Source: Sulfobacillus thermotolerans (lineage in GTDB: Bacteria; Bacillota; Sulfobacillia; Sulfobacillales; Sulfobacillaceae). Taken from it: a stretch of DNA of 64,000 bases. The notes beneath the pieces were generated by a model. It did not search any database. It was given only the letters and a program-made list of their open reading frames with translations, and was not told the origin of the DNA. Position numbers and translations under genes: made by a program. The stretch lies in contig CP019454.1 of assembly GCA_002951815.1 (NCBI GenBank), positions 2,356,001 through 2,420,000 of the forward strand, written 5' to 3'. Shown here in pieces: positions 1-64,000 of the stretch; the first letter of the stretch is position 1, and the number at the start of each line of letters is the position of its first letter.

Positions 1-115
1 CGTCGTCGACGCCTTGCACGCCGAGTTCGTGAGCGACTTCGTATTTGAACTGGTCAAGAGCCTTTTGAGCGCCTTGGACCATCGCCCGGTTGCCGGTGTT
101 GCTTCCTCGTGCCAT
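1..115 (-). CDS. alpha/beta-type small acid-soluble spore protein (5' part, runs off the window)
   Basis: The 38 visible residues begin MARGSNTGNRAMVQGAQKAL and continue with a DQFKYEVAHELGV segment, the typical N-terminal half of alpha/beta-type SASPs. These proteins coat and protect spore DNA and are degraded at germination by the GPR protease, which cuts near a Glu-Ile/Val-Ala site like the EVA seen here. The start ATG at 115 is preceded by AAGGAGGTG. The C-terminal half lies outside the window. A forespore-type promoter sits directly upstream. It shows that the organism sporulates. Confidence 0.85.
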   Translation of the reverse strand, partial: MARGSNTGNRAMVQGAQKALDQFKYEVAHELGVQGVDD

Positions 116-146
116 CGTGTTCACCTCCTTGTTTGTGTGGTGAGGT

Positions 147-176
147 TAGTATGACTCCCTCTGGCGTTTTTACTCC
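147..176 (-). promoter_or_regulatory. candidate sigma-G/F forespore promoter of the SASP gene
   Basis: On the minus strand a -10 element CATACTA (153-147) is an exact match to the sigma-G consensus. It is preceded after 17 bases by GGAGTA (176-171), a partial match to TGAATA. It lies about 30 bases upstream of the SASP start codon, and forespore expression is the rule for this gene family. Assigned by motif only. Confidence 0.6.
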
Positions 177-234
177 GGTAACGTTTGGAAAGAATTTATG
201 AATCTTTTGGATCGTATGAAACCGTGATGAATCG

Positions 235-1581
235 TTAACGAACTGGGCTGCGTGATTTTTTATCCGTTTTGCTCTGGGCCTGCGACATGGTGCGCACCCC
301 GCCGCCTGAACCTCCGCCCCGGAGATTTTTGGGCAGCATAAGCTTTTCATTAATAAAGAACCACGAAAGAACCGCTGTAACAGCAGCCAACGCTGCCGCG
401 CCCCAAAAGGTGAGGTAACGGTGGGTCATGGCCATGGCAAAAATAGGTGGTCCCATTGCGACTCCGAAGAATCGGACACTCCCGTAAAGACTCGTCACGA
501 CGCCCCGCTCTTTGGATGAGGTTGCGCTTGTCACAAGGGTATTAATAGAGGGCAAGACACTTCCCGTTCCAATACCTTGGATGACCAAAATGCCGATGGC
601 CAAATAAGGATTAGTGGTGGCAAAAAACGGTTCGATGACCATCGCTAGTGCGATTAATCCCATGCCAATGACGACAATGGGGCGCGACCACTGCGCTAAT
701 CGTTTTTGCAACACCGTGCCAGAGATATAGGACATAACGGCGGAGGCCAGCACTGGAATGGCGATGACCAATCCGCGCGTAAACTCCCCGTAGCCGAAGT
801 TCTTTTCCAAAATGTCTGCGAGATAGCTTAGGACTCCGAATAGCACAAATAAGACGACCGCTCCACCCAAAAAGGTGGTGAGAATCGATCCCGTTTTGGT
901 TTTGAACGTCGTGGCCAATCCTTTCCAGTATTGACTCATGCCGCCTTCGACCTTTTGGTTTTTCGGTTCCTTTATTAAAAACCAAATCCCAGCGGCAATC
1001 GGAAACGACAAGAGACCATACACAAAAAACGGAGCAAACCATACGATAAGTGCCAGCGCGGATCCCGCGATAGGTGAAATGACTTTGCCCAGACCATTGG
1101 CGGCTTCCAACGTGCCTAAGGCGCCCGCACGTTTTTCCGATTGAAACATGTCGCCCGCCACCGCCATAGCCAATTGATAGGTTCCTCCCGCCCCAATACC
1201 TTGAAGTAAGCGAAATCCCATAATCCATGGATAGGGATGGGGGATAATCCATGCCGAAATCCCGGCACCGAGACCGGCTATGCCATACACCAAAAGCGCA
1301 GGGGTCATGATCACTCGCCGTCCGACGTGATCCGAGAGTGCTCCTGCAAAGGGAATGATGATGCCGGCGGGAATGGAGAAAATGGTGATTAACAGGCCGA
1401 CTTGAAACAAGCTTAAGTGCATGACCTTCATCATCTTTGGCAAAACCGGGATGAGCATGGAATTGCCCAGAACCATGATAAAAGGGACGGTGGCTAGCAC
1501 CCAGAGCTTGCGCGTATGCGACTTAAGGTCTTCTTGCTTTGACGGTTGCTGGTTATTGCGATGTTGGGCGTGTTGAGCCAT
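235..1581 (-). CDS. MFS drug/metabolite exporter (DHA1-like)
   Basis: A 448-residue polytopic membrane protein with about 12 hydrophobic segments. The MFS motif A appears between the second and third segments as GALSDHVGRR. A charged N-terminus (about residues 1-25) and a Gly/Ser-rich basic tail lie in the cytoplasm. The arrangement fits proton-driven efflux transporters of the DHA1 type (tetracycline/multidrug/siderophore exporters); the substrate cannot be told from sequence. GGAGG lies about 9 bases before the ATG. It is transcribed away from comA. Confidence 0.85.
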   Translation of the reverse strand: MAQHAQHRNNQQPSKQEDLKSHTRKLWVLATVPFIMVLGNSMLIPVLPKMMKVMHLSLFQVGLLITIFSIPAGIIIPFAGALSDHVGRRVIMTPALLVYGIAGLGAGISAWIIPHPYPWIMGFRLLQGIGAGGTYQLAMAVAGDMFQSEKRAGALGTLEAANGLGKVISPIAGSALALIVWFAPFFVYGLLSFPIAAGIWFLIKEPKNQKVEGGMSQYWKGLATTFKTKTGSILTTFLGGAVVLFVLFGVLSYLADILEKNFGYGEFTRGLVIAIPVLASAVMSYISGTVLQKRLAQWSRPIVVIGMGLIALAMVIEPFFATTNPYLAIGILVIQGIGTGSVLPSINTLVTSATSSKERGVVTSLYGSVRFFGVAMGPPIFAMAMTHRYLTFWGAAALAAVTAVLSWFFINEKLMLPKNLRGGGSGGGVRTMSQAQSKTDKKSRSPVR

Positions 1582-1731
1582 GCCGCTGCCTCCATTTCCT
1601 TCAAATCACTCATGCTCTGTTAAGATGTCCCGTTTTGAAAGGCAGGATGACATCAAATTTATTGAATCACCTCCAGCTTTTCCCGCGAATATCGTGGCAG
1701 GGAACGGCAAAACAAATGGGAGGCCCGACAT

Positions 1732-2616
1732 ATGAGCAAACAGGATAAGGCTTGGTTTGACATCCTGGACTTTCCCCACCCGGACCGGACAGACAAACCA
1801 CGGCAGCGGGGAATGACCATGGTAATCGACAAAGGCCTCGGGATGACGGAGACTAGGGATTTAATGGAATTGGCGAGTGACTATGTCGATCAGGTGAAGC
1901 TGACCTTTGGAACATCGGCGTTTTATAAAACCCGCTTGCTTCGCCAAAAAATTGAATTGGTCAAGTCGTATGGTGTGGATATTTTCCCCGGGGGTACGTT
2001 CTTAGAGCTTGCGTTATTGCAAGGGCGCATCGTGGAATATCTTGATCGCGCTCGGGAACTTGGATTTACAGGGATTGAGGTCTCAGATGGAACGATTGCC
2101 ATTGACCCAGAGACCCGATTTTCGACGATTCAGCTGGCGCGTGCGTACGGTTTTCATTTAGTGATTAGTGAAGTCGGCAAAAAAGATCCCCGCGACGCGG
2201 TAACAGGGGAACCCCTATGGCAACAGGTGCAACAAGATCTCGATGCGGGGGCGGATACGGTCATTGTGGAAGGCCGGGAGAGTGGAGAAGGGGTTGTCAT
2301 TTATGACGACTCTGGGAATGTCCTGGAAGAAACTCTGCAAGAATTGGTAGCGCACATTCCCGATCCCAGTCGATTGCTGTGGGAAGCGCCGCAAAAAAGT
2401 CAGCAACAGGAGTTAATTTTGCGCTTTGGACCCAATGTGAATTTGGGCAATGTGCAGCCGCAAGATGTCTTAGCGCTAGAAGCTTTGCGGGTGGGATTGC
2501 GCGGAGACACCTTACGCCATTACTATTTAACGGTAAGCCAAGTCAGTGCGCCGGCTTTAGGCCCAAAACCGGTCCGGCCGCACGTTAAAGGAGAGGTGGC
2601 CTATCCGCTCGATTGA
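1732..2616 (+). CDS. comA: phosphosulfolactate synthase
   Basis: 294 residues of the ComA family. The enzyme adds sulfite to phosphoenolpyruvate to give (R)-2-phospho-3-sulfolactate. Family signatures include the early GMTMVIDKGLG segment, DQVKLTFGTSAFY, the VDIFPGGTFLELA stretch, GIEVSDGTI and SEVGKKDP. In methanogens this starts coenzyme M synthesis. In Bacillus the homologue (YitD) belongs to the route that stores sulfolactate in spores, which suits a spore former. The comB reading frame overlaps its 3' end, so the two are almost certainly co-translated. Confidence 0.92.
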   Translation: MSKQDKAWFDILDFPHPDRTDKPRQRGMTMVIDKGLGMTETRDLMELASDYVDQVKLTFGTSAFYKTRLLRQKIELVKSYGVDIFPGGTFLELALLQGRIVEYLDRARELGFTGIEVSDGTIAIDPETRFSTIQLARAYGFHLVISEVGKKDPRDAVTGEPLWQQVQQDLDAGADTVIVEGRESGEGVVIYDDSGNVLEETLQELVAHIPDPSRLLWEAPQKSQQQELILRFGPNVNLGNVQPQDVLALEALRVGLRGDTLRHYYLTVSQVSAPALGPKPVRPHVKGEVAYPLD

Positions 2617-3307
2617 TGTCATTTTTCGTTGGCAGGACGATCTTCCGGATGTATCCCATACGGCTGTTGTCGTCATCGACACCTTGCGGGCGACGACGAC
2701 CATTGCCACGATTTTAGCGAATGGAGCGCAAGCCGTTTTGCCGGTTGGAGGGGTAGAGAAAGCGTTTGCCCTGAAAGAACAAGATCCGCGTTTAGTGCTT
2801 GGCGGCGAGCGCAACAATCGGCCGTTGCCGGGATTTGATGCCGGAAATTCGCCTTACGATTATCCTCGGGCGGTGGTTGAAGGACGCCGTGTGGTTTTGA
2901 CCACGACCAATGGGACACAAGCGGTAGAGCGCACGGCCCATGCTCCATGGGTTGCCTTAGGATCTTTGGTCAATGCCCGCGCTGTGGCGCAAGCGCAACA
3001 AAGTGCCCATGATTTGGGATTGATTGTGTGCGCCGGAACTGAGGGACAGGTATCTTTAGAGGATGTGTTGGCAGCTGGGGCCATTGTGCTGCATTGGCCT
3101 CAAGAGGCGTGTACAGACCGGGCGTTAATAGCCCGCGCACTCTTTGACAAATGGCGTGACCATCTTTATGAGGGCCTCAAAACTGCGCAGCATGCCCGCG
3201 CGATTATCGCGCAAGGCCTAGACGCGGACGTAGAGTATGCGGCACGGCTCGATTTGTTGCCCCATGCCGTGGTCCGCAATAAAGAAGGATGGTTTGTCAA
3301 CCAGTAG
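2603..3307 (+). CDS. comB: 2-phosphosulfolactate phosphatase
   Basis: ComB removes phosphate from 2-phosphosulfolactate, the step after ComA. The frame contains the family signature VVIDTLRATTTIATILANGA and later a GGERNN segment, a GNSPYDY segment and TTTNGTQAV. The first ATG/GTG/TTG in frame is the TTG at 2684, but it sits inside the conserved VIDTLRATT block, so it cannot be the true start. Homology to the usual MxxxDV beginning points to ATC 2603 (or ATT 2612), shortly after AAAGGAGAGGTGG. The start is therefore non-canonical or affected by a sequence error. It overlaps comA. Confidence 0.85.
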   Translation: MRSIDVIFRWQDDLPDVSHTAVVVIDTLRATTTIATILANGAQAVLPVGGVEKAFALKEQDPRLVLGGERNNRPLPGFDAGNSPYDYPRAVVEGRRVVLTTTNGTQAVERTAHAPWVALGSLVNARAVAQAQQSAHDLGLIVCAGTEGQVSLEDVLAAGAIVLHWPQEACTDRALIARALFDKWRDHLYEGLKTAQHARAIIAQGLDADVEYAARLDLLPHAVVRNKEGWFVNQ

Positions 3308-3333
3308 CATCTGTTCTGCTTGACCAAAGAGGG

Positions 3334-3365
3334 GATCGGCCATGTTTATGGCCGGTCTTTTTTTT
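3334..3365 (+). terminator. rho-independent terminator after comAB
   Basis: A stem GATCGGCCAT / ATGGCCGGTC (one G-T pair) closes a GTTT loop and is followed by eight Ts. It lies 27 bases beyond the comB stop codon. Confidence 0.9.
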
Positions 3366-3414
3366 GCGCGGCCTTCATAGATATTGCCGTCGGACAAGGA
3401 GCAAAGGAGACAGC

Positions 3415-3885
3415 ATGTTCACTACAGAAACGATTGGCTTACTGTTGCTGCTGCTTTTAGGCATGTGGGCGCGCTCGAATCTGATTGCCGCGTCAGCGGC
3501 CATCTTGTTGGTGATTCGGTTTACCCGCATGAATTTTTTATATCCCATCCTCGAGCGTCGTGGGGTGGAAATCGGTTTGCTATTTCTGACCATGGCCATG
3601 CTGATTCCGTTTGCCTTGGGCAAAGTCAATGTCAAGGAAGTCTTTCAAAGTTTTTTTACCTTGCCAGGAATCCTCGCAGTGGTAGGGGGTGCGATTGCCA
3701 CCAATTTGAATGGGCGGGGTTTGCATTTATTAGCTAACAACAGCCATTTAATGTTTGGGCTGATTGTCGGCTCGATTTTAGGAATTGTCCTGTGGGGCGG
3801 AATCCCGGTGGGACCGCTGATGGCCGCAGGGACAACTTATTTAATGTTAGAAATGGTGGGGTGGCTGAGCCATTTCTTAAAGTAG
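3415..3885 (+). CDS. DUF441 family membrane protein
   Basis: 156 residues, almost wholly hydrophobic, with four to five membrane segments and a conserved GRGLHLLANN-type loop followed by GLIVGSILGI. This matches the DUF441 family (B. subtilis YtwI), whose function is unknown. The ATG at 3415 is chosen because AAAGGAG lies 8 bases ahead; an upstream in-frame extension would read through the comB terminator. It is followed after 15 bases by the yqhV-like gene and probably shares its transcript. Confidence 0.8.
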   Translation: MFTTETIGLLLLLLLGMWARSNLIAASAAILLVIRFTRMNFLYPILERRGVEIGLLFLTMAMLIPFALGKVNVKEVFQSFFTLPGILAVVGGAIATNLNGRGLHLLANNSHLMFGLIVGSILGIVLWGGIPVGPLMAAGTTYLMLEMVGWLSHFLK

Positions 3886-3900
3886 TCATTGGGAGGGCTC

Positions 3901-4173
3901 ATGATGGGCAATGATGTGTACTTAAAGAGTATGGTTCTTATCCGGTTTTTGTCGGCCAGTATTGAATTTACCGGCGCGTTCTTAATGTGGCGCTATCAAC
4001 GGCTTGATGTGGCCGTCCGTATTAATGGTCTGTTAGGGCTGGCAGGGCCCATTATTTTGACGTCCACGATGCTCCTAGGCATTGCTGGTCTAGCGGCGAC
4101 AAAAGTGCCGTTTGCCAAAATTGCTTGGATCGGTGCGGGCGTTGCGATGATTTTATGGGGCACCACGCGATGA
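3901..4173 (+). CDS. YqhV-like (DUF2619) small membrane protein
   Basis: 90 residues with three membrane segments. Similarity to B. subtilis YqhV is seen in a MVLIRFLSASIE-like opening, the VRINGLLGLAGP segment and a C-terminal GVAMILWG helix. In Bacillus yqhV lies beside the spoIIIA sporulation operon, but its role is unknown. The start ATG 3901 follows GGGAGGG by 3-4 bases (ATG 3904 is an alternative). Its stop codon overlaps the ATG of the next gene, implying coupled translation with the deacetylase. Confidence 0.7.
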   Translation: MMGNDVYLKSMVLIRFLSASIEFTGAFLMWRYQRLDVAVRINGLLGLAGPIILTSTMLLGIAGLAATKVPFAKIAWIGAGVAMILWGTTR

Positions 4174-4925
4174 ACGGCTTTTTTGTGATTTCCCTGCGAG
4201 GTGTTTTTCGGCATTGGAAGTTGGCGGCCGCGTTGATGTTGTTAATCGTGGGACTAAGTGAATGGCATGCGCTGCATGCGGCGTCCGCACGAGGCGGAAC
4301 GAATCCGGCCATCACATGGTATGTGCCAACCGACCAAAAGGTCGTCGCGCTGACCTTTGATGATGGGCCATGGCGTTCGTCGACGCCGCAGATTTTGCGA
4401 ATTTTAGTGCAGCATCATGCGCTCGCCACGTTTTTTGTCATTGGCCAGCAGGTGCTGCGCGATCCGGATATTATCCGCCAAGAAGTGAAAGATCATATGG
4501 AGATCGGCAATCATACCTTTTCGCACATGAATTTGGCCAAGCATAGCTATGCACAAATTGTCTCGGACCTGTCGCAAGCGAATCAGGCGATTAAAGACGT
4601 CACGGGCCATCCTCCGACGTTGTTAAGAACTCCTTATGGCACTTATAACCCCACGGTATTGCGCGCTGCACAAGAACTCCACCTGCGAGTCATAATGTGG
4701 TCGTGGACAGAAGATACAAGGGATTGGGCCAACCCTGGGGTGGAGGCGATTGTCAGTCGCGTCGTTAGTCATATTCAACCGGGCGATATTGTGCTTTTCC
4801 ATGATGGAGGATCAGACCGCTCCCAAACGATAGCCGCCCTACCGATTATCCTAAAAGACTTGACTTTGCGCGGCTACCGCTTTGTGACCGTCTCTCAGCT
4901 CCTAAAACAGGCACAGATGCATTAA
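4170..4925 (+). CDS. polysaccharide deacetylase (CE4 family), exported
   Basis: 251 residues. A hydrophobic segment at about 15-38 is a signal peptide or anchor. The NodB-type domain shows the CE4 motifs in order: TFDDGP (base and metal Asp), NHTFSH (metal His pair), RTPYG, DTRDW and the catalytic-His motif LFHDGG. Such enzymes deacetylate peptidoglycan N-acetylglucosamine or muramic acid, or polysaccharide, outside the membrane; PdaA/PdaB-type members act in spore cortex formation. The exact substrate is not resolvable. ATG 4170 overlaps the previous stop (ATGA). Confidence 0.88.
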   Translation: MNGFFVISLRGVFRHWKLAAALMLLIVGLSEWHALHAASARGGTNPAITWYVPTDQKVVALTFDDGPWRSSTPQILRILVQHHALATFFVIGQQVLRDPDIIRQEVKDHMEIGNHTFSHMNLAKHSYAQIVSDLSQANQAIKDVTGHPPTLLRTPYGTYNPTVLRAAQELHLRVIMWSWTEDTRDWANPGVEAIVSRVVSHIQPGDIVLFHDGGSDRSQTIAALPIILKDLTLRGYRFVTVSQLLKQAQMH

Positions 4926-4978
4926 AGCCGACGGCGATGGTATACTGGAATAAGTTTCTTGCTATGAGGAGGACTGAC

Positions 4979-5521
4979 ATGCGGATCGTGGGGGGATGGG
5001 CCTCCGGCCTGCGCATCGAGGCCCCTCCTGGCCAAGGCACCCGGCCGACGACAGAGCGCGTCCGCGAGGCCATTTTTAATAGTTTGCGGAATCAGGTTGA
5101 GGGGGCGCGAGTGCTCGACCTCTATGCGGGTAGTGGGGCAATGGCGTTGGAAAGCGTCTCGTGGGGCGCCGCGTCGTCGGTAGCGGTGGAGCCCAACCGA
5201 AAGGCCCAGATGGTGATTCGCGCTAACATTGAGCGGGTCAACATGAGCGAGTGGGTGCGTTTGTGGCCCGGTACAGCGGAGAGTGCTGTGGGGCATTTTC
5301 GGGACAAAGGGCATCAATTCGATCTGGTCATCTGCGATCCTCCGTGGAAAGATGGACTAAGCGCCACCATTCGCGAAGGCTTGCAAGACGTTTTGGCGCC
5401 AGAGGCATGGGTGGTCGTGGAACACCCGACAGGTCAGGATTTTGGTCCTTTGATGGGCACTATCCTTGTGAAAACACGACGCTATGGAGACACCACGATT
5501 AGCTATTGGACAAGATCCTAG
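4979..5521 (+). CDS. rsmD: 16S rRNA (guanine966-N2)-methyltransferase
   Basis: 180 residues. RsmD methylates G966 of 16S rRNA in the 30S subunit. The family opening RIVGGWASG and TRPTTERVREAIFN are present, followed by the SAM-binding motif VLDLYAGSGAMALES and the catalytic DPPW motif (CDPPWKDG). ATG 4979 is preceded by GAGGAGG. It is the first gene of a run in the order of B. subtilis ylbH-ylbI, directly before coaD. Confidence 0.93.
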   Translation: MRIVGGWASGLRIEAPPGQGTRPTTERVREAIFNSLRNQVEGARVLDLYAGSGAMALESVSWGAASSVAVEPNRKAQMVIRANIERVNMSEWVRLWPGTAESAVGHFRDKGHQFDLVICDPPWKDGLSATIREGLQDVLAPEAWVVVEHPTGQDFGPLMGTILVKTRRYGDTTISYWTRS

Positions 5522-5536
5522 AGCAAGGAGGCAGAC

Positions 5537-6028
5537 ATGGCACGACTTGCGGTTTATCCCGGTTCCTTTGATCCGATCCACTTGGGGCACGTTGACGTGA
5601 TTGAGCGGGCCGCCAAGTTATTTGACACATTGATTGTGGCTGTCTTTGTCAACGTAGGGAAAACGCCGCGATTTTCGGCGGAGGAACGCATGCAATTAGT
5701 TCAGGCCGCCACACAACACATCCCCAATGTGCGCGTTGAGAAGAGTGAAGATTTGTTGGTGCGTTATGCACAAGAACGCCAGGTCGAAGCCATTGTGCGG
5801 GGATTGCGGGCGGTCTTGGACTTTGATTACGAATTTCAAATCGCCTTGATGAACAAAAAAATGGCGCCGGACCTAGAAACCATCTTTATTCTCACCAGTG
5901 AAAAATATTCTTATCTTAGCTCTACCCTCGTCAAAGAACTCGCGTCATACCATGCAGACGTCAAGGGCCTGGTGCCACCCGTGGTCGCCCTAGCCCTTCA
6001 AGAAAAATTTGCGGGGAGCAGGGGATGA
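5537..6028 (+). CDS. coaD: phosphopantetheine adenylyltransferase
   Basis: 163 residues, the normal CoaD length. It transfers AMP to 4'-phosphopantetheine, giving dephospho-CoA, in CoA synthesis. The nucleotidyltransferase signature is seen as YPGSFDPIHLGHVDVI near the N-terminus, then VRGLRAVLDFDYEFQIALMN, and the ISSTLVKEL-like YSYLSSTLVKELA. It begins 15 bases after rsmD and its TGA overlaps the next ATG. Confidence 0.96.
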   Translation: MARLAVYPGSFDPIHLGHVDVIERAAKLFDTLIVAVFVNVGKTPRFSAEERMQLVQAATQHIPNVRVEKSEDLLVRYAQERQVEAIVRGLRAVLDFDYEFQIALMNKKMAPDLETIFILTSEKYSYLSSTLVKELASYHADVKGLVPPVVALALQEKFAGSRG

Positions 6029-6495
6029 GCATGACAAGTGAACCCATTGTGTCCGAATTGACGGTGTTATTAGACCGTTTTCAACAGTTGATTCAGCAAT
6101 CGCGCAAGTTGCCGTGGACCCACCGGGTGCTTCTTGACGAAGCGGAATTGACCACTTTGGTGGCGCAGATTCAACATGTCTTGCCCGAAGAGGTCAAACA
6201 AGCGCGGTGGGTGGTCCAGGAGCGAGACCGATTGTTGGAGGATGCTCACAAAGAGGCCCAACAGATCGTGGAAACCGCGCGGGAGCAAGCGGCGAAACTA
6301 GCGGAAGAATCCGAGATTTTGCAAGAAGCTCGTCGCAAAGCCGACCAGATTGTTGACCAAGCACGGACGACAGCGCGGGAAATTCACCGGGCAGCCAGAG
6401 TGTATGCGGATGAAATTTTGGCCGGTTTGGTCACCGAATTAAATCACTTGAGCCAGAGCCTGGAAGCAAACCGCGCAGAATTGAGGGAAGAATAA
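6025..6495 (+). CDS. coiled-coil protein of unknown function
   Basis: 156 residues, with no membrane segment. The central part (about 65-140) is a charged heptad-rich helix (EAQQIVETAREQAAKLAEE, ADQIVDQARTTAREI), resembling the stalk of ATP synthase subunit b or DivIVA-type filament proteins. It starts in the coaD stop codon (ATGA), so it is translationally coupled. It occupies the slot held by the membrane protein YlbJ in B. subtilis but is unrelated to it. No function is assigned. Confidence 0.7.
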   Translation: MSMTSEPIVSELTVLLDRFQQLIQQSRKLPWTHRVLLDEAELTTLVAQIQHVLPEEVKQARWVVQERDRLLEDAHKEAQQIVETAREQAAKLAEESEILQEARRKADQIVDQARTTAREIHRAARVYADEILAGLVTELNHLSQSLEANRAELREE

Positions 6496-6569
6496 GAGCA
6501 CAGGATCTGCGACAAAGTTTTGGTTGTCCTTGCATACGGTGATAGGGGAGGCAGTGAATTACCCACACA

Positions 6570-7340
6570 ATGGAAAAGTACGGGGTAGCGTTGGCCTTGT
6601 CATCTGGGGGCGCTAGGGGACTCGCGCATATAGGCGTGCTGAAAGTCTTGGAAAGGCACCGCATTCCCATCGTGGCCATTGCGGGCTCGAGCATGGGCGG
6701 AGTCATTGGCGCTCTCTATAGTACAGGCTATTCGGGGGAAATGATTCACGATATTGCGCGCCGCATCAAGCGCAGCCACTGGATGGATTTTTCTTTGTCC
6801 AAAATGGGCATTTTGGCCGGAAAGAAACTGGAAGCCTTGATTGAGCTCTATACCCAAGGCAAAACATTTGCCGACTGCAAGCCGCCTTTGCAATTGGTGG
6901 CGGCAGACATTGAATTGGGTGCCGAAGTGGTATTAAATACGGGGTCGCTCGCGCGCGCTGTCCGCGCCACCTCGTCGATTCCAGGGGTTTTTAGTCCGGT
7001 GGTCATTGATAACCGTACGCTGGTCGACGGCGGGATCGTCAATCGCGTACCGGTGAGTGTTCTCCCCCAAGTTCCACATAATGTAACCGTCGCCGTGGAT
7101 GTCGGCGTGACACTCACGCCGCGAGTCCATTCCTTATTTGACGTACTGTTTCAGTCTTTTGACATCATGGCGCGCGAGTTAAGCCGATATCAGCCAGTTG
7201 AAGCAGATGTTGTCATTAAGCCGAAAGTGGACTTCAGCCGCGAGAGCCATGCCTATCATGTGGATGCCATCGTTCAAGCGGGGGAGGATGCCTGCGAAGC
7301 GGCCATATCTCACATTATTGAGCTTTTAGGGGAACGATGA
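6570..7340 (+). CDS. patatin-like phospholipase (RssA/YlbK family)
   Basis: 256 residues. The patatin fold markers are in order: the oxyanion-hole glycines LSSGGARGLAHIGVL, the nucleophile elbow GSSMGG (catalytic Ser), and the catalytic Asp in VDGGIVNRVP. These are serine acyl hydrolases with a Ser-Asp dyad; the physiological lipid is unknown. It corresponds to B. subtilis ylbK, and like there it lies just before the PDZ/Lon protease gene, whose frame overlaps its stop. Confidence 0.88.
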   Translation: MEKYGVALALSSGGARGLAHIGVLKVLERHRIPIVAIAGSSMGGVIGALYSTGYSGEMIHDIARRIKRSHWMDFSLSKMGILAGKKLEALIELYTQGKTFADCKPPLQLVAADIELGAEVVLNTGSLARAVRATSSIPGVFSPVVIDNRTLVDGGIVNRVPVSVLPQVPHNVTVAVDVGVTLTPRVHSLFDVLFQSFDIMARELSRYQPVEADVVIKPKVDFSRESHAYHVDAIVQAGEDACEAAISHIIELLGER

Positions 7341-7351
7341 GGAGGAATTCA

Positions 7352-8371
7352 ATGAAGAGCAAGCGCAAGACCCTCAAATGGATTGTATGGGTCGCCGCGA
7401 TATTCGTGGCTGTCGCCGTCGTCTTATGGTTTATACCAACGCCATACCTGGTCATTACGCCGGGCGTCACCGGGAACTTAGCCCAAATGGTGCATGTGAA
7501 AAATGGGCACCCCGAGCCAGAAAAGGGCGAATTGCTCATGGTCGCGGTGGGGCTTCAGCAAGTGAATGAACTGGAATATTTGGGTGCGCGACTCGACCCA
7601 AATATGGAAATATTAAAGGCGAGCTACGCTATGGGCGGGCTGAACATGAATCAATACATTCAGTATAATGAGAGCCTGATGACCAATAGCCAGTTAACGG
7701 CTGAAGTGGCGGGTGAACGCCTTGCAGGCCTTCATGCGTATGTGAAAACCGTACCGGGGGCGTTGGTGATTGGGGTGTTAAAAAAGGGCAATGCTCAAGG
7801 CAAGCTGCAGCCGGGTGATTTAATTACCAAAATCGGGCCTTATTCCATTACCAACCCCAATCAAGTCCATGATATTATGCTCAAGCATTTTACGTTTGGG
7901 GAAATTGTGCCCTTTACCGTCGTGCGCAAGCACCAAACTGTGGTAGTGCCGATTCGGACGACCCATATTCCTCATGACTCCGCGCCAGCGATTGGCGTCA
8001 TGATCTCGTCGTTGCAAGAACCTGTTATTCCACGGCCTGTCAGCATTAACAGCGAGGGCATTGGCGGTCCGAGTGCGGGGATGATGTTTTCTCTTGAAAT
8101 TTACTCCCAAATTACGGGGAAAGACTTAGCCCACGGGCGAATTGTTGCGGGAACTGGGGAGATTACCCCGTCGGGACAGGTGCAGCCTATTGGAGGGGTC
8201 GCTCAAAAGGTTATTACTGTCCATCGTTCTGGGGCCACCGTGTTTCTTTGCCCCACAGCCAATTATCCGAAAGCCTTGGCTATGGCGCGCCGCAAAGGGT
8301 ATCACATGACCATTTATCCCGTGTCGAATCTCACGCAAGCCTTGCACGATATCACCAAAGCAACTACATAA
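7352..8371 (+). CDS. sepM: membrane-anchored PDZ/Lon-type serine protease (SepM/YlbL)
   Basis: 339 residues. One N-terminal membrane helix (about 8-30) is followed by a PDZ domain (around VLKKGNAQGKLQPGDLITKI) and a C-terminal Lon-type S16 domain with the Ser-Lys dyad: Ser in GGPSAGMMF and Lys in GGVAQKV. The active site faces outward. In streptococci SepM processes competence peptide; in B. subtilis YlbL is linked to cell-division control after DNA damage. ATG 7352 is preferred over ATG 7337 because AGGAGG lies 6 bases upstream of it. Confidence 0.9.
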   Translation: MKSKRKTLKWIVWVAAIFVAVAVVLWFIPTPYLVITPGVTGNLAQMVHVKNGHPEPEKGELLMVAVGLQQVNELEYLGARLDPNMEILKASYAMGGLNMNQYIQYNESLMTNSQLTAEVAGERLAGLHAYVKTVPGALVIGVLKKGNAQGKLQPGDLITKIGPYSITNPNQVHDIMLKHFTFGEIVPFTVVRKHQTVVVPIRTTHIPHDSAPAIGVMISSLQEPVIPRPVSINSEGIGGPSAGMMFSLEIYSQITGKDLAHGRIVAGTGEITPSGQVQPIGGVAQKVITVHRSGATVFLCPTANYPKALAMARRKGYHMTIYPVSNLTQALHDITKATT

Positions 8372-8394
8372 AAACGCCAAAATTGCCCACACTA

Positions 8395-8414
8395 CAGGAG
8401 ATATTAATCTCCTG
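8395..8414 (+). promoter_or_regulatory. hairpin directly before the ribosome site of the Ser/Asn/Gln-rich gene
   Basis: A perfect 8-bp stem CAGGAGAT / ATCTCCTG closes an ATTA loop. It abuts the ribosome site GGAGGG at 8415-8420, and the GTG start is at 8427. There is no T-run, so it is not a classical terminator. It could set mRNA stability or ribosome access for the downstream gene (inference). Confidence 0.45.
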
Positions 8415-8426
8415 GGAGGGACAATA

Positions 8427-8984
8427 GTGGGTACACAAGGGTCAAATGGATCCAATCAGAGCAATCAAACACTACGTGACATGATTCGACAGGAAATGCA
8501 GCGGATGCAGGGAGGCAATTCATCGTCATCCAGTAATAGCTCCCAGCAACAGTCTCAGCAAGGGGGAGCGTCCGATGCGAATGGCAATATCCTCGAACAG
8601 CTTCGGTCGATGATTCAAGAGGAAATGACTAACGCTAGTGGCCAACAATCACCTGAGAATAACGGTTCAAGCCAGAACAACCAGCAAAATGGATCATCGG
8701 GGCAGTCAAGTACCAGCGGTTCATCATCACAGGGGTCGACGGCCTCGCTTATTGGACAATCGGCCCAAGCTAAAAAGGGCAAGGTGCAATCCAAGTCATC
8801 AGGATCAGGCAGTCAAAATCAAACCGTGGCCGAAGTGCTTACGCAGGCTCAATATGAACTAAGTCAAGAGCTTCAAGCCAACTTGCAAAAACTACGCAGC
8901 GTCATTCGTCAAAGTCAGGAAATCGCGAAAAAAATTGAGTTGGTGTTGGGGCATGGCGAGAAGGGTAGTGGCAATAAAGAATGA
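8427..8984 (+). CDS. Ser/Asn/Gln-rich low-complexity protein with repeated short helices
   Basis: 185 residues of no family known to me. Two related amphipathic stretches, LRDMIRQEMQRM and LRSMIQEEMTN, are separated by Ser/Asn/Gln/Gly-rich linkers. A basic patch (AKKGKVQSK) and a longer C-terminal helix (about 133-177) follow. There is no signal peptide, membrane helix or cysteine. Composition differs sharply from its neighbours. The GTG start follows GGGAGGG. The stop overlaps the ATG of the iadA-like gene, so the two are co-translated. It could be a spore-coat or scaffold-type protein, but that is speculation. Confidence 0.65.
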   Translation: MGTQGSNGSNQSNQTLRDMIRQEMQRMQGGNSSSSSNSSQQQSQQGGASDANGNILEQLRSMIQEEMTNASGQQSPENNGSSQNNQQNGSSGQSSTSGSSSQGSTASLIGQSAQAKKGKVQSKSSGSGSQNQTVAEVLTQAQYELSQELQANLQKLRSVIRQSQEIAKKIELVLGHGEKGSGNKE

Positions 8985-10174
8985 CGGTGTCGGCGGTGCT
9001 GATTCGCCGTGGGATGGTTTATGCGCCTCAGTCTTTAGGGGTCCAGGACGTATTGATTGTGGGATCTATGATTGCGGCCATAGGGCCTAATTTGATGATA
9101 CCTTCTTGGGCCAAGGGCCCCGTTATTGACGCGTCCAATATGATGGTGTGCCCCGGTTTTGTGGATCAGCATGTGCATATATCCGGCGGAGGTGGAGAAG
9201 GTGGACCCGTCTTTCGCACCCCCGAAATTACTTTGACCCAGTTAACCCATGCGGGCATTACGACGGTAGTCGGGGTGTTGGGCACGGACGGGACATCCCG
9301 CTCGGTCCAAGCCCTGCTAGCCAAAGCCCGTGCGCTCAATACGATGGGGTTGTCGGCATGGATTTATACCGGGGCCTATCAAGTTCCAACCCGTACCATT
9401 TCCGGTTCCGCGCGCGACGATATTATTCTGATTGACCGGGTGGTGGGTGTTGGAGAAATTGCCATTAGTGACCACCGGGGCAGTCAACCGACGGAAGCGA
9501 TGCTGGCGGCATTAGCGTCAGAGGCGCGTGTGGGCGGCCTTTTAGCCGGGAAGGCCGGTGTATTGCATTTGCACGTGGGCGATGGGCTCCAGGGACTGGC
9601 GCCGCTTTTTCATGTGCGCGATCAGTATGATGTTCCCCTTTCGACGTTTGTACCGACCCATCTTAACCGCAATCCGCGCCTTTTAGAAGACGCCAAAGTT
9701 TGGGGGCGTCAGGGCGGATATTGCGATTTGACCACAGGAATTCAACCAGGTCCATCTGATCCCGAGGGCATTTCGGCGTCGGAGGCAGCAATCGCGCTTG
9801 AGAAATCCGCCGTGCCGTGGGATAGGATTTCGTTCAGCTCCGATGCGCAAGGATCCATACCGGTTTTTGATAAGGAGGGACGTCTATTGCGCATGGAGAT
9901 TGGGTCAGCGGACACGTTGTTTGCCGAAGCCGCAGCGCTTCACGAAATGACACAGTGGCCATGGGAGAAGTGCATAACTCCCATTACCACCACCCCGGCC
10001 GCAATCTTGGGACTCCAATCAGCCGGGCGTTTAATGGAAGGTGGGCCGGCGGACTGTGTCCTTATAAACGGCACACAGATTGATACGGTCATTGCACAAG
10101 GTCGTGTCATGGTGCAAGAGGGGCGTACTGTAGTGCGTGATGTCTTTGAAGTCGGTTCGCACGATGCCCATTAG
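8981..10174 (+). CDS. iadA: isoaspartyl dipeptidase-like amidohydrolase (M38)
   Basis: 397 residues of the amidohydrolase superfamily. The metal-binding HxH motif is DQHVHISGGGGEGG. A GEIAISDHRGSQPT segment, LLAGKAGVLHLHVGDG and PTHLNRNP follow, and the last metal Asp is in SFSSDAQGS. The arrangement is characteristic of IadA, which hydrolyses beta-aspartyl (isoAsp-X) dipeptides arising from damaged proteins. Related hydantoinase-like substrates cannot be excluded. It starts in the stop codon of the preceding low-complexity gene. Confidence 0.83.
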   Translation: MTVSAVLIRRGMVYAPQSLGVQDVLIVGSMIAAIGPNLMIPSWAKGPVIDASNMMVCPGFVDQHVHISGGGGEGGPVFRTPEITLTQLTHAGITTVVGVLGTDGTSRSVQALLAKARALNTMGLSAWIYTGAYQVPTRTISGSARDDIILIDRVVGVGEIAISDHRGSQPTEAMLAALASEARVGGLLAGKAGVLHLHVGDGLQGLAPLFHVRDQYDVPLSTFVPTHLNRNPRLLEDAKVWGRQGGYCDLTTGIQPGPSDPEGISASEAAIALEKSAVPWDRISFSSDAQGSIPVFDKEGRLLRMEIGSADTLFAEAAALHEMTQWPWEKCITPITTTPAAILGLQSAGRLMEGGPADCVLINGTQIDTVIAQGRVMVQEGRTVVRDVFEVGSHDAH

Positions 10175-11819
10175 GCCAAGGCACTGGCGCCGCTACCGGG
10201 AAATTGCTGAGGTCCTAGCGCAGCATGGGTTTGTCTTAGTTTTGGACAATCTTGGTCTTTCTGCGCATCTGCCGTGGTCCCGCCGATTGTTAGGGATCCT
10301 ACGTCCCGATATTGATGCCAATTGGCCTGAACGCATTCCGCTGGTGCTGGTCGATTTAGGTCCCACCTATGTCAAATTGGGGCAGTTGGCTTCCACGCGA
10401 CCCGACCTTCTACCTGCGCCGTTGATCCAAGCGCTCCAACAATTGCAAGACCAGGTTCCCCCCGTTTCGTTTGATCAAATTCAAGAGACCTTGGCCCATG
10501 CTTGGCATCAACCTTTTGACCATGTTTTAGCATCGTTAGATCCGGTACCCTTAGCGGCCGCGTCTATCGGTCAAGTCCACCGTGGGGTATTGAAGGATGG
10601 GCGCAAGGTGGTGGTCAAAGTGCGGCGCCCGGGGATTGTGGAACGCAGTGAAGCCGACTTTGCGATTTTGCAAAACTTAGCCGACCTTGCCGTGCGCCGT
10701 CTTGAATGGGCGCGGCAATATGATTTAAGTCACGTGGTGAAAGAATTAATTAGCGCTTTGCGCGATGAGCTGGATTTTACGGTCGAAGCGCATAATACTG
10801 ACTTGGCCCACAAACATTTTCAAAGCGCTGAGCAATGGATTCCCGAACCCTACTGGCCACTCATTACGCCTGATGTCTTAGTCATGCAAGAGCTCGAAGG
10901 CATCAAAATCTCAGACCGCCAGGCGATGGAACGAATGGGCCTCGATCCTGGGGCAATTGCACGACGTTTTGTGGAGTCTTTATATCAACAAGTCTTTGAA
11001 CAAGGCATTTTTCATGGGGATCCGCACCCAGGTAACGTGCATGTTGATGCCCAAGGCCATCTGATTTTTTTGGACTGGGGCTTAATGGGCGTTCTCTCGC
11101 CGGTCATGCGTGCGCGGTCATTAGACCTTGTGCTGGGACTGAGTCAGGGGCGGTCTGACAAAGTGGTGGATGCGTTACAAGCCATGGGATTGGGGCCTGG
11201 GGCGATGGATGCCCGGAGCCTTTATGCCGATGTCGAGGTCTTACGCAGGCGGTATTATGATACATCGCTCAAGGACTTTCGCATTGGGCAAGCCTTAGGG
11301 GACCTTATGCAATTGGCCCAGCGCCACCATATTCAGATGCCGGTCGAGTATACGTTGCTCGCGCGTACAGCGGTGATTGCCGATGGCGTTGTGCGGCAAT
11401 TGGACGACAATCTCTCTCTCATTGAGATTGGTAAGAAATTCTCAAGCCGTATTTTGATCAGTCGGTTGAAACCAGCGGCATGGGGTCCACCTGTGGCCGA
11501 TGCGGCGATGGATTGGGTCCACTGGGGAAGAGTGTTGCCAGGCCAAATGGAACAAGCGTTGCAAACGATTGCCCGCGGAGAATTCCGTGTGATGATTGAG
11601 GGACGCAATATCGAACGCATTTTCTTCCATTGGGAACGGTTAGCTAACCGCATGGCCTTGACGTTTATCCTCTGTTCCGTCATTTTGGGTACGGCGTTTG
11701 TGGCGCACCGTGACCACGCGAGTGTGGGACATGCTCCTTTGACGGAATATGGCATGATTTTAGGTATTGTCGTGGCGCTATGGGTGGTTGTGGAAGGGGT
11801 GTTTCGGAAGCGGCTTTAA
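10164..11819 (+). CDS. ABC1/UbiB-family atypical kinase
   Basis: About 551 residues. The UbiB/AarF signature is clear: PTYVKLGQLASTRPDLLP with the KxGQ motif, the alanine-rich nucleotide loop AAASIGQVHRG, the catalytic lysine in VVVKVRRPG, EELDFTVEA-like DELDFTVEAHN, FHGDPHPGNV with catalytic Asp and Asn, and the metal Asp in IFLDWGLMG. Two C-terminal hydrophobic helices anchor it in the membrane. In proteobacteria the family supports ubiquinone synthesis; the role in Firmicutes is not settled. The start is uncertain (GTG 10137, ATG 10140 or ATG 10164). It slightly overlaps iadA. Confidence 0.85.
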   Translation: MPIRPRHWRRYREIAEVLAQHGFVLVLDNLGLSAHLPWSRRLLGILRPDIDANWPERIPLVLVDLGPTYVKLGQLASTRPDLLPAPLIQALQQLQDQVPPVSFDQIQETLAHAWHQPFDHVLASLDPVPLAAASIGQVHRGVLKDGRKVVVKVRRPGIVERSEADFAILQNLADLAVRRLEWARQYDLSHVVKELISALRDELDFTVEAHNTDLAHKHFQSAEQWIPEPYWPLITPDVLVMQELEGIKISDRQAMERMGLDPGAIARRFVESLYQQVFEQGIFHGDPHPGNVHVDAQGHLIFLDWGLMGVLSPVMRARSLDLVLGLSQGRSDKVVDALQAMGLGPGAMDARSLYADVEVLRRRYYDTSLKDFRIGQALGDLMQLAQRHHIQMPVEYTLLARTAVIADGVVRQLDDNLSLIEIGKKFSSRILISRLKPAAWGPPVADAAMDWVHWGRVLPGQMEQALQTIARGEFRVMIEGRNIERIFFHWERLANRMALTFILCSVILGTAFVAHRDHASVGHAPLTEYGMILGIVVALWVVVEGVFRKRL

Positions 11820-11827
11820 CGGCAAAG

Positions 11828-11857
11828 TTGACAGCTTAGGACTATATTGGATATAAT
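11828..11857 (+). promoter_or_regulatory. sigma-A promoter of yceD-rpmF
   Basis: TTGACA (11828-11833) and TATAAT (11852-11857) are both consensus hexamers, separated by 18 bases. It lies 27 bases before the yceD start codon and after the ubiB stop codon. Confidence 0.85.
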
Positions 11858-11884
11858 TTTTTCAGTTTTGCGAGGTGGGTTTAG

Positions 11885-12409
11885 ATGTATATCCGGGTTG
11901 TGGACGTTAAAAAATGGGCTGGCCGTGAAGAACATCAGCATTTTTTCGAAGAATGGCCTGCCGTGGTTCAGGAACGGACCGAGTACCCGTTGCAGGGACT
12001 CGCGGAACTGGATGTCAATGTGCGCAATACGGGCAGGGCTCTCATTGCGGAAATTGCAGGCAAAGCTCATGTTCAAGCCGTATGCGCGCGGTGCTTGGAG
12101 TCCTTCGATCTTGTGATTCCATTCTCCACGGTGGAAGAATTTCGAGAGGAGCCTGGCGCTAGCGATCCGGATCAAGATTATTACCGATTTCAAGGTGATA
12201 AAATTTTTTTGGATGACATTGTAGCCGATGCGTTCGGGGTGTCCGTGCCTTACGCTCCGTATTGTCGACCGGATTGTCAAGGGTTGTGTCCGCATTGCGG
12301 CGCAAACCTTAACGTCGAAACATGCAACTGTCAAGAGCCGCATGACAGTCGGTGGTCGCTTCTCGAACAGCTCAAGTTTCCTGATGACCCGTCCTCATCG
12401 GACCACTAG
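11885..12409 (+). CDS. yceD: YceD/DUF177 family protein, metal-binding C-terminus
   Basis: 174 residues. It is the usual partner gene of rpmF and is thought to act in rRNA/ribosome assembly, as in plant DUF177 proteins needed for 23S rRNA. A CARCLESF motif lies in the middle. A C-terminal cluster of cysteines (CRPDCQGLCPHCG, then CNC) probably binds zinc. The start is ATG 11885 after GAGGTGGG. It is the first gene after a strong promoter and is followed by rpmF after 38 bases. Confidence 0.85.
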   Translation: MYIRVVDVKKWAGREEHQHFFEEWPAVVQERTEYPLQGLAELDVNVRNTGRALIAEIAGKAHVQAVCARCLESFDLVIPFSTVEEFREEPGASDPDQDYYRFQGDKIFLDDIVADAFGVSVPYAPYCRPDCQGLCPHCGANLNVETCNCQEPHDSRWSLLEQLKFPDDPSSSDH

Positions 12410-12447
12410 CAACACCCAATTGGCTTTGATTATGGGAGGCATATCTG

Positions 12448-12627
12448 ATGGCAGTTCCGAAAAAGAAATTATCACGTTCCCGCACGCATAGGCGTCGGTC
12501 AGCATGGAAGCTTACTGCCCCGCAGTGGGTCGAGTGCCCGCGGTGCCACAAAGATCGGTTGCCGCACCACGTCTGCCCGCATTGTGGCTATTATAACGGA
12601 CGAATTGTTGTGCAGCACGAAGCATAA
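12448..12627 (+). CDS. rpmF: 50S ribosomal protein L32
   Basis: 59 residues. The opening MAVPKKKLSRSRTHRRRSAW is the L32 hallmark. A four-Cys zinc ribbon is present as CPRCHKDRLPHHVCPHCGYYNG. GGGAGG lies 10 bases upstream of the ATG. It is followed immediately by a terminator, so yceD-rpmF form a two-gene unit, separate from the fap/fab operon. Confidence 0.96.
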   Translation: MAVPKKKLSRSRTHRRRSAWKLTAPQWVECPRCHKDRLPHHVCPHCGYYNGRIVVQHEA

Positions 12628-12631
12628 TGCC

Positions 12632-12664
12632 AGATTCCATGGCTTTTGGTCATGGAATCTTTTT
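12632..12664 (+). terminator. rho-independent terminator after rpmF
   Basis: A perfect 10-bp stem AGATTCCATG / CATGGAATCT with a 9-base loop is followed by a run of Ts, 5 bases after the rpmF stop codon. Confidence 0.9.
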
Positions 12665-12674
12665 ATCGCCATAT

Positions 12675-12691
12675 TTATGACTTAGTGATAT
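12675..12691 (+). promoter_or_regulatory. candidate FapR operator ahead of fapR
   Basis: An imperfect 17-bp palindrome TTATGAC-TTA-GTGATAT resembles the B. subtilis FapR site (TTAGTACCTAGTACTAA-type; 11 of 17 positions by eye). It lies 28 bases before the fapR start, where autoregulation would be expected. Motif match only. Confidence 0.35.
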
Positions 12692-12718
12692 TATTTCATC
12701 ACAAGTGGGGGGTGGCGC

Positions 12719-13324
12719 ATGGCTCGGCTCAATCGCGTCGAACGGCAGCGGAAGTTGGCGGAAGCCATTCGAGAAAACCCTTTGCAGACGGACGAGGATT
12801 TAGCACAACGCTTTAGCGTCAGTGTGCCCACGATACGCTTGGACCGACTGCATCTCGGCATACCGGAGCTCCGCTTGCGTTCAGAAGGACTGGCCCGGTT
12901 AAGTGTGGTGCATACCCGGACCTTAAAACGACAAGACATGGTAGGCGACTTGATTGACCTGGTGATTGGCCAGAGCGGACGATCACTGCTGCGGACCGAC
13001 GAATCTATGGCGTTTGCCCAGTCCGGGGTGGTGCAGTCTCATTTTATTTTTGCCCAAGCGGATTCATTGGCTCTAGCCGTCGTCGATGGGGCAATGGCGG
13101 TCACAGGATTGGCCAATGCTAAGTTTAAAAACATGGTGCATGCGGGACAACAAATTATCGCGGGGGCCGAGGTCATCCGCAGGCAAGGGCACCGTTGGGT
13201 GGTTTTGGTGATTAGCCGCGTGGGGGACGTTACGGTTTTTCGCGGCAAGTTTGTTGTGCTGACCGATCCCTTCGACGGAAAAGCCAAGGTCTCGATGGAT
13301 AACAAGGAGGGGGCTCTTTCGTGA
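12719..13324 (+). CDS. fapR: fatty acid and phospholipid biosynthesis repressor
   Basis: 201 residues. An N-terminal DeoR-type helix-turn-helix (RQRKLAEAIRENPLQTDEDLAQRFSV, shown in part, then TIRLDR) is joined to a C-terminal hot-dog domain (SHFIFAQADSLALAV, GLANAKF). FapR represses the fatty acid genes and is released by malonyl-CoA bound in the hot-dog domain. GGGGGGTGG precedes the ATG. It starts the operon it should control, and its stop overlaps the plsX GTG. Confidence 0.92.
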   Translation: MARLNRVERQRKLAEAIRENPLQTDEDLAQRFSVSVPTIRLDRLHLGIPELRLRSEGLARLSVVHTRTLKRQDMVGDLIDLVIGQSGRSLLRTDESMAFAQSGVVQSHFIFAQADSLALAVVDGAMAVTGLANAKFKNMVHAGQQIIAGAEVIRRQGHRWVVLVISRVGDVTVFRGKFVVLTDPFDGKAKVSMDNKEGALS

Positions 13325-14325
13325 AAATCGCGGTCGACGCGATGGGTGGCGACAACGCGCCTTTGGCTCCCGTACAGGGAGCGCTCAGCGCGCTCGAGGA
13401 GATTGGGGATCTGGAAATTGTCTTAGTCGGTGATGTTGACCGAATAAAGCCGTTACTGAGGGATAAACCGCGGCAGACCCGATTGATTTTACACCATGCA
13501 CCGGACGTGATTGGCATGGGCGAAGCACCTGTTCAAGCTGTGCGCCGGAAACCTGATTCATCGATGGTGCAAGCCATTAAATTGGTGAAGCAGCAAGAGG
13601 CGATGGCTGTGATTTCCGCAGGCAATACCGGCGCTTTGATGACCGCAGGCCTTTTTATCATTGGACGGATGCCGGGCATTGAGCGTCCCGCGCTGTCGGC
13701 GCTGCTGCCCGTGATGAAAGGTTGGGGTGTGCTATTGCTCGATGTGGGCGCCAATTTGGATCCCAAGCCGAGTCAATTGGTGCAATATGGCGTGATGGGT
13801 GCGTATTATTGTCAAGAAGTCTACGGTATTCCAAATCCGCGCGTGGGACTATTAAACGTGGGCGAAGAGCCGCGGAAGGGGACGCCTTTGGCTCGTGAGA
13901 CTTATGAGCGTCTTAGACAGTCCGACCTGAATTTTGTGGGCAACATTGAGTCGCGCGAGTTGTTGCAAGGGCGAGCGGATGTTGTGGTTTCGGACGGATT
14001 TAGCGGAAACATTGCGCTCAAACTGACGGAAGGTTTAGCGCGGGATTTGATGGGCGAGTTCAAAAAAGTCTTGTTGGCCAACTTCAAGACGAAAATAGCG
14101 GCGTGGATGTTGAAAGATGGCCTGATGGCGTTGAAGAGGCGCATGGACTACGAAGAATATGGCGGCGCTCCTCTTTTGGGCCTGGATCAAATTGTGTACA
14201 AGGTTCATGGGGCTAGTCAACAAAGGGCTTTTCATACCGCAATCACCTTGGCATACAGCTATTGTCACAAGCACACGCAGGACCGTATTCGTGAGCGTGT
14301 CAGAGAGGAAGAGGCGAATCAATGA
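13321..14325 (+). CDS. plsX: phosphate acyltransferase
   Basis: 334 residues. PlsX makes acyl-phosphate from acyl-ACP, feeding PlsY in phospholipid synthesis; it is a peripheral membrane enzyme. Signatures are KIAVDAMGGDNAP at the start, SAGNTGALM, LLDVGAN and DGFSGNIALK. The GTG start overlaps the fapR TGA. The neighbours are the standard fap operon order. Confidence 0.96.
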   Translation: MKIAVDAMGGDNAPLAPVQGALSALEEIGDLEIVLVGDVDRIKPLLRDKPRQTRLILHHAPDVIGMGEAPVQAVRRKPDSSMVQAIKLVKQQEAMAVISAGNTGALMTAGLFIIGRMPGIERPALSALLPVMKGWGVLLLDVGANLDPKPSQLVQYGVMGAYYCQEVYGIPNPRVGLLNVGEEPRKGTPLARETYERLRQSDLNFVGNIESRELLQGRADVVVSDGFSGNIALKLTEGLARDLMGEFKKVLLANFKTKIAAWMLKDGLMALKRRMDYEEYGGAPLLGLDQIVYKVHGASQQRAFHTAITLAYSYCHKHTQDRIRERVREEEANQ

Positions 14326-15314
14326 CCACAAGAGCCATCGTAGCGGGACTCGGTACGTATGTCCCTGAAAAGATTTTAACCAATCAAGATTTGGAACAAA
14401 TGGTGGATACCTCCGATGAGTGGATTGTCACCCGGACGGGGATTAAAGAACGCCATATCGCAGCGCCTGATGAAACCACGTCGGTTATGGCCACGCGAGC
14501 GAGTATCCGGGCATTAGCAGATGCGGGCATTACGGCCGACGACTTGGATTTTATCGTCTGTGCCACCAATACCCCCGACACCATTTTTCCTTCGACCGCC
14601 GCGCGCGTTCAGCATCAACTGACTACCAAGCCCATCCCCGGGGTCGATATTCAAGCCGGTTGTACAGGTCTCATTTACGGGATGGAAATGGCGTCGGCTT
14701 TGATTCAAAGTGGGGCCTATCACAACATCCTGGTAATTGGAGCTGACAAACTGACAAGCATTACGGATTATGAAGACCGCACGACGGCGGTGTTGTTCGG
14801 GGACGCAGCGGGCGCCTTTGTGCTCCAAGGCAAAGAGGGAACCCAACGAGGTCTTTTGGCTTCCTATTTACAAGCGGATGGGCGCGGGGGCGATCTATTG
14901 ATTGAGCCTGCCGGCGGTTCCATGCTGCCTGCATCCGAGGAGACCGTGGCGGCGCGTCAACACTATCTCAAGATGAACGGCAATGAGACCTTTCGGTTTG
15001 CGGTGAAAGCGATGCCAGAGGCTGTTGAAGAAGGGCTGAAAAAGGCCGGTTTGGCTGTGTCGGAGATGGACCTGCTCGTACCGCATCAGGCGAATTTGCG
15101 AATTATCGACGCGGCGGTGCGGCGCTTTGAACTCGACCCCTCCCGCGTGGTGGTCAATATTGACCGCTATGGAAACACCTCGGTGGCCACCATTCCATTG
15201 GCGCTACAAGAAGCCCGGGAACAAGGTCGGGTCCACGACGATGACGTGGTCGTGCTGTGCGCATTTGGTGCGGGATTAACGTGGGGTTCGAATGTGATTC
15301 GGTGGGGGCGGTAA
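14322..15314 (+). CDS. fabH: beta-ketoacyl-ACP synthase III
   Basis: 330 residues. FabH condenses acetyl- or branched acyl-CoA with malonyl-ACP to start fatty acid chains. The catalytic triad is visible: Cys114 in QAGCTGLIYG, His255 in VPHQANLRI and Asn285 in YGNTSVAT. The N-terminal VPEKILTN and RTGIKERH motifs are typical. It overlaps the plsX stop by four bases. Substrate preference (straight or branched) cannot be read from the sequence. Confidence 0.96.
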   Translation: MTTRAIVAGLGTYVPEKILTNQDLEQMVDTSDEWIVTRTGIKERHIAAPDETTSVMATRASIRALADAGITADDLDFIVCATNTPDTIFPSTAARVQHQLTTKPIPGVDIQAGCTGLIYGMEMASALIQSGAYHNILVIGADKLTSITDYEDRTTAVLFGDAAGAFVLQGKEGTQRGLLASYLQADGRGGDLLIEPAGGSMLPASEETVAARQHYLKMNGNETFRFAVKAMPEAVEEGLKKAGLAVSEMDLLVPHQANLRIIDAAVRRFELDPSRVVVNIDRYGNTSVATIPLALQEAREQGRVHDDDVVVLCAFGAGLTWGSNVIRWGR

Positions 15315-15331
15315 CAAGGAGGACGATTGTG

Positions 15332-16285
15332 ATGAGTAGTTGGGCAGTGATGTTTCCGGGGCAAGGGGCCCAATATGTAGGTATGGGACGGCCCTTGTGG
15401 GATGCCTCGTTGAGTGCGAAACGGACATTTGAAGAGGCAGACGACGCGTTACACTATGCCTTATCGGACATCATTTTCAATGGGCCTGAATCCCGCCTCC
15501 AAGATACCGAGATTCAGCAGCCGGCCATTTTGGTAGTAAGCGTGGCGGCTTGGCGGGCCTTTCATGAAGAATTTCCCGATCTTCCCGTGGCGCTGGGACT
15601 AGGGTTATCCTTAGGAGAATATTCCGCCTACGTGGCGGCGGGCGTCATGTCCTTAGCCGACGCCGCACGTGTCACCCGCATTCGGGGACAGGCGATGCAA
15701 GAAGCGGTGCCCCGCGGGTTAGGCGGAATGACCGCCATTTTGGGACTTATGGCGAGCGACGTTGAGGCTTTGTGCGAAGAGGCGTCTGCGGTTGCATGGG
15801 TGCAGCCGGCGAACTATAATGCGCCAGGTCAAATTGTTGTATCGGGTTTAGTGGCCGGTCTCGAGCGGGTTGAGGAATTGGCACGTGCTCAAGGTGCCCG
15901 AGTCATCCGGCTCGCGGTATCGGCTCCCTTTCATTCCCGTCTGCTTGAACCCGCGGGCGCGGTGTTATCCAAGGCATTGGCTACCGTGCCATTAACACCG
16001 GCTGCCTTTCCGGTGATTGCCAATGTCGATGCTGAACTTTGCGAAAAGCCCAGCGAGATCATTCCGCGCTTGATTACCCAAGTTTCTCATCCTGTTCGCT
16101 TTCAACAAAGTGTCGAGAAGGCGATTGGCATGAACGTCACAGGGTTTTTAGAGTTCGGACCGGGACGTAGTTTAAGTAGTTTGCTGAAAAAGATTGACCG
16201 CCGTCAAAAAGTCGGTAATGTAGAAGACGAGGGCAGTCTGCGCAAAGCTCTTGAACTCGCCCAGGGGCCAGGCTATAATAGCTAA
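15332..16285 (+). CDS. fabD: malonyl-CoA:ACP transacylase
   Basis: 317 residues. FabD moves malonyl from CoA to acyl carrier protein. MFPGQGAQYVGMG opens the protein, the nucleophile elbow is GLSLGEYSAY (Leu in place of the more common His before Ser), and the catalytic His is in APFHSRLLEPA; NYNAPGQIVVSG is also conserved. AAGGAGG lies 9 bases before ATG 15332 (GTG 15329 is an alternative). Confidence 0.95.
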   Translation: MSSWAVMFPGQGAQYVGMGRPLWDASLSAKRTFEEADDALHYALSDIIFNGPESRLQDTEIQQPAILVVSVAAWRAFHEEFPDLPVALGLGLSLGEYSAYVAAGVMSLADAARVTRIRGQAMQEAVPRGLGGMTAILGLMASDVEALCEEASAVAWVQPANYNAPGQIVVSGLVAGLERVEELARAQGARVIRLAVSAPFHSRLLEPAGAVLSKALATVPLTPAAFPVIANVDAELCEKPSEIIPRLITQVSHPVRFQQSVEKAIGMNVTGFLEFGPGRSLSSLLKKIDRRQKVGNVEDEGSLRKALELAQGPGYNS

Positions 16286-16331
16286 GAATTATCGCCTGGT
16301 AGCTATATGACGATAGGAAGAGGGTTTGCGG

Positions 16332-17072
16332 GTGTCTTGGGAGCAACGAACGGCGTTAGTGACGGGTGCCTCGCGAGGCATCGGTCGCTCTATCGCCCTC
16401 AAATTAGCCCAGCAAGGGATCGCTGTTGCAATCAATTATCGTGGCAACGCCGTTGCGGCACAAGAAACCCATGATCTGATCCGGTCCAATGGCGGCCAAT
16501 GCGCTCTGTACCCTGCGGATGTTTCTGATGCAGACCAGGCGCAAGACCTGGTCAATGCAGTGCTGAAAGACTGGGGTCATCTTGATATTCTGGTGAATAA
16601 TGCTGGCATCACGCGGGACACGTTAGTGCTGCGGATGCGAATGGACGATTGGGACCGTGTGATTGCGACGAATTTAACCGGCGTTTTTGCCTGTACGCGT
16701 GCGGCATTAAAGCCGATGCTCAAGCAACGCTTTGGGCGAATCGTGACAATCTCTTCAATCGCGGGACTGATCGGGAATGCTGGCCAAGCCAATTATTCAG
16801 CCGCCAAAGCCGGCGTAATTGGGCTGATGCGGTCAGTAGCCCGTGAAGTGGCGTCTCGGCAAATTACAGCCAATGTGGTCGCACCCGGCCTTATTGACAC
16901 GGAAATGGCCCATCAAATGGCACCCGAGGCGTATAACCAATTGATTAGCCAGGTGCCGCTTGGGCGCGCAGGGCGACCGGAAGATGTGGCAGATGCAGTA
17001 TGGTTTCTCATTCAGGCGGATTACATTACGGGCCAGACATTGGTTGTCGATGGCGGACTAGTAATGGACTAA
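16332..17072 (+). CDS. fabG: 3-oxoacyl-ACP reductase
   Basis: 246 residues of the classical SDR type. It reduces 3-ketoacyl-ACP with NADPH in each elongation cycle. The TGASRGIGR cofactor loop, NNAGITRD, the catalytic Ser in ISSIAGLIGN, YSAAKAG (Tyr and Lys) and the VAPGLIDTEM segment are all intact. GTG 16332 is chosen because AGGAAGAGGG lies 7 bases ahead; TTG 16326 is possible. It sits 46 bases after fabD and 17 before acpP. Confidence 0.94.
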   Translation: MSWEQRTALVTGASRGIGRSIALKLAQQGIAVAINYRGNAVAAQETHDLIRSNGGQCALYPADVSDADQAQDLVNAVLKDWGHLDILVNNAGITRDTLVLRMRMDDWDRVIATNLTGVFACTRAALKPMLKQRFGRIVTISSIAGLIGNAGQANYSAAKAGVIGLMRSVAREVASRQITANVVAPGLIDTEMAHQMAPEAYNQLISQVPLGRAGRPEDVADAVWFLIQADYITGQTLVVDGGLVMD

Positions 17073-17089
17073 TTTTGGGGGTGTAGGTA

Positions 17090-17332
17090 GTGGCAAACAA
17101 AGAACAGGTATTTGACAAAGTTAAAGAGATTATTGTGGACCAATTAGGTGTGGATGAAGAAGAAGTCGTGCCCGAAGCCTCGTTTATTGACGATTTAGGT
17201 GCCGATTCTTTAGATATCGTGGAATTAATCATGGCGTTAGAAGAGGAATTTGGTTTGGAAATTCCAGATGACGAAGCCGAAAAAATTGCCACGGTGAATG
17301 ATGCTGTGGAATATATTCGGGAAAACGCCTAA
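17090..17332 (+). CDS. acpP: acyl carrier protein
   Basis: 80 residues, strongly acidic. The phosphopantetheine attachment Ser lies in the [10 protein letters not shown] motif. It carries growing acyl chains for the Fab enzymes. The start is GTG 17090 after a GGGGGTGTAGG stretch. A small GGGGC/GCCCC hairpin lies between acpP and fabF (17350-17365), which may help set different mRNA levels. Confidence 0.97.
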
Positions 17333-17388
17333 CTAATGGCCCTGGGGACGGGGCGTCAATGCCCCGACACTGGGGGAGGGAGCAGCGA

Positions 17389-18627
17389 ATGCAGCGGGAA
17401 CGCGTAGTAGTCACGGGCATGGGAGTGGTTTCTCCGGTAGGATCAACTCTAGAAACGTTGTGGGCTGGCCTCATAAGTGGTCAGAGCGGTGTTGGCCCTG
17501 TCACCAGATTTGATGCGTCTGACTTTCCCACGCGTATAGCCGCTGAGGTGCACGATTTCGACCCGTTGAAATATGTTGAGAAAAAAGAAGCGCGGCATAT
17601 GGACCGGTTTGTGCAAATGGCGGTGGCTGCGGCACAGGATGCTTACGACGATGCGGAGTTGCATGACGTGGACCCGGAGCGCTCAGGTGTTGCCGCAGGT
17701 ACTGGGATTGGCGGCATGGAAACGCTTACGGAGCAGCATGAAATTTTGCTGACGAAGGGGCCTGGTCGGGTCAGCCCGTTCTTTATCCCGAAGATGATTG
17801 CTAACATAGCCGGGGCGCAAGTCGCAATGCGTTTCAACTTGCAAGGGCCTAATGTGACGTTGGTGACCGCTTGCGCGTCGTCTGGGAGCGCCATTGGAGA
17901 TGCGCTGCGCGCGATCCAGTACGGCGAAGCCGATGTGATGTTGGCAGGAGGTTCGGAAGCGGTTCTGTTGCCCATCGCGTTCGCGGGCTTTTGTGCCATG
18001 AAAGCCATGTCTACACGCAATGATGATCCCGTGCATGCCAGTCGCCCTTTTGATAAAGAGCGTGACGGTTTTGTGATGGGTGAAGGCGCGGGGTTTTTGG
18101 TGTTGGAGAGTTTGTCACATGCTAAGGCGCGCAATGCCCGCATCTATGCGGAGCTGGTGGGATATGGCCGTTCCGCAGACGCCTTTCATGTGGTGGAACC
18201 ACATCCAGAAGGACGTGGGGCGGCGCAAGCCATGCGCCGGGCGCTGAGGGACGCCGATATCGACCCCAATGCTGTGGACTATATTAATGCGCATGGCACA
18301 TCGACCCAAAAGGGCGATTTAGCGGAAACATTGGCCATAAAAGAAGTGTTTGGGGAGCAGGCGTATCGTTTAGCGGTATCGTCCACAAAGTCGGTTACAG
18401 GCCATCTTTTGGGCGCGGCAGGCGCTGTGGAGCTTATCGCATCGATCTTGGCTATCAAGCATCAAACGGTTCCTCCGACGGTCAATTTAATGGAGCCGAG
18501 TGATGATTGTGATCTGAATTATGTACCTAACACTCCTCAACAGCGCCCCGTTCATGTGGTGATGTCCAATGCATTCGGGTTCGGGGGGCAGAATGCGGCA
18601 ATTGTCGCACGGGAGTATGTCTCATGA
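17389..18627 (+). CDS. fabF: beta-ketoacyl-ACP synthase II
   Basis: 412 residues. FabF elongates acyl-ACP by condensation with malonyl-ACP. The active-site Cys162 is in VTACASSGSAIG, and the two histidines are in NAHGTSTQKGD and VTGHLLGAAG. The opening VVVTGMGVVSPVG is typical. GGGGGAGGGAG precedes ATG 17389. It overlaps the rnc start by four bases. No enoyl-ACP reductase or dehydratase gene occurs in the window. Confidence 0.96.
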   Translation: MQRERVVVTGMGVVSPVGSTLETLWAGLISGQSGVGPVTRFDASDFPTRIAAEVHDFDPLKYVEKKEARHMDRFVQMAVAAAQDAYDDAELHDVDPERSGVAAGTGIGGMETLTEQHEILLTKGPGRVSPFFIPKMIANIAGAQVAMRFNLQGPNVTLVTACASSGSAIGDALRAIQYGEADVMLAGGSEAVLLPIAFAGFCAMKAMSTRNDDPVHASRPFDKERDGFVMGEGAGFLVLESLSHAKARNARIYAELVGYGRSADAFHVVEPHPEGRGAAQAMRRALRDADIDPNAVDYINAHGTSTQKGDLAETLAIKEVFGEQAYRLAVSSTKSVTGHLLGAAGAVELIASILAIKHQTVPPTVNLMEPSDDCDLNYVPNTPQQRPVHVVMSNAFGFGGQNAAIVAREYVS

Positions 18628-19319
18628 ATCCCAATGACTTATCGCAGTGGGTGAAGGACCAAAATCTTCTTAAACAAGCATTGACGCACTCGTCTTACGC
18701 CAATGAGGGTTTCCGTAAGGAAACCCATAATGAGCGTTTAGAGTTTCTGGGTGACTCCGTCTTGCAGCTGGTCGTGACCGAATGGCTCTACACCAATAAT
18801 GCGCGGTGGACTGAAGGACAACTAAGTCAGGGCCGGGCGGCCATTGTTTGTGAGGCGACGTTGGCAGAAGCTGCGGCGAATTTGCACGTCGGGTCCTATT
18901 TGCGCTTAGGGCGTGGTGAGGAACGCAGTGGTGGACGCACAAAGCATTCCTTGTTGGCGGATGCTATGGAAGCGATCATTGGCGCCATCTATCTGGATGG
19001 AGGCCTGGAGCAAGCGCGGCGGTTTATTCTCGAGGTGTTGCGGTTTGCCTTGACGGGCGTTGAGGAACGAGAGACCGGACGCGACCACAAAACCGCGTTG
19101 AACGAATGGTTGCGCCGCCGAGGCGAAGAAGCGACCTATGAGGTGGTCGGGTCCTATGGGCCCGACCACGCTAAAAGTTTCGAAGTAGAAGTGTCCGTAG
19201 GTGGGGTGCCGATTGGGCGCGCGATTGGGCATAGCAAAAAGGAAGCCGAACAACAAAGTGCGCGTCTGGCCTTAAAGCAGTTGATGGCCGAGCAGGAGGG
19301 CTCGCTCCCACCGCCATAG
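18624..19319 (+). CDS. rnc: ribonuclease III
   Basis: 231 residues. RNase III cuts double-stranded RNA in rRNA and mRNA processing. The N-terminal endonuclease domain has the signature ERLEFLGDSVLQL and a second acidic patch LLADAMEAIIGAIYLDGG. The C-terminal double-stranded RNA-binding domain begins near DHKTALNEW and ends with KKEAEQQSARLAL. It starts in the fabF stop codon and is the last gene of the operon. Confidence 0.96.
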   Translation: MNPNDLSQWVKDQNLLKQALTHSSYANEGFRKETHNERLEFLGDSVLQLVVTEWLYTNNARWTEGQLSQGRAAIVCEATLAEAAANLHVGSYLRLGRGEERSGGRTKHSLLADAMEAIIGAIYLDGGLEQARRFILEVLRFALTGVEERETGRDHKTALNEWLRRRGEEATYEVVGSYGPDHAKSFEVEVSVGGVPIGRAIGHSKKEAEQQSARLALKQLMAEQEGSLPPP

Positions 19320-19372
19320 CGCCTAGGAACCTCATATTATCGATTGCCAGAATTCTCTCATGATAAGGCCGC

Positions 19373-19412
19373 ATAATCCGCCGAGCTATTGGCTTGCGCG
19401 GATTATTTTTTT
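19373..19412 (+). terminator. rho-independent terminator of the fap/fab/rnc operon
   Basis: A 9-bp stem ATAATCCGC / GCGGATTAT with a 16-base loop is followed by a run of Ts, 54 bases after the rnc stop codon. Confidence 0.85.
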
Positions 19413-19473
19413 GGGAACGGGTCAGGGCAGATCTTCACTGTTGAGCTTTGGGGTTAGTGTGCGTTAAGAATTC

Positions 19474-19517
19474 GTACCGCCAAGCTTGTCCATGGAACTA
19501 GGCGAGCTTGGCGGTAC
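19474..19517. repeat. long inverted repeat between convergent rnc and PBP genes
   Basis: GTACCGCCAAGCT (19474-19486) is perfectly complementary to AGCTTGGCGGTAC (19505-19517), with two more pairs possible inside. There is no strong T-run on either strand. It probably ends transcription of the minus-strand PBP gene, whose stop codon lies 42 bases away. Confidence 0.6.
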
Positions 19518-19558
19518 GTTATGTGGATCGTTTGACAATCTCCGAGAGGGGACGCCTA

Positions 19559-22132
19559 TTAAGGTTTTCCGCCCGATGGCGCCGTGATGGGCGATGGGGC
19601 TACCACGGGCGCTGGGGGGATGGAGGACGCAGGTGACGAGGGTGGCGTCGACGGCGTGGACGGGGCCGCTGTGGCCGAAGGCGAAGACGGCGAACTGGAC
19701 GGCGACGTCGACGGAGATGTCTTGGATGGCGCCGTTGACGGCGTACACATCTTGGTGGGGGCCCAGTAGCGCGAATCCCAGATATAGGGTCCCCCAGGAT
19801 GCCAATCGGACTCTCGGCGTAAAGCTATCGTCGTCACATAGGCTCCACACCCTTGCTGCCATAATTCATTGGGATTGCGGGCCAGGACTTTGACCGGATA
19901 ATGCGTATCGCCAATGGTGGTTGGTTGTGTCCCTTTAATGAACCAAGCGCCTTCCACGTCTTGCGGAGGGGCATATTGACTAGCGATTTTTCCCGAGGTG
20001 ATGCTGATGTCATTGAGGTAAACCATTCCACTCGGTCGTGGGAAATGTTCAACAGGGAGATGCTCTTGGGCATCCACTTGCTCCATGATTTTTTGCCAGA
20101 TAGGGCCGGCCGCCACGTCGCCATAGGCCGGACCATTGGGCGTCGCGGGTTGCCGATATTCGCCTTTGCGATTCCCTTCCCAGACGCCGACCATGAGCTG
20201 CGGTGTATAGCCCAAGAACCAAGCGTCGGCCTCACCGTTGTTGGTACCGGTTTTACCGGCCGCTGGCCGGCCAATACCTAAGTTAATGCCCGTCGCATCA
20301 CTCCCCGGCCCAATACTGGGAATGGGGTTGGGGTCCATAACCCGTTCCATCATTTTCTCCATGATGTAGTCTTGTTGTGGGGTCAGCACAACGGTTCCGT
20401 GGGGCGAGTCTTGAAAGACCACCGCGCCATCTGGATTAACCACCTTCGTCACCCAAATCGGCGTCATGCGCACGCCGTTATTCGGGAACGTGGCGTAAGC
20501 TTGAGTCATTTCTAAGACATTGAAGCCTTCTTTAAGACCGCCAATGGCGATGCCAAGTCCTGCATGCAAGTCCGCAGTGGTGAGGGGCAACCCAAATTTG
20601 TTCTTGGCGAAATAATACCCGTAATCCAAGCCAATATCATGGAGCAAGTGCACAGCCACGTCATTGTCGGAAATGGCCAAGGCGTCACGCAGCGTTAAAT
20701 AGCCCCGGTAGAGGTGGTTGTCATTATGCGGCCACCACTGGCCATTAACATGGAAAATCGGGACGTCTTGAATCACAGACATTTGGGTGTAACCCTTGGC
20801 AATCGCGGGTGCATACTCGAGAAGCGGTTTAATCGAGGACCCCGTGGACCGTTGCACCGACGGATTAGTCGCCAGGTCTTCCATAAATGGTTGGCTGAAT
20901 GTGCGGCCTCCAATTACAGCCAAGATATCTCCGTTGTGGGGATCTTCGACCACGGCTGCCGCCTGGTAGGTGGGATCGGGAGATTGGGACGGGCCAAAAT
21001 TATAATTCATGGTCTGATCGACCGCGTTTTGCGCAATATTGTAAATGGTCGGGTCTAAAGCGGTATAGATTTTTAGGCCGCCATCAAATATTTGTGTCCC
21101 GGAAAAGCCTTGCTGTTCGAGCACTTGAATCACTTTGTCGACATACCAAGGATACGGATAGATTTGACTGTTGGCGGAATCGACTGCCACGGGATGCAAG
21201 TTCAGCGGCGCCGCATAAGCCTGGTTGGCTTGAGCTTTGCTAATATATCCGTACTTCACCATCGCATTGAGCACCTGCAGTTGGCGTTGTTTGGCCAATT
21301 TCAGGTTAACGAGGGGATCATATAAGGATGGCGCTTGAGGAAGACCCGCGAGCATAGCCGCTTGGGCCAACGTCAATTGCGATGGCGTTTCATCAAAGTA
21401 GGCCTTTGACGCGGAATACACCCCGCTGGCGCCATCGCCGAGATAGACCTCATTAAGATACATATCTAAGATTTGCTGCTTGGTGTAGGTGTGGGCCAAT
21501 TCCAGGCCAATCATAAATTCCTGAGCCTTGCGCACCAGCGTCTTTTTATCGCTCAAGTATAGGTCTTTGGCTAACTGCTCGGTCAGGGTGCTCGCCCCTT
21601 GAACAGCGCGCCGATGAATGATGTCCACAAAGGCAGCTCGAAGAATGGAAGTAATGTCAAAGCCCGGGTTGGTATAAAAGCTGTGGTCTTCAATGGCGAC
21701 CAAGGCATGTTGGAGATTCGGAGAAATCTCAGACAACGGCACGTTGACACGGTTTACCGTGCCGTGGAGTCGCGCCACCGGTTGACCAAAGCGATCATAA
21801 ATCACGGAATCTTGTCCCATCGCCTGAAGAGAGACCATTGACTGTACCGAGGGCAGGGTTTGCCACGCTTGATAGCCAATATATCCTCCGTAGCCGAAGC
21901 CGGCCACTAATATTCCCACGGTCGCTAAAAGAGCCACTCGTCCCCAGCGAATTCGCCGTTTGACGCCTTGCGCCTTTGTGTCATTGGATGGGGAAGAGGT
22001 TTTAGCCACCGGACCAGAGGAGGGAGACGCCGGCTTGCGGCGCTTTTTTGAGGGCGCAGACAGCTTGCTTCCGCAAAATCGGCAAAATGCCGAACCGGCA
22101 GTGTTTTCTTGACCACATTTGGGGCAACGCAC
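19559..22132 (-). CDS. class A penicillin-binding protein with N-terminal zinc ribbon
   Basis: 857 residues. It polymerises and cross-links peptidoglycan at the outer membrane face. A cytoplasmic zinc ribbon (Cys3, 6, 17, 20) is followed by a basic Ser/Pro linker and one membrane helix (about 66-88). The GT51 domain has catalytic Glu148 in AIEDHSFY and GASTLTEQLAKDL. The transpeptidase domain has S432-x-x-K435, SDN at 488-490 and KTG at 627-629. A Ser/Thr/Pro tail ends it. The GTG start lies 13 bases after AGGAG, a long spacing. The zinc ribbon is unusual for this family; the next gene upstream also has one. Confidence 0.93.
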   Translation of the reverse strand: MRCPKCGQENTAGSAFCRFCGSKLSAPSKKRRKPASPSSGPVAKTSSPSNDTKAQGVKRRIRWGRVALLATVGILVAGFGYGGYIGYQAWQTLPSVQSMVSLQAMGQDSVIYDRFGQPVARLHGTVNRVNVPLSEISPNLQHALVAIEDHSFYTNPGFDITSILRAAFVDIIHRRAVQGASTLTEQLAKDLYLSDKKTLVRKAQEFMIGLELAHTYTKQQILDMYLNEVYLGDGASGVYSASKAYFDETPSQLTLAQAAMLAGLPQAPSLYDPLVNLKLAKQRQLQVLNAMVKYGYISKAQANQAYAAPLNLHPVAVDSANSQIYPYPWYVDKVIQVLEQQGFSGTQIFDGGLKIYTALDPTIYNIAQNAVDQTMNYNFGPSQSPDPTYQAAAVVEDPHNGDILAVIGGRTFSQPFMEDLATNPSVQRSTGSSIKPLLEYAPAIAKGYTQMSVIQDVPIFHVNGQWWPHNDNHLYRGYLTLRDALAISDNDVAVHLLHDIGLDYGYYFAKNKFGLPLTTADLHAGLGIAIGGLKEGFNVLEMTQAYATFPNNGVRMTPIWVTKVVNPDGAVVFQDSPHGTVVLTPQQDYIMEKMMERVMDPNPIPSIGPGSDATGINLGIGRPAAGKTGTNNGEADAWFLGYTPQLMVGVWEGNRKGEYRQPATPNGPAYGDVAAGPIWQKIMEQVDAQEHLPVEHFPRPSGMVYLNDISITSGKIASQYAPPQDVEGAWFIKGTQPTTIGDTHYPVKVLARNPNELWQQGCGAYVTTIALRRESDWHPGGPYIWDSRYWAPTKMCTPSTAPSKTSPSTSPSSSPSSPSATAAPSTPSTPPSSPASSIPPAPVVAPSPITAPSGGKP

Positions 22133-22163
22133 GCTATCTTGTCATCTCCTTGAAATACTTGAC

Positions 22164-22586
22164 TTAACCCCCTAGAGATGGGGGATTTCCTTGATGCGGC
22201 GGACCTTTGGTATAAAGGGCGCTAAGCCCTAGGACAAGGCCGAACAGCAGCCACGCAAGACCCTGTACGACCTGAAACATACTCAGTACAAACCCGACAA
22301 TCGAAAACGCGGCACTCGCCACAAATAGAATTTGAGACAGCGTCCACGCGGCACGTAGACGAGATGCATTCAGTTGGATAACGCCGGACAGCACATTTCG
22401 GTAACGTCGCCAAGGCACGCTTTGCCACCATGTCATCCATGGCGCAGGCGTACGTGGTGAGCTGGTTGCGGCACTGGGACTGGCCTGAGCCTGTGGCGCA
22501 GGATCGTCAGGTAGCAAGTTTTTGCCACAACTGGGACAAAACATACTATCAACTGGAATCTGGTCGCCGCAGTGACGGCAATACAC
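22164..22586 (-). CDS. zinc-ribbon membrane protein
   Basis: 140 residues. The N-terminal double-CxxC ribbon is CRHCGDQIPVDSMFCPSCG, followed by a Pro/Ser/Ala linker and two hydrophobic helices (about 85-125). Such zinc_ribbon_2 membrane proteins are common in Firmicutes and mostly uncharacterised. The GTG start follows GAGGGA. It lies 31 bases upstream of the PBP gene on the same strand, and both open with the same kind of ribbon, which suggests a shared partner or recent exchange of the module. Confidence 0.75.
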   Translation of the reverse strand: MYCRHCGDQIPVDSMFCPSCGKNLLPDDPAPQAQASPSAATSSPRTPAPWMTWWQSVPWRRYRNVLSGVIQLNASRLRAAWTLSQILFVASAAFSIVGFVLSMFQVVQGLAWLLFGLVLGLSALYTKGPPHQGNPPSLGG

Positions 22587-22951
22587 GATGTCATCCCTCG
22601 CCTTAGAGTTCTTTTAACGCTCACTATATCATTCGAAGCGTCCAACGGGAAATTTGCACCGTGTCCGCCATTCTCTCGCATCCCATTCGGTTAATTGCAG
22701 ATCATTGTAGCACAAATCATTTCGAGAACGAGCTGGTCTGTCTTTCCAGAGCGGGTGTGGGTCGCGAAGCGCATAACACAAGCCCAACGGCCAAAGTGCA
22801 TGAAGGGCTTACAGCGCTTAAGCGTGAGCCGTTAGAGCATCTTCTATCTTTAAAAGCATGTAAATATTAATGGAGGGAGAGGAATCTGATTTAAGGTCCC
22901 AAAAGGGATGGGTGCCTATTGCACTGGTGATCGTAGCTTGCTCTGTTAAGA
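22587..22951. other. intergenic stretch without a recognised gene
   Basis: Between the zinc-ribbon gene and the 39-codon candidate I see no gene. Open frames here (for example 22661-22870 on the plus strand) lack a ribosome site and protein-like composition. The minus-strand promoter of the zinc-ribbon/PBP pair must lie near 22600-22700, but no convincing -35/-10 pair is visible. Confidence 0.5.
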
Positions 22952-22964
22952 AAGGAGGGCCCCT

Positions 22965-23084
22965 ATGGGGCGGGACCCTCCTTATCAATGGGGTAACTTC
23001 GGGCTTCCGTGCGCGCCATCACGACGGATCACGACGCGAATGGGCGCAGTACCCTTTGGCCTAGGCCCGAACTGCGTGGAATAG
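22965..23084 (+). CDS. candidate 39-residue small protein
   Basis: An ATG at 22965 follows AAAGGAGG by 7 bases and opens a 39-codon frame ending TAG at 23084. The peptide begins MGRDPPYQWGNFGLPCAP, is rich in Gly, Pro and Arg, and has two Cys (16 and 37). I know no family for it. The ribosome site and start codon lie in a strong hairpin (22952-22983; AAGGAGGG pairs with CCCTCCTT, and GCCCC with GGGGC around the ATG), so translation would be limited unless the structure opens. Alternatively the region is a structured RNA and the frame is chance. Confidence 0.4.
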   Translation: MGRDPPYQWGNFGLPCAPSRRITTRMGAVPFGLGPNCVE

Positions 23085-23259
23085 ACGATGCTTGTGTTGC
23101 CTATTGAAGACACTGGGGCGCACAAAACCCAAGCTCCTTTGATACAAGGAACGCATTAGGGTGAGATAGTCACAAAGGGCATCAAGTCAAACGCAGTGAC
23201 GCACGGGACGTAGGGCAAAAAAGTCGGCTGTCGCCTGGTACAACGGGTTAGATACACAT

Positions 23260-23820
23260 TCAAACCATCGCACGAATAATTTGGACAATCCCGTGAAGCT
23301 GAGCCGGCACGGTGGCAGGCTCGTAGGTTTCCGGATGCACATACACCACGGTGTCTCCATCCATGATTTTCATGAGAACAGTGGGGGTGCGAGGAGCGCC
23401 CGCTAACACCCATTTTGCCCGGTCCGAGGGCTCTAACTTGATGAGTAACAGCATGTCACCATTTTGAATCGGACCTTGCTGGGGCCCATGGTAATGCCAC
23501 GCGAAGCGGCCGAGCACATTGGCGGACATATCATCAGAGAGCGAATCGGTCGTCAAAATCGCGGCGCCATTTTCATCAAATCCCTCTAACAAGGGAATCC
23601 GGCCATAGGCACTATGCGATTCACGCGCCTTAAGGGGAGGCATGATATAGCGACCGGCTATCACGGCACGTTTAAAGGCTTGCAGTCCGGGATAGTTTTC
23701 TTTGGACAACCAATAATAAATCGTCTTCTCTTCCGCGTAGCCGAGTTTTTTAGCAAGGTCCCCGGCGGTTAAAAACGGGTCTTCTAAAATCATATGCGCC
23801 ATTTTTCTTACGATATCCAC
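23260..23820 (-). CDS. HTH regulator with LexA/S24-like C-terminal domain
   Basis: 186 residues. Residues about 1-45 form a helix-turn-helix (AGDLAKKLGYAEEKTIYYWL). The C-terminal part has the pattern of the S24 peptidase/phage-repressor fold: GRIPLLEGFDENG, then GPIQNGDMLLLIK, then a GDTVVYVHPETYEP strand pair. The GDSM motif with the catalytic Ser of LexA is not recognisable, so self-cleavage seems unlikely. The GTG start follows AGGAGGAG. It is divergent from smc, with a palindrome in between. Confidence 0.65.
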   Translation of the reverse strand: MDIVRKMAHMILEDPFLTAGDLAKKLGYAEEKTIYYWLSKENYPGLQAFKRAVIAGRYIMPPLKARESHSAYGRIPLLEGFDENGAAILTTDSLSDDMSANVLGRFAWHYHGPQQGPIQNGDMLLLIKLEPSDRAKWVLAGAPRTPTVLMKIMDGDTVVYVHPETYEPATVPAQLHGIVQIIRAMV

Positions 23821-23873
23821 TGATAGTCTCCTCCTGACAACGTCGTGTTATTGGGTTTCGCCATATCCCTGAT

Positions 23874-23888
23874 GATTTTGCCAAAATC
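23874..23888. promoter_or_regulatory. perfect 7-1-7 palindrome, candidate operator
   Basis: GATTTTG-C-CAAAATC is a perfect inverted repeat about 54 bases upstream of the HTH regulator's start codon and in the gap shared with smc. This is the position and size expected for an operator of the regulator. Binding is inferred from position only. Confidence 0.45.
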
Positions 23889-24115
23889 GGCTTATTTATC
23901 CATGAGTTACGGCTTTACTAAATATACAGGAAATTAGCGCGTTGTCATCCCCCCTGGAGCGTGGTAATTTATGGGCATTAATCCACGGTTTTTGGCGAAT
24001 CGAGACAAATAATACCAAAGAAAGCGACATGGGATTTCGTCGTCTGAAACGGGACCGATATGGTACAATGATTTCCACTAATGCCTCAGACTGCCGGGAA
24101 TGGATGATTTTTTCT

Positions 24116-27100
24116 ATGCATTTATCAACGATAAGCCTCTATGGATTTAAATCGTTTGGGCAAGACACCCGTATCGTGTTGTCGCCGGGCATCACCGTGA
24201 TTGTGGGGCCTAACGGCGGCGGCAAAAGTAATGTCATTGATGCAATTCGCTGGGCTTTGGGCGAACAGCGGGTGAAAGAATTGCGGGCCGAGCGGTGGGA
24301 TGACTTGCTCCACGTGGGAGGCAAGGGTCAAAGAGCAAAACTTGCTGAGGTAGTCCTCACGTTCGACAACCATGACGGTGAGATGGAAAAATGGCCCGAA
24401 GTGCTCACGGTGACGCGTCGTTATTACCTCTCCGGGGATTCCGAGTATTTGCTTAATGGGCGCACATGCCGATTGAAAGATGTGGTGGACCTGTTTTTGG
24501 ACAGTGGGGTCGGCCGCTTTAACTACGCCGTTATCGGGCAAGGGCGGGTCGACGAGGCTTTGTTGATGAAACCGCGGGAACGGCTTGAACAACTAGAAGA
24601 GGCTGCAGGAGTCTCCCGCTATAAAGTGCGCCGCAAAGAGACGTTACAGCATCTTGGGGACGTGCAAAAAAACTTGATGCGCTTGACGGACCTCATGGCG
24701 GAGGTGCGACATCAGCAGGAATTGGTGCATGATGAGGCGTTGCGCGAGCAGGCGTATCTCACGATGCAGCACGAACATGCGGCGCTTTTAGCCCGGTATC
24801 AATACACGCAGTACGTTAAAGCCATGCACGATCGCCATGAGTGGCAGACAGCGCTTGATACGATCCGCACTCAGCGGGTTTTGTTGCAACAAGAGACGGC
24901 AGACGTGAACAAAGCGTTGCAAGGCGTAGAAGAAGAGCGGGTCTTTGTGGAGAGTCAATTAGCGCAGCAACAAGAACGAGTACGACAGCTGGAGCAGGAG
25001 TCTTTTAGCCTTTCGGCGCAGTTAGCACGCTTAGAAGCAGAATGGCAGGGCTATCAGCATGAAAGTGAGGGCTTGCAAGGGCAAATTCGTGTCGTTACAG
25101 AGCAGATGGGGACGATGGGAGATGAAGAAGGGCCCTCAATGGATGATCTGGCCGATGCCCAAAAAGCGTGGGATATGGCCCGTCAAAGGCTAGCAGATTA
25201 CGAACATGCCGTGCATGTCTTGCGTGCTCAGCGAGACCAAGCGCAGACGGCGCTAGAAGAGGCTCAGCGCCGACTGCAACAGAGTGAACGCCAATTAGCG
25301 CGCGTGGAAGGCATTTTACAAGCGCAAACGACAGACCAAGCGTTGGCCCAGCTTGGACATCTCGAAGAAGAACGAAAGACGTTACACCAAGCCTTAGAGG
25401 CTAATCGACGATCGCTGGCCCAGTTAGCGCAAAGCCTCAAAGATCCTCAAGCTCGGTATGCAGCCAGCGAGGCGGAAGCACGCCGGTTGCAATCAGAATC
25501 ATGGGAATTAGAAGCACGCATTAAAGCGCTGCGCACCATGGAGCAAGAGCAGCAGGCGGTGCCTGCGCCGGTCCGCGCGGTATTGCGAGCTGCCGAGCAA
25601 GGGCAATTGTCAGGTATCGTGGGAACGGTCGCCAGTGTCTTAGACATTGCGGCGTCTTATCGGCTGGCGTTGGACGTCGCGATGGGGGCTGCCGCACACC
25701 ACTTGATTACCGAGACGGAGCATCATGCTCGGCAGGTTGTCGAGTGGCTCAAGGCGCACAAAGCAGGACGCGTTACGCTGTTGCCGTTGGATCAAATCCG
25801 GCCATCCCTTGTACCTGACCGTGATCAAGCTTTGGAACACCAGCTGGGCGTCCACGGTTGGGCTCTGGCGATGGTCACATTTCACCCCGCGTTTTTCCCC
25901 GCTATCTCGCATGTGCTCGGGCGGGTATTGGTACTGGAGTCCTTGACGGTGGCCCCTGCTGTGGGCCGTCAACACCAGTTTCGCTATAAAATGGTGACGC
26001 TAGACGGCCAAGTGGTTTTGGCAGGAGGGGCCATTTCCGGCGGCAGCGACAGGCGTCAGGGACCCGGCGTGTCTGAGCGCATCACGCCCCTTGCCAACCG
26101 ATTAACCCACGTGAAAGCTCTGTATGATCGCCAAGAGGCGGACCGAGCTTTGGCTCACCAACAGGTGAGTCAAATACGCGAGGATATGGAACGCATACAA
26201 GCCGAAGATGCGCGCATCCGGTTGCGCCTTGATCAGATCGAACACTTGTTGGCGGGATTATCAGGATTGGGAACGCATGATCCGAAGGTGTTGGCGCAAG
26301 ATGTAAAGAGCGTGCGCAGTAGGGTGATAGCGGCCGAGCAGAACTTTCAAGATGTGCAGGCCCAGTGGCAAGAAGCGGCGCACCGCATGTCAGAAGCCCA
26401 GGCTTTAGTGCTTGAAGCCAAACAACGCCATGAGATCCTCAAACACCAATGGGACTTGAGGGAACGGGCTGTCGCAGAAAAAATGCGGATAACGCAGCAA
26501 CATGGCGGCATGGAGGCCCGTATGCACGACATCCAAACCAAGTTGGACGTGGTGCATAAGGCTTTAGACGATACGCGCCATAAGCATGAGCAAACTCACG
26601 CGGCACTGAGCCAGCAACGCGAGAGGCTCGCTCAAGACAGGGCGACCCTGACCGCTTTAGGCAGCCGAGTGTCACAATTGCGGGCCCGGCAGGCGGCAAT
26701 GGATGCGGAGGAACGTAAGATTGCGCAACGCATGGCCTATCTTGAACAGCAATTGGCGAAGTCCGAGGCGCGGTGGGACGGCTATGAGGCGGGAGCAGAA
26801 GAAGTGTTGTCGGATCAGGAATTGGGTCCTGCCAAGTTGCGTATTGAAGCGCTCCAAAAGGAGATGGACCAAGTAGGTCCCGTGCAGCCGGGGGTTTTTG
26901 CCCTATACACACAACTCGGGGAACGGCTAAGCTATTTAGAGAACGAGTACCGCGATGTACAATTAGCCAAAGATGAGGTGCAGGCGACTCTCGAACAAAT
27001 TGATCGCGATGTCAATACCCGTCTGGAGGAAACGGCAGGCCAAGTGGAACGGGCATTTCAAGAAGCATGCCGGGCGTTGATTGGCGGCGAAGGAGGATTT

Positions 27101-27478
27101 CGCTGGACGGCGGGTGAGGAGCCAGGCGTTGAGTTATGGATTAAGCCTCCGGGGAAGAAACCAAGTACGATGACACTCTTGTCAGGAGGCGAAAAAGCCT
27201 TGGGCGGTATTGCTTGGCTGTTCGCATTGCTTGCTGTCCGCCCTTCGCCCTTTGTGGTTTTGGATGAAGTCGAGGCAGCCTTGGACGAGGCGAATGCGCA
27301 AAGAGTGGCACACTATATCAAAAACCATCATGGTACGACGCAATATGTGATTGTCACTCATCATAAATCAACGATGGTCATTGCTGATGGGTTATGGGGT
27401 GTTGCAGGCGACGGACAAGGTCGCAGTCGGTTAATTTCGGTGAAGCTCGATCAAAATGCTGCGGTGGCGGAAGGGTAG
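24116..27478 (+). CDS. smc: chromosome segregation protein SMC
   Basis: 1,120 residues, slightly shorter than many SMCs (near 1,180). The Walker A motif GPNGGGKS is at 31-38. Long coiled coils flank a hinge (roughly 490-660, around GIVGTVASVL). The signature LLSGGEKALGG and Walker B FVVLDEVEAALDEAN lie at the C-terminus. With ScpA/ScpB, not found in the window, it loops and compacts the chromosome. The start ATG 24116 (MHLSTISLYGFKSF) matches the family; longer in-frame starts add unrelated residues. An extended -10, TGGTACAAT (24061-24069), lies about 45 bases upstream. Confidence 0.95.
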   Translation: MHLSTISLYGFKSFGQDTRIVLSPGITVIVGPNGGGKSNVIDAIRWALGEQRVKELRAERWDDLLHVGGKGQRAKLAEVVLTFDNHDGEMEKWPEVLTVTRRYYLSGDSEYLLNGRTCRLKDVVDLFLDSGVGRFNYAVIGQGRVDEALLMKPRERLEQLEEAAGVSRYKVRRKETLQHLGDVQKNLMRLTDLMAEVRHQQELVHDEALREQAYLTMQHEHAALLARYQYTQYVKAMHDRHEWQTALDTIRTQRVLLQQETADVNKALQGVEEERVFVESQLAQQQERVRQLEQESFSLSAQLARLEAEWQGYQHESEGLQGQIRVVTEQMGTMGDEEGPSMDDLADAQKAWDMARQRLADYEHAVHVLRAQRDQAQTALEEAQRRLQQSERQLARVEGILQAQTTDQALAQLGHLEEERKTLHQALEANRRSLAQLAQSLKDPQARYAASEAEARRLQSESWELEARIKALRTMEQEQQAVPAPVRAVLRAAEQGQLSGIVGTVASVLDIAASYRLALDVAMGAAAHHLITETEHHARQVVEWLKAHKAGRVTLLPLDQIRPSLVPDRDQALEHQLGVHGWALAMVTFHPAFFPAISHVLGRVLVLESLTVAPAVGRQHQFRYKMVTLDGQVVLAGGAISGGSDRRQGPGVSERITPLANRLTHVKALYDRQEADRALAHQQVSQIREDMERIQAEDARIRLRLDQIEHLLAGLSGLGTHDPKVLAQDVKSVRSRVIAAEQNFQDVQAQWQEAAHRMSEAQALVLEAKQRHEILKHQWDLRERAVAEKMRITQQHGGMEARMHDIQTKLDVVHKALDDTRHKHEQTHAALSQQRERLAQDRATLTALGSRVSQLRARQAAMDAEERKIAQRMAYLEQQLAKSEARWDGYEAGAEEVLSDQELGPAKLRIEALQKEMDQVGPVQPGVFALYTQLGERLSYLENEYRDVQLAKDEVQATLEQIDRDVNTRLEETAGQVERAFQEACRALIGGEGGFRWTAGEEPGVELWIKPPGKKPSTMTLLSGGEKALGGIAWLFALLAVRPSPFVVLDEVEAALDEANAQRVAHYIKNHHGTTQYVIVTHHKSTMVIADGLWGVAGDGQGRSRLISVKLDQNAAVAEG

Positions 27479-27486
27479 GAGATGGC

Positions 27487-28401
27487 ATGGCCGGAATTTG
27501 GAATCGACTCAAAGAAGGAATGAGTCGAACGCGCAATAATTTGGGCGGACGTCTGCGCGCGTTGTTTCACGGGAAAGAGTGGGACGACAATCTATGGGAA
27601 GAGTTAGAAGAAATTTTGTATGAGGCAGATTTAGGTGTTGACACCATCGAATATCTGACGGCGGCTTTGCGTGAAGCTGTCCGCACCAGGCGCCCGCGGC
27701 ATGCGGATGACGTCATGGACCTCTTACGGGAAATTATGGTTGACCTATTTGATGTGCCTTCCGATCCGTCACTATTGGATCCCCAAAGACCCAGTATCTG
27801 GCTCATGGTCGGTGTAAATGGAACGGGTAAAACCACGACGGCCGGAAAGTTTGCGGCCTTAATGAAGCGCCAAGGATATCAGGTGATATTAGGGGCTGCT
27901 GATACCTTCCGGGCTGCCGCAGTGGAACAGCTGCAAGAATGGGGCGTGCGTTCCGGGGTCGAGGTGGTGCGGCAAGCGCCCGGCGCCGATTCTGCGGCTG
28001 TAGCCTATGACACGGTGCAAGCGGCTATTGCTCGGTCCAAAGATTTAGCGATCATTGATACCGCCGGCCGCCTGCATAACAAGACCAATTTAATGCAAGA
28101 GTTGCAAAAAGTGGTTCGGGTGATCCAACGAGAACGTCCGCAGGCACCTCACCAAGTGTGGCTGGTGATTGATGCGACCACAGGTCAAAATGGGCTAGCC
28201 CAAGCGCAAGTATTCTTAGAGGCGGTCAAGGTCACGGGCATTGTGTTAACGAAGCTGGATGGAACAGCGAAAGGCGGCATAGCGTTGTCCATCAAGCGCC
28301 AATTGGGATTGCCAATCCGCTTTGTGGGCGTGGGAGAAAAAGTGGAAGATTTGCTCCCGTTTGATGCAGACAGCTATGTGCGCGCGATCTTAGGCGATTG
28401 A
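27487..28401 (+). CDS. ftsY: signal recognition particle receptor FtsY
   Basis: 304 residues. A short form with no long acidic A domain; the N and G domains are complete. GTPase motifs are GVNGTGKTTTAGK (G1), DTFRAAAVEQL, DTAGRLHNK (G3), TKLDGTAKGG (G4) and GVGEKVEDL. It docks ribosomes carrying SRP (Ffh, encoded downstream) at the membrane. It begins 8 bases after smc. Its stop codon overlaps the -35 element of the following riboswitch promoter. Confidence 0.95.
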   Translation: MAGIWNRLKEGMSRTRNNLGGRLRALFHGKEWDDNLWEELEEILYEADLGVDTIEYLTAALREAVRTRRPRHADDVMDLLREIMVDLFDVPSDPSLLDPQRPSIWLMVGVNGTGKTTTAGKFAALMKRQGYQVILGAADTFRAAAVEQLQEWGVRSGVEVVRQAPGADSAAVAYDTVQAAIARSKDLAIIDTAGRLHNKTNLMQELQKVVRVIQRERPQAPHQVWLVIDATTGQNGLAQAQVFLEAVKVTGIVLTKLDGTAKGGIALSIKRQLGLPIRFVGVGEKVEDLLPFDADSYVRAILGD

Positions 28402-28427
28402 CGCGTACTTAAGACCGATCCTATACT
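28398..28427 (+). promoter_or_regulatory. sigma-A promoter of the c-di-AMP riboswitch operon
   Basis: TTGACG (28398-28403) and TATACT (28422-28427) are spaced by 18 bases. Transcription would begin near 28434, just before the riboswitch. Confidence 0.75.
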
Positions 28428-28444
28428 TAGAAGATACCTTGAAA

Positions 28445-28549
28445 ACGCCGAATTCTCAAGGAAGCGGAGGAACCAATTTCGATTTGGGGTGAATTGCGGT
28501 GCAACGGGCAGGCTCTGAGCCCGAACCCGACAGCTAACTTCGCAGGCGT
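28445..28549 (+). promoter_or_regulatory. cyclic-di-AMP riboswitch (ydaO/yuaA class)
   Basis: The conserved core of the ydaO motif is present in order: ACGCCGAATTCTCAAGG, GCGGAGGAACCAATTT, TTGGGGTGAATT, CCGAACCCGACAGCTAAC and TTCGCAGGCGT. P1 forms between ACGCC (28445-28449) and GGCGT (28545-28549). Members of this class bind cyclic di-AMP and usually switch off genes for potassium uptake, osmolytes or cell-wall hydrolases. Here the downstream genes are a glycosyltransferase and a sugar-phosphate phosphatase. Recognised by eye, not by covariance model. Confidence 0.9.
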
Positions 28550-28582
28550 AGGGGGCTCAAGGTTAAGACATGGTATCTCTCG

Positions 28583-28611
28583 TTCCCCCCGGGAAATTAG
28601 GGGGGTTTTTC
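28583..28611 (+). terminator. riboswitch-linked terminator
   Basis: CCCCCC (28585-28590) pairs with GGGGGG (28600-28605), followed by five Ts. The GGGGG at 28551-28555, next to the riboswitch P1, could pair with the same C-run as an antiterminator. This gives a plausible ligand-induced termination switch. Confidence 0.8.
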
Positions 28612-28646
28612 TTGCCCTCCGTGATGAGGGAGGTGTCCACAAGGTG

Positions 28647-29870
28647 ATGAAAAGAGTTTTGCAGTTGTCTATGCGGGCCGATCCCTTAAATCCGTTGGAT
28701 GGTGGGGAGACAGGTGGTCAGCAAGTCCTAGTACGCCAAATGGGCAGGAATTTGCAACATTTAGGTTACGCGGTCGATGTGATGACGGTGCGTCAACGTC
28801 AAGAAGTGGCGGAACGCTCGTCCTTTGGGCATTTAGGACAAGTGATACGACTCACCGGATGGGAAGATCGGGTCTGGTCGGATGATCAATGGCATAATGT
28901 GCGGGACCAATTAGTGGATCAGGTCTTGACATGGGTCAACGATCAGCACCGGGAATATTACGCCATTCACAGCCATTTTTGGATTTCGGGCATGGTCGCG
29001 CAAAAGGTGGCGGAAGTGCTCCAAGTGCCTTGGATTCATTCGCCCTATAAAATGGCAGAGTGGACGAGGCGCCCGGGCGACCGTATTTCACCGGTACGGA
29101 TGCAATGGGAGCGGCAGTTGTTGACGCAAGCCCAGGCCATTGTAGTGCCATACTTAGAAGAGAGCGAAATGATTCATCAAACAGCTCCTGATGTCCCTTT
29201 GTACGTGGTCTCTCCTGGGGTTGACATTACCAATTTTTTTGTTCGTGACGCGGGGCCCTTGCTCCGGGGACTAGGCCTCTATCGTCCGCCTTTGCTCTAC
29301 GTTGGCCGGTTAGAAGAAGGGCGGGGGATAAAAGAGGTGCTGGAGGTCATGGGACAGCATCCATTACCCGACGATTTGACCTTATTAGTGGTAGGAGGAA
29401 GCCCGGGTGAGGTTCTAGGAGGGCTCCCCACCAATCCGACCTTAGCCGAATTAGCGCGCCCTTTAGGCAAACACATTCGGTTCCTCGGTCCCACACCGCA
29501 TCATGCCATTGCTATCTATATGGGATCGGCTGCGGCGCTGATTGCCCCCAATCAAGGGCCCACATTGGGAATGGCCGTGGTAGAAGCCATGGCCTCCGGC
29601 TGCCCGGTCATTGGGACGAATGTGCCGGGTGTTCAAGATTGGATCGAGTCCGGATTCAACGGGATTTTGATTGACCGTACACGTATTGACCAGTTGTGGG
29701 AGGCCGCGTTACAGTTGTGGAATAACCCAAGCCAGGCGCGGCAATGGGGATTGAACGGCCAAGAAATGGTTCAACGCCATCATACGGTGAATCATATGGC
29801 CCAAAGACTCCAAACGGTCTATGAGGAGGTGGCGTCCAGTGGCCACCATGAAACGAGTGTTGGCTACTGA
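28647..29870 (+). CDS. GT4-type glycosyltransferase, sucrose-phosphate-synthase-like
   Basis: 407 residues of the GT-B/GT4 fold. The N-terminal nucleotide-sugar enzyme hallmark GGETGGQQVLVRQMGRNL, followed by HSHFWISGMVA, is shared with sucrose-phosphate synthases and close relatives. PGVDITNFF and the C-terminal EX7E motif (VVEAMASGCPVIGTN) are present. The next gene encodes a sucrose-phosphatase-like HAD enzyme, overlapping by 32 bases, so together they probably make a glucoside such as sucrose. ATG 28647 (or GTG 28644) follows the riboswitch leader. The acceptor is not determined. Confidence 0.8.
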   Translation: MKRVLQLSMRADPLNPLDGGETGGQQVLVRQMGRNLQHLGYAVDVMTVRQRQEVAERSSFGHLGQVIRLTGWEDRVWSDDQWHNVRDQLVDQVLTWVNDQHREYYAIHSHFWISGMVAQKVAEVLQVPWIHSPYKMAEWTRRPGDRISPVRMQWERQLLTQAQAIVVPYLEESEMIHQTAPDVPLYVVSPGVDITNFFVRDAGPLLRGLGLYRPPLLYVGRLEEGRGIKEVLEVMGQHPLPDDLTLLVVGGSPGEVLGGLPTNPTLAELARPLGKHIRFLGPTPHHAIAIYMGSAAALIAPNQGPTLGMAVVEAMASGCPVIGTNVPGVQDWIESGFNGILIDRTRIDQLWEAALQLWNNPSQARQWGLNGQEMVQRHHTVNHMAQRLQTVYEEVASSGHHETSVGY

Positions 29871-30549
29871 TATTGATGGCACATTAATTGGACACGGTGG
29901 CGAGCAAGCGGTTCGCGACTATCTCATGGAGCACCCCGAATTAGGTGTGATTTATCTAACAGGCCGCACCTTGAGCAACGCGCATGCGATCATCTGCCGA
30001 TATGGCTTTCCGACCCCCTTGGCGATTGCGACGGACGTTGGCGCTGATATTTTTTGGGGACCGAATTTGGAAGCGGACGAGGTCTGGGCTTTTGAACAGC
30101 GCCGCCATTGGTCGCCGCGCCGACTGCGTTCGGCCTTGAGCGAAGTATCGGGCGTGATTTACCGAGGGCGGAGTTCTCATTGGCGAATTGCCTTCGAATT
30201 GGAGGATCCGCAGTTGTTAACGCGGGTGCAACAATGTTTGACCGAACACCACTTGCTGGTGCGCACGCTGTGGTACCCTGAAGAACTGCGCCTCGACATT
30301 TTACCCTGTACCGCGTTAAAGAGTCGTGCATTGCAATATATTTTGCGAAGAATCAGGGTGAAGTCCGAAAATTGTTTTGTTGCCGGGGATGCCGAAAATG
30401 ATGGCGATATGTTAAATGGGCATTATCCGGGCGTCCTTGTGGCCAATGGCGAACCTCGGGTCCGCGAATGTTTGCCCGAATGGATTATTCGCTCCCAATA
30501 TCCCGGCGCGTTTGGGGTGCTAGATGCCCTGCGCCAATGGATGTCCTGA
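29839..30549 (+). CDS. HAD hydrolase, sucrose-phosphate-phosphatase-like
   Basis: 236 residues. HAD motifs: LATDIDGTLIG (nucleophile Asp), the threonine-bearing YLTGRTLS, a basic residue in the cap/core junction (ALKSRAL) and GDAENDGDML. The TDVGADIFW segment resembles the TSVGTEIYY block of sucrose-6-phosphate phosphatases. It should remove phosphate from the product of the adjoining glycosyltransferase. Mannosylglycerate- or glucosylglycerate-type phosphatases are alternatives. GTG 29839 has AGGAGGTGG 6 bases ahead; ATG 29848 is also possible. Confidence 0.78.
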   Translation: MATMKRVLATDIDGTLIGHGGEQAVRDYLMEHPELGVIYLTGRTLSNAHAIICRYGFPTPLAIATDVGADIFWGPNLEADEVWAFEQRRHWSPRRLRSALSEVSGVIYRGRSSHWRIAFELEDPQLLTRVQQCLTEHHLLVRTLWYPEELRLDILPCTALKSRALQYILRRIRVKSENCFVAGDAENDGDMLNGHYPGVLVANGEPRVRECLPEWIIRSQYPGAFGVLDALRQWMS

Positions 30550-30557
30550 GGGCGCCG

Positions 30558-30586
30558 TTGACAAGAGTCCCCCTTATGCGTATGAT
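30558..30586 (+). promoter_or_regulatory. sigma-A promoter of ylxM-ffh
   Basis: TTGACA (30558-30563) and TATGAT (30581-30586) with a 17-base spacer, 50 bases upstream of the ylxM start. It separates the SRP genes from the riboswitch-controlled pair. Confidence 0.8.
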
Positions 30587-30636
30587 ATGACAGTCTGTTA
30601 AGTAATAATGCTTTACAGGTGCAAGGCGGTGGTGAG

Positions 30637-30993
30637 ATGCAGCGACCAGACCGAGAACGCGCCAATCTCCTCTTCGATTACTATGGGGCTTTGCTCACCG
30701 AGCACCAACAAGAGGTGTGGCGACTGTATTATGTGGAAGACTGGTCGTTGATGGAGATTGCAGACGCTCACCACGTGACGCGGACGGCTATCCATGATTT
30801 GCTAAACCGCACGGCCAAAAGTCTGGAGATGTTTGAAGCGGCATTGCATTTAGTGGAACATCGGCACCATCAAATTCGCCTGCTTGAACACCTCCGGCAG
30901 GCTATTGAAGCGGCACCGGCTGGAACATGGCAAGATCAAGCATTACACTGGATTGCCGAATTGGCGGGAGAGGAGGACCGAGGCGATGTTTGA
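30637..30993 (+). CDS. ylxM: YlxM/p13 family SRP-associated HTH protein
   Basis: 118 residues. YlxM is a small DNA-binding-like protein almost always encoded before ffh; in streptococci it modulates SRP activity. The sigma-factor region-4-like helix-turn-helix is seen as LTEHQQEVWRLYYVEDWSL and SLMEIADAHHVTRTAI. GTG 30619 is an alternative start; ATG 30637 is preferred for the GGTGGTGAG ahead of it. It overlaps the ffh start by 8 bases. Confidence 0.88.
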   Translation: MQRPDRERANLLFDYYGALLTEHQQEVWRLYYVEDWSLMEIADAHHVTRTAIHDLLNRTAKSLEMFEAALHLVEHRHHQIRLLEHLRQAIEAAPAGTWQDQALHWIAELAGEEDRGDV

Positions 30994-32326
30994 CAATTTG
31001 ACCGAAAAGCTGCAAGCCACGTTTAAGCGGATGCGTAGTCAAGGCCGATTGACGGCGGACGATGTCCGTGAAGGGCTACGGGATGTACGCTTTGCGTTGC
31101 TGGAAGCGGACGTGAATTTCAAAGTGGTCAAAGAATTTCTAAGCCAGGTTGAAGAAGAAGCGGTGGGTCAAGATGTGTTGGACAGCCTCACTCCGGCTCA
31201 AGGGGTGGTGCGTATTGTTCGCGACCATCTGACAACCCTGATGGGCGGTCAAGTTGAGCGCATCAAAATGGCCTCCAATCCACCAACGGTCATCTACCTC
31301 GTGGGCCTTCAAGGTTCCGGAAAAACCACCACCACGGCAAAATTGGCGAAGATGTTAAAGCAGCAAGGCCGCCAGCCCCTTATGGTGGCGGCGGACATCT
31401 ACCGCCCGGCGGCTGTGGACCAATTGCAGGCCTTAGGTCAACAAATTGATGTCCCCGTGGTGTTTTCGCCGGGCTTGTCACCGGTTCAGCTGGCGCAAGA
31501 AGGGTGGCAAAAAAGTCGCCAACTTGCCAAAGACGTTGTCTTAGTGGACACGGCGGGCCGACTTCACGTGGACGAGACGCTCATGACCGAATTGGTTGAG
31601 ATGCATGAGGCATTGCCCGCCCATGAGACCTTGCTGGTTGTCGATGCTATGACCGGTCAAGACGCGGTTCGCGTCGCTTCGGCATTTAAGGAAAAGTTGC
31701 CATTGACGGGCGTTGTGCTAACGAAGCTTGATGGGGATGCCCGAGGAGGGGCTGCGTTATCCATTCGGCAAGTCACGGGGCTTCCCATTAAATTGGTTGG
31801 TTCCGGTGAAAAAGTGGATGCGCTCGAGCCCTTTCAACCCGACCGCATGGCGTCTCGCATTTTGGGCATGGGTGACGTCTTGACCCTCATTGAAAAGGCC
31901 GAACAATCGCTGGACAAAGACGAAATTGAGGAACGTGCCAAGCGTATTGGCACGAAGGACTTTAATTTCGAAGATTTCCAAGCGATGTTAGGCCAGGTGA
32001 AGAAGCTGGGGCCGCTGTCCAAAGTCATGGAAATGTTGCCCGGCATGGGGGCTCTGAACAAATACAAAGACCAAGTCGATGATAAAGGGGTGGACCGTGT
32101 GGAAGCGATTATCAATTCCATGACCATCCAGGAACGCCGCAAACCGGATATCATCGACGGCAGCCGGCGTCTTCGCATTGCCAAAGGCAGCGGGACCACG
32201 GTGCAAGAGGTCAATCGGTTGTTAAAACAGTTTAACGATATGCGCAAATTGATGAAGCAGATGAAAGCGGGCAAGAAACGGGGCATGCCTAAATTGCCCT
32301 TGAAAGGATTTCCCGATCTGCATTAA
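30986..32326 (+). CDS. ffh: signal recognition particle protein Ffh (SRP54)
   Basis: 446 residues. The N domain (1-85), a G domain with GLQGSGKTTTTAKLA, DIYRPAAVDQL, DTAGRLHVD and TKLDGDARGGAAL, and the methionine-rich M domain (about 300-446, ending LMKQMKAGKKRGMPKLP) are complete. It binds 4.5S/scRNA and signal peptides and pairs with FtsY. ATG 30986 lies within the 3' end of ylxM after GAGGACCGAGG. The SRP RNA gene is not in the window. Confidence 0.96.
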   Translation: MFDNLTEKLQATFKRMRSQGRLTADDVREGLRDVRFALLEADVNFKVVKEFLSQVEEEAVGQDVLDSLTPAQGVVRIVRDHLTTLMGGQVERIKMASNPPTVIYLVGLQGSGKTTTTAKLAKMLKQQGRQPLMVAADIYRPAAVDQLQALGQQIDVPVVFSPGLSPVQLAQEGWQKSRQLAKDVVLVDTAGRLHVDETLMTELVEMHEALPAHETLLVVDAMTGQDAVRVASAFKEKLPLTGVVLTKLDGDARGGAALSIRQVTGLPIKLVGSGEKVDALEPFQPDRMASRILGMGDVLTLIEKAEQSLDKDEIEERAKRIGTKDFNFEDFQAMLGQVKKLGPLSKVMEMLPGMGALNKYKDQVDDKGVDRVEAIINSMTIQERRKPDIIDGSRRLRIAKGSGTTVQEVNRLLKQFNDMRKLMKQMKAGKKRGMPKLPLKGFPDLH

Positions 32327-32386
32327 TTCGTTTGAGCACATCGATCAGAATCCCCCAGGGGACCCCTAGGAAAGGAGGGAATACGA

Positions 32387-32674
32387 TTGGTAAAGATTCG
32401 ATTGCGCCGGATGGGAGCCAAAAAGCATCCTTTTTATCGTGTAGTGGTTGCCGATGCGCGTTCGCCGCGGGATGGTAAGTTCTTGGACGAAATTGGGTAC
32501 TATGATCCTACCAAAGATCCTGCTGTTGTCAAAATTGACGAAGAAAAAGCCCAACGGTGGATTGCTAATGGCGCTCAGCCCACGGACACGACGCGCTCGT
32601 TGTTACGGCAGGCGGGCATTTTGAAGTCCATACATGAGGCGAAACAGGCCAAAAAACATGAGAAAAACGCGTAG
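32387..32674 (+). CDS. rpsP: 30S ribosomal protein S16
   Basis: 95 residues. The S16 opening [22 protein letters not shown] (in part) and the [16 protein letters not shown] block are complete. The start is a TTG at 32387, 8 bases after AAAGGAGGG. Weak start codons are uncommon for ribosomal proteins but rplS below also has one. The KH-domain gene usually found between rpsP and rimM is absent; rimM overlaps instead. Confidence 0.95.
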
Positions 32675-33197
32675 TCGTAAGTGGGATGATTTTGTAAGCG
32701 TCGGGGAAGTCACGGCGCCGCATGGGATTCACGGGGAACTTCGGGTGTATCCGACAACCGACTTTCCGGAACGCTTGTTGTCACGGAAAACGGTATGGAT
32801 TGATGGCCTCATAGGTCCCCAAGACGTAGTGCGTGTCACGCCGCGCCCGCCTCTCGTGATTATGCAATTGCGCACGGTGGCCACCAGGGAGCAAGCGGAA
32901 CTCTTGCGCGGAGCGGGTTTATATGTGCCTATTGACTCCTTGCCTACATTGGGCAACCAAGAATACTATTGGTTTCAGCTCGAAGGCCTGGAAGTACGGG
33001 ATTATCACAATCATACCCGGATTGGCGTTATCCAGCAGGTGATTCGTACAGGCGGCAATCAGGATGTGTTTGAAGTCGCTCGCGACGAGGGGGCTCCGCT
33101 TTTGGTCCCAGCCCTGAAATCCGTGGTGAAACGTGTGGACTTGGATATGGGGATTATGGAAGTGGACGTGCCGGCAGGGCTTGAGGATCTCTCGTAA
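32658..33197 (+). CDS. rimM: ribosome maturation factor RimM
   Basis: About 179 residues. RimM assists 30S head assembly, binding S19. The N-terminal barrel opens [18 protein letters not shown], and the PRC-barrel follows with [11 protein letters not shown] and [23 protein letters not shown] (in part). The start is uncertain (ATG 32658 or ATG 32634, both inside rpsP). The last base of its stop codon region touches the trmD ATG. Confidence 0.93.
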
Positions 33198-33874
33198 TGG
33201 TGATCCAAGTCGTCACGTTATTTCCGGAAATGTTTGAAGGCCCCATGACCGCCAGCATTGTGCGACGCGCTCAAGATCGTGGCCTCGTGGATATTCGCCG
33301 GGTGCCTTTAAGGTGGTTTGGAGTGGGGCCGCACCGGGTGACCGATGACTATCCGTTTGGTGGTAACATTGGCATGTTGCTTCGGGCAGATGTCGTCGTG
33401 CCGGCAGTGGAATGGGCCACAGTGCATCATGCTGCGGCGCCGACGGTCCTGGTCACATCAGCCCAAGGGCGTCGTTTTGATCAAACCATGGCTCGTGAAT
33501 TAGCCCAGCTTGAACATCTGATTATCGTGGCGGGACATTACGAAGGCATTGACGAACGCGCGATCCATATGGTGCACGGCCAAGAGGTTTCCATTGGAGA
33601 CGTGGTGTTGACGGGTGGAGAAATTCCGGCCATGGTTATGATTGATGCGATTGTGCGGTTGTTACCGGGCGCCTTAGGTGCTGACGAAGGAGCATGGCAA
33701 GAATCCTTTAGCGGTGCTGGAGGATTAGAAGGCCCACAGTATACCCGGCCGCGCGTGTTTCGGGATCAGGCGGTTCCGGACGTGTTGTTATCGGGTGACC
33801 ATGCTAAAATTGCCAAGTGGCAGTCTGAGCAAGCCCGGCGGAGAACCGCCGAGCGCCGTCCCGATTTGTTGTAG
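33197..33874 (+). CDS. trmD: tRNA (guanine37-N1)-methyltransferase
   Basis: 225 residues. TrmD methylates G37 of tRNAs with a G36, preventing frameshifts. The SPOUT-fold knot is seen in AGHYEGIDERA and SIGDVVLTGGEIPAMVMIDA; the opening VVTLFPEMFEGP and DDYPFGGN are typical. The GLEGPQYTRP segment is conserved near the C-terminus. It overlaps rimM by one base. Confidence 0.96.
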   Translation: MVIQVVTLFPEMFEGPMTASIVRRAQDRGLVDIRRVPLRWFGVGPHRVTDDYPFGGNIGMLLRADVVVPAVEWATVHHAAAPTVLVTSAQGRRFDQTMARELAQLEHLIIVAGHYEGIDERAIHMVHGQEVSIGDVVLTGGEIPAMVMIDAIVRLLPGALGADEGAWQESFSGAGGLEGPQYTRPRVFRDQAVPDVLLSGDHAKIAKWQSEQARRRTAERRPDLL

Positions 33875-33880
33875 GGCCGT

Positions 33881-33909
33881 TTGCGACGCTATGCTTCGGA
33901 TGATATAAT
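33881..33909 (+). promoter_or_regulatory. sigma-A promoter of rplS
   Basis: TTGCGA (33881-33886), a 17-base spacer and TATAAT (33904-33909), preceded by TGA as an extended -10. It lies just after the trmD stop codon and 31 bases before rplS. Confidence 0.8.
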
Positions 33910-33939
33910 GTCATTTGGCCCGTAAAGGGGGGAAAAATA

Positions 33940-34281
33940 TTGGATTACATTCGATTGTTAGAAGAAGAGCAAATGAAACCGGATCTTCCCGCGTTTCGCC
34001 CAGGCGACACCGTGCGTGTTGCGGTAAAGATTCGCGAAGGTAACCGTGAACGTGTGCAGAATTTTGAGGGTGTCGTCATTGGCATCAAAGGGTCGGGATT
34101 GTCCAAGACGTTCATTGTGCGTCGTGTCAGCTATGGGGTCGGCGTTGAACGGACCTTTTTACTCCATTCCCCGCGGCTTGAATCCATTCAGGTCGTGCGG
34201 CGTGGGAAAGTACGCCGAGCGAAGTTGTATTATTTGAGGAAGTTGCGCGGCAAAGCAGCCCGAATTAAAGAACGGCGCTAA
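33940..34281 (+). CDS. rplS: 50S ribosomal protein L19
   Basis: 113 residues. The family blocks [20 protein letters not shown] and [15 protein letters not shown] are present, as are [13 protein letters not shown] and the basic C-terminus [17 protein letters not shown]. The start is TTG 33940, after AAAGGGGGG; no other codon nearby fits the alignment. It has its own promoter. Confidence 0.95.
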
Positions 34282-34347
34282 TTTGTGGCGAAGGCACTCA
34301 TTTCCGGGTGTCTTCGCTATCTTTATAGGCTTTGGGGGGCTGTGATC

Positions 34348-34866
34348 GTGACCAAGGAACGCCGCAAGGGCTATTGGGAAGTTATCGAGACGATCGTGAT
34401 AGCCGTGGTTTTGGCCTTCCTCATACGGACGTTTGTATTTGAATCCTATGAGGTCGAAGGGATCTCGATGTTGCCCACTTTACATACCGGTGAACGGGTG
34501 TTGGTGAACAAACTCATTTACGATTTTGAAACCCCGAAGACGGGACAAATTATTGTCTTTCGCTCGCCCGTGATCAAAAGCCAAGATTGGATTAAACGGG
34601 TGATTGGAGTGCCCGGGGATACGATTAGCGTGGAGAATAACGTCGTCTATATTAATGGTCATCGTTACCATGAACCCTTTTTGAAATACCGCACTTCCAT
34701 GAATGTCCCCCCTACGAAGGTTCCGCCGGGGTATTTATGGGTTGAGGGCGACAACCGCCCCAAGAGCTATGACAGTCGGTATTTTGGGCTCTTGCCCATG
34801 AAAAATGTTAAAGGCCAGGCGTTTGTGGTGTGGTGGCCTTTAAGTGATTTCCATCTTTTGCATTGA
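34348..34866 (+). CDS. lepB: type I signal peptidase
   Basis: About 172 residues. The enzyme removes signal peptides at the outer membrane face. One N-terminal anchor helix (about 10-30) is followed by the catalytic Ser in EGISMLPTL and the catalytic Lys in WIKRVIGVPGD, then GDNRPKSYDSRYFG. GTG 34348 is 8 bases after GGGGGG; GTG 34342 is also possible. It lies between rplS and rbgA, as in Bacillus relatives. Confidence 0.92.
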   Translation: MTKERRKGYWEVIETIVIAVVLAFLIRTFVFESYEVEGISMLPTLHTGERVLVNKLIYDFETPKTGQIIVFRSPVIKSQDWIKRVIGVPGDTISVENNVVYINGHRYHEPFLKYRTSMNVPPTKVPPGYLWVEGDNRPKSYDSRYFGLLPMKNVKGQAFVVWWPLSDFHLLH

Positions 34867-34882
34867 ACTGAAAGGAAGCGCT

Positions 34883-35635
34883 ATGGCCAAAGCAAATTGG
34901 TATCCAGGCCATATGGTAGCGACCCAGCGAACCATTCGTGAGTTGGCTCCTTACCTTACGGCCTTTATTGAAATAGCAGACGCCAGGGCGCCTGCTATTA
35001 GTCGTCATACCCCTATGACGCGGTGGATTGGACGAGCCCAGCGGATCCTTCTCTTAAACAAGGCCGATTTGGCGGATCCCGCCGTGACGCGGGCGTGGGT
35101 TGCGGCATACCAGAAACAAGGGATTCACGCATTTGCGGTGACAGCGCAAGACCCCAAAGCCCGAACGCAAATTGAATCGGTCATTAGTCGGGTCCTGAAG
35201 CCGCCTTACCGACTTGCTGTTGTCGGCGTTCCTAATGTGGGAAAGTCGACATTACTGAACCGGATGGTCGGAAAGAACCGCGTGGCCACAGGCGCCAAGC
35301 CGGGCATTACACGAGGACCGCAGTGGATTAGGCTGCCGGGAGGGTGGGAATGGCTCGATTTGCCAGGGGTAGTGACGCCAGGACATAGTCATGACTGGCG
35401 ACTGCAAGTGCTAGGCATAGTACCCGCCCCTGCTGAAGAACGCAGTCAACTGGCGGACCGCATTTGGGAACTCACGCAAGATCATGATAATCCTTCAGGC
35501 TGGTTAGACTGGGGCAAACGGCGCGGATTCCTTCGGACCGGCGGGGTCGTTGACGCGCAGCGCGCGGCAGATGCGGTATTGCTCGCTTTCCAGCAAGGCA
35601 AACTGGGCCGATTCAGTTTGGAGGAGCCTCAATGA
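34883..35635 (+). CDS. rbgA: ribosome biogenesis GTPase RbgA (YlqF)
   Basis: 250 residues. A circularly permuted GTPase needed for late 50S assembly. Motif order is G4 (LNKADL) first, then G1 (GVPNVGKSTLLN), G2 (GAKPGITRG) and G3 (DLPGV). The opening NWYPGHMVATQRTIRE is typical of the family. GAAAGGAAG precedes the ATG. It overlaps rnhB by four bases. Confidence 0.94.
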   Translation: MAKANWYPGHMVATQRTIRELAPYLTAFIEIADARAPAISRHTPMTRWIGRAQRILLLNKADLADPAVTRAWVAAYQKQGIHAFAVTAQDPKARTQIESVISRVLKPPYRLAVVGVPNVGKSTLLNRMVGKNRVATGAKPGITRGPQWIRLPGGWEWLDLPGVVTPGHSHDWRLQVLGIVPAPAEERSQLADRIWELTQDHDNPSGWLDWGKRRGFLRTGGVVDAQRAADAVLLAFQQGKLGRFSLEEPQ

Positions 35636-36267
35636 AAGGCCAATCAGAGGCATGGGAACAGCTCACTCATTATGAACGCGCTGTGTGGCAACAGCCTCAT
35701 CAGCGCATCGGCGGGGTTGATGAAGTCGGGCGGGGGCCATTGGCGGGACCAGTCGTGGCTGCGGCGGTCATTTTGCGCGCGGATACCCCGATTTGGGGTG
35801 TTGATGACTCGAAGAAATTGACCGAGCGCCAGCGACTTCATCTTTATCATGAGATTGTGCGCTGTGCCGAAGATGTCGGAGTGGGAATGGTCGGGGTACG
35901 GACTATTGAACGCATTAATATTTTGCAAGCCAGCAGGCTAGCCATGATGCGAGCGATCGGGCACTTGCGGCGCGTCCCGGATGTGTTGCTCACCGATGCG
36001 ATGCGTATTGGGGGGCCCTGGCAGGAAATCCCCATCGTGCATGGTGATGCCCTTTCGGCGAGCATTGCAGCGGCCTCAATTGTCGCCAAAGTCGTGCGGG
36101 ACCGGTATATGGAAGCCCTAGCCGAACAATTTCCCGTTTATGGATTTGCGCAACATAAGGGTTATCCGACGACGTATCACCGAGAGATGTTAAAACACTA
36201 TGGGCCGTCACCGGTGCACCGTGTGACCTTTTTGAAGAAAATTTTATCCCATGACGCCATAGGATAA
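35632..36267 (+). CDS. rnhB: ribonuclease HII
   Basis: 211 residues. It cleaves RNA in RNA-DNA hybrids, including single ribonucleotides. The signature GGVDEVGRGPLAGPVVAAAV carries the Asp-Glu-Gly-Arg metal site; DSKKLTERQR, LLTDAM and GDALSASIAAASIVAKV follow. It starts within the rbgA stop codon. The sucCD and dprA genes that follow in B. subtilis are missing here; topA is next. Confidence 0.95.
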   Translation: MKGQSEAWEQLTHYERAVWQQPHQRIGGVDEVGRGPLAGPVVAAAVILRADTPIWGVDDSKKLTERQRLHLYHEIVRCAEDVGVGMVGVRTIERINILQASRLAMMRAIGHLRRVPDVLLTDAMRIGGPWQEIPIVHGDALSASIAAASIVAKVVRDRYMEALAEQFPVYGFAQHKGYPTTYHREMLKHYGPSPVHRVTFLKKILSHDAIG

Positions 36268-36392
36268 AGTCAGGATAAGATTTGCATCCGTAGAACTTCC
36301 CTGTTACAGTCATGCTAATATCGAGCCAGAACGCCGAGCCTGGGTGTGAGGTTTGCTATAATGAAAAAACGTTTGGAACCGGGGGGATTGTC

Positions 36393-38504
36393 ATGGCAAG
36401 ATCGAAGCCGCTCATTATCGTGGAATCACCGGCCAAAGCCAAGACCATTAGCCGGTTTTTGGGAACACGATACCAGGTGAAGGCATCTATGGGCCATGTG
36501 CGGGATTTACCCAAAAGCCAGTTTGGCGTCGACGTGGATAACGGCTTTAAGCCTAGGTATATTACCATTCGGGGCAAGGGCCCCTTATTAAAGGAACTGA
36601 AAGATGCGGCCAAAAAGTCCGACCGGATTTATTTGGCGACCGACCCTGATCGCGAAGGGGAAGCGATCTCATGGCATTTGGCTGAGGCTTTGCACCTTGC
36701 GCCTCAAGATGTGCACCGGATTGAATTTCATGAAATTACCAAAGACGCTGTGAGCCATGCCATTAAAGAAGCACGGCCTATTGATATGGGACTCGTTAAT
36801 GCTCAGCAGGCGCGGCGGGTTCTAGACCGGGTGGTGGGATATCAGCTCTCGCCCTTGCTTTGGCGCAAAGTGCGGCCAGGGCTTTCAGCCGGACGCGTCC
36901 AAAGTGCTGCCCTTAAGTTGCTCGTAGACCGGGAAGATGCCGTTCAACGGTTTGTGCCAGAGCAGTACTTCACCGTGGATATGACCGCCGTGGCGGAAAA
37001 TGGGGAACTTCTGAGTCATTATTATGCGCCCTTGGGCCACCGTGGTCGCGTGACGGCTCAAGAGATGGAACAAATTCTGCAAGGGGTCAAGGTTGGCGCC
37101 CAAGTGGTTGTGAGTGATGTCAAAACTAAGGAGAAGCGCCGGTTTCCTGCCTTGCCCTTTACCACATCGACTTTGCAGCAAGAAGCGTCGCGGAAGTTGG
37201 GATTGTCGGTTAAGCGCACCATGAGCCTTGCCCAGCAACTGTACGAAGGTTTAGAAGTGCCAGGGGAAGGCACCGTCGGTCTGGTCACGTACATTCGTAC
37301 GGATTCGACACGGATTGGAGACGGTGCCCGTGATGAGGCGCGTGAGTATATTGCCGAACGCTTTGGCCCGGCGTATGTTCCCGAAAGTGGTCAAATACGG
37401 CAGAGCAAGGCCAAACCCGGCGTCCAAGATGCCCACGAGGCGATTCGACCCACCAACGTCCGTCGGCATCCTGATATGCTAAAGGGCGCATTAAACCGCG
37501 ACCAGCTTCGTCTATATCGTCTGATTTGGGAACGGTTTGTGGCGAGCCAAATGGCGGCGATGGTGTATGAATCGACGACGATTGATATCGCGTTCCAAGA
37601 TCAGGCCAAGTTTCGAGCTACTGGGTCCCGGGTCTTATTCCCTGGGTATAGCACCGTGTACCAAGAGTCCTTTGATGAAGCCGATCCCCAGTTGCAAGAC
37701 GATGATACCAAAGCGAAGCCTCTCTTGGATCTTGTAGCGGGCACGGTCTTGACCATTGCCCGCATCGAACCGCAAGAGCATTTTACCGAGCCCCCGCCAC
37801 GCTATACCGAAGCCAGCTTAGTTAAGACCTTAGAGGAGCTCGGGATTGGACGGCCTTCGACCTACGCACCGATTGTAGAGACGCTACTGCACCGAGACTA
37901 TGTGCGGCGCGACCAGAAAAAGCTGATTCCGACGGACTTAGGGCGCGTGGTGGTCGACTTATTGCAACATTATTTTCCGGAAATCGTGGATACGCGCTTT
38001 ACGGCCGAAATTGAGACCGAACTGGACCATGTGGCCGCAGATGATATGCAGTGGCAAGATGTTCTGAAGGGCTTCTATGAGCGGTTTTCAGAAGAACTGG
38101 CGAGGGCGGATGACGACATCGAAAAGGTCGATCTGCCTTTGGAAGAGACGGACGAGGTGTGTGAAAAATGTGGGCGGCCCATGATGGTCAAATATGGCCG
38201 GTTTGGAAAATTTTTAGCGTGCTCAGGGTATCCGGAATGTGATTTTACCAAGCCTTATGTCGAGAAGACAGGAGCTTTATGTCCTAAGTGCCATAAAGAT
38301 TTGGTGGTGCGGCGAACCCGCAAAGGGCGGACATTTTACGGATGTGTGGGCTATCCAGAATGTGATTTTGTTACGTGGAATCGTCCAAGCGACAAGGTCT
38401 GTCCGCGGTGCGGATCGAGCATGGCCTTCAAACGGCGGGGCAACCACGATAGTTTGATGTGTTTGCGGGAGGGATGCGGTTATGAAGAAGAGCAGGCCCA
38501 ATGA
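36393..38504 (+). CDS. topA: DNA topoisomerase I
   Basis: 703 residues. A type IA enzyme that relaxes negative supercoils. The TOPRIM domain holds VESPAKAKTISRFLG and the TDPDREGEAISWHLA acidic triad. The active-site Tyr is in TYIRTDSTRI. Three C-terminal zinc-finger units start near CEKCGRPMM, CPKCHKDL and CPRCGSSM. ATG 36393 follows GGGGGG; an extended -10 TGCTATAAT (36354-36362) lies upstream. It overlaps trmFO by 23 bases. Confidence 0.96.
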   Translation: MARSKPLIIVESPAKAKTISRFLGTRYQVKASMGHVRDLPKSQFGVDVDNGFKPRYITIRGKGPLLKELKDAAKKSDRIYLATDPDREGEAISWHLAEALHLAPQDVHRIEFHEITKDAVSHAIKEARPIDMGLVNAQQARRVLDRVVGYQLSPLLWRKVRPGLSAGRVQSAALKLLVDREDAVQRFVPEQYFTVDMTAVAENGELLSHYYAPLGHRGRVTAQEMEQILQGVKVGAQVVVSDVKTKEKRRFPALPFTTSTLQQEASRKLGLSVKRTMSLAQQLYEGLEVPGEGTVGLVTYIRTDSTRIGDGARDEAREYIAERFGPAYVPESGQIRQSKAKPGVQDAHEAIRPTNVRRHPDMLKGALNRDQLRLYRLIWERFVASQMAAMVYESTTIDIAFQDQAKFRATGSRVLFPGYSTVYQESFDEADPQLQDDDTKAKPLLDLVAGTVLTIARIEPQEHFTEPPPRYTEASLVKTLEELGIGRPSTYAPIVETLLHRDYVRRDQKKLIPTDLGRVVVDLLQHYFPEIVDTRFTAEIETELDHVAADDMQWQDVLKGFYERFSEELARADDDIEKVDLPLEETDEVCEKCGRPMMVKYGRFGKFLACSGYPECDFTKPYVEKTGALCPKCHKDLVVRRTRKGRTFYGCVGYPECDFVTWNRPSDKVCPRCGSSMAFKRRGNHDSLMCLREGCGYEEEQAQ

Positions 38505-39816
38505 AGCGATGGTCATAGGCGCAGGTCTAGCGGGATCGGAGGCCGCGTGGCAGCTTGCCCAGCGGGGCTGGGTGGTGCACCTGTACGAAATGCGGCCGGA
38601 CGTGATGACCCCTGCCCACGTGACCGGGCAATTCGCCGAATTGGTGTGTTCCAACTCTTTGGGGTCCATTCAGGGTACAGCGCCAGCGGCCTTGTTAAAA
38701 GATGAAATGCGGCTATTTGACTCGTTAATTCTTCAAGCAGGACAGGCCGCGCAAGTTCCTGCAGGATCGGCCTTGGCGGTCGACCGTGAGGTGTTTAGTC
38801 AGCGCGTCACAGAACGGTTACAAGGGCATCCTCGCATTGTTATCCACCACGAAGTGGTGACAGATATCCCTTCACAGCCCTGCCTGATTGCGACGGGGCC
38901 GTTGACGCATGAGGCTCTCTCTGGTGCTATTCAAGAGACCTTAGGCGATAGTATGCTCTCTTTTTTTGATGCGGCGGCGCCGATTGTGCTGACGGACACC
39001 GTGGACATGGAGCATGCGTTCTGGGGATCGCGTGAAGGCAGCGAGGACTACCTGAATTGCCCTTTGACGAAAGCGGAGTATGAGGTGTTCTATGATGCGC
39101 TGATTCATGCGGAACAGCATTTAGGACATGATTTTGAATCGAGCACCTTTTTTGAAGGGTGCTTGCCCATTGAAGAGCTAGCCCGGCGCGGACCCAAGAC
39201 TCCGTTATATGGACCGATGAAGCCGATTGGATTGGAAAATCCGTTTGAAGGGGGACGCCGTCCGTACGCGATTGTGCAGCTCCGGCAGGACAATGCGGTA
39301 GGATCTTTAATGAGTTTGGTTGGCTTTCAGACCAATTTACGTTGGGGCGAGCAGAAGCGTGTGTTCGGGTTGATTCCGGCGTTAGCCAATGCAGAGTTTG
39401 TGCGTTATGGAGTGATGCACCGCAACACCTATCTCAAGTCCCCTGCGCTTTTAAGGCCGACGTTAAATACCAAGCGGCGTGAAGACTTGTGGTTTGCGGG
39501 ACAGATGACGGGCGTGGAAGGCTACGTGGAATCGGCGGCGATGGGCATCGTGGCAGCGGTGGGGATGTCGGCATACCTAGAGGGTCGGGAAATGCCCGTG
39601 TTTCCGCGCGAGACAATGATGGGCGCTTTAGCTTATTATATTACGCATACGGACCCTGCGCATTTTCAGCCGATGAATGCGAATTTTGGATTGTTTGAAC
39701 TGCCTCCGGAAGTGCAGGGGCTCCGTGACAAAAAAGCGCGCCGCCAGTGGCTTCGCAACCGGGCCATGGCCCGGATGGAGGAGTTTGTCCGCCAATTGGA
39801 GCCTGTGCATGAGTGA
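38482..39816 (+). CDS. trmFO: tRNA m5U54 methyltransferase, folate/FAD-dependent
   Basis: 444 residues. TrmFO makes ribothymidine at tRNA position 54 using methylenetetrahydrofolate. The FAD motif is VIGAGLAGSEAAWQLA. LVCSNSLGS with the conserved Cys, TFFEGCLPIEELARRG, MKPIGLENPF and FAGQMTGVEGYVESAAMG are hallmark blocks. It begins inside topA and ends 8 bases into xerC, a tightly coupled run. Confidence 0.95.
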   Translation: MKKSRPNEAMVIGAGLAGSEAAWQLAQRGWVVHLYEMRPDVMTPAHVTGQFAELVCSNSLGSIQGTAPAALLKDEMRLFDSLILQAGQAAQVPAGSALAVDREVFSQRVTERLQGHPRIVIHHEVVTDIPSQPCLIATGPLTHEALSGAIQETLGDSMLSFFDAAAPIVLTDTVDMEHAFWGSREGSEDYLNCPLTKAEYEVFYDALIHAEQHLGHDFESSTFFEGCLPIEELARRGPKTPLYGPMKPIGLENPFEGGRRPYAIVQLRQDNAVGSLMSLVGFQTNLRWGEQKRVFGLIPALANAEFVRYGVMHRNTYLKSPALLRPTLNTKRREDLWFAGQMTGVEGYVESAAMGIVAAVGMSAYLEGREMPVFPRETMMGALAYYITHTDPAHFQPMNANFGLFELPPEVQGLRDKKARRQWLRNRAMARMEEFVRQLEPVHE

Positions 39817-40687
39817 GAGTGAGGGCATTGCCTACTATTTACGCTATTTGCAGAATGTCGAGCATGCTGCAGTGAATACCATAGAGGCATACCGCCGAGA
39901 TTTGCGGCAATTAGTCGAAGCGGCCGGTCCTTATGAAACCTTGAGCAGTCAAGATTTGCGCCGCTGGGCGGCCTCATTGCTGGCGCAAGGGCTAGCGCCG
40001 CGGTCGGTGGCGCGCAAGGTGGCGGTGGTGCGAGGATTTTACCGCTTTGCCCAGCGCCATGGATTGCGAGCGGACAATCCGGCCCAACGCTTGTTAGCGC
40101 CGCGGTTTCGTCCGTCTCTGCCCCGCACCTTGACGATGGATGAAGCGCACGACCTAATTGAACAAGCGCCGAAACGTCCGGGGCCTCTCGGATTGCGTGA
40201 CTGGGCCCTTTTGGAATTGCTCTATGGGGCAGGCTTGCGGAGTCAAGAGGCAGTCTCCTTGAATCAGCACGACGTGGATTTGGTGGCCAATGTTGTGCAT
40301 GTTCAAGGGAAAGGCGGAAAGCAGCGAGTGGTTCCGTTTGGAACAAAAGCCCACGATGCCTTGTATCAGTATGTGGAGCATAGTCGTCCGCGGCTCGCGC
40401 GTCCCAGCGTTCAGGCGTTATTTGTGAATTACCAAGGTGGTCGTTTAACCACGCGCAGCGTGCGGCGCATTATTAAAAGTGTGTTGGCCAAGGCGGCTAT
40501 TCAGCGCAATGTTAGTCCGCATTGGCTCCGGCATTCCTTCGCCACACACATGCTGATGAATGGGGCCGATTTGCGTGTCATTCAGGAACTCTTAGGGCAC
40601 AGCACGCTTCGGACGACACAGTTGTATACGTTAGTCTCACAAGAACATATTGCTACAGTCTATCAACATGCCCATCCTCGTGCCTAG
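39809..40687 (+). CDS. xerC: tyrosine recombinase XerC (CodV)
   Basis: 292 residues. It resolves chromosome dimers at dif with a partner recombinase. The N-terminal core-binding domain (1-95) is followed by the catalytic residues Arg in YGAGLRSQE, Lys in QGKGGKQR, His-Arg in HWLRHSFATHM, His in LLGHSTLRTTQ and the nucleophile Tyr in QLYT. It lies in the conserved order trmFO-xerC-hslV-hslU-codY, which favours XerC over XerD. Confidence 0.92.
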   Translation: MSESEGIAYYLRYLQNVEHAAVNTIEAYRRDLRQLVEAAGPYETLSSQDLRRWAASLLAQGLAPRSVARKVAVVRGFYRFAQRHGLRADNPAQRLLAPRFRPSLPRTLTMDEAHDLIEQAPKRPGPLGLRDWALLELLYGAGLRSQEAVSLNQHDVDLVANVVHVQGKGGKQRVVPFGTKAHDALYQYVEHSRPRLARPSVQALFVNYQGGRLTTRSVRRIIKSVLAKAAIQRNVSPHWLRHSFATHMLMNGADLRVIQELLGHSTLRTTQLYTLVSQEHIATVYQHAHPRA

Positions 40688-40716
40688 CACAGGAGCGGAG
40701 CTAGGAGGGATACATC

Positions 40717-41265
40717 GTGTCCAATGTGGAATTTCATGGCACCACCGTGCTAGGGATGGTCCGCGATGGCAAAGCGGTGATTGGTGGAGATGGCCAGGTG
40801 ACTTTTGGTCAAAACACGGTGATGAAGCACACGGCTGTCAAAGTGCGCCGACTCTATCACGGGAAAGTGCTTGCGGGATTTGCGGGTTCGGTGGCCGACG
40901 CCTTAACTCTTTTCGAACATTTTGAAGGAAAATTAGAGGAAAGTCATGGCAATCTACCGCGAGCGGCCGTGGCGTTGTCTCGCGAGTGGCGGACCGACCG
41001 CATGTTAGGGAAGTTGGAGGCCTTGTTGCTGGTGGCAGACCAAGAACACTTATTCATCCTATCGGGGACCGGTGAAGTGATTGAGCCGGATGACTTTATT
41101 GCCGCCATTGGATCAGGGGGGAGTTATGCCTTAGCCGCCGCGAGGGCCTTTGCCTCAGTCGAGCAAACCATGCCGCTGGAAGAAGTGGTCCGGCGCTCTT
41201 TAGACATTGCCGCCGATATTTGCATCTACACCAACCATCATTTGACGGTTGAGACACTGGGGTAG
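40717..41265 (+). CDS. hslV: HslV/ClpQ protease subunit
   Basis: 182 residues. The proteasome-like peptidase of the HslUV complex. A short N-terminal stretch (SNVEFHG) precedes the catalytic [10 protein letters not shown]; removal of the leader would expose Thr. GGDGQVTFG and [14 protein letters not shown] are typical. GTG 40717 follows AGGAGGG. B. subtilis ClpQ uses an N-terminal Ser; here Thr is encoded. Confidence 0.95.
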
Positions 41266-41278
41266 GGAGGGATTGGGT

Positions 41279-42685
41279 ATGGATGATCGGTTAATGACAC
41301 CCAGAAAGATTGTCGAAGAGCTCGATCGATACATTGTTGGGCAAGATGACGCTAAACGCGCTGTGGCGATAGCGCTGCGGCACCGGTGGCGCCGCAGTCA
41401 GTTAGATCCTGAATTACAGGAGGATATTACGCCCAAGAACATCCTCATGATTGGTCCGACAGGGGTGGGGAAAACCGAAGTAGCACGGCGGTTGGCCCGC
41501 TTGCTGCACGTCCCCTTTATCAAAGTCGAAGCCACTAAGTTTACGGAAGTGGGGTATGTGGGCCGTGATGTAGATGCCATGGTGCGGGATTTAGTCGAGA
41601 CGAGTGTCCGCATGGTGAAGGAAGAACGGTCGCAAGCGGTCCAAGACCGCGCTGAGCGCATTGCGGAGGACCGATTGGTAGACGCCATCGTGCCATTTCC
41701 TGACGAACCCTCTGCCAATGTCAACCCTTTAGAAGCGCTTTTCGGAGGTGCCCGGCAAAACAAGCCGTCGTCGAGCGTGAGTGCCGAGGAACGTCACAGG
41801 ATTGAAGATGAACGCCGCAAGGTCCGTGAGAAGCTTCGCATGAAAGCCATGGAACATGAAGTCGTCGAAGTGGAAGTCGAGGACGCGGGTCCGGCATTGC
41901 CAATGATGGGCAATTTACCGGGTAGCGAAGAAAACCAAATGAATTTAGGTGAGATGTTTTCCGGCATTTTGCCTAAACGGACCAAACGGCGGAAAATGAC
42001 GGTGGCCGAAGCGCGTAAGGTGTTGACCCAAGAAGAAGCTCAAAAGTTGATTGACACCGATGCGGCCCATGCGGACGCGGTATGGCGCGCAGAACAAGAA
42101 GGGATTATCTTTATTGACGAGTTTGACAAGATTGCCTCGAGTAGTAAGGAGGGGCATGGACCCGATGTCTCTCGTGAAGGGGTCCAGCGCGACATTCTCC
42201 CCATAGTTGAAGGCTCAACGGTCAATACCAAATATGGGCCTGTAAAAACCGACCACATTTTATTTATTGCGGCCGGCGCCTTTCACGTGGCCAAACCGAG
42301 CGATTTGATTCCGGAACTGCAAGGGCGGTTCCCCATTCGCGTGGAATTCAATGCCTTGACGGAGGAAGATTTTTATAAGATCTTGACCGAACCCCATCAT
42401 TCCCTCATTAAGCAATACAAGGCGCTGCTAGGTGCCGAGGGCGTGGAGGTGGAGTTTGATGATGGCGCGTTATGGGAAATGGCTCGATATGCGTACCAGG
42501 TCAACCGGGATACCGAAAATATTGGGGCGCGGCGGCTCCATACGATTTTGGAGAAGGTGCTCGAGGAACTGAATTTCTCGGCCCCGGAGTTGTCCGGCCA
42601 AAAGATTCCCATCACCGCAACATACGTACAACAACGCTTGGCAAAGATCGCCGAAAATATTGACATCAATCGGTATATACTCTGA
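41279..42685 (+). CDS. hslU: HslU/ClpY ATPase subunit
   Basis: 468 residues. The AAA+ unfoldase feeding HslV. Walker [16 protein letters not shown], the GYVGRDVD pore loop, the inserted I domain (about 110-245), Walker [12 protein letters not shown] and the sensor [20 protein letters not shown] (in part) are intact. The C-terminus RYIL is the type that inserts into HslV. It starts 13 bases after hslV, after GGGAGGG. Confidence 0.96.
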
Positions 42686-42698
42686 ATGTTTTTTTTCG

Positions 42699-42729
42699 TT
42701 TACACAATCCAACGTCGCTGTGGTATACT
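42699..42729 (+). promoter_or_regulatory. sigma-A promoter of codY
   Basis: TTTACA (42699-42704) and TATACT (42724-42729, with an upstream TGG extended -10) are 19 bases apart; the overlapping TTACAC gives 18. A T-run after hslU (42690-42696) precedes it. GTGAAAATTG just downstream resembles half of a CodY box. Confidence 0.6.
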
Positions 42730-42785
42730 CAAGTGGTGAAAATTGTGACGACAGGGAACTTTGTCGAATCAGGGAGGTGCATGTC

Positions 42786-43568
42786 GTGGAAGAATTATTG
42801 GAAAAAACACGACGCATTAATCGGTTACTACAGCGAACGGCTGGACATCCAGTCAATTTTGAAGAGATGGCTAAGATTTTAAGCGAACTCATTCAGGCCA
42901 ACGTATACGTCGTAAGTCGCCGGGGTAAAATTTTAGGCTATAGCTTATTGGACGGCTTTGAATGTGACATCATGATTCGTGAAGTCTTAGCGGAAGAAGC
43001 GTTTCCGAGTAATTACAACAATGGCTTACTCAAGGTTGATGAAACCTATCCGAACGTATCGCAGGAATCGCGTAAGTGCGTATTCTTTCGCGATAAGGCG
43101 TGTTTGTACGAAAATAAGATTACCACGATAGTGCCTGTCAATGGCGGTGGTGATCGGTTGGGAACGCTCGTGATATCGCGCTTTGGCCGGGAATTCAATG
43201 ATGAAGATTTGGTACTCGCGGAATATGGCGCAACGGTGGTGGCGATGGAAATTCTGCGCTCCAAGTCGGATGAATTGGAGATGGAAGCGCGTAAAAAAGC
43301 TGCTGTGAAAGTAGCGATTGATACGCTGTCATATTCGGAGTTGGAAGCGGTTCAGCACATTTTTGATGAACTGGGCGGAGAAGAAGGATTACTGGTGGCG
43401 TCAAAAATTGCTGACCGTGTCGGGATCACGCGTTCGGTGATTGTTAATGCGTTGCGGAAATTTGAGTCTGCTGGTGTGATTGAATCACGCTCACTGGGTA
43501 TGAAAGGGACTCACATTCGCGTGCTCAATGACCGCTTGATGGGAGAATTGAAGAAACTGCGGCGGTAA
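42786..43568 (+). CDS. codY: global nutritional regulator CodY
   Basis: 260 residues. CodY represses amino-acid and stationary-phase genes when branched-chain amino acids and GTP are plentiful. The N-terminal GAF domain (about 1-155) and a C-terminal winged helix ([20 protein letters not shown], in part) ending [14 protein letters not shown] are conserved. The in-frame start is GTG 42786, 8 bases after AGGGAGG; the nearby ATG 42781 is in another frame. Confidence 0.95.
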
Positions 43569-43588
43569 GCGAAACGCCGCATCCAAGG

Positions 43589-43634
43589 AGCCGACCCCTA
43601 GAAGGAGTGATCTGGGAGGTCGGCTTATCTTTTT
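43589..43634 (+). terminator. terminator between convergent codY and transglycosylase genes
   Basis: An 8-bp stem AGCCGACC / GGTCGGCT with a 21-base loop is followed by TATCTTTTT on the plus strand. It reaches the stop codon of the minus-strand gene, so it may serve both directions. Confidence 0.8.
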
Positions 43635-44391
43635 ATGCTGGGTGGGGACCGGTCAAGGGCAATGGCGCACGGTAAGCTGTTTTCGCTTGTGCGGCTGAAA
43701 TCATATGGTCTTGCACCATGCTGTTTAACACCTCTAATTGACGCTTCTTGGCGAGACGAAAATGAACGAATGGATCATAAAGGGAGGGGGCTTGGGGGAG
43801 TCCTGCGAGCAAAGAAGCTTCGGGGAGAGTCAATTGACTTGGTGCAATGCCAAAATAGTTTCGAGCGGCTTGACCAATACCATAGGCATGATCGCCTAAA
43901 TACACTTCGTTCATATACAAAGTCAGGAGCGTCTTTTTGGAATAGAGTTGGGTCGCCATTAGCGACAATAAGACGCCCGTGATTTTACGGGGAATGGTTT
44001 TGACAGGCGACAGCAGGAGATCGCGAATGAGCTGCTGGGTAATGGTGCTCCCCCCTTGGGTAAAGGCATCGGTCTGCAAATCGACCCAAGCTGCCCGCGC
44101 AATACCTTCAAAAGAAATGCCCCAGTTGGTATAAAATGTCCGGTCTTCGGTGGCAACTAAAGCCTTGGGGAACCATGGTGATATCTGATGGAATGACGTC
44201 CAGGGGGCGTGGGCTTGGCGTAAACGTTGCCGGGTCAGTTGCGGTAGATGCGTGAGGCCAGACCAATTGGCACTGTAAAACAAGGTCAAGCCAACAATCA
44301 CCGTGGCAGCCCCGACCAGTATCCACCGACCTTTTTTGGGAGCGGCGGAGTGATGAGAATCTGGGGAATCCGCCGGTTTTTGATGGAGCAC
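43633..44391 (-). CDS. monofunctional peptidoglycan transglycosylase (GT51)
   Basis: 252 residues. One membrane helix (about 22-42) and a GT51 domain with catalytic Glu in VATEDRTFYTNWG, GGSTITQQLIRDLLL, TLYMNEVYLGDHAYGIGQAA and LLAGLPQAPSLYDP. There is no transpeptidase domain. It polymerises lipid II into glycan strands. Several blocks are near-identical to the GT51 part of the PBP at 19.6-22.1 kb (NEVYLGD, LLAGLPQAPSLYDP), so the two may be paralogues. GTG start after GGAGGG. Confidence 0.88.
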   Translation of the reverse strand: MLHQKPADSPDSHHSAAPKKGRWILVGAATVIVGLTLFYSANWSGLTHLPQLTRQRLRQAHAPWTSFHQISPWFPKALVATEDRTFYTNWGISFEGIARAAWVDLQTDAFTQGGSTITQQLIRDLLLSPVKTIPRKITGVLLSLMATQLYSKKTLLTLYMNEVYLGDHAYGIGQAARNYFGIAPSQLTLPEASLLAGLPQAPSLYDPFVHFRLAKKRQLEVLNSMVQDHMISAAQAKTAYRAPLPLTGPHPA

Positions 44392-44603
44392 CGCGATCCC
44401 TCCTCTAACATCAGCTTAGCTTCTCTATAGTATACCCCGCGGTGCATGAGAGGGATATGAGAGGTCCCAAAGAAAGTGCCAGGAATTTCCTTGTCCATGA
44501 TTCGACGGATGAGTCAAATTGGGGAACTTTACTAGAATTCTCACGATCAAAGAGAGCATGTTTGACCCCTTTTTCGGTCAAGCTTTAGGATGAGGTGGTT
44601 AAC

Positions 44604-45620
44604 ATGGTTCACGGGAAATTCAAACAATGGCTGTCAAAAAGTTTGGTGGTGACCATAGCGCTCGCGCTATCCGGGTGTGGTTTAGGGGCTCGTGCGGCAA
44701 AATCCGGAAGCCAAGCGCCGTCCAAGTTACAGGTGGTGGCCTTTTGGGCCAATGATGTGTCGACGCCCTTGACCTATCTCTACAGCCATCCGCACGCTAT
44801 CACAGACTTAGCACCTTTTTGGTATTCGGTGGACGCGTATGGCGGGCTGAGTGCTCATGTTAATACGACTATATTGCAGCAGGCACAAAAGGCGCATATT
44901 CCGATTACTCCCCTGGTCAATGACGGGACAGGCACACAGGCTTTTTTGGATAATCCGGTGACACGCGTGGCAGCGGCTCGCAATATCGCGGACATGGTCG
45001 GCAAAATGCATTTTCAAGGAGTGAATATCGATTTTGAGCCCGCCCACACTCGCGTGGTCAATCAATTATCGGGGTTTATGATTGACTTGCGTGACTTCCT
45101 GCCTAGGTCCGATACGATTACCATCGATATCGTGCCGCATTCGGGTGGAGCCTATAATTACGGGGTCTTGGGTCGGGAAGTGAACCAATTTATCTTAATG
45201 AGCTATGATGAGCATGATGATGGGAGTTTGGAAGGACCTGTGGCAGGCATGCCGTGGGTGGAGAATATCTTAAAGCGGTTAATGACCGTGGTTCCGGCAT
45301 CAAAGATTGATCTAGGCATTGCCCTTTATGGATATAGTTGGCCCATTGGCAGCACGAATGCCCAAACGATTCCTTATAATGCCGTTACTCCGGCCATGGA
45401 CCAGCATGCGGTGTGGAGTCAACAATATCAAGAAACATATGCGCGATATGACACGTCTTCGGGGCCGCGTATTGCGTGGTGGGAAAGTTTGCAAGGCATG
45501 AATCAGAAAATTCTTTTAGCGAAACAAGACCATTTGGCAGGGGTGGCCTTGTGGCATATCGGGTATGCCAACAACGCCGTGATGCAACTCCTGTTGCATC
45601 AAATTGGATCACAGCCTTAG
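44604..45620 (+). CDS. GH18-family lipoprotein
   Basis: 338 residues. A lipoprotein signal with lipobox LALSGC near residue 25 predicts membrane anchoring outside the cell. The barrel has the GH18 motif as GVNIDFEP, keeping the catalytic Glu and preceding Asp, then FILMSYDEHDD and LGIALYGYSWP. It resembles the catalytic domain of YaaH/SleL-type spore cortex or peptidoglycan N-acetylglucosaminidases, but without LysM repeats. Start ATG 44604 after GATGAGG. Confidence 0.78.
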   Translation: MVHGKFKQWLSKSLVVTIALALSGCGLGARAAKSGSQAPSKLQVVAFWANDVSTPLTYLYSHPHAITDLAPFWYSVDAYGGLSAHVNTTILQQAQKAHIPITPLVNDGTGTQAFLDNPVTRVAAARNIADMVGKMHFQGVNIDFEPAHTRVVNQLSGFMIDLRDFLPRSDTITIDIVPHSGGAYNYGVLGREVNQFILMSYDEHDDGSLEGPVAGMPWVENILKRLMTVVPASKIDLGIALYGYSWPIGSTNAQTIPYNAVTPAMDQHAVWSQQYQETYARYDTSSGPRIAWWESLQGMNQKILLAKQDHLAGVALWHIGYANNAVMQLLLHQIGSQP

Positions 45621-45621
45621 C

Positions 45622-45646
45622 TTAGTCGCCAAACGACTAACATTTT
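45622..45646 (+). terminator. hairpin after the GH18 gene
   Basis: TTAGTCG / CGACTAA forms a perfect 7-bp stem around a CCAAA loop, directly after the stop codon and followed by CATTTT. Weak as a terminator on its own. Confidence 0.45.
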
Positions 45647-45755
45647 GGCAGATTATGAAAGGATTTTTAGGGGGAATGTCGAATAATCATGATAGAGAAA
45701 CCAAGTCCTTGGGATGTGTGATTTGGTTTCCCGCTGAATGAACCGCGAAATATTA

Positions 45756-45794
45756 ATTGCCCAAGCTATGCGTGTAGCTTGGGCGAATTTTTTT
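45756..45794 (+). terminator. strong rho-independent terminator
   Basis: GCCCAAGCTA (45759-45768) pairs with TAGCTTGGGC (45775-45784), followed by seven Ts. It lies 136 bases after the GH18 stop and 32 before the next start. The stretch between, 45647-45755, also contains GAAACCAA / TTGGTTTC repeats. Confidence 0.85.
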
Positions 45795-45825
45795 GTCGAA
45801 ATAGATCCCCTTGTTTGTCGGCTTT

Positions 45826-47082
45826 ATGGACAAGATAGTCCTAAAGCAAGCGGGGGCGGTGGGACACGTGGCTAAAAATCACCAATTTTGGTCGGACAAT
45901 GTTGTGCTAGGATTTTCGGCCTTGCTGGTCGGGGTATTCAATTATTTATATCATGTGGTTCTGGCGCATGTTTTAGGTCCCCACAAGTATGGTGATTTGA
46001 CAACCTTTCTCAATGTTACAAGTTTCTTAGTGATGCCGGCATCGGTGGTGGTGCTCATCTATACGCGCTTGGGCAAACGGCCGCGACCTGCGGAGCAACG
46101 AGATGCATGGTGGTTGTGGGGAATTGGTGTTGTCTCGTGGGCAGCGATTTGGGTGTTTGCCGGGCCCTTGTCCCGTACGTTTCATGTTAGTCAGCTGTTA
46201 CTGATCATTTTTACCGCAGAAGTGGTACCCAGCCTCGCTTTGGCGGCGAATACCGGTATATTGCAAAACGCCCGCAGGTATCTCTTAGTGGGCGCGCTTG
46301 CGGTATTAAACGGGCTCTTTCGCGTTGTTGCCGCGAGCAGTGCATTGTGGCCCGTTTATCGTTTGGTGGTAGTGGGCGGACTAGAAGGCGCGGCGGCGTG
46401 GGTGACGTGGGTGGTAAGCCGCCGGATGGTACGCACCGTGCCTGTCCAAGAAGAGGCAACCGGATTCGGTATGGTAACGGCCACGGGCGTCGTCGCGGTC
46501 ATCAATGTGTTATATGCGATTGTCGATGGACTGGCGGCCAAATACGCATTACCGCCAGAGATTGCGGGCCAATATACCGGTATGGCTATCATGGGGCATA
46601 GCATTGATTTTGTGTCGGGAAGTTTGGCCACGGTGATGCTTACGGCCATGTTATCCGATCCCAGCCACCGCTATTCATACTTGGGATTGACTGTTGCCGT
46701 GTATGGGCTCTTAGCGGGGCTGGTCCAGTGGATTTTTATTGCGCACGGCGCGCGATTGGTGATAATGATATTAGGCCCTCGTTTTCTTGCGATTGCGCCA
46801 TGGATTCCGTCTTATGGCTGGGGCATGATAGGGCTTGGACTTTTAAATATCGCGATGTTTTACTCGATCGCCCAAAGCCGATGGGAAGTCATCACGACAA
46901 CAGGATGTGGATTGCTCGTATGGACGTGGACGCTCGTCCATGATCATACGCTGCGCGCCTTTACATTGAGTACCGCCCATATTCTGGTCGCGACCGTCGC
47001 GGCCACCGGTGTGGTGATGGGGGTCACACTGGCCGTCAGTGGGTATGGGCGAGTAGGTCGGGAAGGGCCTGAAGTTCCCTAA
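45826..47082 (+). CDS. polytopic membrane protein, flippase-like (MATE/Wzx superfamily)
   Basis: About 418 residues with 11-12 hydrophobic segments. The opening segment with HVLGPHKYGDLTTF resembles the GPxxYG motif of polysaccharide-flippase (Wzx/oligosaccharide exporter) proteins, which move lipid-linked sugars across the membrane. No glycan genes adjoin it, so the substrate is unknown. The start is unclear: ATG 45826 lacks a good ribosome site, and GTG codons near 45857-45871 follow a GGGGGCGG stretch. Confidence 0.65.
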   Translation: MDKIVLKQAGAVGHVAKNHQFWSDNVVLGFSALLVGVFNYLYHVVLAHVLGPHKYGDLTTFLNVTSFLVMPASVVVLIYTRLGKRPRPAEQRDAWWLWGIGVVSWAAIWVFAGPLSRTFHVSQLLLIIFTAEVVPSLALAANTGILQNARRYLLVGALAVLNGLFRVVAASSALWPVYRLVVVGGLEGAAAWVTWVVSRRMVRTVPVQEEATGFGMVTATGVVAVINVLYAIVDGLAAKYALPPEIAGQYTGMAIMGHSIDFVSGSLATVMLTAMLSDPSHRYSYLGLTVAVYGLLAGLVQWIFIAHGARLVIMILGPRFLAIAPWIPSYGWGMIGLGLLNIAMFYSIAQSRWEVITTTGCGLLVWTWTLVHDHTLRAFTLSTAHILVATVAATGVVMGVTLAVSGYGRVGREGPEVP

Positions 47083-47105
47083 TTTGTTTAGAAAGGTTGG
47101 ACAAT

Positions 47106-48629
47106 GTGCTAACAGTCGGAGAGGCATTACATGGGGCGGCAGTCCGCCATAAAAACAAACCGGCGCTAATTTTTGGGGAGGAGCAGCTCAGCTTTCAGGA
47201 ATTAGATTTAAAGACTAATCGTATTGCGCAGGCACTGTTGTCCTTAGGATTGACCAAAGGTCAGCGAGTGGGACTTCTATTGCCGAATGGCTTGGATATG
47301 GCCGAAGCCTATTTCGGTCTCGCTAAGGCGGGGATCATTGGGGTACCGATTAACCTTCGCTGGACACCGGAAGAAATTCGCTATGCGTTATTGGATAGTC
47401 AGATTAGCCTCATCGTGGCGGACAAAGATTTTCTGCCTGCTTTGAGCAGTGTGGAGAGTTTGGTCCCGGTCTACTATACCCATCTCGACGATGCCAGCGG
47501 GGCTCGCAGTTGGGAAAAACTCGTGGCGGCGGCACCGTCTGAGCCGGTCCGGGTAGACATTGTGGAAGATGATGTGTGGGTGATTGTCTACACTTCAGGG
47601 ACGACGGGCAAACCCAAAGGCGCTGTGAGGACCCATATCAGCAACCTGATGATTGCGTTGACGTTGGTGGCGGAATTGGGGATTTCCTCCGAAGACGTGG
47701 GCCTAGCGGTCTTACCAATGTTTCATGTCAACTCCTTGTGGGTCGTGACGTTGTCTGCGATAATCGGGGCGACCTGCGTCATTTATCCCCACCGCGCCAT
47801 TCATCCGCAGCATATCGTCGAGGAAATGAATCGGCACCGCGTGACCTATACGATGTTTGTGCCGACCTTGCTATCCTTTTTAGCCGATGCGGTTGAAGCA
47901 GGAAAAGTCGACACCGAAACCTTACGGGTCATTCTTACGGCGTCCGCGCCGCTGGATAGTACCTTGCGGGACCGGATTTTGCAGGGATTCTCCCAAGTGC
48001 GTCTCTACGATATTTACGGCTCAACAGAGTACGGGGCGTGTTCTGTGATTCGCCACCGCTTAGATGGACCGTTAGGATCGGTGGGATATCCCGTCATCGG
48101 ACAAGATATCCGGATTTTGGATGAGCACCGGCAGCCGCAACCGCCTGGCGTCATTGGTGAGGTATTCGTTAAAGGGCCATCGCTCATGAAAGAGTATTGG
48201 GGTAACCCTGAGGCGACCCGTGAGAGCTTCACACAGGACGGCTACTTAACCGTTGGGGATATGGGCTATTTAAGTGCGGACGGCTTATTGTTTTTAGTGG
48301 ATCGCAAACAGGATATGATTATTGTCGCGGGAGAAAATGTTTATCCGGTCGAGGTGGAGGAAGCGTTGTTACGTCATCCTGACTTGGGGATGGCCACGGT
48401 CTTTGGGGTGCCCGATCCGAGGCGAGGCGAACGCGTGGTCGCCTTAGTCGTACCGCGCAGTGGGCATACCGTCGACGTGGAAAGTTTATATCAGCTGGCC
48501 AAAGAGCAATTAGCCGATTACAAACGACCCTATATTATTGAGGTCGTGGAAGAACTTCCCATCGGGCCTTCGGGCAAAGTGGTCAGGCGTCAGGCCAAAG
48601 AGGGCTGGTTGCAGCGGCATCCTGAATAA
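47106..48629 (+). CDS. long-chain acyl-CoA ligase-type AMP-dependent synthetase
   Basis: 507 residues of the ANL superfamily. It activates a carboxylic acid as an acyl-AMP and then the CoA thioester. The phosphate loop YTSGTTGKPKGAVRTH, the YGSTEYG motif, the GDMGYLSADG hinge region with DRKQDMIIVAGENVYP, and the catalytic C-terminal Lys in GPSGKVVRRQ are intact. Chain-length preference is not evident. GTG 47106 has GAAAGG 9 bases ahead; TTG 47097 would lie on top of it. Confidence 0.88.
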   Translation: MLTVGEALHGAAVRHKNKPALIFGEEQLSFQELDLKTNRIAQALLSLGLTKGQRVGLLLPNGLDMAEAYFGLAKAGIIGVPINLRWTPEEIRYALLDSQISLIVADKDFLPALSSVESLVPVYYTHLDDASGARSWEKLVAAAPSEPVRVDIVEDDVWVIVYTSGTTGKPKGAVRTHISNLMIALTLVAELGISSEDVGLAVLPMFHVNSLWVVTLSAIIGATCVIYPHRAIHPQHIVEEMNRHRVTYTMFVPTLLSFLADAVEAGKVDTETLRVILTASAPLDSTLRDRILQGFSQVRLYDIYGSTEYGACSVIRHRLDGPLGSVGYPVIGQDIRILDEHRQPQPPGVIGEVFVKGPSLMKEYWGNPEATRESFTQDGYLTVGDMGYLSADGLLFLVDRKQDMIIVAGENVYPVEVEEALLRHPDLGMATVFGVPDPRRGERVVALVVPRSGHTVDVESLYQLAKEQLADYKRPYIIEVVEELPIGPSGKVVRRQAKEGWLQRHPE

Positions 48630-48634
48630 CGGGT

Positions 48635-48675
48635 CAACAGGTCGAAGGATGTCGCGTGCAGCCTTCGACCTGTTG
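48635..48675. terminator. bidirectional hairpin between convergent genes
   Basis: A perfect 14-bp stem CAACAGGTCGAAGG / CCTTCGACCTGTTG with a 13-base loop fills the gap between the ligase stop and the hydrolase stop. There is no T-run on either side, so it may act by stem strength alone. Confidence 0.6.
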
Positions 48676-48677
48676 GC

Positions 48678-49406
48678 TTAGGATGAGGCCCTTGAGGATT
48701 GAACAGCATTAAGCCACTCCACCACGAACGGGGCGGCGAGGAGCGGGATGCCGGAGTGGTCGGCATCCACGGTATTATGCGTTTTTGGACCATGAGCCAT
48801 GGCAAAGAGCTGGGCTGCGCTTGAGGGGGGAAGCTCCTTGTCGCGGCTTCCACTGACCAGCAAAAAGGGACGGGTGGCTAATTTCTCCAGAGCTTGAGGC
48901 AAAGCTTTGTCCATGGCGAGTCCGACTTCAACGGGACTGGCGCCGTCAACCCATGCCCATCGTTCTAAATAATATTGGATCACTTCGGGATTAGGGCGCA
49001 TGACCGTGACGGGATATCCTAATCCTAAACTTGCCACTCCGACCGCGTCAGGGTCCAAGCTGCCCGCCACCAATGCGGCTGCAGCGCCCATGCTGTGACC
49101 AATATACACGGGAGGTGCGGGGGAGGTCAGCTGCTGATGCGCGTCGAGCGCCGCTTGCACGGCCATATCAAAGCTGATCAACGATCCGCCGCTGGCGCCC
49201 AACTTATGGCCTGGAAGGTCAATTGACACGACAGGATACCCCGCTTTGGCCAAAGCGGTCGATACGGGGTCCATGAGGTGTTTCGAGGAGCTATAGCCGT
49301 GGATGACAATAGCCCGAAAAGGTGCAGGGACTCCGTCTTCAGGACCATATCCGAGTCCTCGGATCTCTTGTCCCCCGGATTTAAAATGTACCGGAAAGAT
49401 TTTCAC
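48678..49406 (-). CDS. alpha/beta hydrolase
   Basis: 242 residues. A serine hydrolase with oxyanion HGYSSSK, nucleophile elbow YIGHSMGAAAA, Asp in SGSRDKELP and His in DADHSGIP. No signal peptide, so probably cytoplasmic. The substrate is unknown; carboxylesterase or thioesterase-like activity is plausible next to an acyl-CoA ligase on the other strand. GTG 49406 follows AAAGGAGG; the longer frame starting ATG 49457 has no ribosome site. Confidence 0.82.
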   Translation of the reverse strand: MKIFPVHFKSGGQEIRGLGYGPEDGVPAPFRAIVIHGYSSSKHLMDPVSTALAKAGYPVVSIDLPGHKLGASGGSLISFDMAVQAALDAHQQLTSPAPPVYIGHSMGAAAALVAGSLDPDAVGVASLGLGYPVTVMRPNPEVIQYYLERWAWVDGASPVEVGLAMDKALPQALEKLATRPFLLVSGSRDKELPPSSAAQLFAMAHGPKTHNTVDADHSGIPLLAAPFVVEWLNAVQSSRASS

Positions 49407-49502
49407 CCTCGTGCCTCCTTTCTTTTCTACACAATCATCATGGGATTGCTGGTTCATTTTGGACTATATCAAAGATATGGCGTCGTGAGAACACAAGGTC
49501 GC

Positions 49503-49850
49503 CTACGTAAGGTTTAATCCGCCATCTCCCGTGATGACCTCGCGCGTAAGATAGGTGGAATTGGCCAGCATGAGAGCGTTGTCAGCAATTTCCATGGGGG
49601 ACGCACCCCGTTGCAGAGGGGACTTGGCACGCCACAAGTCATGGGCTTCTTGCCAAGCGTGCGTCATGGGCGTGTCCACTAGACTTGGAGCAATGGCATT
49701 GACTCCGATTTCCGGAGCTCGTGTGACCGCGAGCATTTGGGTCATGTGATTTAATGAGGCCTTGCTTATGGCATAAGGAATGAAGGCCTTTTGGCCTAAG
49801 ACCGGCATGCGACGAAATGTTAATGGCATGCGGCAACGATTCCTTGAATT
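49503..49850 (-). pseudogene. decayed short-chain dehydrogenase (C-terminal part, frameshifted)
   Basis: The C-terminal half of an SDR is readable: PYAISKASLNHMTQML with Tyr and Lys, NAIAPSLVDTPM and TREVITGDGGLNLT. Near 49790 the frame changes, since the preceding NISSHAGLRPK block continues in another frame. Upstream of about 49850 nothing of the Rossmann N-terminus (TGxxxGIG) can be found. The gene is therefore truncated and frameshifted. It lies next to a recombinase remnant. Confidence 0.75.
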
Positions 49851-49979
49851 TCGGGCCATAAGACCATAAGACAAGCAAATCCGCCGACCAATTATAAGGG
49901 GTTGTTCCGTTGCACACCCCGATTGCCCAATGTAATACATAGGCGCGGCTGCGACTCGCTCTGGGAAGTGGGGGCACAA

Positions 49980-50278
49980 GGACGGTCGTGCTGGTTCGCC
50001 GACGGGTGGATGTTAGTCTATTGCATGGACACCACGAACTCGATGATGCTCATCTAATAGAATGAGGTGATCATCATGGGTATGCGGTCTATTTGGGATT
50101 GAATTTATGAGACTCCAAAGGGATCGTGATAAAAGCCGCCCGCGAGGGGTGAAGTTTACGCATCCCCGGTGCGTCGTAGGGGTGTGGGCAAGAAGCGGAA
50201 CGTCCTTGCCGTATCCGTCGATTGTAACGGCCTAGACGCGCAAGAAGATCAGTTTCTAAAATACTGGACAAGATATCG
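49980..50278. other. intergenic stretch, probably mobile-element debris
   Basis: No gene, terminator or RNA is recognised. The short open frames lack ribosome sites and family features. Its position between a broken SDR and a recombinase fragment suggests degraded inserted DNA, but I see no terminal repeats. Confidence 0.4.
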
Positions 50279-50437
50279 TTCGGGTACTGGGCGTTTCGCT
50301 CCGGGGTGGATCTCGCTATTATTCAGCAGATTTTGAACCTCAGCAGTCCGGGCACCATGCTGGCCTACATTGGGATTCGTCGGGAAGGGCGGGCAGTGTA
50401 CTTGGGGTTGCTGAGCCCCATCGCAAGACGGCGGTGA
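50279..50437 (+). pseudogene. tyrosine recombinase (integrase) C-terminal remnant
   Basis: A frame of 52 codons reads FGYWAFRSGVDLAIIQQILN followed by SSPGTMLAYIGI, ending at TGA 50435. This matches the C-terminal active-site part of phage/plasmid-type tyrosine recombinases (usual form KTFGYxxYxxGxxLxxIQxILNHSS...TLxYIGI), including the nucleophile Tyr. The His of NHSS is replaced by Leu (NLSS), and the N-terminal domain is absent, so it is inactive. Confidence 0.65.
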
Positions 50438-50613
50438 AATCGGCCTCAGCGAAGCCGGAAGTCAGCTTTGAACCTGTTTAGTTAGGTTTGAGTAGGACCG
50501 ATGGCACCGAAATCTCTTAGAGGAGAGCAATTCAATTCTCGAGGACGATGCAAAAATTCGGCCTAAACGCCTGGTTAGGGACCGTCCTAAGAAGGAGGTC
50601 CCCTCTCACAGGA

Positions 50614-51765
50614 TTATAGACGGGAAGCCGTCAAAGCTTGTTGAAAATCCTGAATCAAGTCCGCCGCTGACTCGAGTCCGACGGAAATGCGTACAACATC
50701 GGGTGTGATGTGCCGCTCGGTGCGTTCTTCTGGCGTTAAAGCGGCGTGGCAATGCAGTTCGGGCAGAGATACAATGGTTTCTGTGCCCCCAAAACCTGCG
50801 CCTACCCGAGCCAAGGCGAGATGTTCCGCCATACCAGGAACCTGTTCGGCATGATGCAGACGAATCGTGAGCATTTGCCCGAAACCGCGCATGGTATCTC
50901 GGGCTACATCATGTCCGGGATGACTGGGTAGTCCGGGGTAATAGACCGTATGAACATCTTGATGGGTCAAGAGAAATTGGGCCAGTAATTGGGCTGTCTT
51001 TTGCGCTTGCTCCATGCGTACGGGTAATGTATGCAGGCCACGCAGGCTCATGTATGCATCGTCCGGAGACAAGATAGCGCCACACGCATTTTGGATGAAG
51101 TACAGCTGTCGTCCTAAATCCTCATCTTTGGTGACGGCAACGCCCGCGGTGATGTCGGAGTGCCCACCAATCATCTTGGTTGCCGAGTGAATGACAATAT
51201 CGGCGCCAAGGTCTAAAGGATTTTGTAGGTACGGCGTAATAAACGTATTGTCGACCAAAACCAATAAGCCATGACCGTGCGCCCATGTCGAGACCCGAGC
51301 GATATCTGTCACATGTAGGAACGGATTACTAAAGTTTTCCACTAAAATGGCTTTGGTCTTCGGCGTTAATGCGGCTTCTAGGGCGTTAAGGTCTTCGGTA
51401 TCGACATAGTTCGCATGAATGCCAAATCGGCTGAATACGCCGCGTAAGACGCGCTGTGTGCCTCCTTGGCAGTCTCGCGTGACGAGGAGATGATCGCCTT
51501 GAGAAAACAGCATGAAAGCCGCCGTCAAAGCGGCCATGCCCGAGGAAAAAGCCATACCGCGGCTCCCGTGCTCAAGGCTTGCCATGGCCGCTTCAAAGGC
51601 ATGCCGGGTTGGATTGCCCGAACGCGCGTAATCATACGTTGGTGGATTCCAGGGATCGGCTTGGTGATAGGTGGTGGCACGATAAATCGGAGGCGTAACC
51701 GCCTGGGTGGCAGGGTCAATCTCCTGGCCGGTGTGAATAAACTCCGTCTGTTTGTGTGGCATCAT
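50614..51765 (-). CDS. cystathionine beta-lyase-type PLP enzyme
   Basis: 383 residues of the Cys/Met-metabolism PLP family. The PLP lysine is in SATKMIGGHSD; the SGMAAL segment, DNTFITPYLQNPL and RISVGLES are conserved. As the second gene after a cystathionine gamma-synthase-like enzyme it most likely cleaves cystathionine to homocysteine (MetC), as in the metI-metC operon of Bacillus; gamma-lyase or O-acetylhomoserine sulfhydrylase activity cannot be excluded. ATG 51765 or ATG 51762 follow AAAGGAG. Confidence 0.82.
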   Translation of the reverse strand: MMPHKQTEFIHTGQEIDPATQAVTPPIYRATTYHQADPWNPPTYDYARSGNPTRHAFEAAMASLEHGSRGMAFSSGMAALTAAFMLFSQGDHLLVTRDCQGGTQRVLRGVFSRFGIHANYVDTEDLNALEAALTPKTKAILVENFSNPFLHVTDIARVSTWAHGHGLLVLVDNTFITPYLQNPLDLGADIVIHSATKMIGGHSDITAGVAVTKDEDLGRQLYFIQNACGAILSPDDAYMSLRGLHTLPVRMEQAQKTAQLLAQFLLTHQDVHTVYYPGLPSHPGHDVARDTMRGFGQMLTIRLHHAEQVPGMAEHLALARVGAGFGGTETIVSLPELHCHAALTPEERTERHITPDVVRISVGLESAADLIQDFQQALTASRL

Positions 51766-51782
51766 AGACTCCTTTGACGCAT

Positions 51783-52946
51783 CTAGGATAGGGAGTTGAG
51801 CGCTTGGTCTAAGTCGGCCATGAGATCATCCACATGTTCAATGCCGACGGATAACCGCATGAGACCGGGAATAATACCCAGTTGCCAGCGGACTTCTTCG
51901 GGCAACTCCCTATGGGTTTCATTAAAAGGATGAGTGATCAGGGATTCCACTCCCCCAAGACTAACGGCCGGCAAAATCAATTGCAAAGCGTTCATAAAGT
52001 CAATGTAACGATTAGGGTCGTCCAAGACAAATGAAAGCATGGCCCCGGTTCCAGAAGCCTGACTTTTTTGCAAGGCGTCTTGTTCGGGACTATTGAGCCC
52101 AGGGTAAAAGACGCGTTGAACCCGGGGATGACGTGCGAGAAACGCGGCAATGGCGGCAGCATTGGCTTCTTGACGGTCCATCCGAATAGCTAATGTTTTG
52201 AGGCCTCTGAGCAGTAACCACGCATCCCACGGGCCCAGAATGCTTCCGGTGGCATTGGTGAGTTCGTTGAGTTGCGCATAGTCTTCGGCATAACGACAGA
52301 CCGTTGCCCCGGCCAAGACATCATTATGGCCCGCCATATATTTGGTCGCGCTATACACCGCAAAATCAGCCCCTAAGTCTAAAGGCCGCTGGCGAACCGC
52401 GGTCATAAACGTATTATCAATAGCCAATTTGGCACCATGGGCATGGGCCATTTCCGCAAGAGCTCGTAATGGACTGACTTGCAATAAGGGGTTACTAGGG
52501 CTTTCCGCAATAACAAGACGCGTCGTGTCCGTAAAGGCGCGCTCGACCGCATCGAGTTGACGCGTGTTAACCATCGAGGAGCGAATGCCAAATTTTGCAA
52601 AAACATCCACCAATAAGCGATAGGTCCCCCCATAGGCATCGTCAGTGACAATCACATGATCGCCTTGGTGGAGCATGTGCACCAAAGCCGTGAGAGCAGC
52701 CATGCCGCTTCCATATAAAAGAGCGCCAGCACCTCCATCAAGACGGTTGATAGCCTCTTGCGCGCTGTGGCGGGTTGGGTTTTCGGTCCGGCTATAGTCG
52801 TATTGGCCAAGGTTCTCACCCGGATGCTGATACGTCACCGTTTGATAAATCGGGGTGCTAACAGATCCATATGCGAGATCTTGTCCGACGCCGCAGTGAG
52901 CAGCAAGAGTTTCAGGATGCCACTGAGGGCTCCTCATATGATGCAC
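51783..52946 (-). CDS. metI: cystathionine gamma-synthase-type PLP enzyme
   Basis: 387 residues. The PLP lysine is in YSATKYMAGHNDVLAGA; YDYSRTENPTR, SGMAALTALV, DDAYGGTYRL, DNTFMTAVRQRPLDLGAD and SLGGVESL are family blocks. It would join an O-acylhomoserine with cysteine to make cystathionine (or use sulfide). It is followed after 17 bases by the lyase gene. The GTG start has AAAGGA about 9 bases upstream. No SAM riboswitch precedes it, unlike B. subtilis metI. Confidence 0.82.
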   Translation of the reverse strand: MHHMRSPQWHPETLAAHCGVGQDLAYGSVSTPIYQTVTYQHPGENLGQYDYSRTENPTRHSAQEAINRLDGGAGALLYGSGMAALTALVHMLHQGDHVIVTDDAYGGTYRLLVDVFAKFGIRSSMVNTRQLDAVERAFTDTTRLVIAESPSNPLLQVSPLRALAEMAHAHGAKLAIDNTFMTAVRQRPLDLGADFAVYSATKYMAGHNDVLAGATVCRYAEDYAQLNELTNATGSILGPWDAWLLLRGLKTLAIRMDRQEANAAAIAAFLARHPRVQRVFYPGLNSPEQDALQKSQASGTGAMLSFVLDDPNRYIDFMNALQLILPAVSLGGVESLITHPFNETHRELPEEVRWQLGIIPGLMRLSVGIEHVDDLMADLDQALNSLS

Positions 52947-52979
52947 AAAAATCGTCCTTTCTGGGGCAATATCAGCCGA

Positions 52980-53369
52980 TCAAGAAGTGAGAAAACGATC
53001 CAAAATATCACGGGCATTTTCATGGCGACGGCTTTCTTCCAATAAATAATTGAGCACGTCACGTAGCCAGGCGTCTAAGGGAATACGGTCCGTCTTTAAT
53101 ACGACGTCGTGCACGATCTTTTGCCGTTCGGGAAGCAGTTGACCGCCCTTGGCACTAAGTTGGTAGCGTACATTGTCAAAGGTTAGGGTGATCGACTTAA
53201 TGGATGACGTTTTGGAGAAGAGGCCCGACTGACGAATCACCCGCACGTTTTCGGGCAACGACGCCTCCAGCTTATGCGCCAAGACGGTCATAAGCATCGG
53301 GACGTCATGGCGGACATCCTCCAGTCCAGCCGCGAGAATCTCAAAAGACATTCCCGCATTATCATCCAT
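52980..53369 (-). CDS. conserved protein of unknown function
   Basis: 129 residues, soluble, with no recognised domain. It alternates beta-like segments (SIKSITLTFDNVRYQLSAKG) with a C-terminal helical part (LDAWLRDVLNYLLEESRR). The pattern of VRY...VVLK...PLDAWLxxL recalls an uncharacterised family also seen in actinobacteria. It ends 33 bases before the metI-like gene on the same strand and is probably in its operon. ATG 53369 is preferred, with GAAGG upstream; the ORF could extend further. Confidence 0.6.
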   Translation of the reverse strand: MDDNAGMSFEILAAGLEDVRHDVPMLMTVLAHKLEASLPENVRVIRQSGLFSKTSSIKSITLTFDNVRYQLSAKGGQLLPERQKIVHDVVLKTDRIPLDAWLRDVLNYLLEESRRHENARDILDRFLTS

Positions 53370-53550
53370 GTGGCACGCCTTCTTTCTCCTGCGCTGTCGG
53401 TTCACTAATGCGCATGGCCTAAGTATTGTGGACAGGTAGTCCCGCAATCATCACTCCTATTTTCAGCGAAGATGGGGCTGTGTGCAAGGCACGAAACTCC
53501 TAGACGGAGGATTTTTGTATAGAAAGAATGGGCGAGAGGTAGGGGAAGGA

Positions 53551-53586
53551 GAGCAAGAGCTCCCGCCGCATTAAGGGCAGCGGGAG
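53551..53586 (-). terminator. terminator of the small membrane protein gene
   Basis: Read on the minus strand, CTCCCGC / GCGGGAG forms a 7-bp stem (53586-53580 with 53566-53560), followed by a pyrimidine-rich CTCTTGCTCTCC. It lies 5 bases past the stop codon. Confidence 0.55.
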
Positions 53587-53590
53587 TCGC

Positions 53591-53881
53591 TTAATGGAAG
53601 ACGTGATGCCACAAGGTCAAAGCCGTGTGGCTGATTTGCATAGCAGCAAAGGTTAAAAAGGAGCCTAATATGGCGCGGACTCCTTGCCATGACTCGAGAC
53701 TGCGCTGGGCATCCCCTAAGGTGTGGATGAAAAAATTCAACTGCCATAACAAGACAGAGCCGAGAACGGCAACAATGACGACGAACCAACGGAACACATG
53801 GCGGCGGCGAGCTGGTTTAGAGTCGGAATCCAGCACGCTGTGGCGCCGTTCTTTGGATAAAGACGAGCCCGATGACGACAT
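53591..53881 (-). CDS. small single-pass membrane protein
   Basis: 96 residues. A Ser-rich charged N-terminus, one long hydrophobic helix (RWFVVIVAVLGSVLLWQLNFF, in part) and a second amphipathic C-terminal segment. I recognise no family. ATG 53881 is chosen for the GGAGGTGG 4-6 bases upstream. It is transcribed away from the SAM-riboswitch operon. Confidence 0.6.
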   Translation of the reverse strand: MSSSGSSLSKERRHSVLDSDSKPARRRHVFRWFVVIVAVLGSVLLWQLNFFIHTLGDAQRSLESWQGVRAILGSFLTFAAMQISHTALTLWHHVFH

Positions 53882-53953
53882 GGTGCCACCTCCTATGGAT
53901 ACTCTATCATCCATACCAAAAAATGGCAATTATAATATTTTATGCAATGTCTC

Positions 53954-53982
53954 TTGACCATTTCGCAACGCCATGGTATTTT
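53954..53982 (+). promoter_or_regulatory. sigma-A promoter of the SAM-riboswitch operon
   Basis: TTGACC (53954-53959), a 17-base spacer and TATTTT (53977-53982) preceded by TGG. A second possible -10, TACAAT, lies at 53986-53991. Either gives a transcript starting just before the riboswitch. Confidence 0.6.
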
Positions 53983-54005
53983 GCTTACAATTCAATAAGA
54001 TTTAC

Positions 54006-54111
54006 TTCTTATCCAGAGTGGTGGAGGGACTGGCCCGATGAAACCCGGCAACCCCCATAGGGTGGGTGCCAATTCCGGAAGAATACGGATTCGTATTCTT
54101 TAAGATGAGAA
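54006..54111 (+). promoter_or_regulatory. SAM-I (S-box) riboswitch
   Basis: The S-box core is nearly consensus: CTTATCCAGAG at the 5' side of P1, GGTGGAGGGACTGGCCCGAT, GAAACCCGGCAACC, GGTGCCAATTCC and the closing GATGAGAAGAG. SAM binding stabilises a terminator (next feature) and shuts off methionine genes. It lies about 140 bases before the first MetE-type gene. Confidence 0.96.
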
Positions 54112-54116
54112 GAGCT

Positions 54117-54147
54117 AACGCCTCTTCTCTAAGTAGGCGTTTTTTTA
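54117..54147 (+). terminator. S-box intrinsic terminator
   Basis: AACGCCT (54117-54123) pairs with AGGCGTT (54135-54141), followed by Ts to 54147. The upstream AGAAGAG and the loop CTTCTCT are complementary, giving the alternative antiterminator pairing expected of S-box leaders. Confidence 0.9.
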
Positions 54148-54250
54148 TGGTTGGATGTGCCGGGCTCTGTCTGGTCCACGCCACGCGTCCAGCTTCATTT
54201 CCTCAACGACTTTGATGCCGGTGAGATCAGAACAGGGGAGAAATTATATA

Positions 54251-55222
54251 ATGAAGACAACGATTATGGGGTCTTATCCGAAAATTCCGGCGGGTCCGGG
54301 GCCGAGTGTCCGGACTGCTATTCAACGTTTCGAAAAAGGGCAAATCTCGCCGGAGCAACTGTACTCGACCTATGAAAGTGTTGTAAAACGGGTCGTGGAC
54401 TTAGCCGCTGATGCACAGTGTGATAGGACCACAGATGGCCAGATCCGCTGGTACGATCTCTTTGATCCCGTCGTTCGGGACTTGGATAATGTGTACAGTG
54501 CGGGTCTACTGCGGCTGTTTGACAACAACTTTTACGTACGTCATCCGGTCGTCACAGGTCGCCTACAATATCAAGGGGGAACGCTAGCAGCATGGAGTCG
54601 CGAAGCGGCCTCTTTATCTCGTATTCCCGTGACAATTGTCCTTCCGGGTCTCTTTACCTTTTTATCTATGGTGGAAGACAAAAATTACCACAATGAGGAA
54701 ACGCTATTAAGTGACTTGGTTGATGTCATGCGGTTGACCGTCCGTCACCTCGCTGATACGGGTATTGTTGAGGTGCAGTGGGATGAGCCGGCGCTGGCGC
54801 GCTATGCGGATCGTTGGCCCACAGCGTTCGTTCAAGAAGCGTATCAGAAGCTCCTAGCGTTGGAAGGACCACTGGAGCAGTCGTTAGCTCTGTATTGGGG
54901 ACCCTCGTCACCGTGGCTGGACACGTTGGCAGCATTGCCCTTTGCGCGGCTATCTTTTGATGCCGTAAGCGAACCGGCCATTCTTGATCGCCTGGCGTCT
55001 CACACCCTGCCTGCTTCAGTGGGCGTGGGAATCATTGATGGGCGCAATGTGCGAATGGAAGATGCTCATCAGGTGGTCGACATCTTGGAACCGGTATTGC
55101 GTCGCCAAGGTTCTGATCGGGTTTGGGTACACCCCAACTGTGGATTGGAATTTTTGCCTCCTGACCGGGCGGCGGCGAAAGTACGTCTTTTACAGGACCT
55201 CAAAACCCTGATCAACGGTTAA
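54251..55222 (+). CDS. MetE-type barrel protein without the zinc-ligand pair (MetE N-terminal-like)
   Basis: 323 residues with the cobalamin-independent methionine synthase barrel fold: TTIMGSYPKIP, RWYDLFDPVVRDL, VQWDEPALARY and HPNCGLEF. The His-x-Cys zinc motif expected near residue 210 is replaced (LALYWGPSSPW). It resembles the non-catalytic N-terminal half of MetE made as a separate protein, as in some Archaea. It heads the S-box operon, 24 bases before an intact MetE-type barrel, suggesting the two proteins work as a pair. ATG 54251 follows GGGGAG. Confidence 0.75.
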   Translation: MKTTIMGSYPKIPAGPGPSVRTAIQRFEKGQISPEQLYSTYESVVKRVVDLAADAQCDRTTDGQIRWYDLFDPVVRDLDNVYSAGLLRLFDNNFYVRHPVVTGRLQYQGGTLAAWSREAASLSRIPVTIVLPGLFTFLSMVEDKNYHNEETLLSDLVDVMRLTVRHLADTGIVEVQWDEPALARYADRWPTAFVQEAYQKLLALEGPLEQSLALYWGPSSPWLDTLAALPFARLSFDAVSEPAILDRLASHTLPASVGVGIIDGRNVRMEDAHQVVDILEPVLRRQGSDRVWVHPNCGLEFLPPDRAAAKVRLLQDLKTLING

Positions 55223-55246
55223 CCGACAGAAAGGACAAACAACCCA

Positions 55247-56233
55247 ATGGCCAAATATTTACAGACCACTAGTGTGGGCAGTTTTCCCAAGCCTCCGGAA
55301 CTTATGGCTGCGCGTGCGCGTTTTCGCCGCGGTGAGATTTCGCGCGAACAGTTGCAACAAGCGGAAGAGGCCGCGACGAAAAAAGTCATGGATTTGCAAG
55401 AAGAACTGGGCATCGACATTTTTGTGCATGGCGAGATGGAGCGAGGCGATATGGTCGCTTATTTCGCGGAGAATTGGCAAGGGTTTTCGGAGTCATTGCC
55501 GGTTCGGTCATACGGCAACCGCTATTATCACAAACCCATCGTCGAAGGCACTGTGGCCTTGGGAGATGCGGCGGGGCTAACGGTCGCATCATGGCAAAAA
55601 GCGGCCCAATTGACGGCCCGTCCTGTGAAGGGGATGCTCACCGGTCCTTATACCATTTGTGATTGGTCTTTCAATGCCTATTATCCCGACCGTCGTTCTC
55701 TCGTGCTGGATTTAGCTCATCTGGTGCACGAGGAGGCGGTGGCATTAGAAAAAGCGGGCGCTCGTTATATCCAAATTGATGAACCCGCGTTATCGACGAG
55801 GCCCGAAGAATTGGATTTGGCTATCGAAGCCATGGCGATTGTCACAGAAGGATTGAAGGCGAAGACCATCAGTCATATTTGTTACGGGGATTTTGATACC
55901 ATTTTGCCGGGATTATTTGATCTTCCGGTGGACCAGCTCGACCTCGAAGCCGCTAATCAGAATTATGCATTGCTCGACCTTTTGGCGCGCCATCCTTGGC
56001 CCCAAAACAAAGAATTGGCATTAGGCGTGGTGGACGTGCACACGCACCGCATTGAATCCGTCGATGAGGTTAAGGCGGGAATTCGGCGGGCACTTGAAAT
56101 TGTTCCCCTCAACAATTTGCTGATTGACCCGGACTGCGGATTAAAGACGCGTACATGGGACGAGGCGGCAGAGAAATTGCGCGTAATGGCGCAAGCGGTT
56201 CAAGCAGTGCGAGAAGAGGAAGGCCTCGAGTGA
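55247..56233 (+). CDS. short (core) cobalamin-independent methionine synthase
   Basis: 328 residues, matching only the C-terminal catalytic half of classical MetE (about 750 residues). The zinc ligands are present: His and Cys in ISHICYGDF and Cys in IDPDCGLKTR. The VGSFPKP opening, IQIDEPALSTR and the VVDVHTHRIES segment are typical. It would methylate homocysteine; short MetEs may use donors other than methyltetrahydropteroyl-triglutamate. It overlaps the next gene by four bases. Confidence 0.85.
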   Translation: MAKYLQTTSVGSFPKPPELMAARARFRRGEISREQLQQAEEAATKKVMDLQEELGIDIFVHGEMERGDMVAYFAENWQGFSESLPVRSYGNRYYHKPIVEGTVALGDAAGLTVASWQKAAQLTARPVKGMLTGPYTICDWSFNAYYPDRRSLVLDLAHLVHEEAVALEKAGARYIQIDEPALSTRPEELDLAIEAMAIVTEGLKAKTISHICYGDFDTILPGLFDLPVDQLDLEAANQNYALLDLLARHPWPQNKELALGVVDVHTHRIESVDEVKAGIRRALEIVPLNNLLIDPDCGLKTRTWDEAAEKLRVMAQAVQAVREEEGLE

Positions 56234-58107
56234 AATCGTTAGCGGATGCTTTAAGGGACCCGACGTGGATTATAGGGGACGGAGCATCAGGCACGGCGCT
56301 TATGGCGGCGGGGATCGACCCCGCTGCTCTTCCTCTCGTGCCGCTAAGACAGCCTGACACGTTAATGAATCTCCATCTCCAATATCTCGAGGCCGGAGCA
56401 CGGTTGTTAGAGACCCAAACCTTTTCCGCCAATGGGAGCAAACTGGCGGCACTGGGGCTCGAAGCCGACGTTGTCTTATTGCACCGCCGCGCAGCGCAAA
56501 TTGCGCGACACGCGCGCGATATCTTTGGCGAACCCGCGTGGATTGTTGGATCGATAGGACCTTTGGCACAACCTGTCGCCTCGCCGGTTATGGAGAGCCT
56601 TACGCATGAAGAGGCCGTGGACTATTATCGCCCGGTCGTCGCCGGACTGTTAGCCGGTGGAGTCGATGGCTTTATTGTGGAGACGATGTCTGATATTCCC
56701 ACGGTATTAGCCGCGGTAGAAGCCATTCGCGAGGAAAGCCTCTTGCCGATTATTGTGAGTTTTGCGTTTTCACCGGAAGGGGCGACGCGTTACGGGCTTA
56801 CGCCCGAACAGGCCATTGAAGCGATGGGCCAATTACCAGGCGGTCCTCCTCAGTTGGTGGGTGCCAACTGCGGAAGTGGACCGGCTCCGTTGCTGGATGC
56901 CGTGATTCGAATGGCGCCACGGGCCAAAGATTTGCAGATTCCGTTAGCCGCCTTTCCTAATGCAGGGCAGCCCGCGATGGTGGCCAATCATGTCCATTAT
57001 CCGGCCAGTCCACATTATGTGGCGACCATGGCCCCAGCCCTCGCGGAAGCTGGGTGTCGAGTGATTGGCGGGTGTTGCGGGACGACAGCCGCGCACATCC
57101 AAGCCATTGCTCAAACACTGCAGCATATGCCTGTTTTGCCCCAGGTCCGGACGTGGAACGTTGAGGACGAACATGCCGCTAATGAAACAATGGGGAGTGA
57201 GGGCGCTCCTGAAGGCATAAGGCAACTTTTTGGCAAGCGTTTTGTTGTGAGCGTGGAACTCGACCCGCCTCGGGGCGTCAATCCCCACCGGGTGCTGGAA
57301 GCCGCGCGCACCGTATGGGAAGCCGGCGCGGACGCCATTAATATTGGTGATAGTCCCATGGCACGGGTGCGACTCAGCGCGCTTGCAACGGCGCGGTTGA
57401 TTGCAGAACAGCTACCGGTCGAAACTATTTTGCATTTTACTACTCGTGATCGCAATCTGATGGGACTACAAAGTGATTTGCTCGGGGCCCATGCCTTAGG
57501 CATTCGCAATGTACTGGCGCTCACCGGCGATCCGCCGGGCATCGGTGACTACGCCCATGCGACCGCTGTGTACGACATCAATTCTATTGGCCTCGTGAAG
57601 GTGCTGGCAGGCTTTAATCAAGGGCAAGATGCGTCGGGACAGAAAATTGGTGGCCATACGGCGTTTGATATCGGAGTCGGGGTGAATCCGACGGCCGAGG
57701 ATCTCGACCATGAAGTGCTTCGCTTACAGCAAAAACTAGAAGCCGGCGCGGGATTTATTATGTCTCAACCCATTTATGCCAAAGAACAACTGGAGAGATT
57801 TTTGGACCGTTTTGGTCCCTTGCCGGTCCCCCTGTTATTAGGCGTTATGCCCTTGGTATCCTATCGTCAAGCATTGTATTTGCACAATGAGGTGCCGGGG
57901 ATTACCATTGGCACAGAGATTTTAGCACAGTTCGAACATGTCCAAGATGGGACAGCGCTAGGGATTGACATGGCCTGTGCATTGCTTGACGATCTCGAAT
58001 CGGTTATTCAGGGTGTCTATCTGGTGCCTTCATTCAATCGCGTTGAGCCGCTCTTGCCCCTCATTGCCTATATCCGTCAGAAATTCAGCACGAAAAAAAG
58101 GTCGTAA
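56230..58107 (+). CDS. yitJ: homocysteine S-methyltransferase / methylenetetrahydrofolate reductase fusion (YitJ type)
   Basis: 625 residues. N-terminal part (about 1-300): a homocysteine methyltransferase barrel with zinc cysteines in VGANCGSGP and IGGCCGTT. C-terminal part (about 340-625): a MTHFR domain with VSVELDPPRG, HFTTRDRN, LALTGDPP and a GAGFIMSQPIY flavin segment. In B. subtilis YitJ is S-box controlled and reduces methylene-THF. It would supply methyl-THF or methylate homocysteine directly. GTG 56230 sits in the previous stop codon. Its last 23 bases overlap otsB on the other strand. Confidence 0.9.
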   Translation: MKSLADALRDPTWIIGDGASGTALMAAGIDPAALPLVPLRQPDTLMNLHLQYLEAGARLLETQTFSANGSKLAALGLEADVVLLHRRAAQIARHARDIFGEPAWIVGSIGPLAQPVASPVMESLTHEEAVDYYRPVVAGLLAGGVDGFIVETMSDIPTVLAAVEAIREESLLPIIVSFAFSPEGATRYGLTPEQAIEAMGQLPGGPPQLVGANCGSGPAPLLDAVIRMAPRAKDLQIPLAAFPNAGQPAMVANHVHYPASPHYVATMAPALAEAGCRVIGGCCGTTAAHIQAIAQTLQHMPVLPQVRTWNVEDEHAANETMGSEGAPEGIRQLFGKRFVVSVELDPPRGVNPHRVLEAARTVWEAGADAINIGDSPMARVRLSALATARLIAEQLPVETILHFTTRDRNLMGLQSDLLGAHALGIRNVLALTGDPPGIGDYAHATAVYDINSIGLVKVLAGFNQGQDASGQKIGGHTAFDIGVGVNPTAEDLDHEVLRLQQKLEAGAGFIMSQPIYAKEQLERFLDRFGPLPVPLLLGVMPLVSYRQALYLHNEVPGITIGTEILAQFEHVQDGTALGIDMACALLDDLESVIQGVYLVPSFNRVEPLLPLIAYIRQKFSTKKRS

Positions 58108-58885
58108 GGTGCTGCGCTGTGTGTTGGAGCAAAGCGCGTACTGCGGCAGGCGAGGGCAGGGTCCACTGGGCGGTTGTAGGGCCGTCCCCAACATGGATAG
58201 TCACGGCTGACGGGAGCGCGGCAAAGGCGTCTTCGTCCGTACGGTCGTCTCCTATGACGACAGCTAGGGTTGGGGAGGGCAGAATCGCCTGCACACGTTG
58301 CCACAAGACGTGAACGGCATCCGCTTTCGTTGGGCCGGGCTTAGGGCGAATCTCCCAACACAATTTAGCTGGTACGATCTCAATAGCCTCGATGCCCGTC
58401 ATGGCCTCACGCACACGGCGGGCAACGGCAGGGCCTTCGGCCGCTGCCACTTGTCGGTAGTGGACGCTAAAGGAATAGGTTTTGTCTTCAATAAACAATC
58501 CTGAAAACTCTTGGCGCAAAGGGGCTAAAGCTTTTGCGATCGCATCATGGTGGCGGCCAAAGGCTTGGACATTCTCATGTGTCCAATGCTCTGGGCCGGC
58601 CTGATACTCGGCGCCATGGTTGCCGCTGAAGATCAGGGGCAGTGGCGCAAAACGCTGTTGGATGTCAGAGAGCGCACGGCCGCTAATTAATGCAATCCGG
58701 TGCTGAGGTGATTGTGCGATTTGCCCCAGAGCCCATAGCAAAGACTCTGGGACATGGACCCGGTCCGGGCTCGGAGCGAGATCTAACAAGGTGCCATCGA
58801 TATCCATGAACCACGCACAGCTTTGAATATGGCGATCACACACGAGACGATGCAACATGAACTCGGAAAAGAGCGGTTTAGACAT
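58085..58885 (-). CDS. otsB: trehalose-6-phosphate phosphatase
   Basis: 266 residues. A HAD-type phosphatase: FMDIDGTLLDLAP (nucleophile), ALISGRAL, FSGNHGAEY and VIGDDRTDEDAF. It removes phosphate from trehalose-6-phosphate made by OtsA, whose gene overlaps its start by 8 bases. Trehalose serves as an osmolyte and stress protectant. The 3' end overlaps the convergent yitJ end by 23 bases. Confidence 0.93.
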   Translation of the reverse strand: MSKPLFSEFMLHRLVCDRHIQSCAWFMDIDGTLLDLAPSPDRVHVPESLLWALGQIAQSPQHRIALISGRALSDIQQRFAPLPLIFSGNHGAEYQAGPEHWTHENVQAFGRHHDAIAKALAPLRQEFSGLFIEDKTYSFSVHYRQVAAAEGPAVARRVREAMTGIEAIEIVPAKLCWEIRPKPGPTKADAVHVLWQRVQAILPSPTLAVVIGDDRTDEDAFAALPSAVTIHVGDGPTTAQWTLPSPAAVRALLQHTAQHLTTFFSC

Positions 58886-60326
58886 AAGATTGCGCAGCCA
58901 TCTTTAATGTGAGAAAAATATCGGCCATCCAATCATAGATGGTGTGTTCTTCGAGGTGCTTACGCATGGCCGAAATACGATCCGCCCGTTCGTCTGCAGA
59001 AATACTCAAAGCTTCATGCAGGGTATTGGCAAAACCTTCCGGGTCTAAGGGATTGATGGGAAAGGATTCGTGTTCTAGTTCATTGGCAGCCCCGGTGGTT
59101 TCACTTAATAGTAAGACCCCGCGTTTGTCAACTTGTGCGGCCACAAACTCTTTCGCGACAAGGTTCATACCGTCGACCAAAGAACTCACGACCGCAAAAT
59201 CCGCGGCACGGAAGAGCCCCATGAGACGAGGGCGATCGAGACTGTGGGGCAATGTAATGATGGGTTTCCATCCGTTCGTCGCAAACCGTTGGTTGACTTC
59301 TTGCGTTTTCTTTTCTACCTGCTCATAGAAGCGCCGATATTCAGCGACCTCCGTCCGCGAGGGGACAACAATTTGAAGATACGTGACGCGTTCGCGGTAT
59401 TGCGGATACAACGTGTAAAATTCCTTCATGGCGTCTAAACGCGGCAAAAGACCTTTCGTGTAATCGGCGCGATCGACAGAAATCCCTAAAATTTGATCAC
59501 GACGGTCTACGTGGCGACGAATACCTCGGACCCAACGCCGAATTCGTGGGCTTTCCACCATCGCTTCAATGGCGTTGACATCAACCGAAATAGGAAAGGA
59601 TTTGACATGGACACTACGTCCTTGCCAATCAATGCGCCCGGTCTCACGATTGACCGTCGTCTTTAACGTCCGCTCGACGGCATTCAGAAAGTATTCAACA
59701 TCTTGTTCGCTTTGAAACCCGAGTACGTCAGCGCCTAGCAATCCGCGCAGAATTTCCTGGTGCTGCGGACACAAACGGAAAATGGGCAACGGGGGCCATG
59801 GAATATGCCAAAAATGCGCGATTGTCACATCGGGTCGCGTTTTGCGTACGAAAGCGGGAAATAAGGCGAGCTGGTAATCATGGGAAAACACCCAAGCACC
59901 CGGTGGACTGACAGCGCTTACACGTTTGGCGAACTTCTGATTGACACTGCGGTACGTTTGCCAGGCTCGTCGCGAAAACTGAGCCCGTTCAATCAACATG
60001 TGACTTAAAGGCCAAAGGCCTTGATTTGAGTACTTCGCGTAATACCCTTGAACTTCCTCTGGACTTAATGTAATACGGTTTAAGGTATAACGCGGACGCT
60101 CGGGAGGCACTTGACGCTGGCCTCCACTAGACATTTCGATATCTGCATTGCCCGATCCCCACGCAACCCAGTTTCCGCCTATTTCTTGCAGTAACGGGTC
60201 AAGGGCAGAGACCACTCCTCCCGCGGTTTGTATTGTGCGTATTCCACCGGCAACGCGTTCATCGATGTAGGGCTCCCGGTTGGTTACCACAACAAGAGGA
60301 GCCTCGATCAGCTGTTTGATGGCCAT
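58878..60326 (-). CDS. otsA: alpha,alpha-trehalose-phosphate synthase
   Basis: 482 residues of family GT20. It makes trehalose-6-phosphate from glucose-6-phosphate and a nucleotide-glucose. VVTNREPY, the AGGVVSALDP segment, SHDYQLALFPAFVRK, FWHIPWPP, VDRADYTKGLLPRL and the SLVDGMNLVAKEFVA motif are typical. ATG 60326 has AGAGG upstream; GTG 60335 is less likely. A minus-strand extended -10 TGTTACAAT (near 60350-60358) probably drives otsA-otsB. Confidence 0.93.
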   Translation of the reverse strand: MAIKQLIEAPLVVVTNREPYIDERVAGGIRTIQTAGGVVSALDPLLQEIGGNWVAWGSGNADIEMSSGGQRQVPPERPRYTLNRITLSPEEVQGYYAKYSNQGLWPLSHMLIERAQFSRRAWQTYRSVNQKFAKRVSAVSPPGAWVFSHDYQLALFPAFVRKTRPDVTIAHFWHIPWPPLPIFRLCPQHQEILRGLLGADVLGFQSEQDVEYFLNAVERTLKTTVNRETGRIDWQGRSVHVKSFPISVDVNAIEAMVESPRIRRWVRGIRRHVDRRDQILGISVDRADYTKGLLPRLDAMKEFYTLYPQYRERVTYLQIVVPSRTEVAEYRRFYEQVEKKTQEVNQRFATNGWKPIITLPHSLDRPRLMGLFRAADFAVVSSLVDGMNLVAKEFVAAQVDKRGVLLLSETTGAANELEHESFPINPLDPEGFANTLHEALSISADERADRISAMRKHLEEHTIYDWMADIFLTLKMAAQSYV

Positions 60327-60384
60327 GACCGTCACCTCTCTTTACAGCCATTGTAACATACAAAAAAGGAAGAAATTTGGTAGA

Positions 60385-61974
60385 TCAAGCCAGAGAGGAT
60401 GGGGATTTGCGACGAATTTTTCTCAAACGGGCCACGAGCTCGCGAATCTCGGGAAAGTGGAACACGGTTAACATGAGAAGATAGACCAACAAGGATGTGC
60501 TGACCGTCGCGACAAGCCCTAACGTTAGGGGAATCAAGCCGTGGATGGCATCTAAAGCGAAGAGGTGGCGGGCGCCGTACACCGCAAGGGCGGTCACGGC
60601 GGCGGCGATGAGAGTTTTCACCGCAAAAGGTCGAAAGTGTAGGCTGCTGTTATGCGCAGGATTGAGAGCACGGATAGTTAATAAGGTCGTATTGAGCCAC
60701 GCCGCGAGCCCCGTCGCTAAGGCGAGACCGTCTGCTTGCATGAAACGCACGAGGATTAAGTCCCCTACAATATTAAACAGAATCGTGATGATGCTAAAAC
60801 GGGCCGGGCTTTTTGTATCTTGCGTGGCAAAAAAGAGCTTTTGCAGATAAAACGATAAGCCAAAACCCGGTAAGCCGACAGACCAAAATAATAGAGTGCC
60901 GGAGGTAATGCGGGTTGAGTAATTAGAGAAAGCGCCATGCTGGTAAATGAGGCGCAAGATGGGAACGGACAAGATCATAAACCAAATGGTAATGGGGACG
61001 ATGAGCAGCACGACCAGCCGAAAGCCACGCATCGCCAGCTTTTGGTAGGTCAATTGATCGTGTTGGCTCTGGTGTTGGGCTAAACGCGTATAAATCGGCG
61101 TCGTCAGGGACGAAATGACGAGACCTACGGGAATTTGAACCAAGACATATGAATAGTTTAAGGCGGCAAGACTGCCAGTGCGCAGGGATGATGCCAAGAC
61201 GCGATCAACAATCACGCCAATGGTACCGACCGAACTGGTCAGAAAAAAGGGCCCTGACATGCGAATCATTTTTCGTAAGAGGGGATGACTGAAGTGCCAA
61301 CGGAAATGCAAGTGCAGCCCCGTCTTGCTTAACGCGGGGAGAGTAATGGCAAGCTGGGAGACAACCGCAATCAAAAACCCCATAGCAACGCCTTGAATTC
61401 CGAAATAGTGGCCGAGGACGATAATCGTGAGGATACGGACGATATTAATCGCGACCGGAGACACGGCCGGATAAAAAAATTGCTCGCGTTCTTGCAAAAT
61501 ACCAACGACTAACCCCGATAATCCCCAAAACAAAATGGTGGGAATCATGATGCGTGTCATGGAAATTGTCAGCGCCAACTCGTGGTGATGAAATCCTGGC
61601 GCTACAATATGCATAATGGTGGGCGCAAACAGCTCGCCGACGACGATTAAAAAGGCTGCCAAAATGACAATAGCCGTAAAGACTTCATTGACAAAATTTT
61701 GCACAGAACGTTTGGACAACTGCGCATCCCCTTGGGTCATGAGGGGAACGAGGGTGACGGAAATGGCCCCATTTATCGTGCTGAACAACAAGTTGGGCAG
61801 AACCGAAGCCATGAGCCAGGCATCGTTGGCGGCTGAGGTTCCAAAATAGGCGGCCATCACGATTTCTCGGATAAAGCCGCTGAGTCGGCTGATCAGTGTG
61901 GCTACAAAAATAATGCCAGCCGATAGGCCAATGCTCTGGTGCCGTCCGGCCGCGGTGGATCCTGCGCGGCGCAT
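60385..61974 (-). CDS. murJ: lipid II flippase MurJ/MviN
   Basis: About 529 residues with 14 hydrophobic segments. MurJ moves lipid II across the membrane for peptidoglycan synthesis. Signatures: VATLISRLSGFIREIVMAAYFG (in part), NDAWLMASVLPNLLFSTING, VTLVPLM and the later LPGFGLSFYLQKLFFATQDTKSP. The start is uncertain: ATG 61974 or GTG 61998; neither has a strong ribosome site. An extended -10 TGGTATACT lies about 50 bases upstream on the minus strand. Confidence 0.9.
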   Translation of the reverse strand: MRRAGSTAAGRHQSIGLSAGIIFVATLISRLSGFIREIVMAAYFGTSAANDAWLMASVLPNLLFSTINGAISVTLVPLMTQGDAQLSKRSVQNFVNEVFTAIVILAAFLIVVGELFAPTIMHIVAPGFHHHELALTISMTRIMIPTILFWGLSGLVVGILQEREQFFYPAVSPVAINIVRILTIIVLGHYFGIQGVAMGFLIAVVSQLAITLPALSKTGLHLHFRWHFSHPLLRKMIRMSGPFFLTSSVGTIGVIVDRVLASSLRTGSLAALNYSYVLVQIPVGLVISSLTTPIYTRLAQHQSQHDQLTYQKLAMRGFRLVVLLIVPITIWFMILSVPILRLIYQHGAFSNYSTRITSGTLLFWSVGLPGFGLSFYLQKLFFATQDTKSPARFSIITILFNIVGDLILVRFMQADGLALATGLAAWLNTTLLTIRALNPAHNSSLHFRPFAVKTLIAAAVTALAVYGARHLFALDAIHGLIPLTLGLVATVSTSLLVYLLMLTVFHFPEIRELVARLRKIRRKSPSSLA

Positions 61975-62166
61975 TTTCAGAGGAATCCCGCCTTCCACGA
62001 TAAAACGCTAATCTGTCCAAAAGCGATATTAGTATACCAACAATTCGCCATCCCTTCATATCTCCTCGTGAAGAAATTCTTGGCAATACAGGTTAGTGGA
62101 CGCGATGCACGGGGAGCCTATACAATAGGAAGAAGAGGAATGCGCCATACAGAAATGAGGGGGACT

Positions 62167-63270
62167 ATGAGCGGACAAGGGGCTAATTGGGCAACGCGGC
62201 TAGCGATGGCGCGGGATGCAGTGTTGGTCATCTTGGGAGCGGGTCTTGTCTTAATGGCGCTGTGGTGGGTACTCAGCCGGCTAGGCAATGTGGTGGTTGT
62301 TTTGATGATGGCTGTCATGTTTGAAATTACGCTGAGCCCGCTTGTCGAACGCCTCGCCTTGTATTGGCGGCGCCCGTGGGCCGTCTTGCTCGTGGTTCTG
62401 ACGACGGTTGTGGTATTCGCTGTTGGCGGCGTTTTGTTAATTACCGTCATTGCGTCACAGTTGGCGAATTTGGTGGCGAAGTTGCCGCAAGAAATTCAGA
62501 CCGTGACCCAAACCACCCCAGGGCTTATGGCGTGGTTTCGCCATAATGGGGTGCAACTGAACGTCGTCGAACTAGAAGACCGCTTAGTAAGCAGTTTGGG
62601 ACAAGTCTCATCATTTTTAGTCACTCAAACGGTCAATATTGTGACGCACTTAGTAGATACCATCGTCGATGCGGCGATTACGTTATTCATCACCGTGTAC
62701 CTGCTATTAGATGCGACGCGGATTCAGTCGGGGGTGTTGCGTCTCATCCCACATAAGCAGCGTGAAGGTCTGTTAGCGGTGGAACACACCCTGGCACGCG
62801 TTATTGGAGGCTATGTGCGAGGGCAGATCGCCTTATCCGTCATTGTAGGTACGGCTTTTGGTTTCGGAACTTGGCTTATCGGATTGCCATATCCGTTGGT
62901 GATTGGTGTTTTTGCCGCGGTGATGGAACTCATCCCCATGCTGGGGCCGGTCTTAGGCGCGATTTTACCGATTATTCTCGCTCTTTTCGGTAGGCCATGG
63001 ATTCAGGTTCCTGAGGTGTTAGTATTGCTTGCTGCCGCGCACTTATTGGAATCTCAAATTCTCGGGCCGCGTATTATCCGAAGCCAGGTGGGGATCCATC
63101 CGGTTGTGTCGGTGATTGCATTGATGATAGGGGCGACGTTGCGGGGAATTTTGGGGGCACTCTTCGCCGTGCCTATTGCCGGCATCATTGTGGCGGCATG
63201 GGTGGCTGGGGTACGAGTGTGGCGTGAAAAAGTGGTATTGCCTTCGCAGCCGACGCCGCCGATTGAATAA
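62167..63270 (+). CDS. AI-2E family transporter-like membrane protein
   Basis: 367 residues with seven to eight hydrophobic segments. The family pattern (YdiK/YtvI/PerM type) is seen in the early FEITLSPLVERL, a long periplasmic-like loop (about 95-160), GGYVRGQIALSVIVG, PLVIGVFAAVMELIPMLGPVLG (in part) and ILGPRIIRSQVGIHPVVSVIALM. Members export autoinducer 2 or act in sodium/proton or folate transport; the role here is open. ATG 62167 follows GAGGGGG. Longer in-frame starts have no ribosome site. Confidence 0.85.
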   Translation: MSGQGANWATRLAMARDAVLVILGAGLVLMALWWVLSRLGNVVVVLMMAVMFEITLSPLVERLALYWRRPWAVLLVVLTTVVVFAVGGVLLITVIASQLANLVAKLPQEIQTVTQTTPGLMAWFRHNGVQLNVVELEDRLVSSLGQVSSFLVTQTVNIVTHLVDTIVDAAITLFITVYLLLDATRIQSGVLRLIPHKQREGLLAVEHTLARVIGGYVRGQIALSVIVGTAFGFGTWLIGLPYPLVIGVFAAVMELIPMLGPVLGAILPIILALFGRPWIQVPEVLVLLAAAHLLESQILGPRIIRSQVGIHPVVSVIALMIGATLRGILGALFAVPIAGIIVAAWVAGVRVWREKVVLPSQPTPPIE

Positions 63271-63289
63271 TTCATAGAAACAAAAATAC

Positions 63290-63347
63290 GGCTTCCTTCA
63301 TTATAGGAAGCCATCAATTTGAGAATCCGATCCCTCAGCCGATTCTC
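63290..63347 (+). terminator. two tandem hairpins after the AI-2E-family gene
   Basis: GGCTTCCT / AGGAAGCC (63290-63297 with 63305-63312) is followed by GAGAATC / GATTCTC (63321-63327 with 63341-63347). Neither has a proper T-run. They lie 20 bases past the stop codon and probably mark the transcript end. Confidence 0.5.
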
Positions 63348-63447
63348 TGGCACTCCACAATCCTAATAGTGCGTCCCTCATTAATTAATTTAGCACTTGT
63401 CGGAATTGTTGTCAATATTATTGCGCCAAACGAAGGGGAATAAGAGC

Positions 63448-64000
63448 ATGATTGTTGGTGTTACCGGCGTAAGCGGCGGAATCGGGACCGCACTGGAGGC
63501 GCAGTTAACGGCCGACGGGATATCCGTGATCGGCTTTGCGCGCAATCCTCATCCAGGCCACCAGACCCTCGATGTGACATGGGACCGGGAAACAATAAGC
63601 GCTCGGGTAGCAGGGGCTATCGCACCATCACAGCTTTTTGACGGGTGGGTCAACTTGGCAGGGGCTGATATTTTACAAGGCGATGTCCGGAAACTGCCCT
63701 ATTTATCGCGACTGCACTTATTGTGGACGACGGACGTTGAAGGAACCATCAAATGTACCCAAGCGGTCTTACCCCGACTCCGCCCAGGTGGCGTGATTAT
63801 TAACATCGCGTGGGACGAGGCCTTGACGGGTGCACAAGGCGCATCTGCAGAATTATACGCGACCGCTAAGGCGGCTATTATTGGCTATAGTGCCAGTTTG
63901 GCTCGGTCGCTAGCCCCAACGTTTAGGGTCGGCGTGATCGCGCCGGGATGGGTCAAAACCCGTTGGGCGGCGAGTTTATCCCCCGAACAGCGCGAACGGC
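63448..64000 (+). CDS. short-chain dehydrogenase/reductase (cut by window end)
   Basis: 184 residues visible and no stop before 64000. SDR features: cofactor loop GVTGVSGGIGTALE, NLAGADIL (NAG-type), YATAKAAIIGYSASLA with Tyr and Lys, and VIAPGWVKT. The usual catalytic Ser region reads IINIAWDEAL, where a Ser would be expected near the start of the block, so activity may be altered. ATG 63448 follows AAGGGG at a slightly long spacing. The substrate is unknown. Confidence 0.8.
   Translation, partial: MIVGVTGVSGGIGTALEAQLTADGISVIGFARNPHPGHQTLDVTWDRETISARVAGAIAPSQLFDGWVNLAGADILQGDVRKLPYLSRLHLLWTTDVEGTIKCTQAVLPRLRPGGVIINIAWDEALTGAQGASAELYATAKAAIIGYSASLARSLAPTFRVGVIAPGWVKTRWAASLSPEQRER

Follow-up and report, generated by a model that had tools for sequence, protein, structure and literature searches.

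A methionine-synthesis operon of Sulfobacillus thermotolerans predicted to encode a split cobalamin-independent methionine synthase

The methionine-synthesis locus of Sulfobacillus thermotolerans raises the question of whether the cobalamin-independent methionine synthase MetE is made there as two polypeptides that work together, or whether a short catalytic barrel acts alone and independently of methyl-folate. The original prediction proposed the former, and we consider, with a probability of about 0.9, that this operon does encode a split cobalamin-independent methionine synthase, of which the complex, the methyl donor, the riboswitch response and the single transcript are predicted features. 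The window analysed is a stretch of 64,000 nucleotides from a genome of 3.3 Mb held in a single contig; positions are given within it unless another contig or locus is named.

Three genes, none of them with internal stops, follow one another on the plus strand downstream of an S-box and a putative terminator. Genes 1 (54251..55222, 323 aa) and 2 (55247..56233, 328 aa) are separated by 24 bases and each has its own start, a purine-rich stretch resembling a ribosome site and its own stop, while the start of gene 3 (56230..58107, 625 aa) overlaps the stop of gene 2 by 4 bases. From this spacing and from the conservation of the cluster (see below), we infer a single transcript for all three genes. 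Their GC content (0.53–0.56) is close to that of the window (0.53), hence nothing points to a recent insertion of foreign DNA. The original prediction described one S-box transcript carrying a MetE-like barrel devoid of the His-x-Cys motif, an intact short MetE and a homocysteine methyltransferase/methylenetetrahydrofolate reductase (MTHFR) fusion; the S-box and the identity of all three genes are borne out by the analyses presented here.

The SAM (S-box) riboswitch aptamer (54006..54111, plus strand) matches the full length of the Rfam model RF00162 (model positions 1–108) with 86.4 bits, well over the gathering score of 44.4, and its P1 strands can be read at 54006-54013 and 54104-54111. A putative intrinsic terminator (54117..54146, plus strand) consists of AACGCCT (54117-54123), AGGCGTT (54135-54141) and then a run of T that extends to 54146; its 11-base loop exceeds the limits of the automatic scan and the stem was identified from the sequence itself. 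Between them, a putative antiterminator (54107..54129, plus strand), in which GAGAAGAG at 54107-54114 is complementary to CTCTTCTC at 54122-54129, overlaps both P1 and the terminator stem, and its pairing would be mutually exclusive with theirs. Upstream of the S-box, a consensus scan, which is not proof of function, points to a promoter-like site TTGACC-17-TATTTT (53954..53982, plus strand) with 9/12 consensus matches and to an overlapping second candidate (53962-53991) found by the same scan. Three more S-boxes are found in the genome (G000:C1:1778061, 2639125 and 1113064), two of which seem to precede Cys/Met-metabolism PLP enzymes, the reading frames being judged by eye. Two tandem enzymes of this type (cystathionine synthase/lyase type) are also encoded on the minus strand (50614-52946), upstream of the operon, and the window carries a c-di-AMP riboswitch (ydaO/yuaA leader) at 28436-28563 (90.5 bits).

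The product of gene 1 is the N-terminal barrel of MetE. It matches Meth_synt_1 (PF08267) with 95.7 bits, for a cut-off of 27, and Meth_synt_2 (PF01717) with only 82.9 bits; the folate component of a split MetE is recognized in this way by Price et al. 2021 (PMC7857596), i.e., by Meth_synt_1 as the best match, above its cut-off, in a protein of at most 400 aa. AlphaFold models of genes 1 and 2 were built from the window and locus sequences alone. The gene 1 model (mean pLDDT 89.9) superposes on the N-half of Streptococcus mutans MetE (residues 2-359) over 313 residues (Z 35.0, 2.1 Å), above its alignment to the single-barrel structure 3rpd (Z 32.4, 2.5 Å, 308 residues). Sequence profiles and the alignment of the predicted model thus identify gene 1 specifically as the folate-binding N-terminal half of MetE. 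Its zinc site is dead, Ala and Tyr standing in place of the His-x-Cys ligands of gene 2. In the same way, the zinc His is replaced by Ala, Tyr or Phe in most of the N subunits compared, the zinc Cys by Tyr in 21/25 and the Glu at the position of Escherichia coli Glu484 by Gln in 19/25. Judging from these replacements, it is very unlikely that gene 1 acts alone as a methionine synthase. Arg88 of gene 1 occupies the position of E. coli Lys117, which is taken as that of Thermotoga maritima Lys104, and is an Arg in all 76 sequences of the gene 1 family; an Arg is also found at the position of E. coli Lys20 in 67 of these 76 relatives.

Gene 2 encodes the C-terminal catalytic barrel (PF01717, 273.2 bits), with complete zinc (His210, Cys212, Glu234 and Cys297) and homocysteine (Ser12, Glu63 and Asp178) sites and a pterin-stacking Trp140. 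Its model (mean pLDDT 85.9) superposes on residues 400-733, the C-half, of T. maritima MetE over 322 residues (Z 33.6, 2.6 Å), tied with its alignment to 3rpd (Z 34.4). The 81 catalytic subunits compared all keep the equivalents of the E. coli zinc ligands His641, Cys643, Glu665 and Cys726, of the homocysteine-binding Ser433, Glu484 and Asp599, of the pterin-stacking Trp561 and of Arg515. In the structure of T. maritima MetE, the contacts to methyl-folate come from Lys104, Arg15 and Lys18 of the N-barrel and from Trp539, Arg493, Arg496 and Glu583 of the C-barrel (PMC539065). These contacts are spread over both barrels, here over two proteins, which supports the split-enzyme reading. For the pterin-anchoring Glu583 (E. 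coli Glu605), the alignment shows no equivalent in gene 2, whose loop is shorter at this point. Near this loop, Glu188 is a Glu in 77/81 catalytic subunits and an Asp in 4/81; it is a guess that this residue could stand in for the missing one. Gene 2 scores 392.6 bits against the archaeal model NF003317 (cut-off 406) and is 38–40% identical to haloarchaeal catalytic subunits, while its 280.4 bits against TIGR01371 are far under the cut-off of 929.95 that defines full-length MetE.

Gene 3, which has a GTG start, encodes a YitJ-type bifunctional homocysteine S-methyltransferase/MTHFR (PF02574 and PF02219) that scores 615.5 bits against NF006396, for a cut-off of 453. It is the only MTHFR (PF02219) match in the genome, so YitJ should supply the methyl-folate. 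The methyltransferase half of Bacillus subtilis YitJ is reported to use AdoMet (PMC6302742). By analogy, the homocysteine methyltransferase domain of gene 3 probably uses a donor other than methyl-folate, e.g., SAM, in which case it would not yield net methionine.

Search of the genome for other methionine synthases revealed neither a match to the MetH cobalamin domain (B12-binding_2, PF02607), which is also absent from every pair-bearing genome searched in the order, nor a full-length MetE above the TIGR01371 cut-off. The single pterin-binding domain of the genome belongs to a 312-aa frame that is best read as folP. MesX (PF08908), the partner of MesD, has no match in the genome, and the control genomes gave none either. 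The sole further PF01717 match is a short MetE-like paralogue of the PRK06520 family (G000:C1:816301-817347, L132:5215-6363; 584.8 bits), which has the H-x-C motif and is located away from the four S-boxes of the genome. It might also make methionine.

Among the 33 genomes of Sulfobacillales searched, 26 carry gene 1 and gene 2 adjoins it in all of them. The order S-box, N subunit, C subunit and YitJ, on the same strand, is kept in the 24 relatives (24/24) whose surroundings were examined. All 26 pair-bearing genomes have an MTHFR; of the seven genomes devoid of the pair, six lack MTHFR and the seventh (G015) has only a weak match. This co-occurrence fits a methyl-folate donor, although the co-loss may correspond to one deletion of one operon. 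The six genomes lacking both the pair and MTHFR still show a match to a MetE-like barrel. Two of these barrels (L133:3830-5005 and L135:5376-6518) are about 380–390 aa long, have intact zinc ligands (AHMCYG, LEYAQ/IEYAQ, STDCG) and score under the PRK09121 cut-off; MesX was not found there, the control being also without match. The barrel of these MTHFR-less Sulfobacillales may act as a core methionine synthase that does not depend on MTHFR.

A broader scan across named species, from which the best 80 loci were taken, suggests that split MetEs also occur far from this order. After 23 loci (L048-L070) were counted as Sulfobacillales on the basis of 69–89% identity, 57 others were left, and the N gene is directly upstream of the C gene in 52 of these. 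Their record titles refer mainly to Zixibacteria, Chloroflexota (including Dehalococcoidia), Omnitrophota, Eisenbacteria, Latescibacterota, TA06 and Limnochordia; the majority are bins from metagenomes, so that any single taxon label needs care. For example, L088, from a contig labelled Nanoarchaeota, carries bacterial-type YitJ, N and C genes that group with bacterial sequences, and is either a transfer or a mis-binned contig. A YitJ-like gene is present in the stretch around 12 of the 57 loci (L071, L072, L073, L075, L080, L088, L089, L093, L107, L111, L121 and L127). No S-box reached the gathering score in the 18 of these 57 loci that were scanned, hence S-box control seems to go with the order rather than with split MetE.

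The most serious alternative is that the gene 2 product works alone as a folate-independent core synthase of the MesA-D type, gene 1 being dispensable or a paralogue acting differently. Gene 2 indeed encodes one short barrel in which the zinc and homocysteine sites are full, and MesA is close to the catalytic subunits of split MetE, according to Price et al. 2021 (PMC7857596). However, its N-barrel partner is conserved, gene 1 lying directly upstream in 26/26 pair-bearing Sulfobacillales and in 52/57 further loci among the best 80. The position of Glu484 is occupied by Glu and not by the Gln of MesA and MesC, the pterin-stacking Trp and a folate-tail Arg are invariant, and the genome combines the absence of a B12-binding_2 match with an MTHFR in the same operon. 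This alternative, which the original prediction had kept in view by noting that short MetEs include folate-independent synthases, is therefore disfavoured and we regard it as quite improbable. The short MetE of the operon is best read as half of a methyl-folate enzyme, and its annotation as a folate-independent synthase appears unwarranted.

It could also be imagined that YitJ alone is the methionine synthase and that the MetE-like pair does other work, e.g., with another methyl donor. The homocysteine methyltransferase domain is present in gene 3, and use of AdoMet is reported for its B. subtilis equivalent (PMC6302742), but with SAM as donor no net methionine would be obtained; a MetH-type reaction is unlikely, since YitJ has no cobalamin domain and the genome no B12-binding_2 match, and all the zinc and homocysteine residues of MetE that were checked are retained in the pair. 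This makes such a division of labour even less probable than a stand-alone gene 2. Lastly, two adjacent halves of an enzyme known as a single chain could merely reflect a full-length metE broken by a frameshift or an assembly error. An accident of this kind is hardly credible, given that each gene has its own start, ribosome-site-like stretch and stop and that 26 Sulfobacillales genomes, other phyla and haloarchaea show the same split. The proposal that MetE is made here as two polypeptides is supported by the half-by-half match of profiles and models, by the functional residues and by the conserved adjacency.

In the split methionine synthase that we propose, gene 2 would bind zinc and homocysteine and perform the methyl transfer, while the catalytically dead gene 1 product would dock face to face on it, so that the pocket for methyl-folate is completed. 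The 5-methyl-THF used as donor would come from the MTHFR domain of YitJ. When SAM is high, P1 of the S-box is predicted to close, allowing the terminator to form and turning all three genes off.

In a tree of all barrels, all N rows, whether from split or full-length enzymes, are placed opposite all C rows across one branch (SH-aLRT 99.9), indicating that the split and the single-chain forms of MetE go back to one duplication, as the double-barrel structure of the enzyme would predict (PMC539065). In one tree, the C domains of full-length enzymes are nested within the split C subunits, but the alternatives are not rejected by AU tests of fusion versus fission (p 0.148 and 0.523). Split MetE could be a broad bacterial type, rather than something peculiar to archaea, and the pre-fusion form, with an ancient duplication of a homocysteine barrel giving two subunits that were later joined; we put this forward as a tentative scenario and rather doubt it. 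A transfer from archaea was considered and rejected: in a tree where haloarchaea alone represent the archaea, the N and C subunits of Sulfobacillus fall, with SH-aLRT values of 97 and 96, among those of Limnochordia and other Bacillota and not with the archaeal ones. The wide bacterial spread provides material for asking how single-chain MetE evolved from two barrels.

Split MetE was defined by Price et al. 2021 (PMC7857596), the sole paper on this subject in the full-text collection searched. The system is described there primarily in archaea, with Pyrococcus furiosus PF1268/PF1269, haloarchaea and Thermoprotei as examples; the two genes are adjacent in diverse archaea as well as in Sulfobacillus sp. 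hq2. The paper reports a complex of the two P. furiosus proteins, predicts methyl-pterins as donors and recognizes the catalytic component as a protein of at most 400 aa with at least 200 bits to PF1269 (PMC7857596). Split MetE in Sulfobacillus is thus an already known system in a known genus. What is added here is its S-box/YitJ context and its spread over bacterial phyla, neither the operon context nor a multi-phylum spread being described in the available part of that paper; compared with what is stated there, split MetE looks more widespread in bacteria. The riboswitch and the MTHFR neighbour also strengthen the prediction of methyl-pterin use published there, and the donor in Sulfobacillus should be ordinary 5-methyl-THF, which makes it assayable in E. 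coli.

The Sulfobacillus pair resembles the split MetE of Price et al. 2021 in having separate Meth_synt_1 and Meth_synt_2 proteins of less than 400 aa, encoded by adjacent genes, but differs by its S-box control and by a YitJ neighbour with a tetrahydrofolate-type MTHFR. That paper also takes the lack of another known methionine synthase as a mark of split MetE; in the Sulfobacillus genome, the searches for PF02607 and for TIGR01371 above its cut-off gave no match. The haloarchaeal split pairs examined here share its N-C gene order. Full-length MetE (TIGR01371; E. coli, T. maritima) has the same two barrels, zinc and homocysteine site, pterin Trp and basic groove for the folate tail, whereas in Sulfobacillus there are two polypeptides without a linker, the loop that follows the DEPA motif of gene 2 is shorter and gene 1 has an Arg at the position of Lys117. 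MesA, MesB, MesC and MesD share with gene 2 a single catalytic barrel and a MetE-type zinc site but work without N-barrel and without methyl-folate, while gene 2 is accompanied by a conserved N-barrel gene and by an MTHFR; MesA and MesC, furthermore, stand alone and carry Gln at the Glu484 position, where gene 2, with its N-barrel gene upstream, has Glu. The YitJ/S-box operons of B. subtilis have in common with this one the S-box control and the bifunctional homocysteine methyltransferase/MTHFR. The genome of B. subtilis matches TIGR01371 in a profile search, and its metE, unlike the split pair of Sulfobacillus, is one full-length gene.
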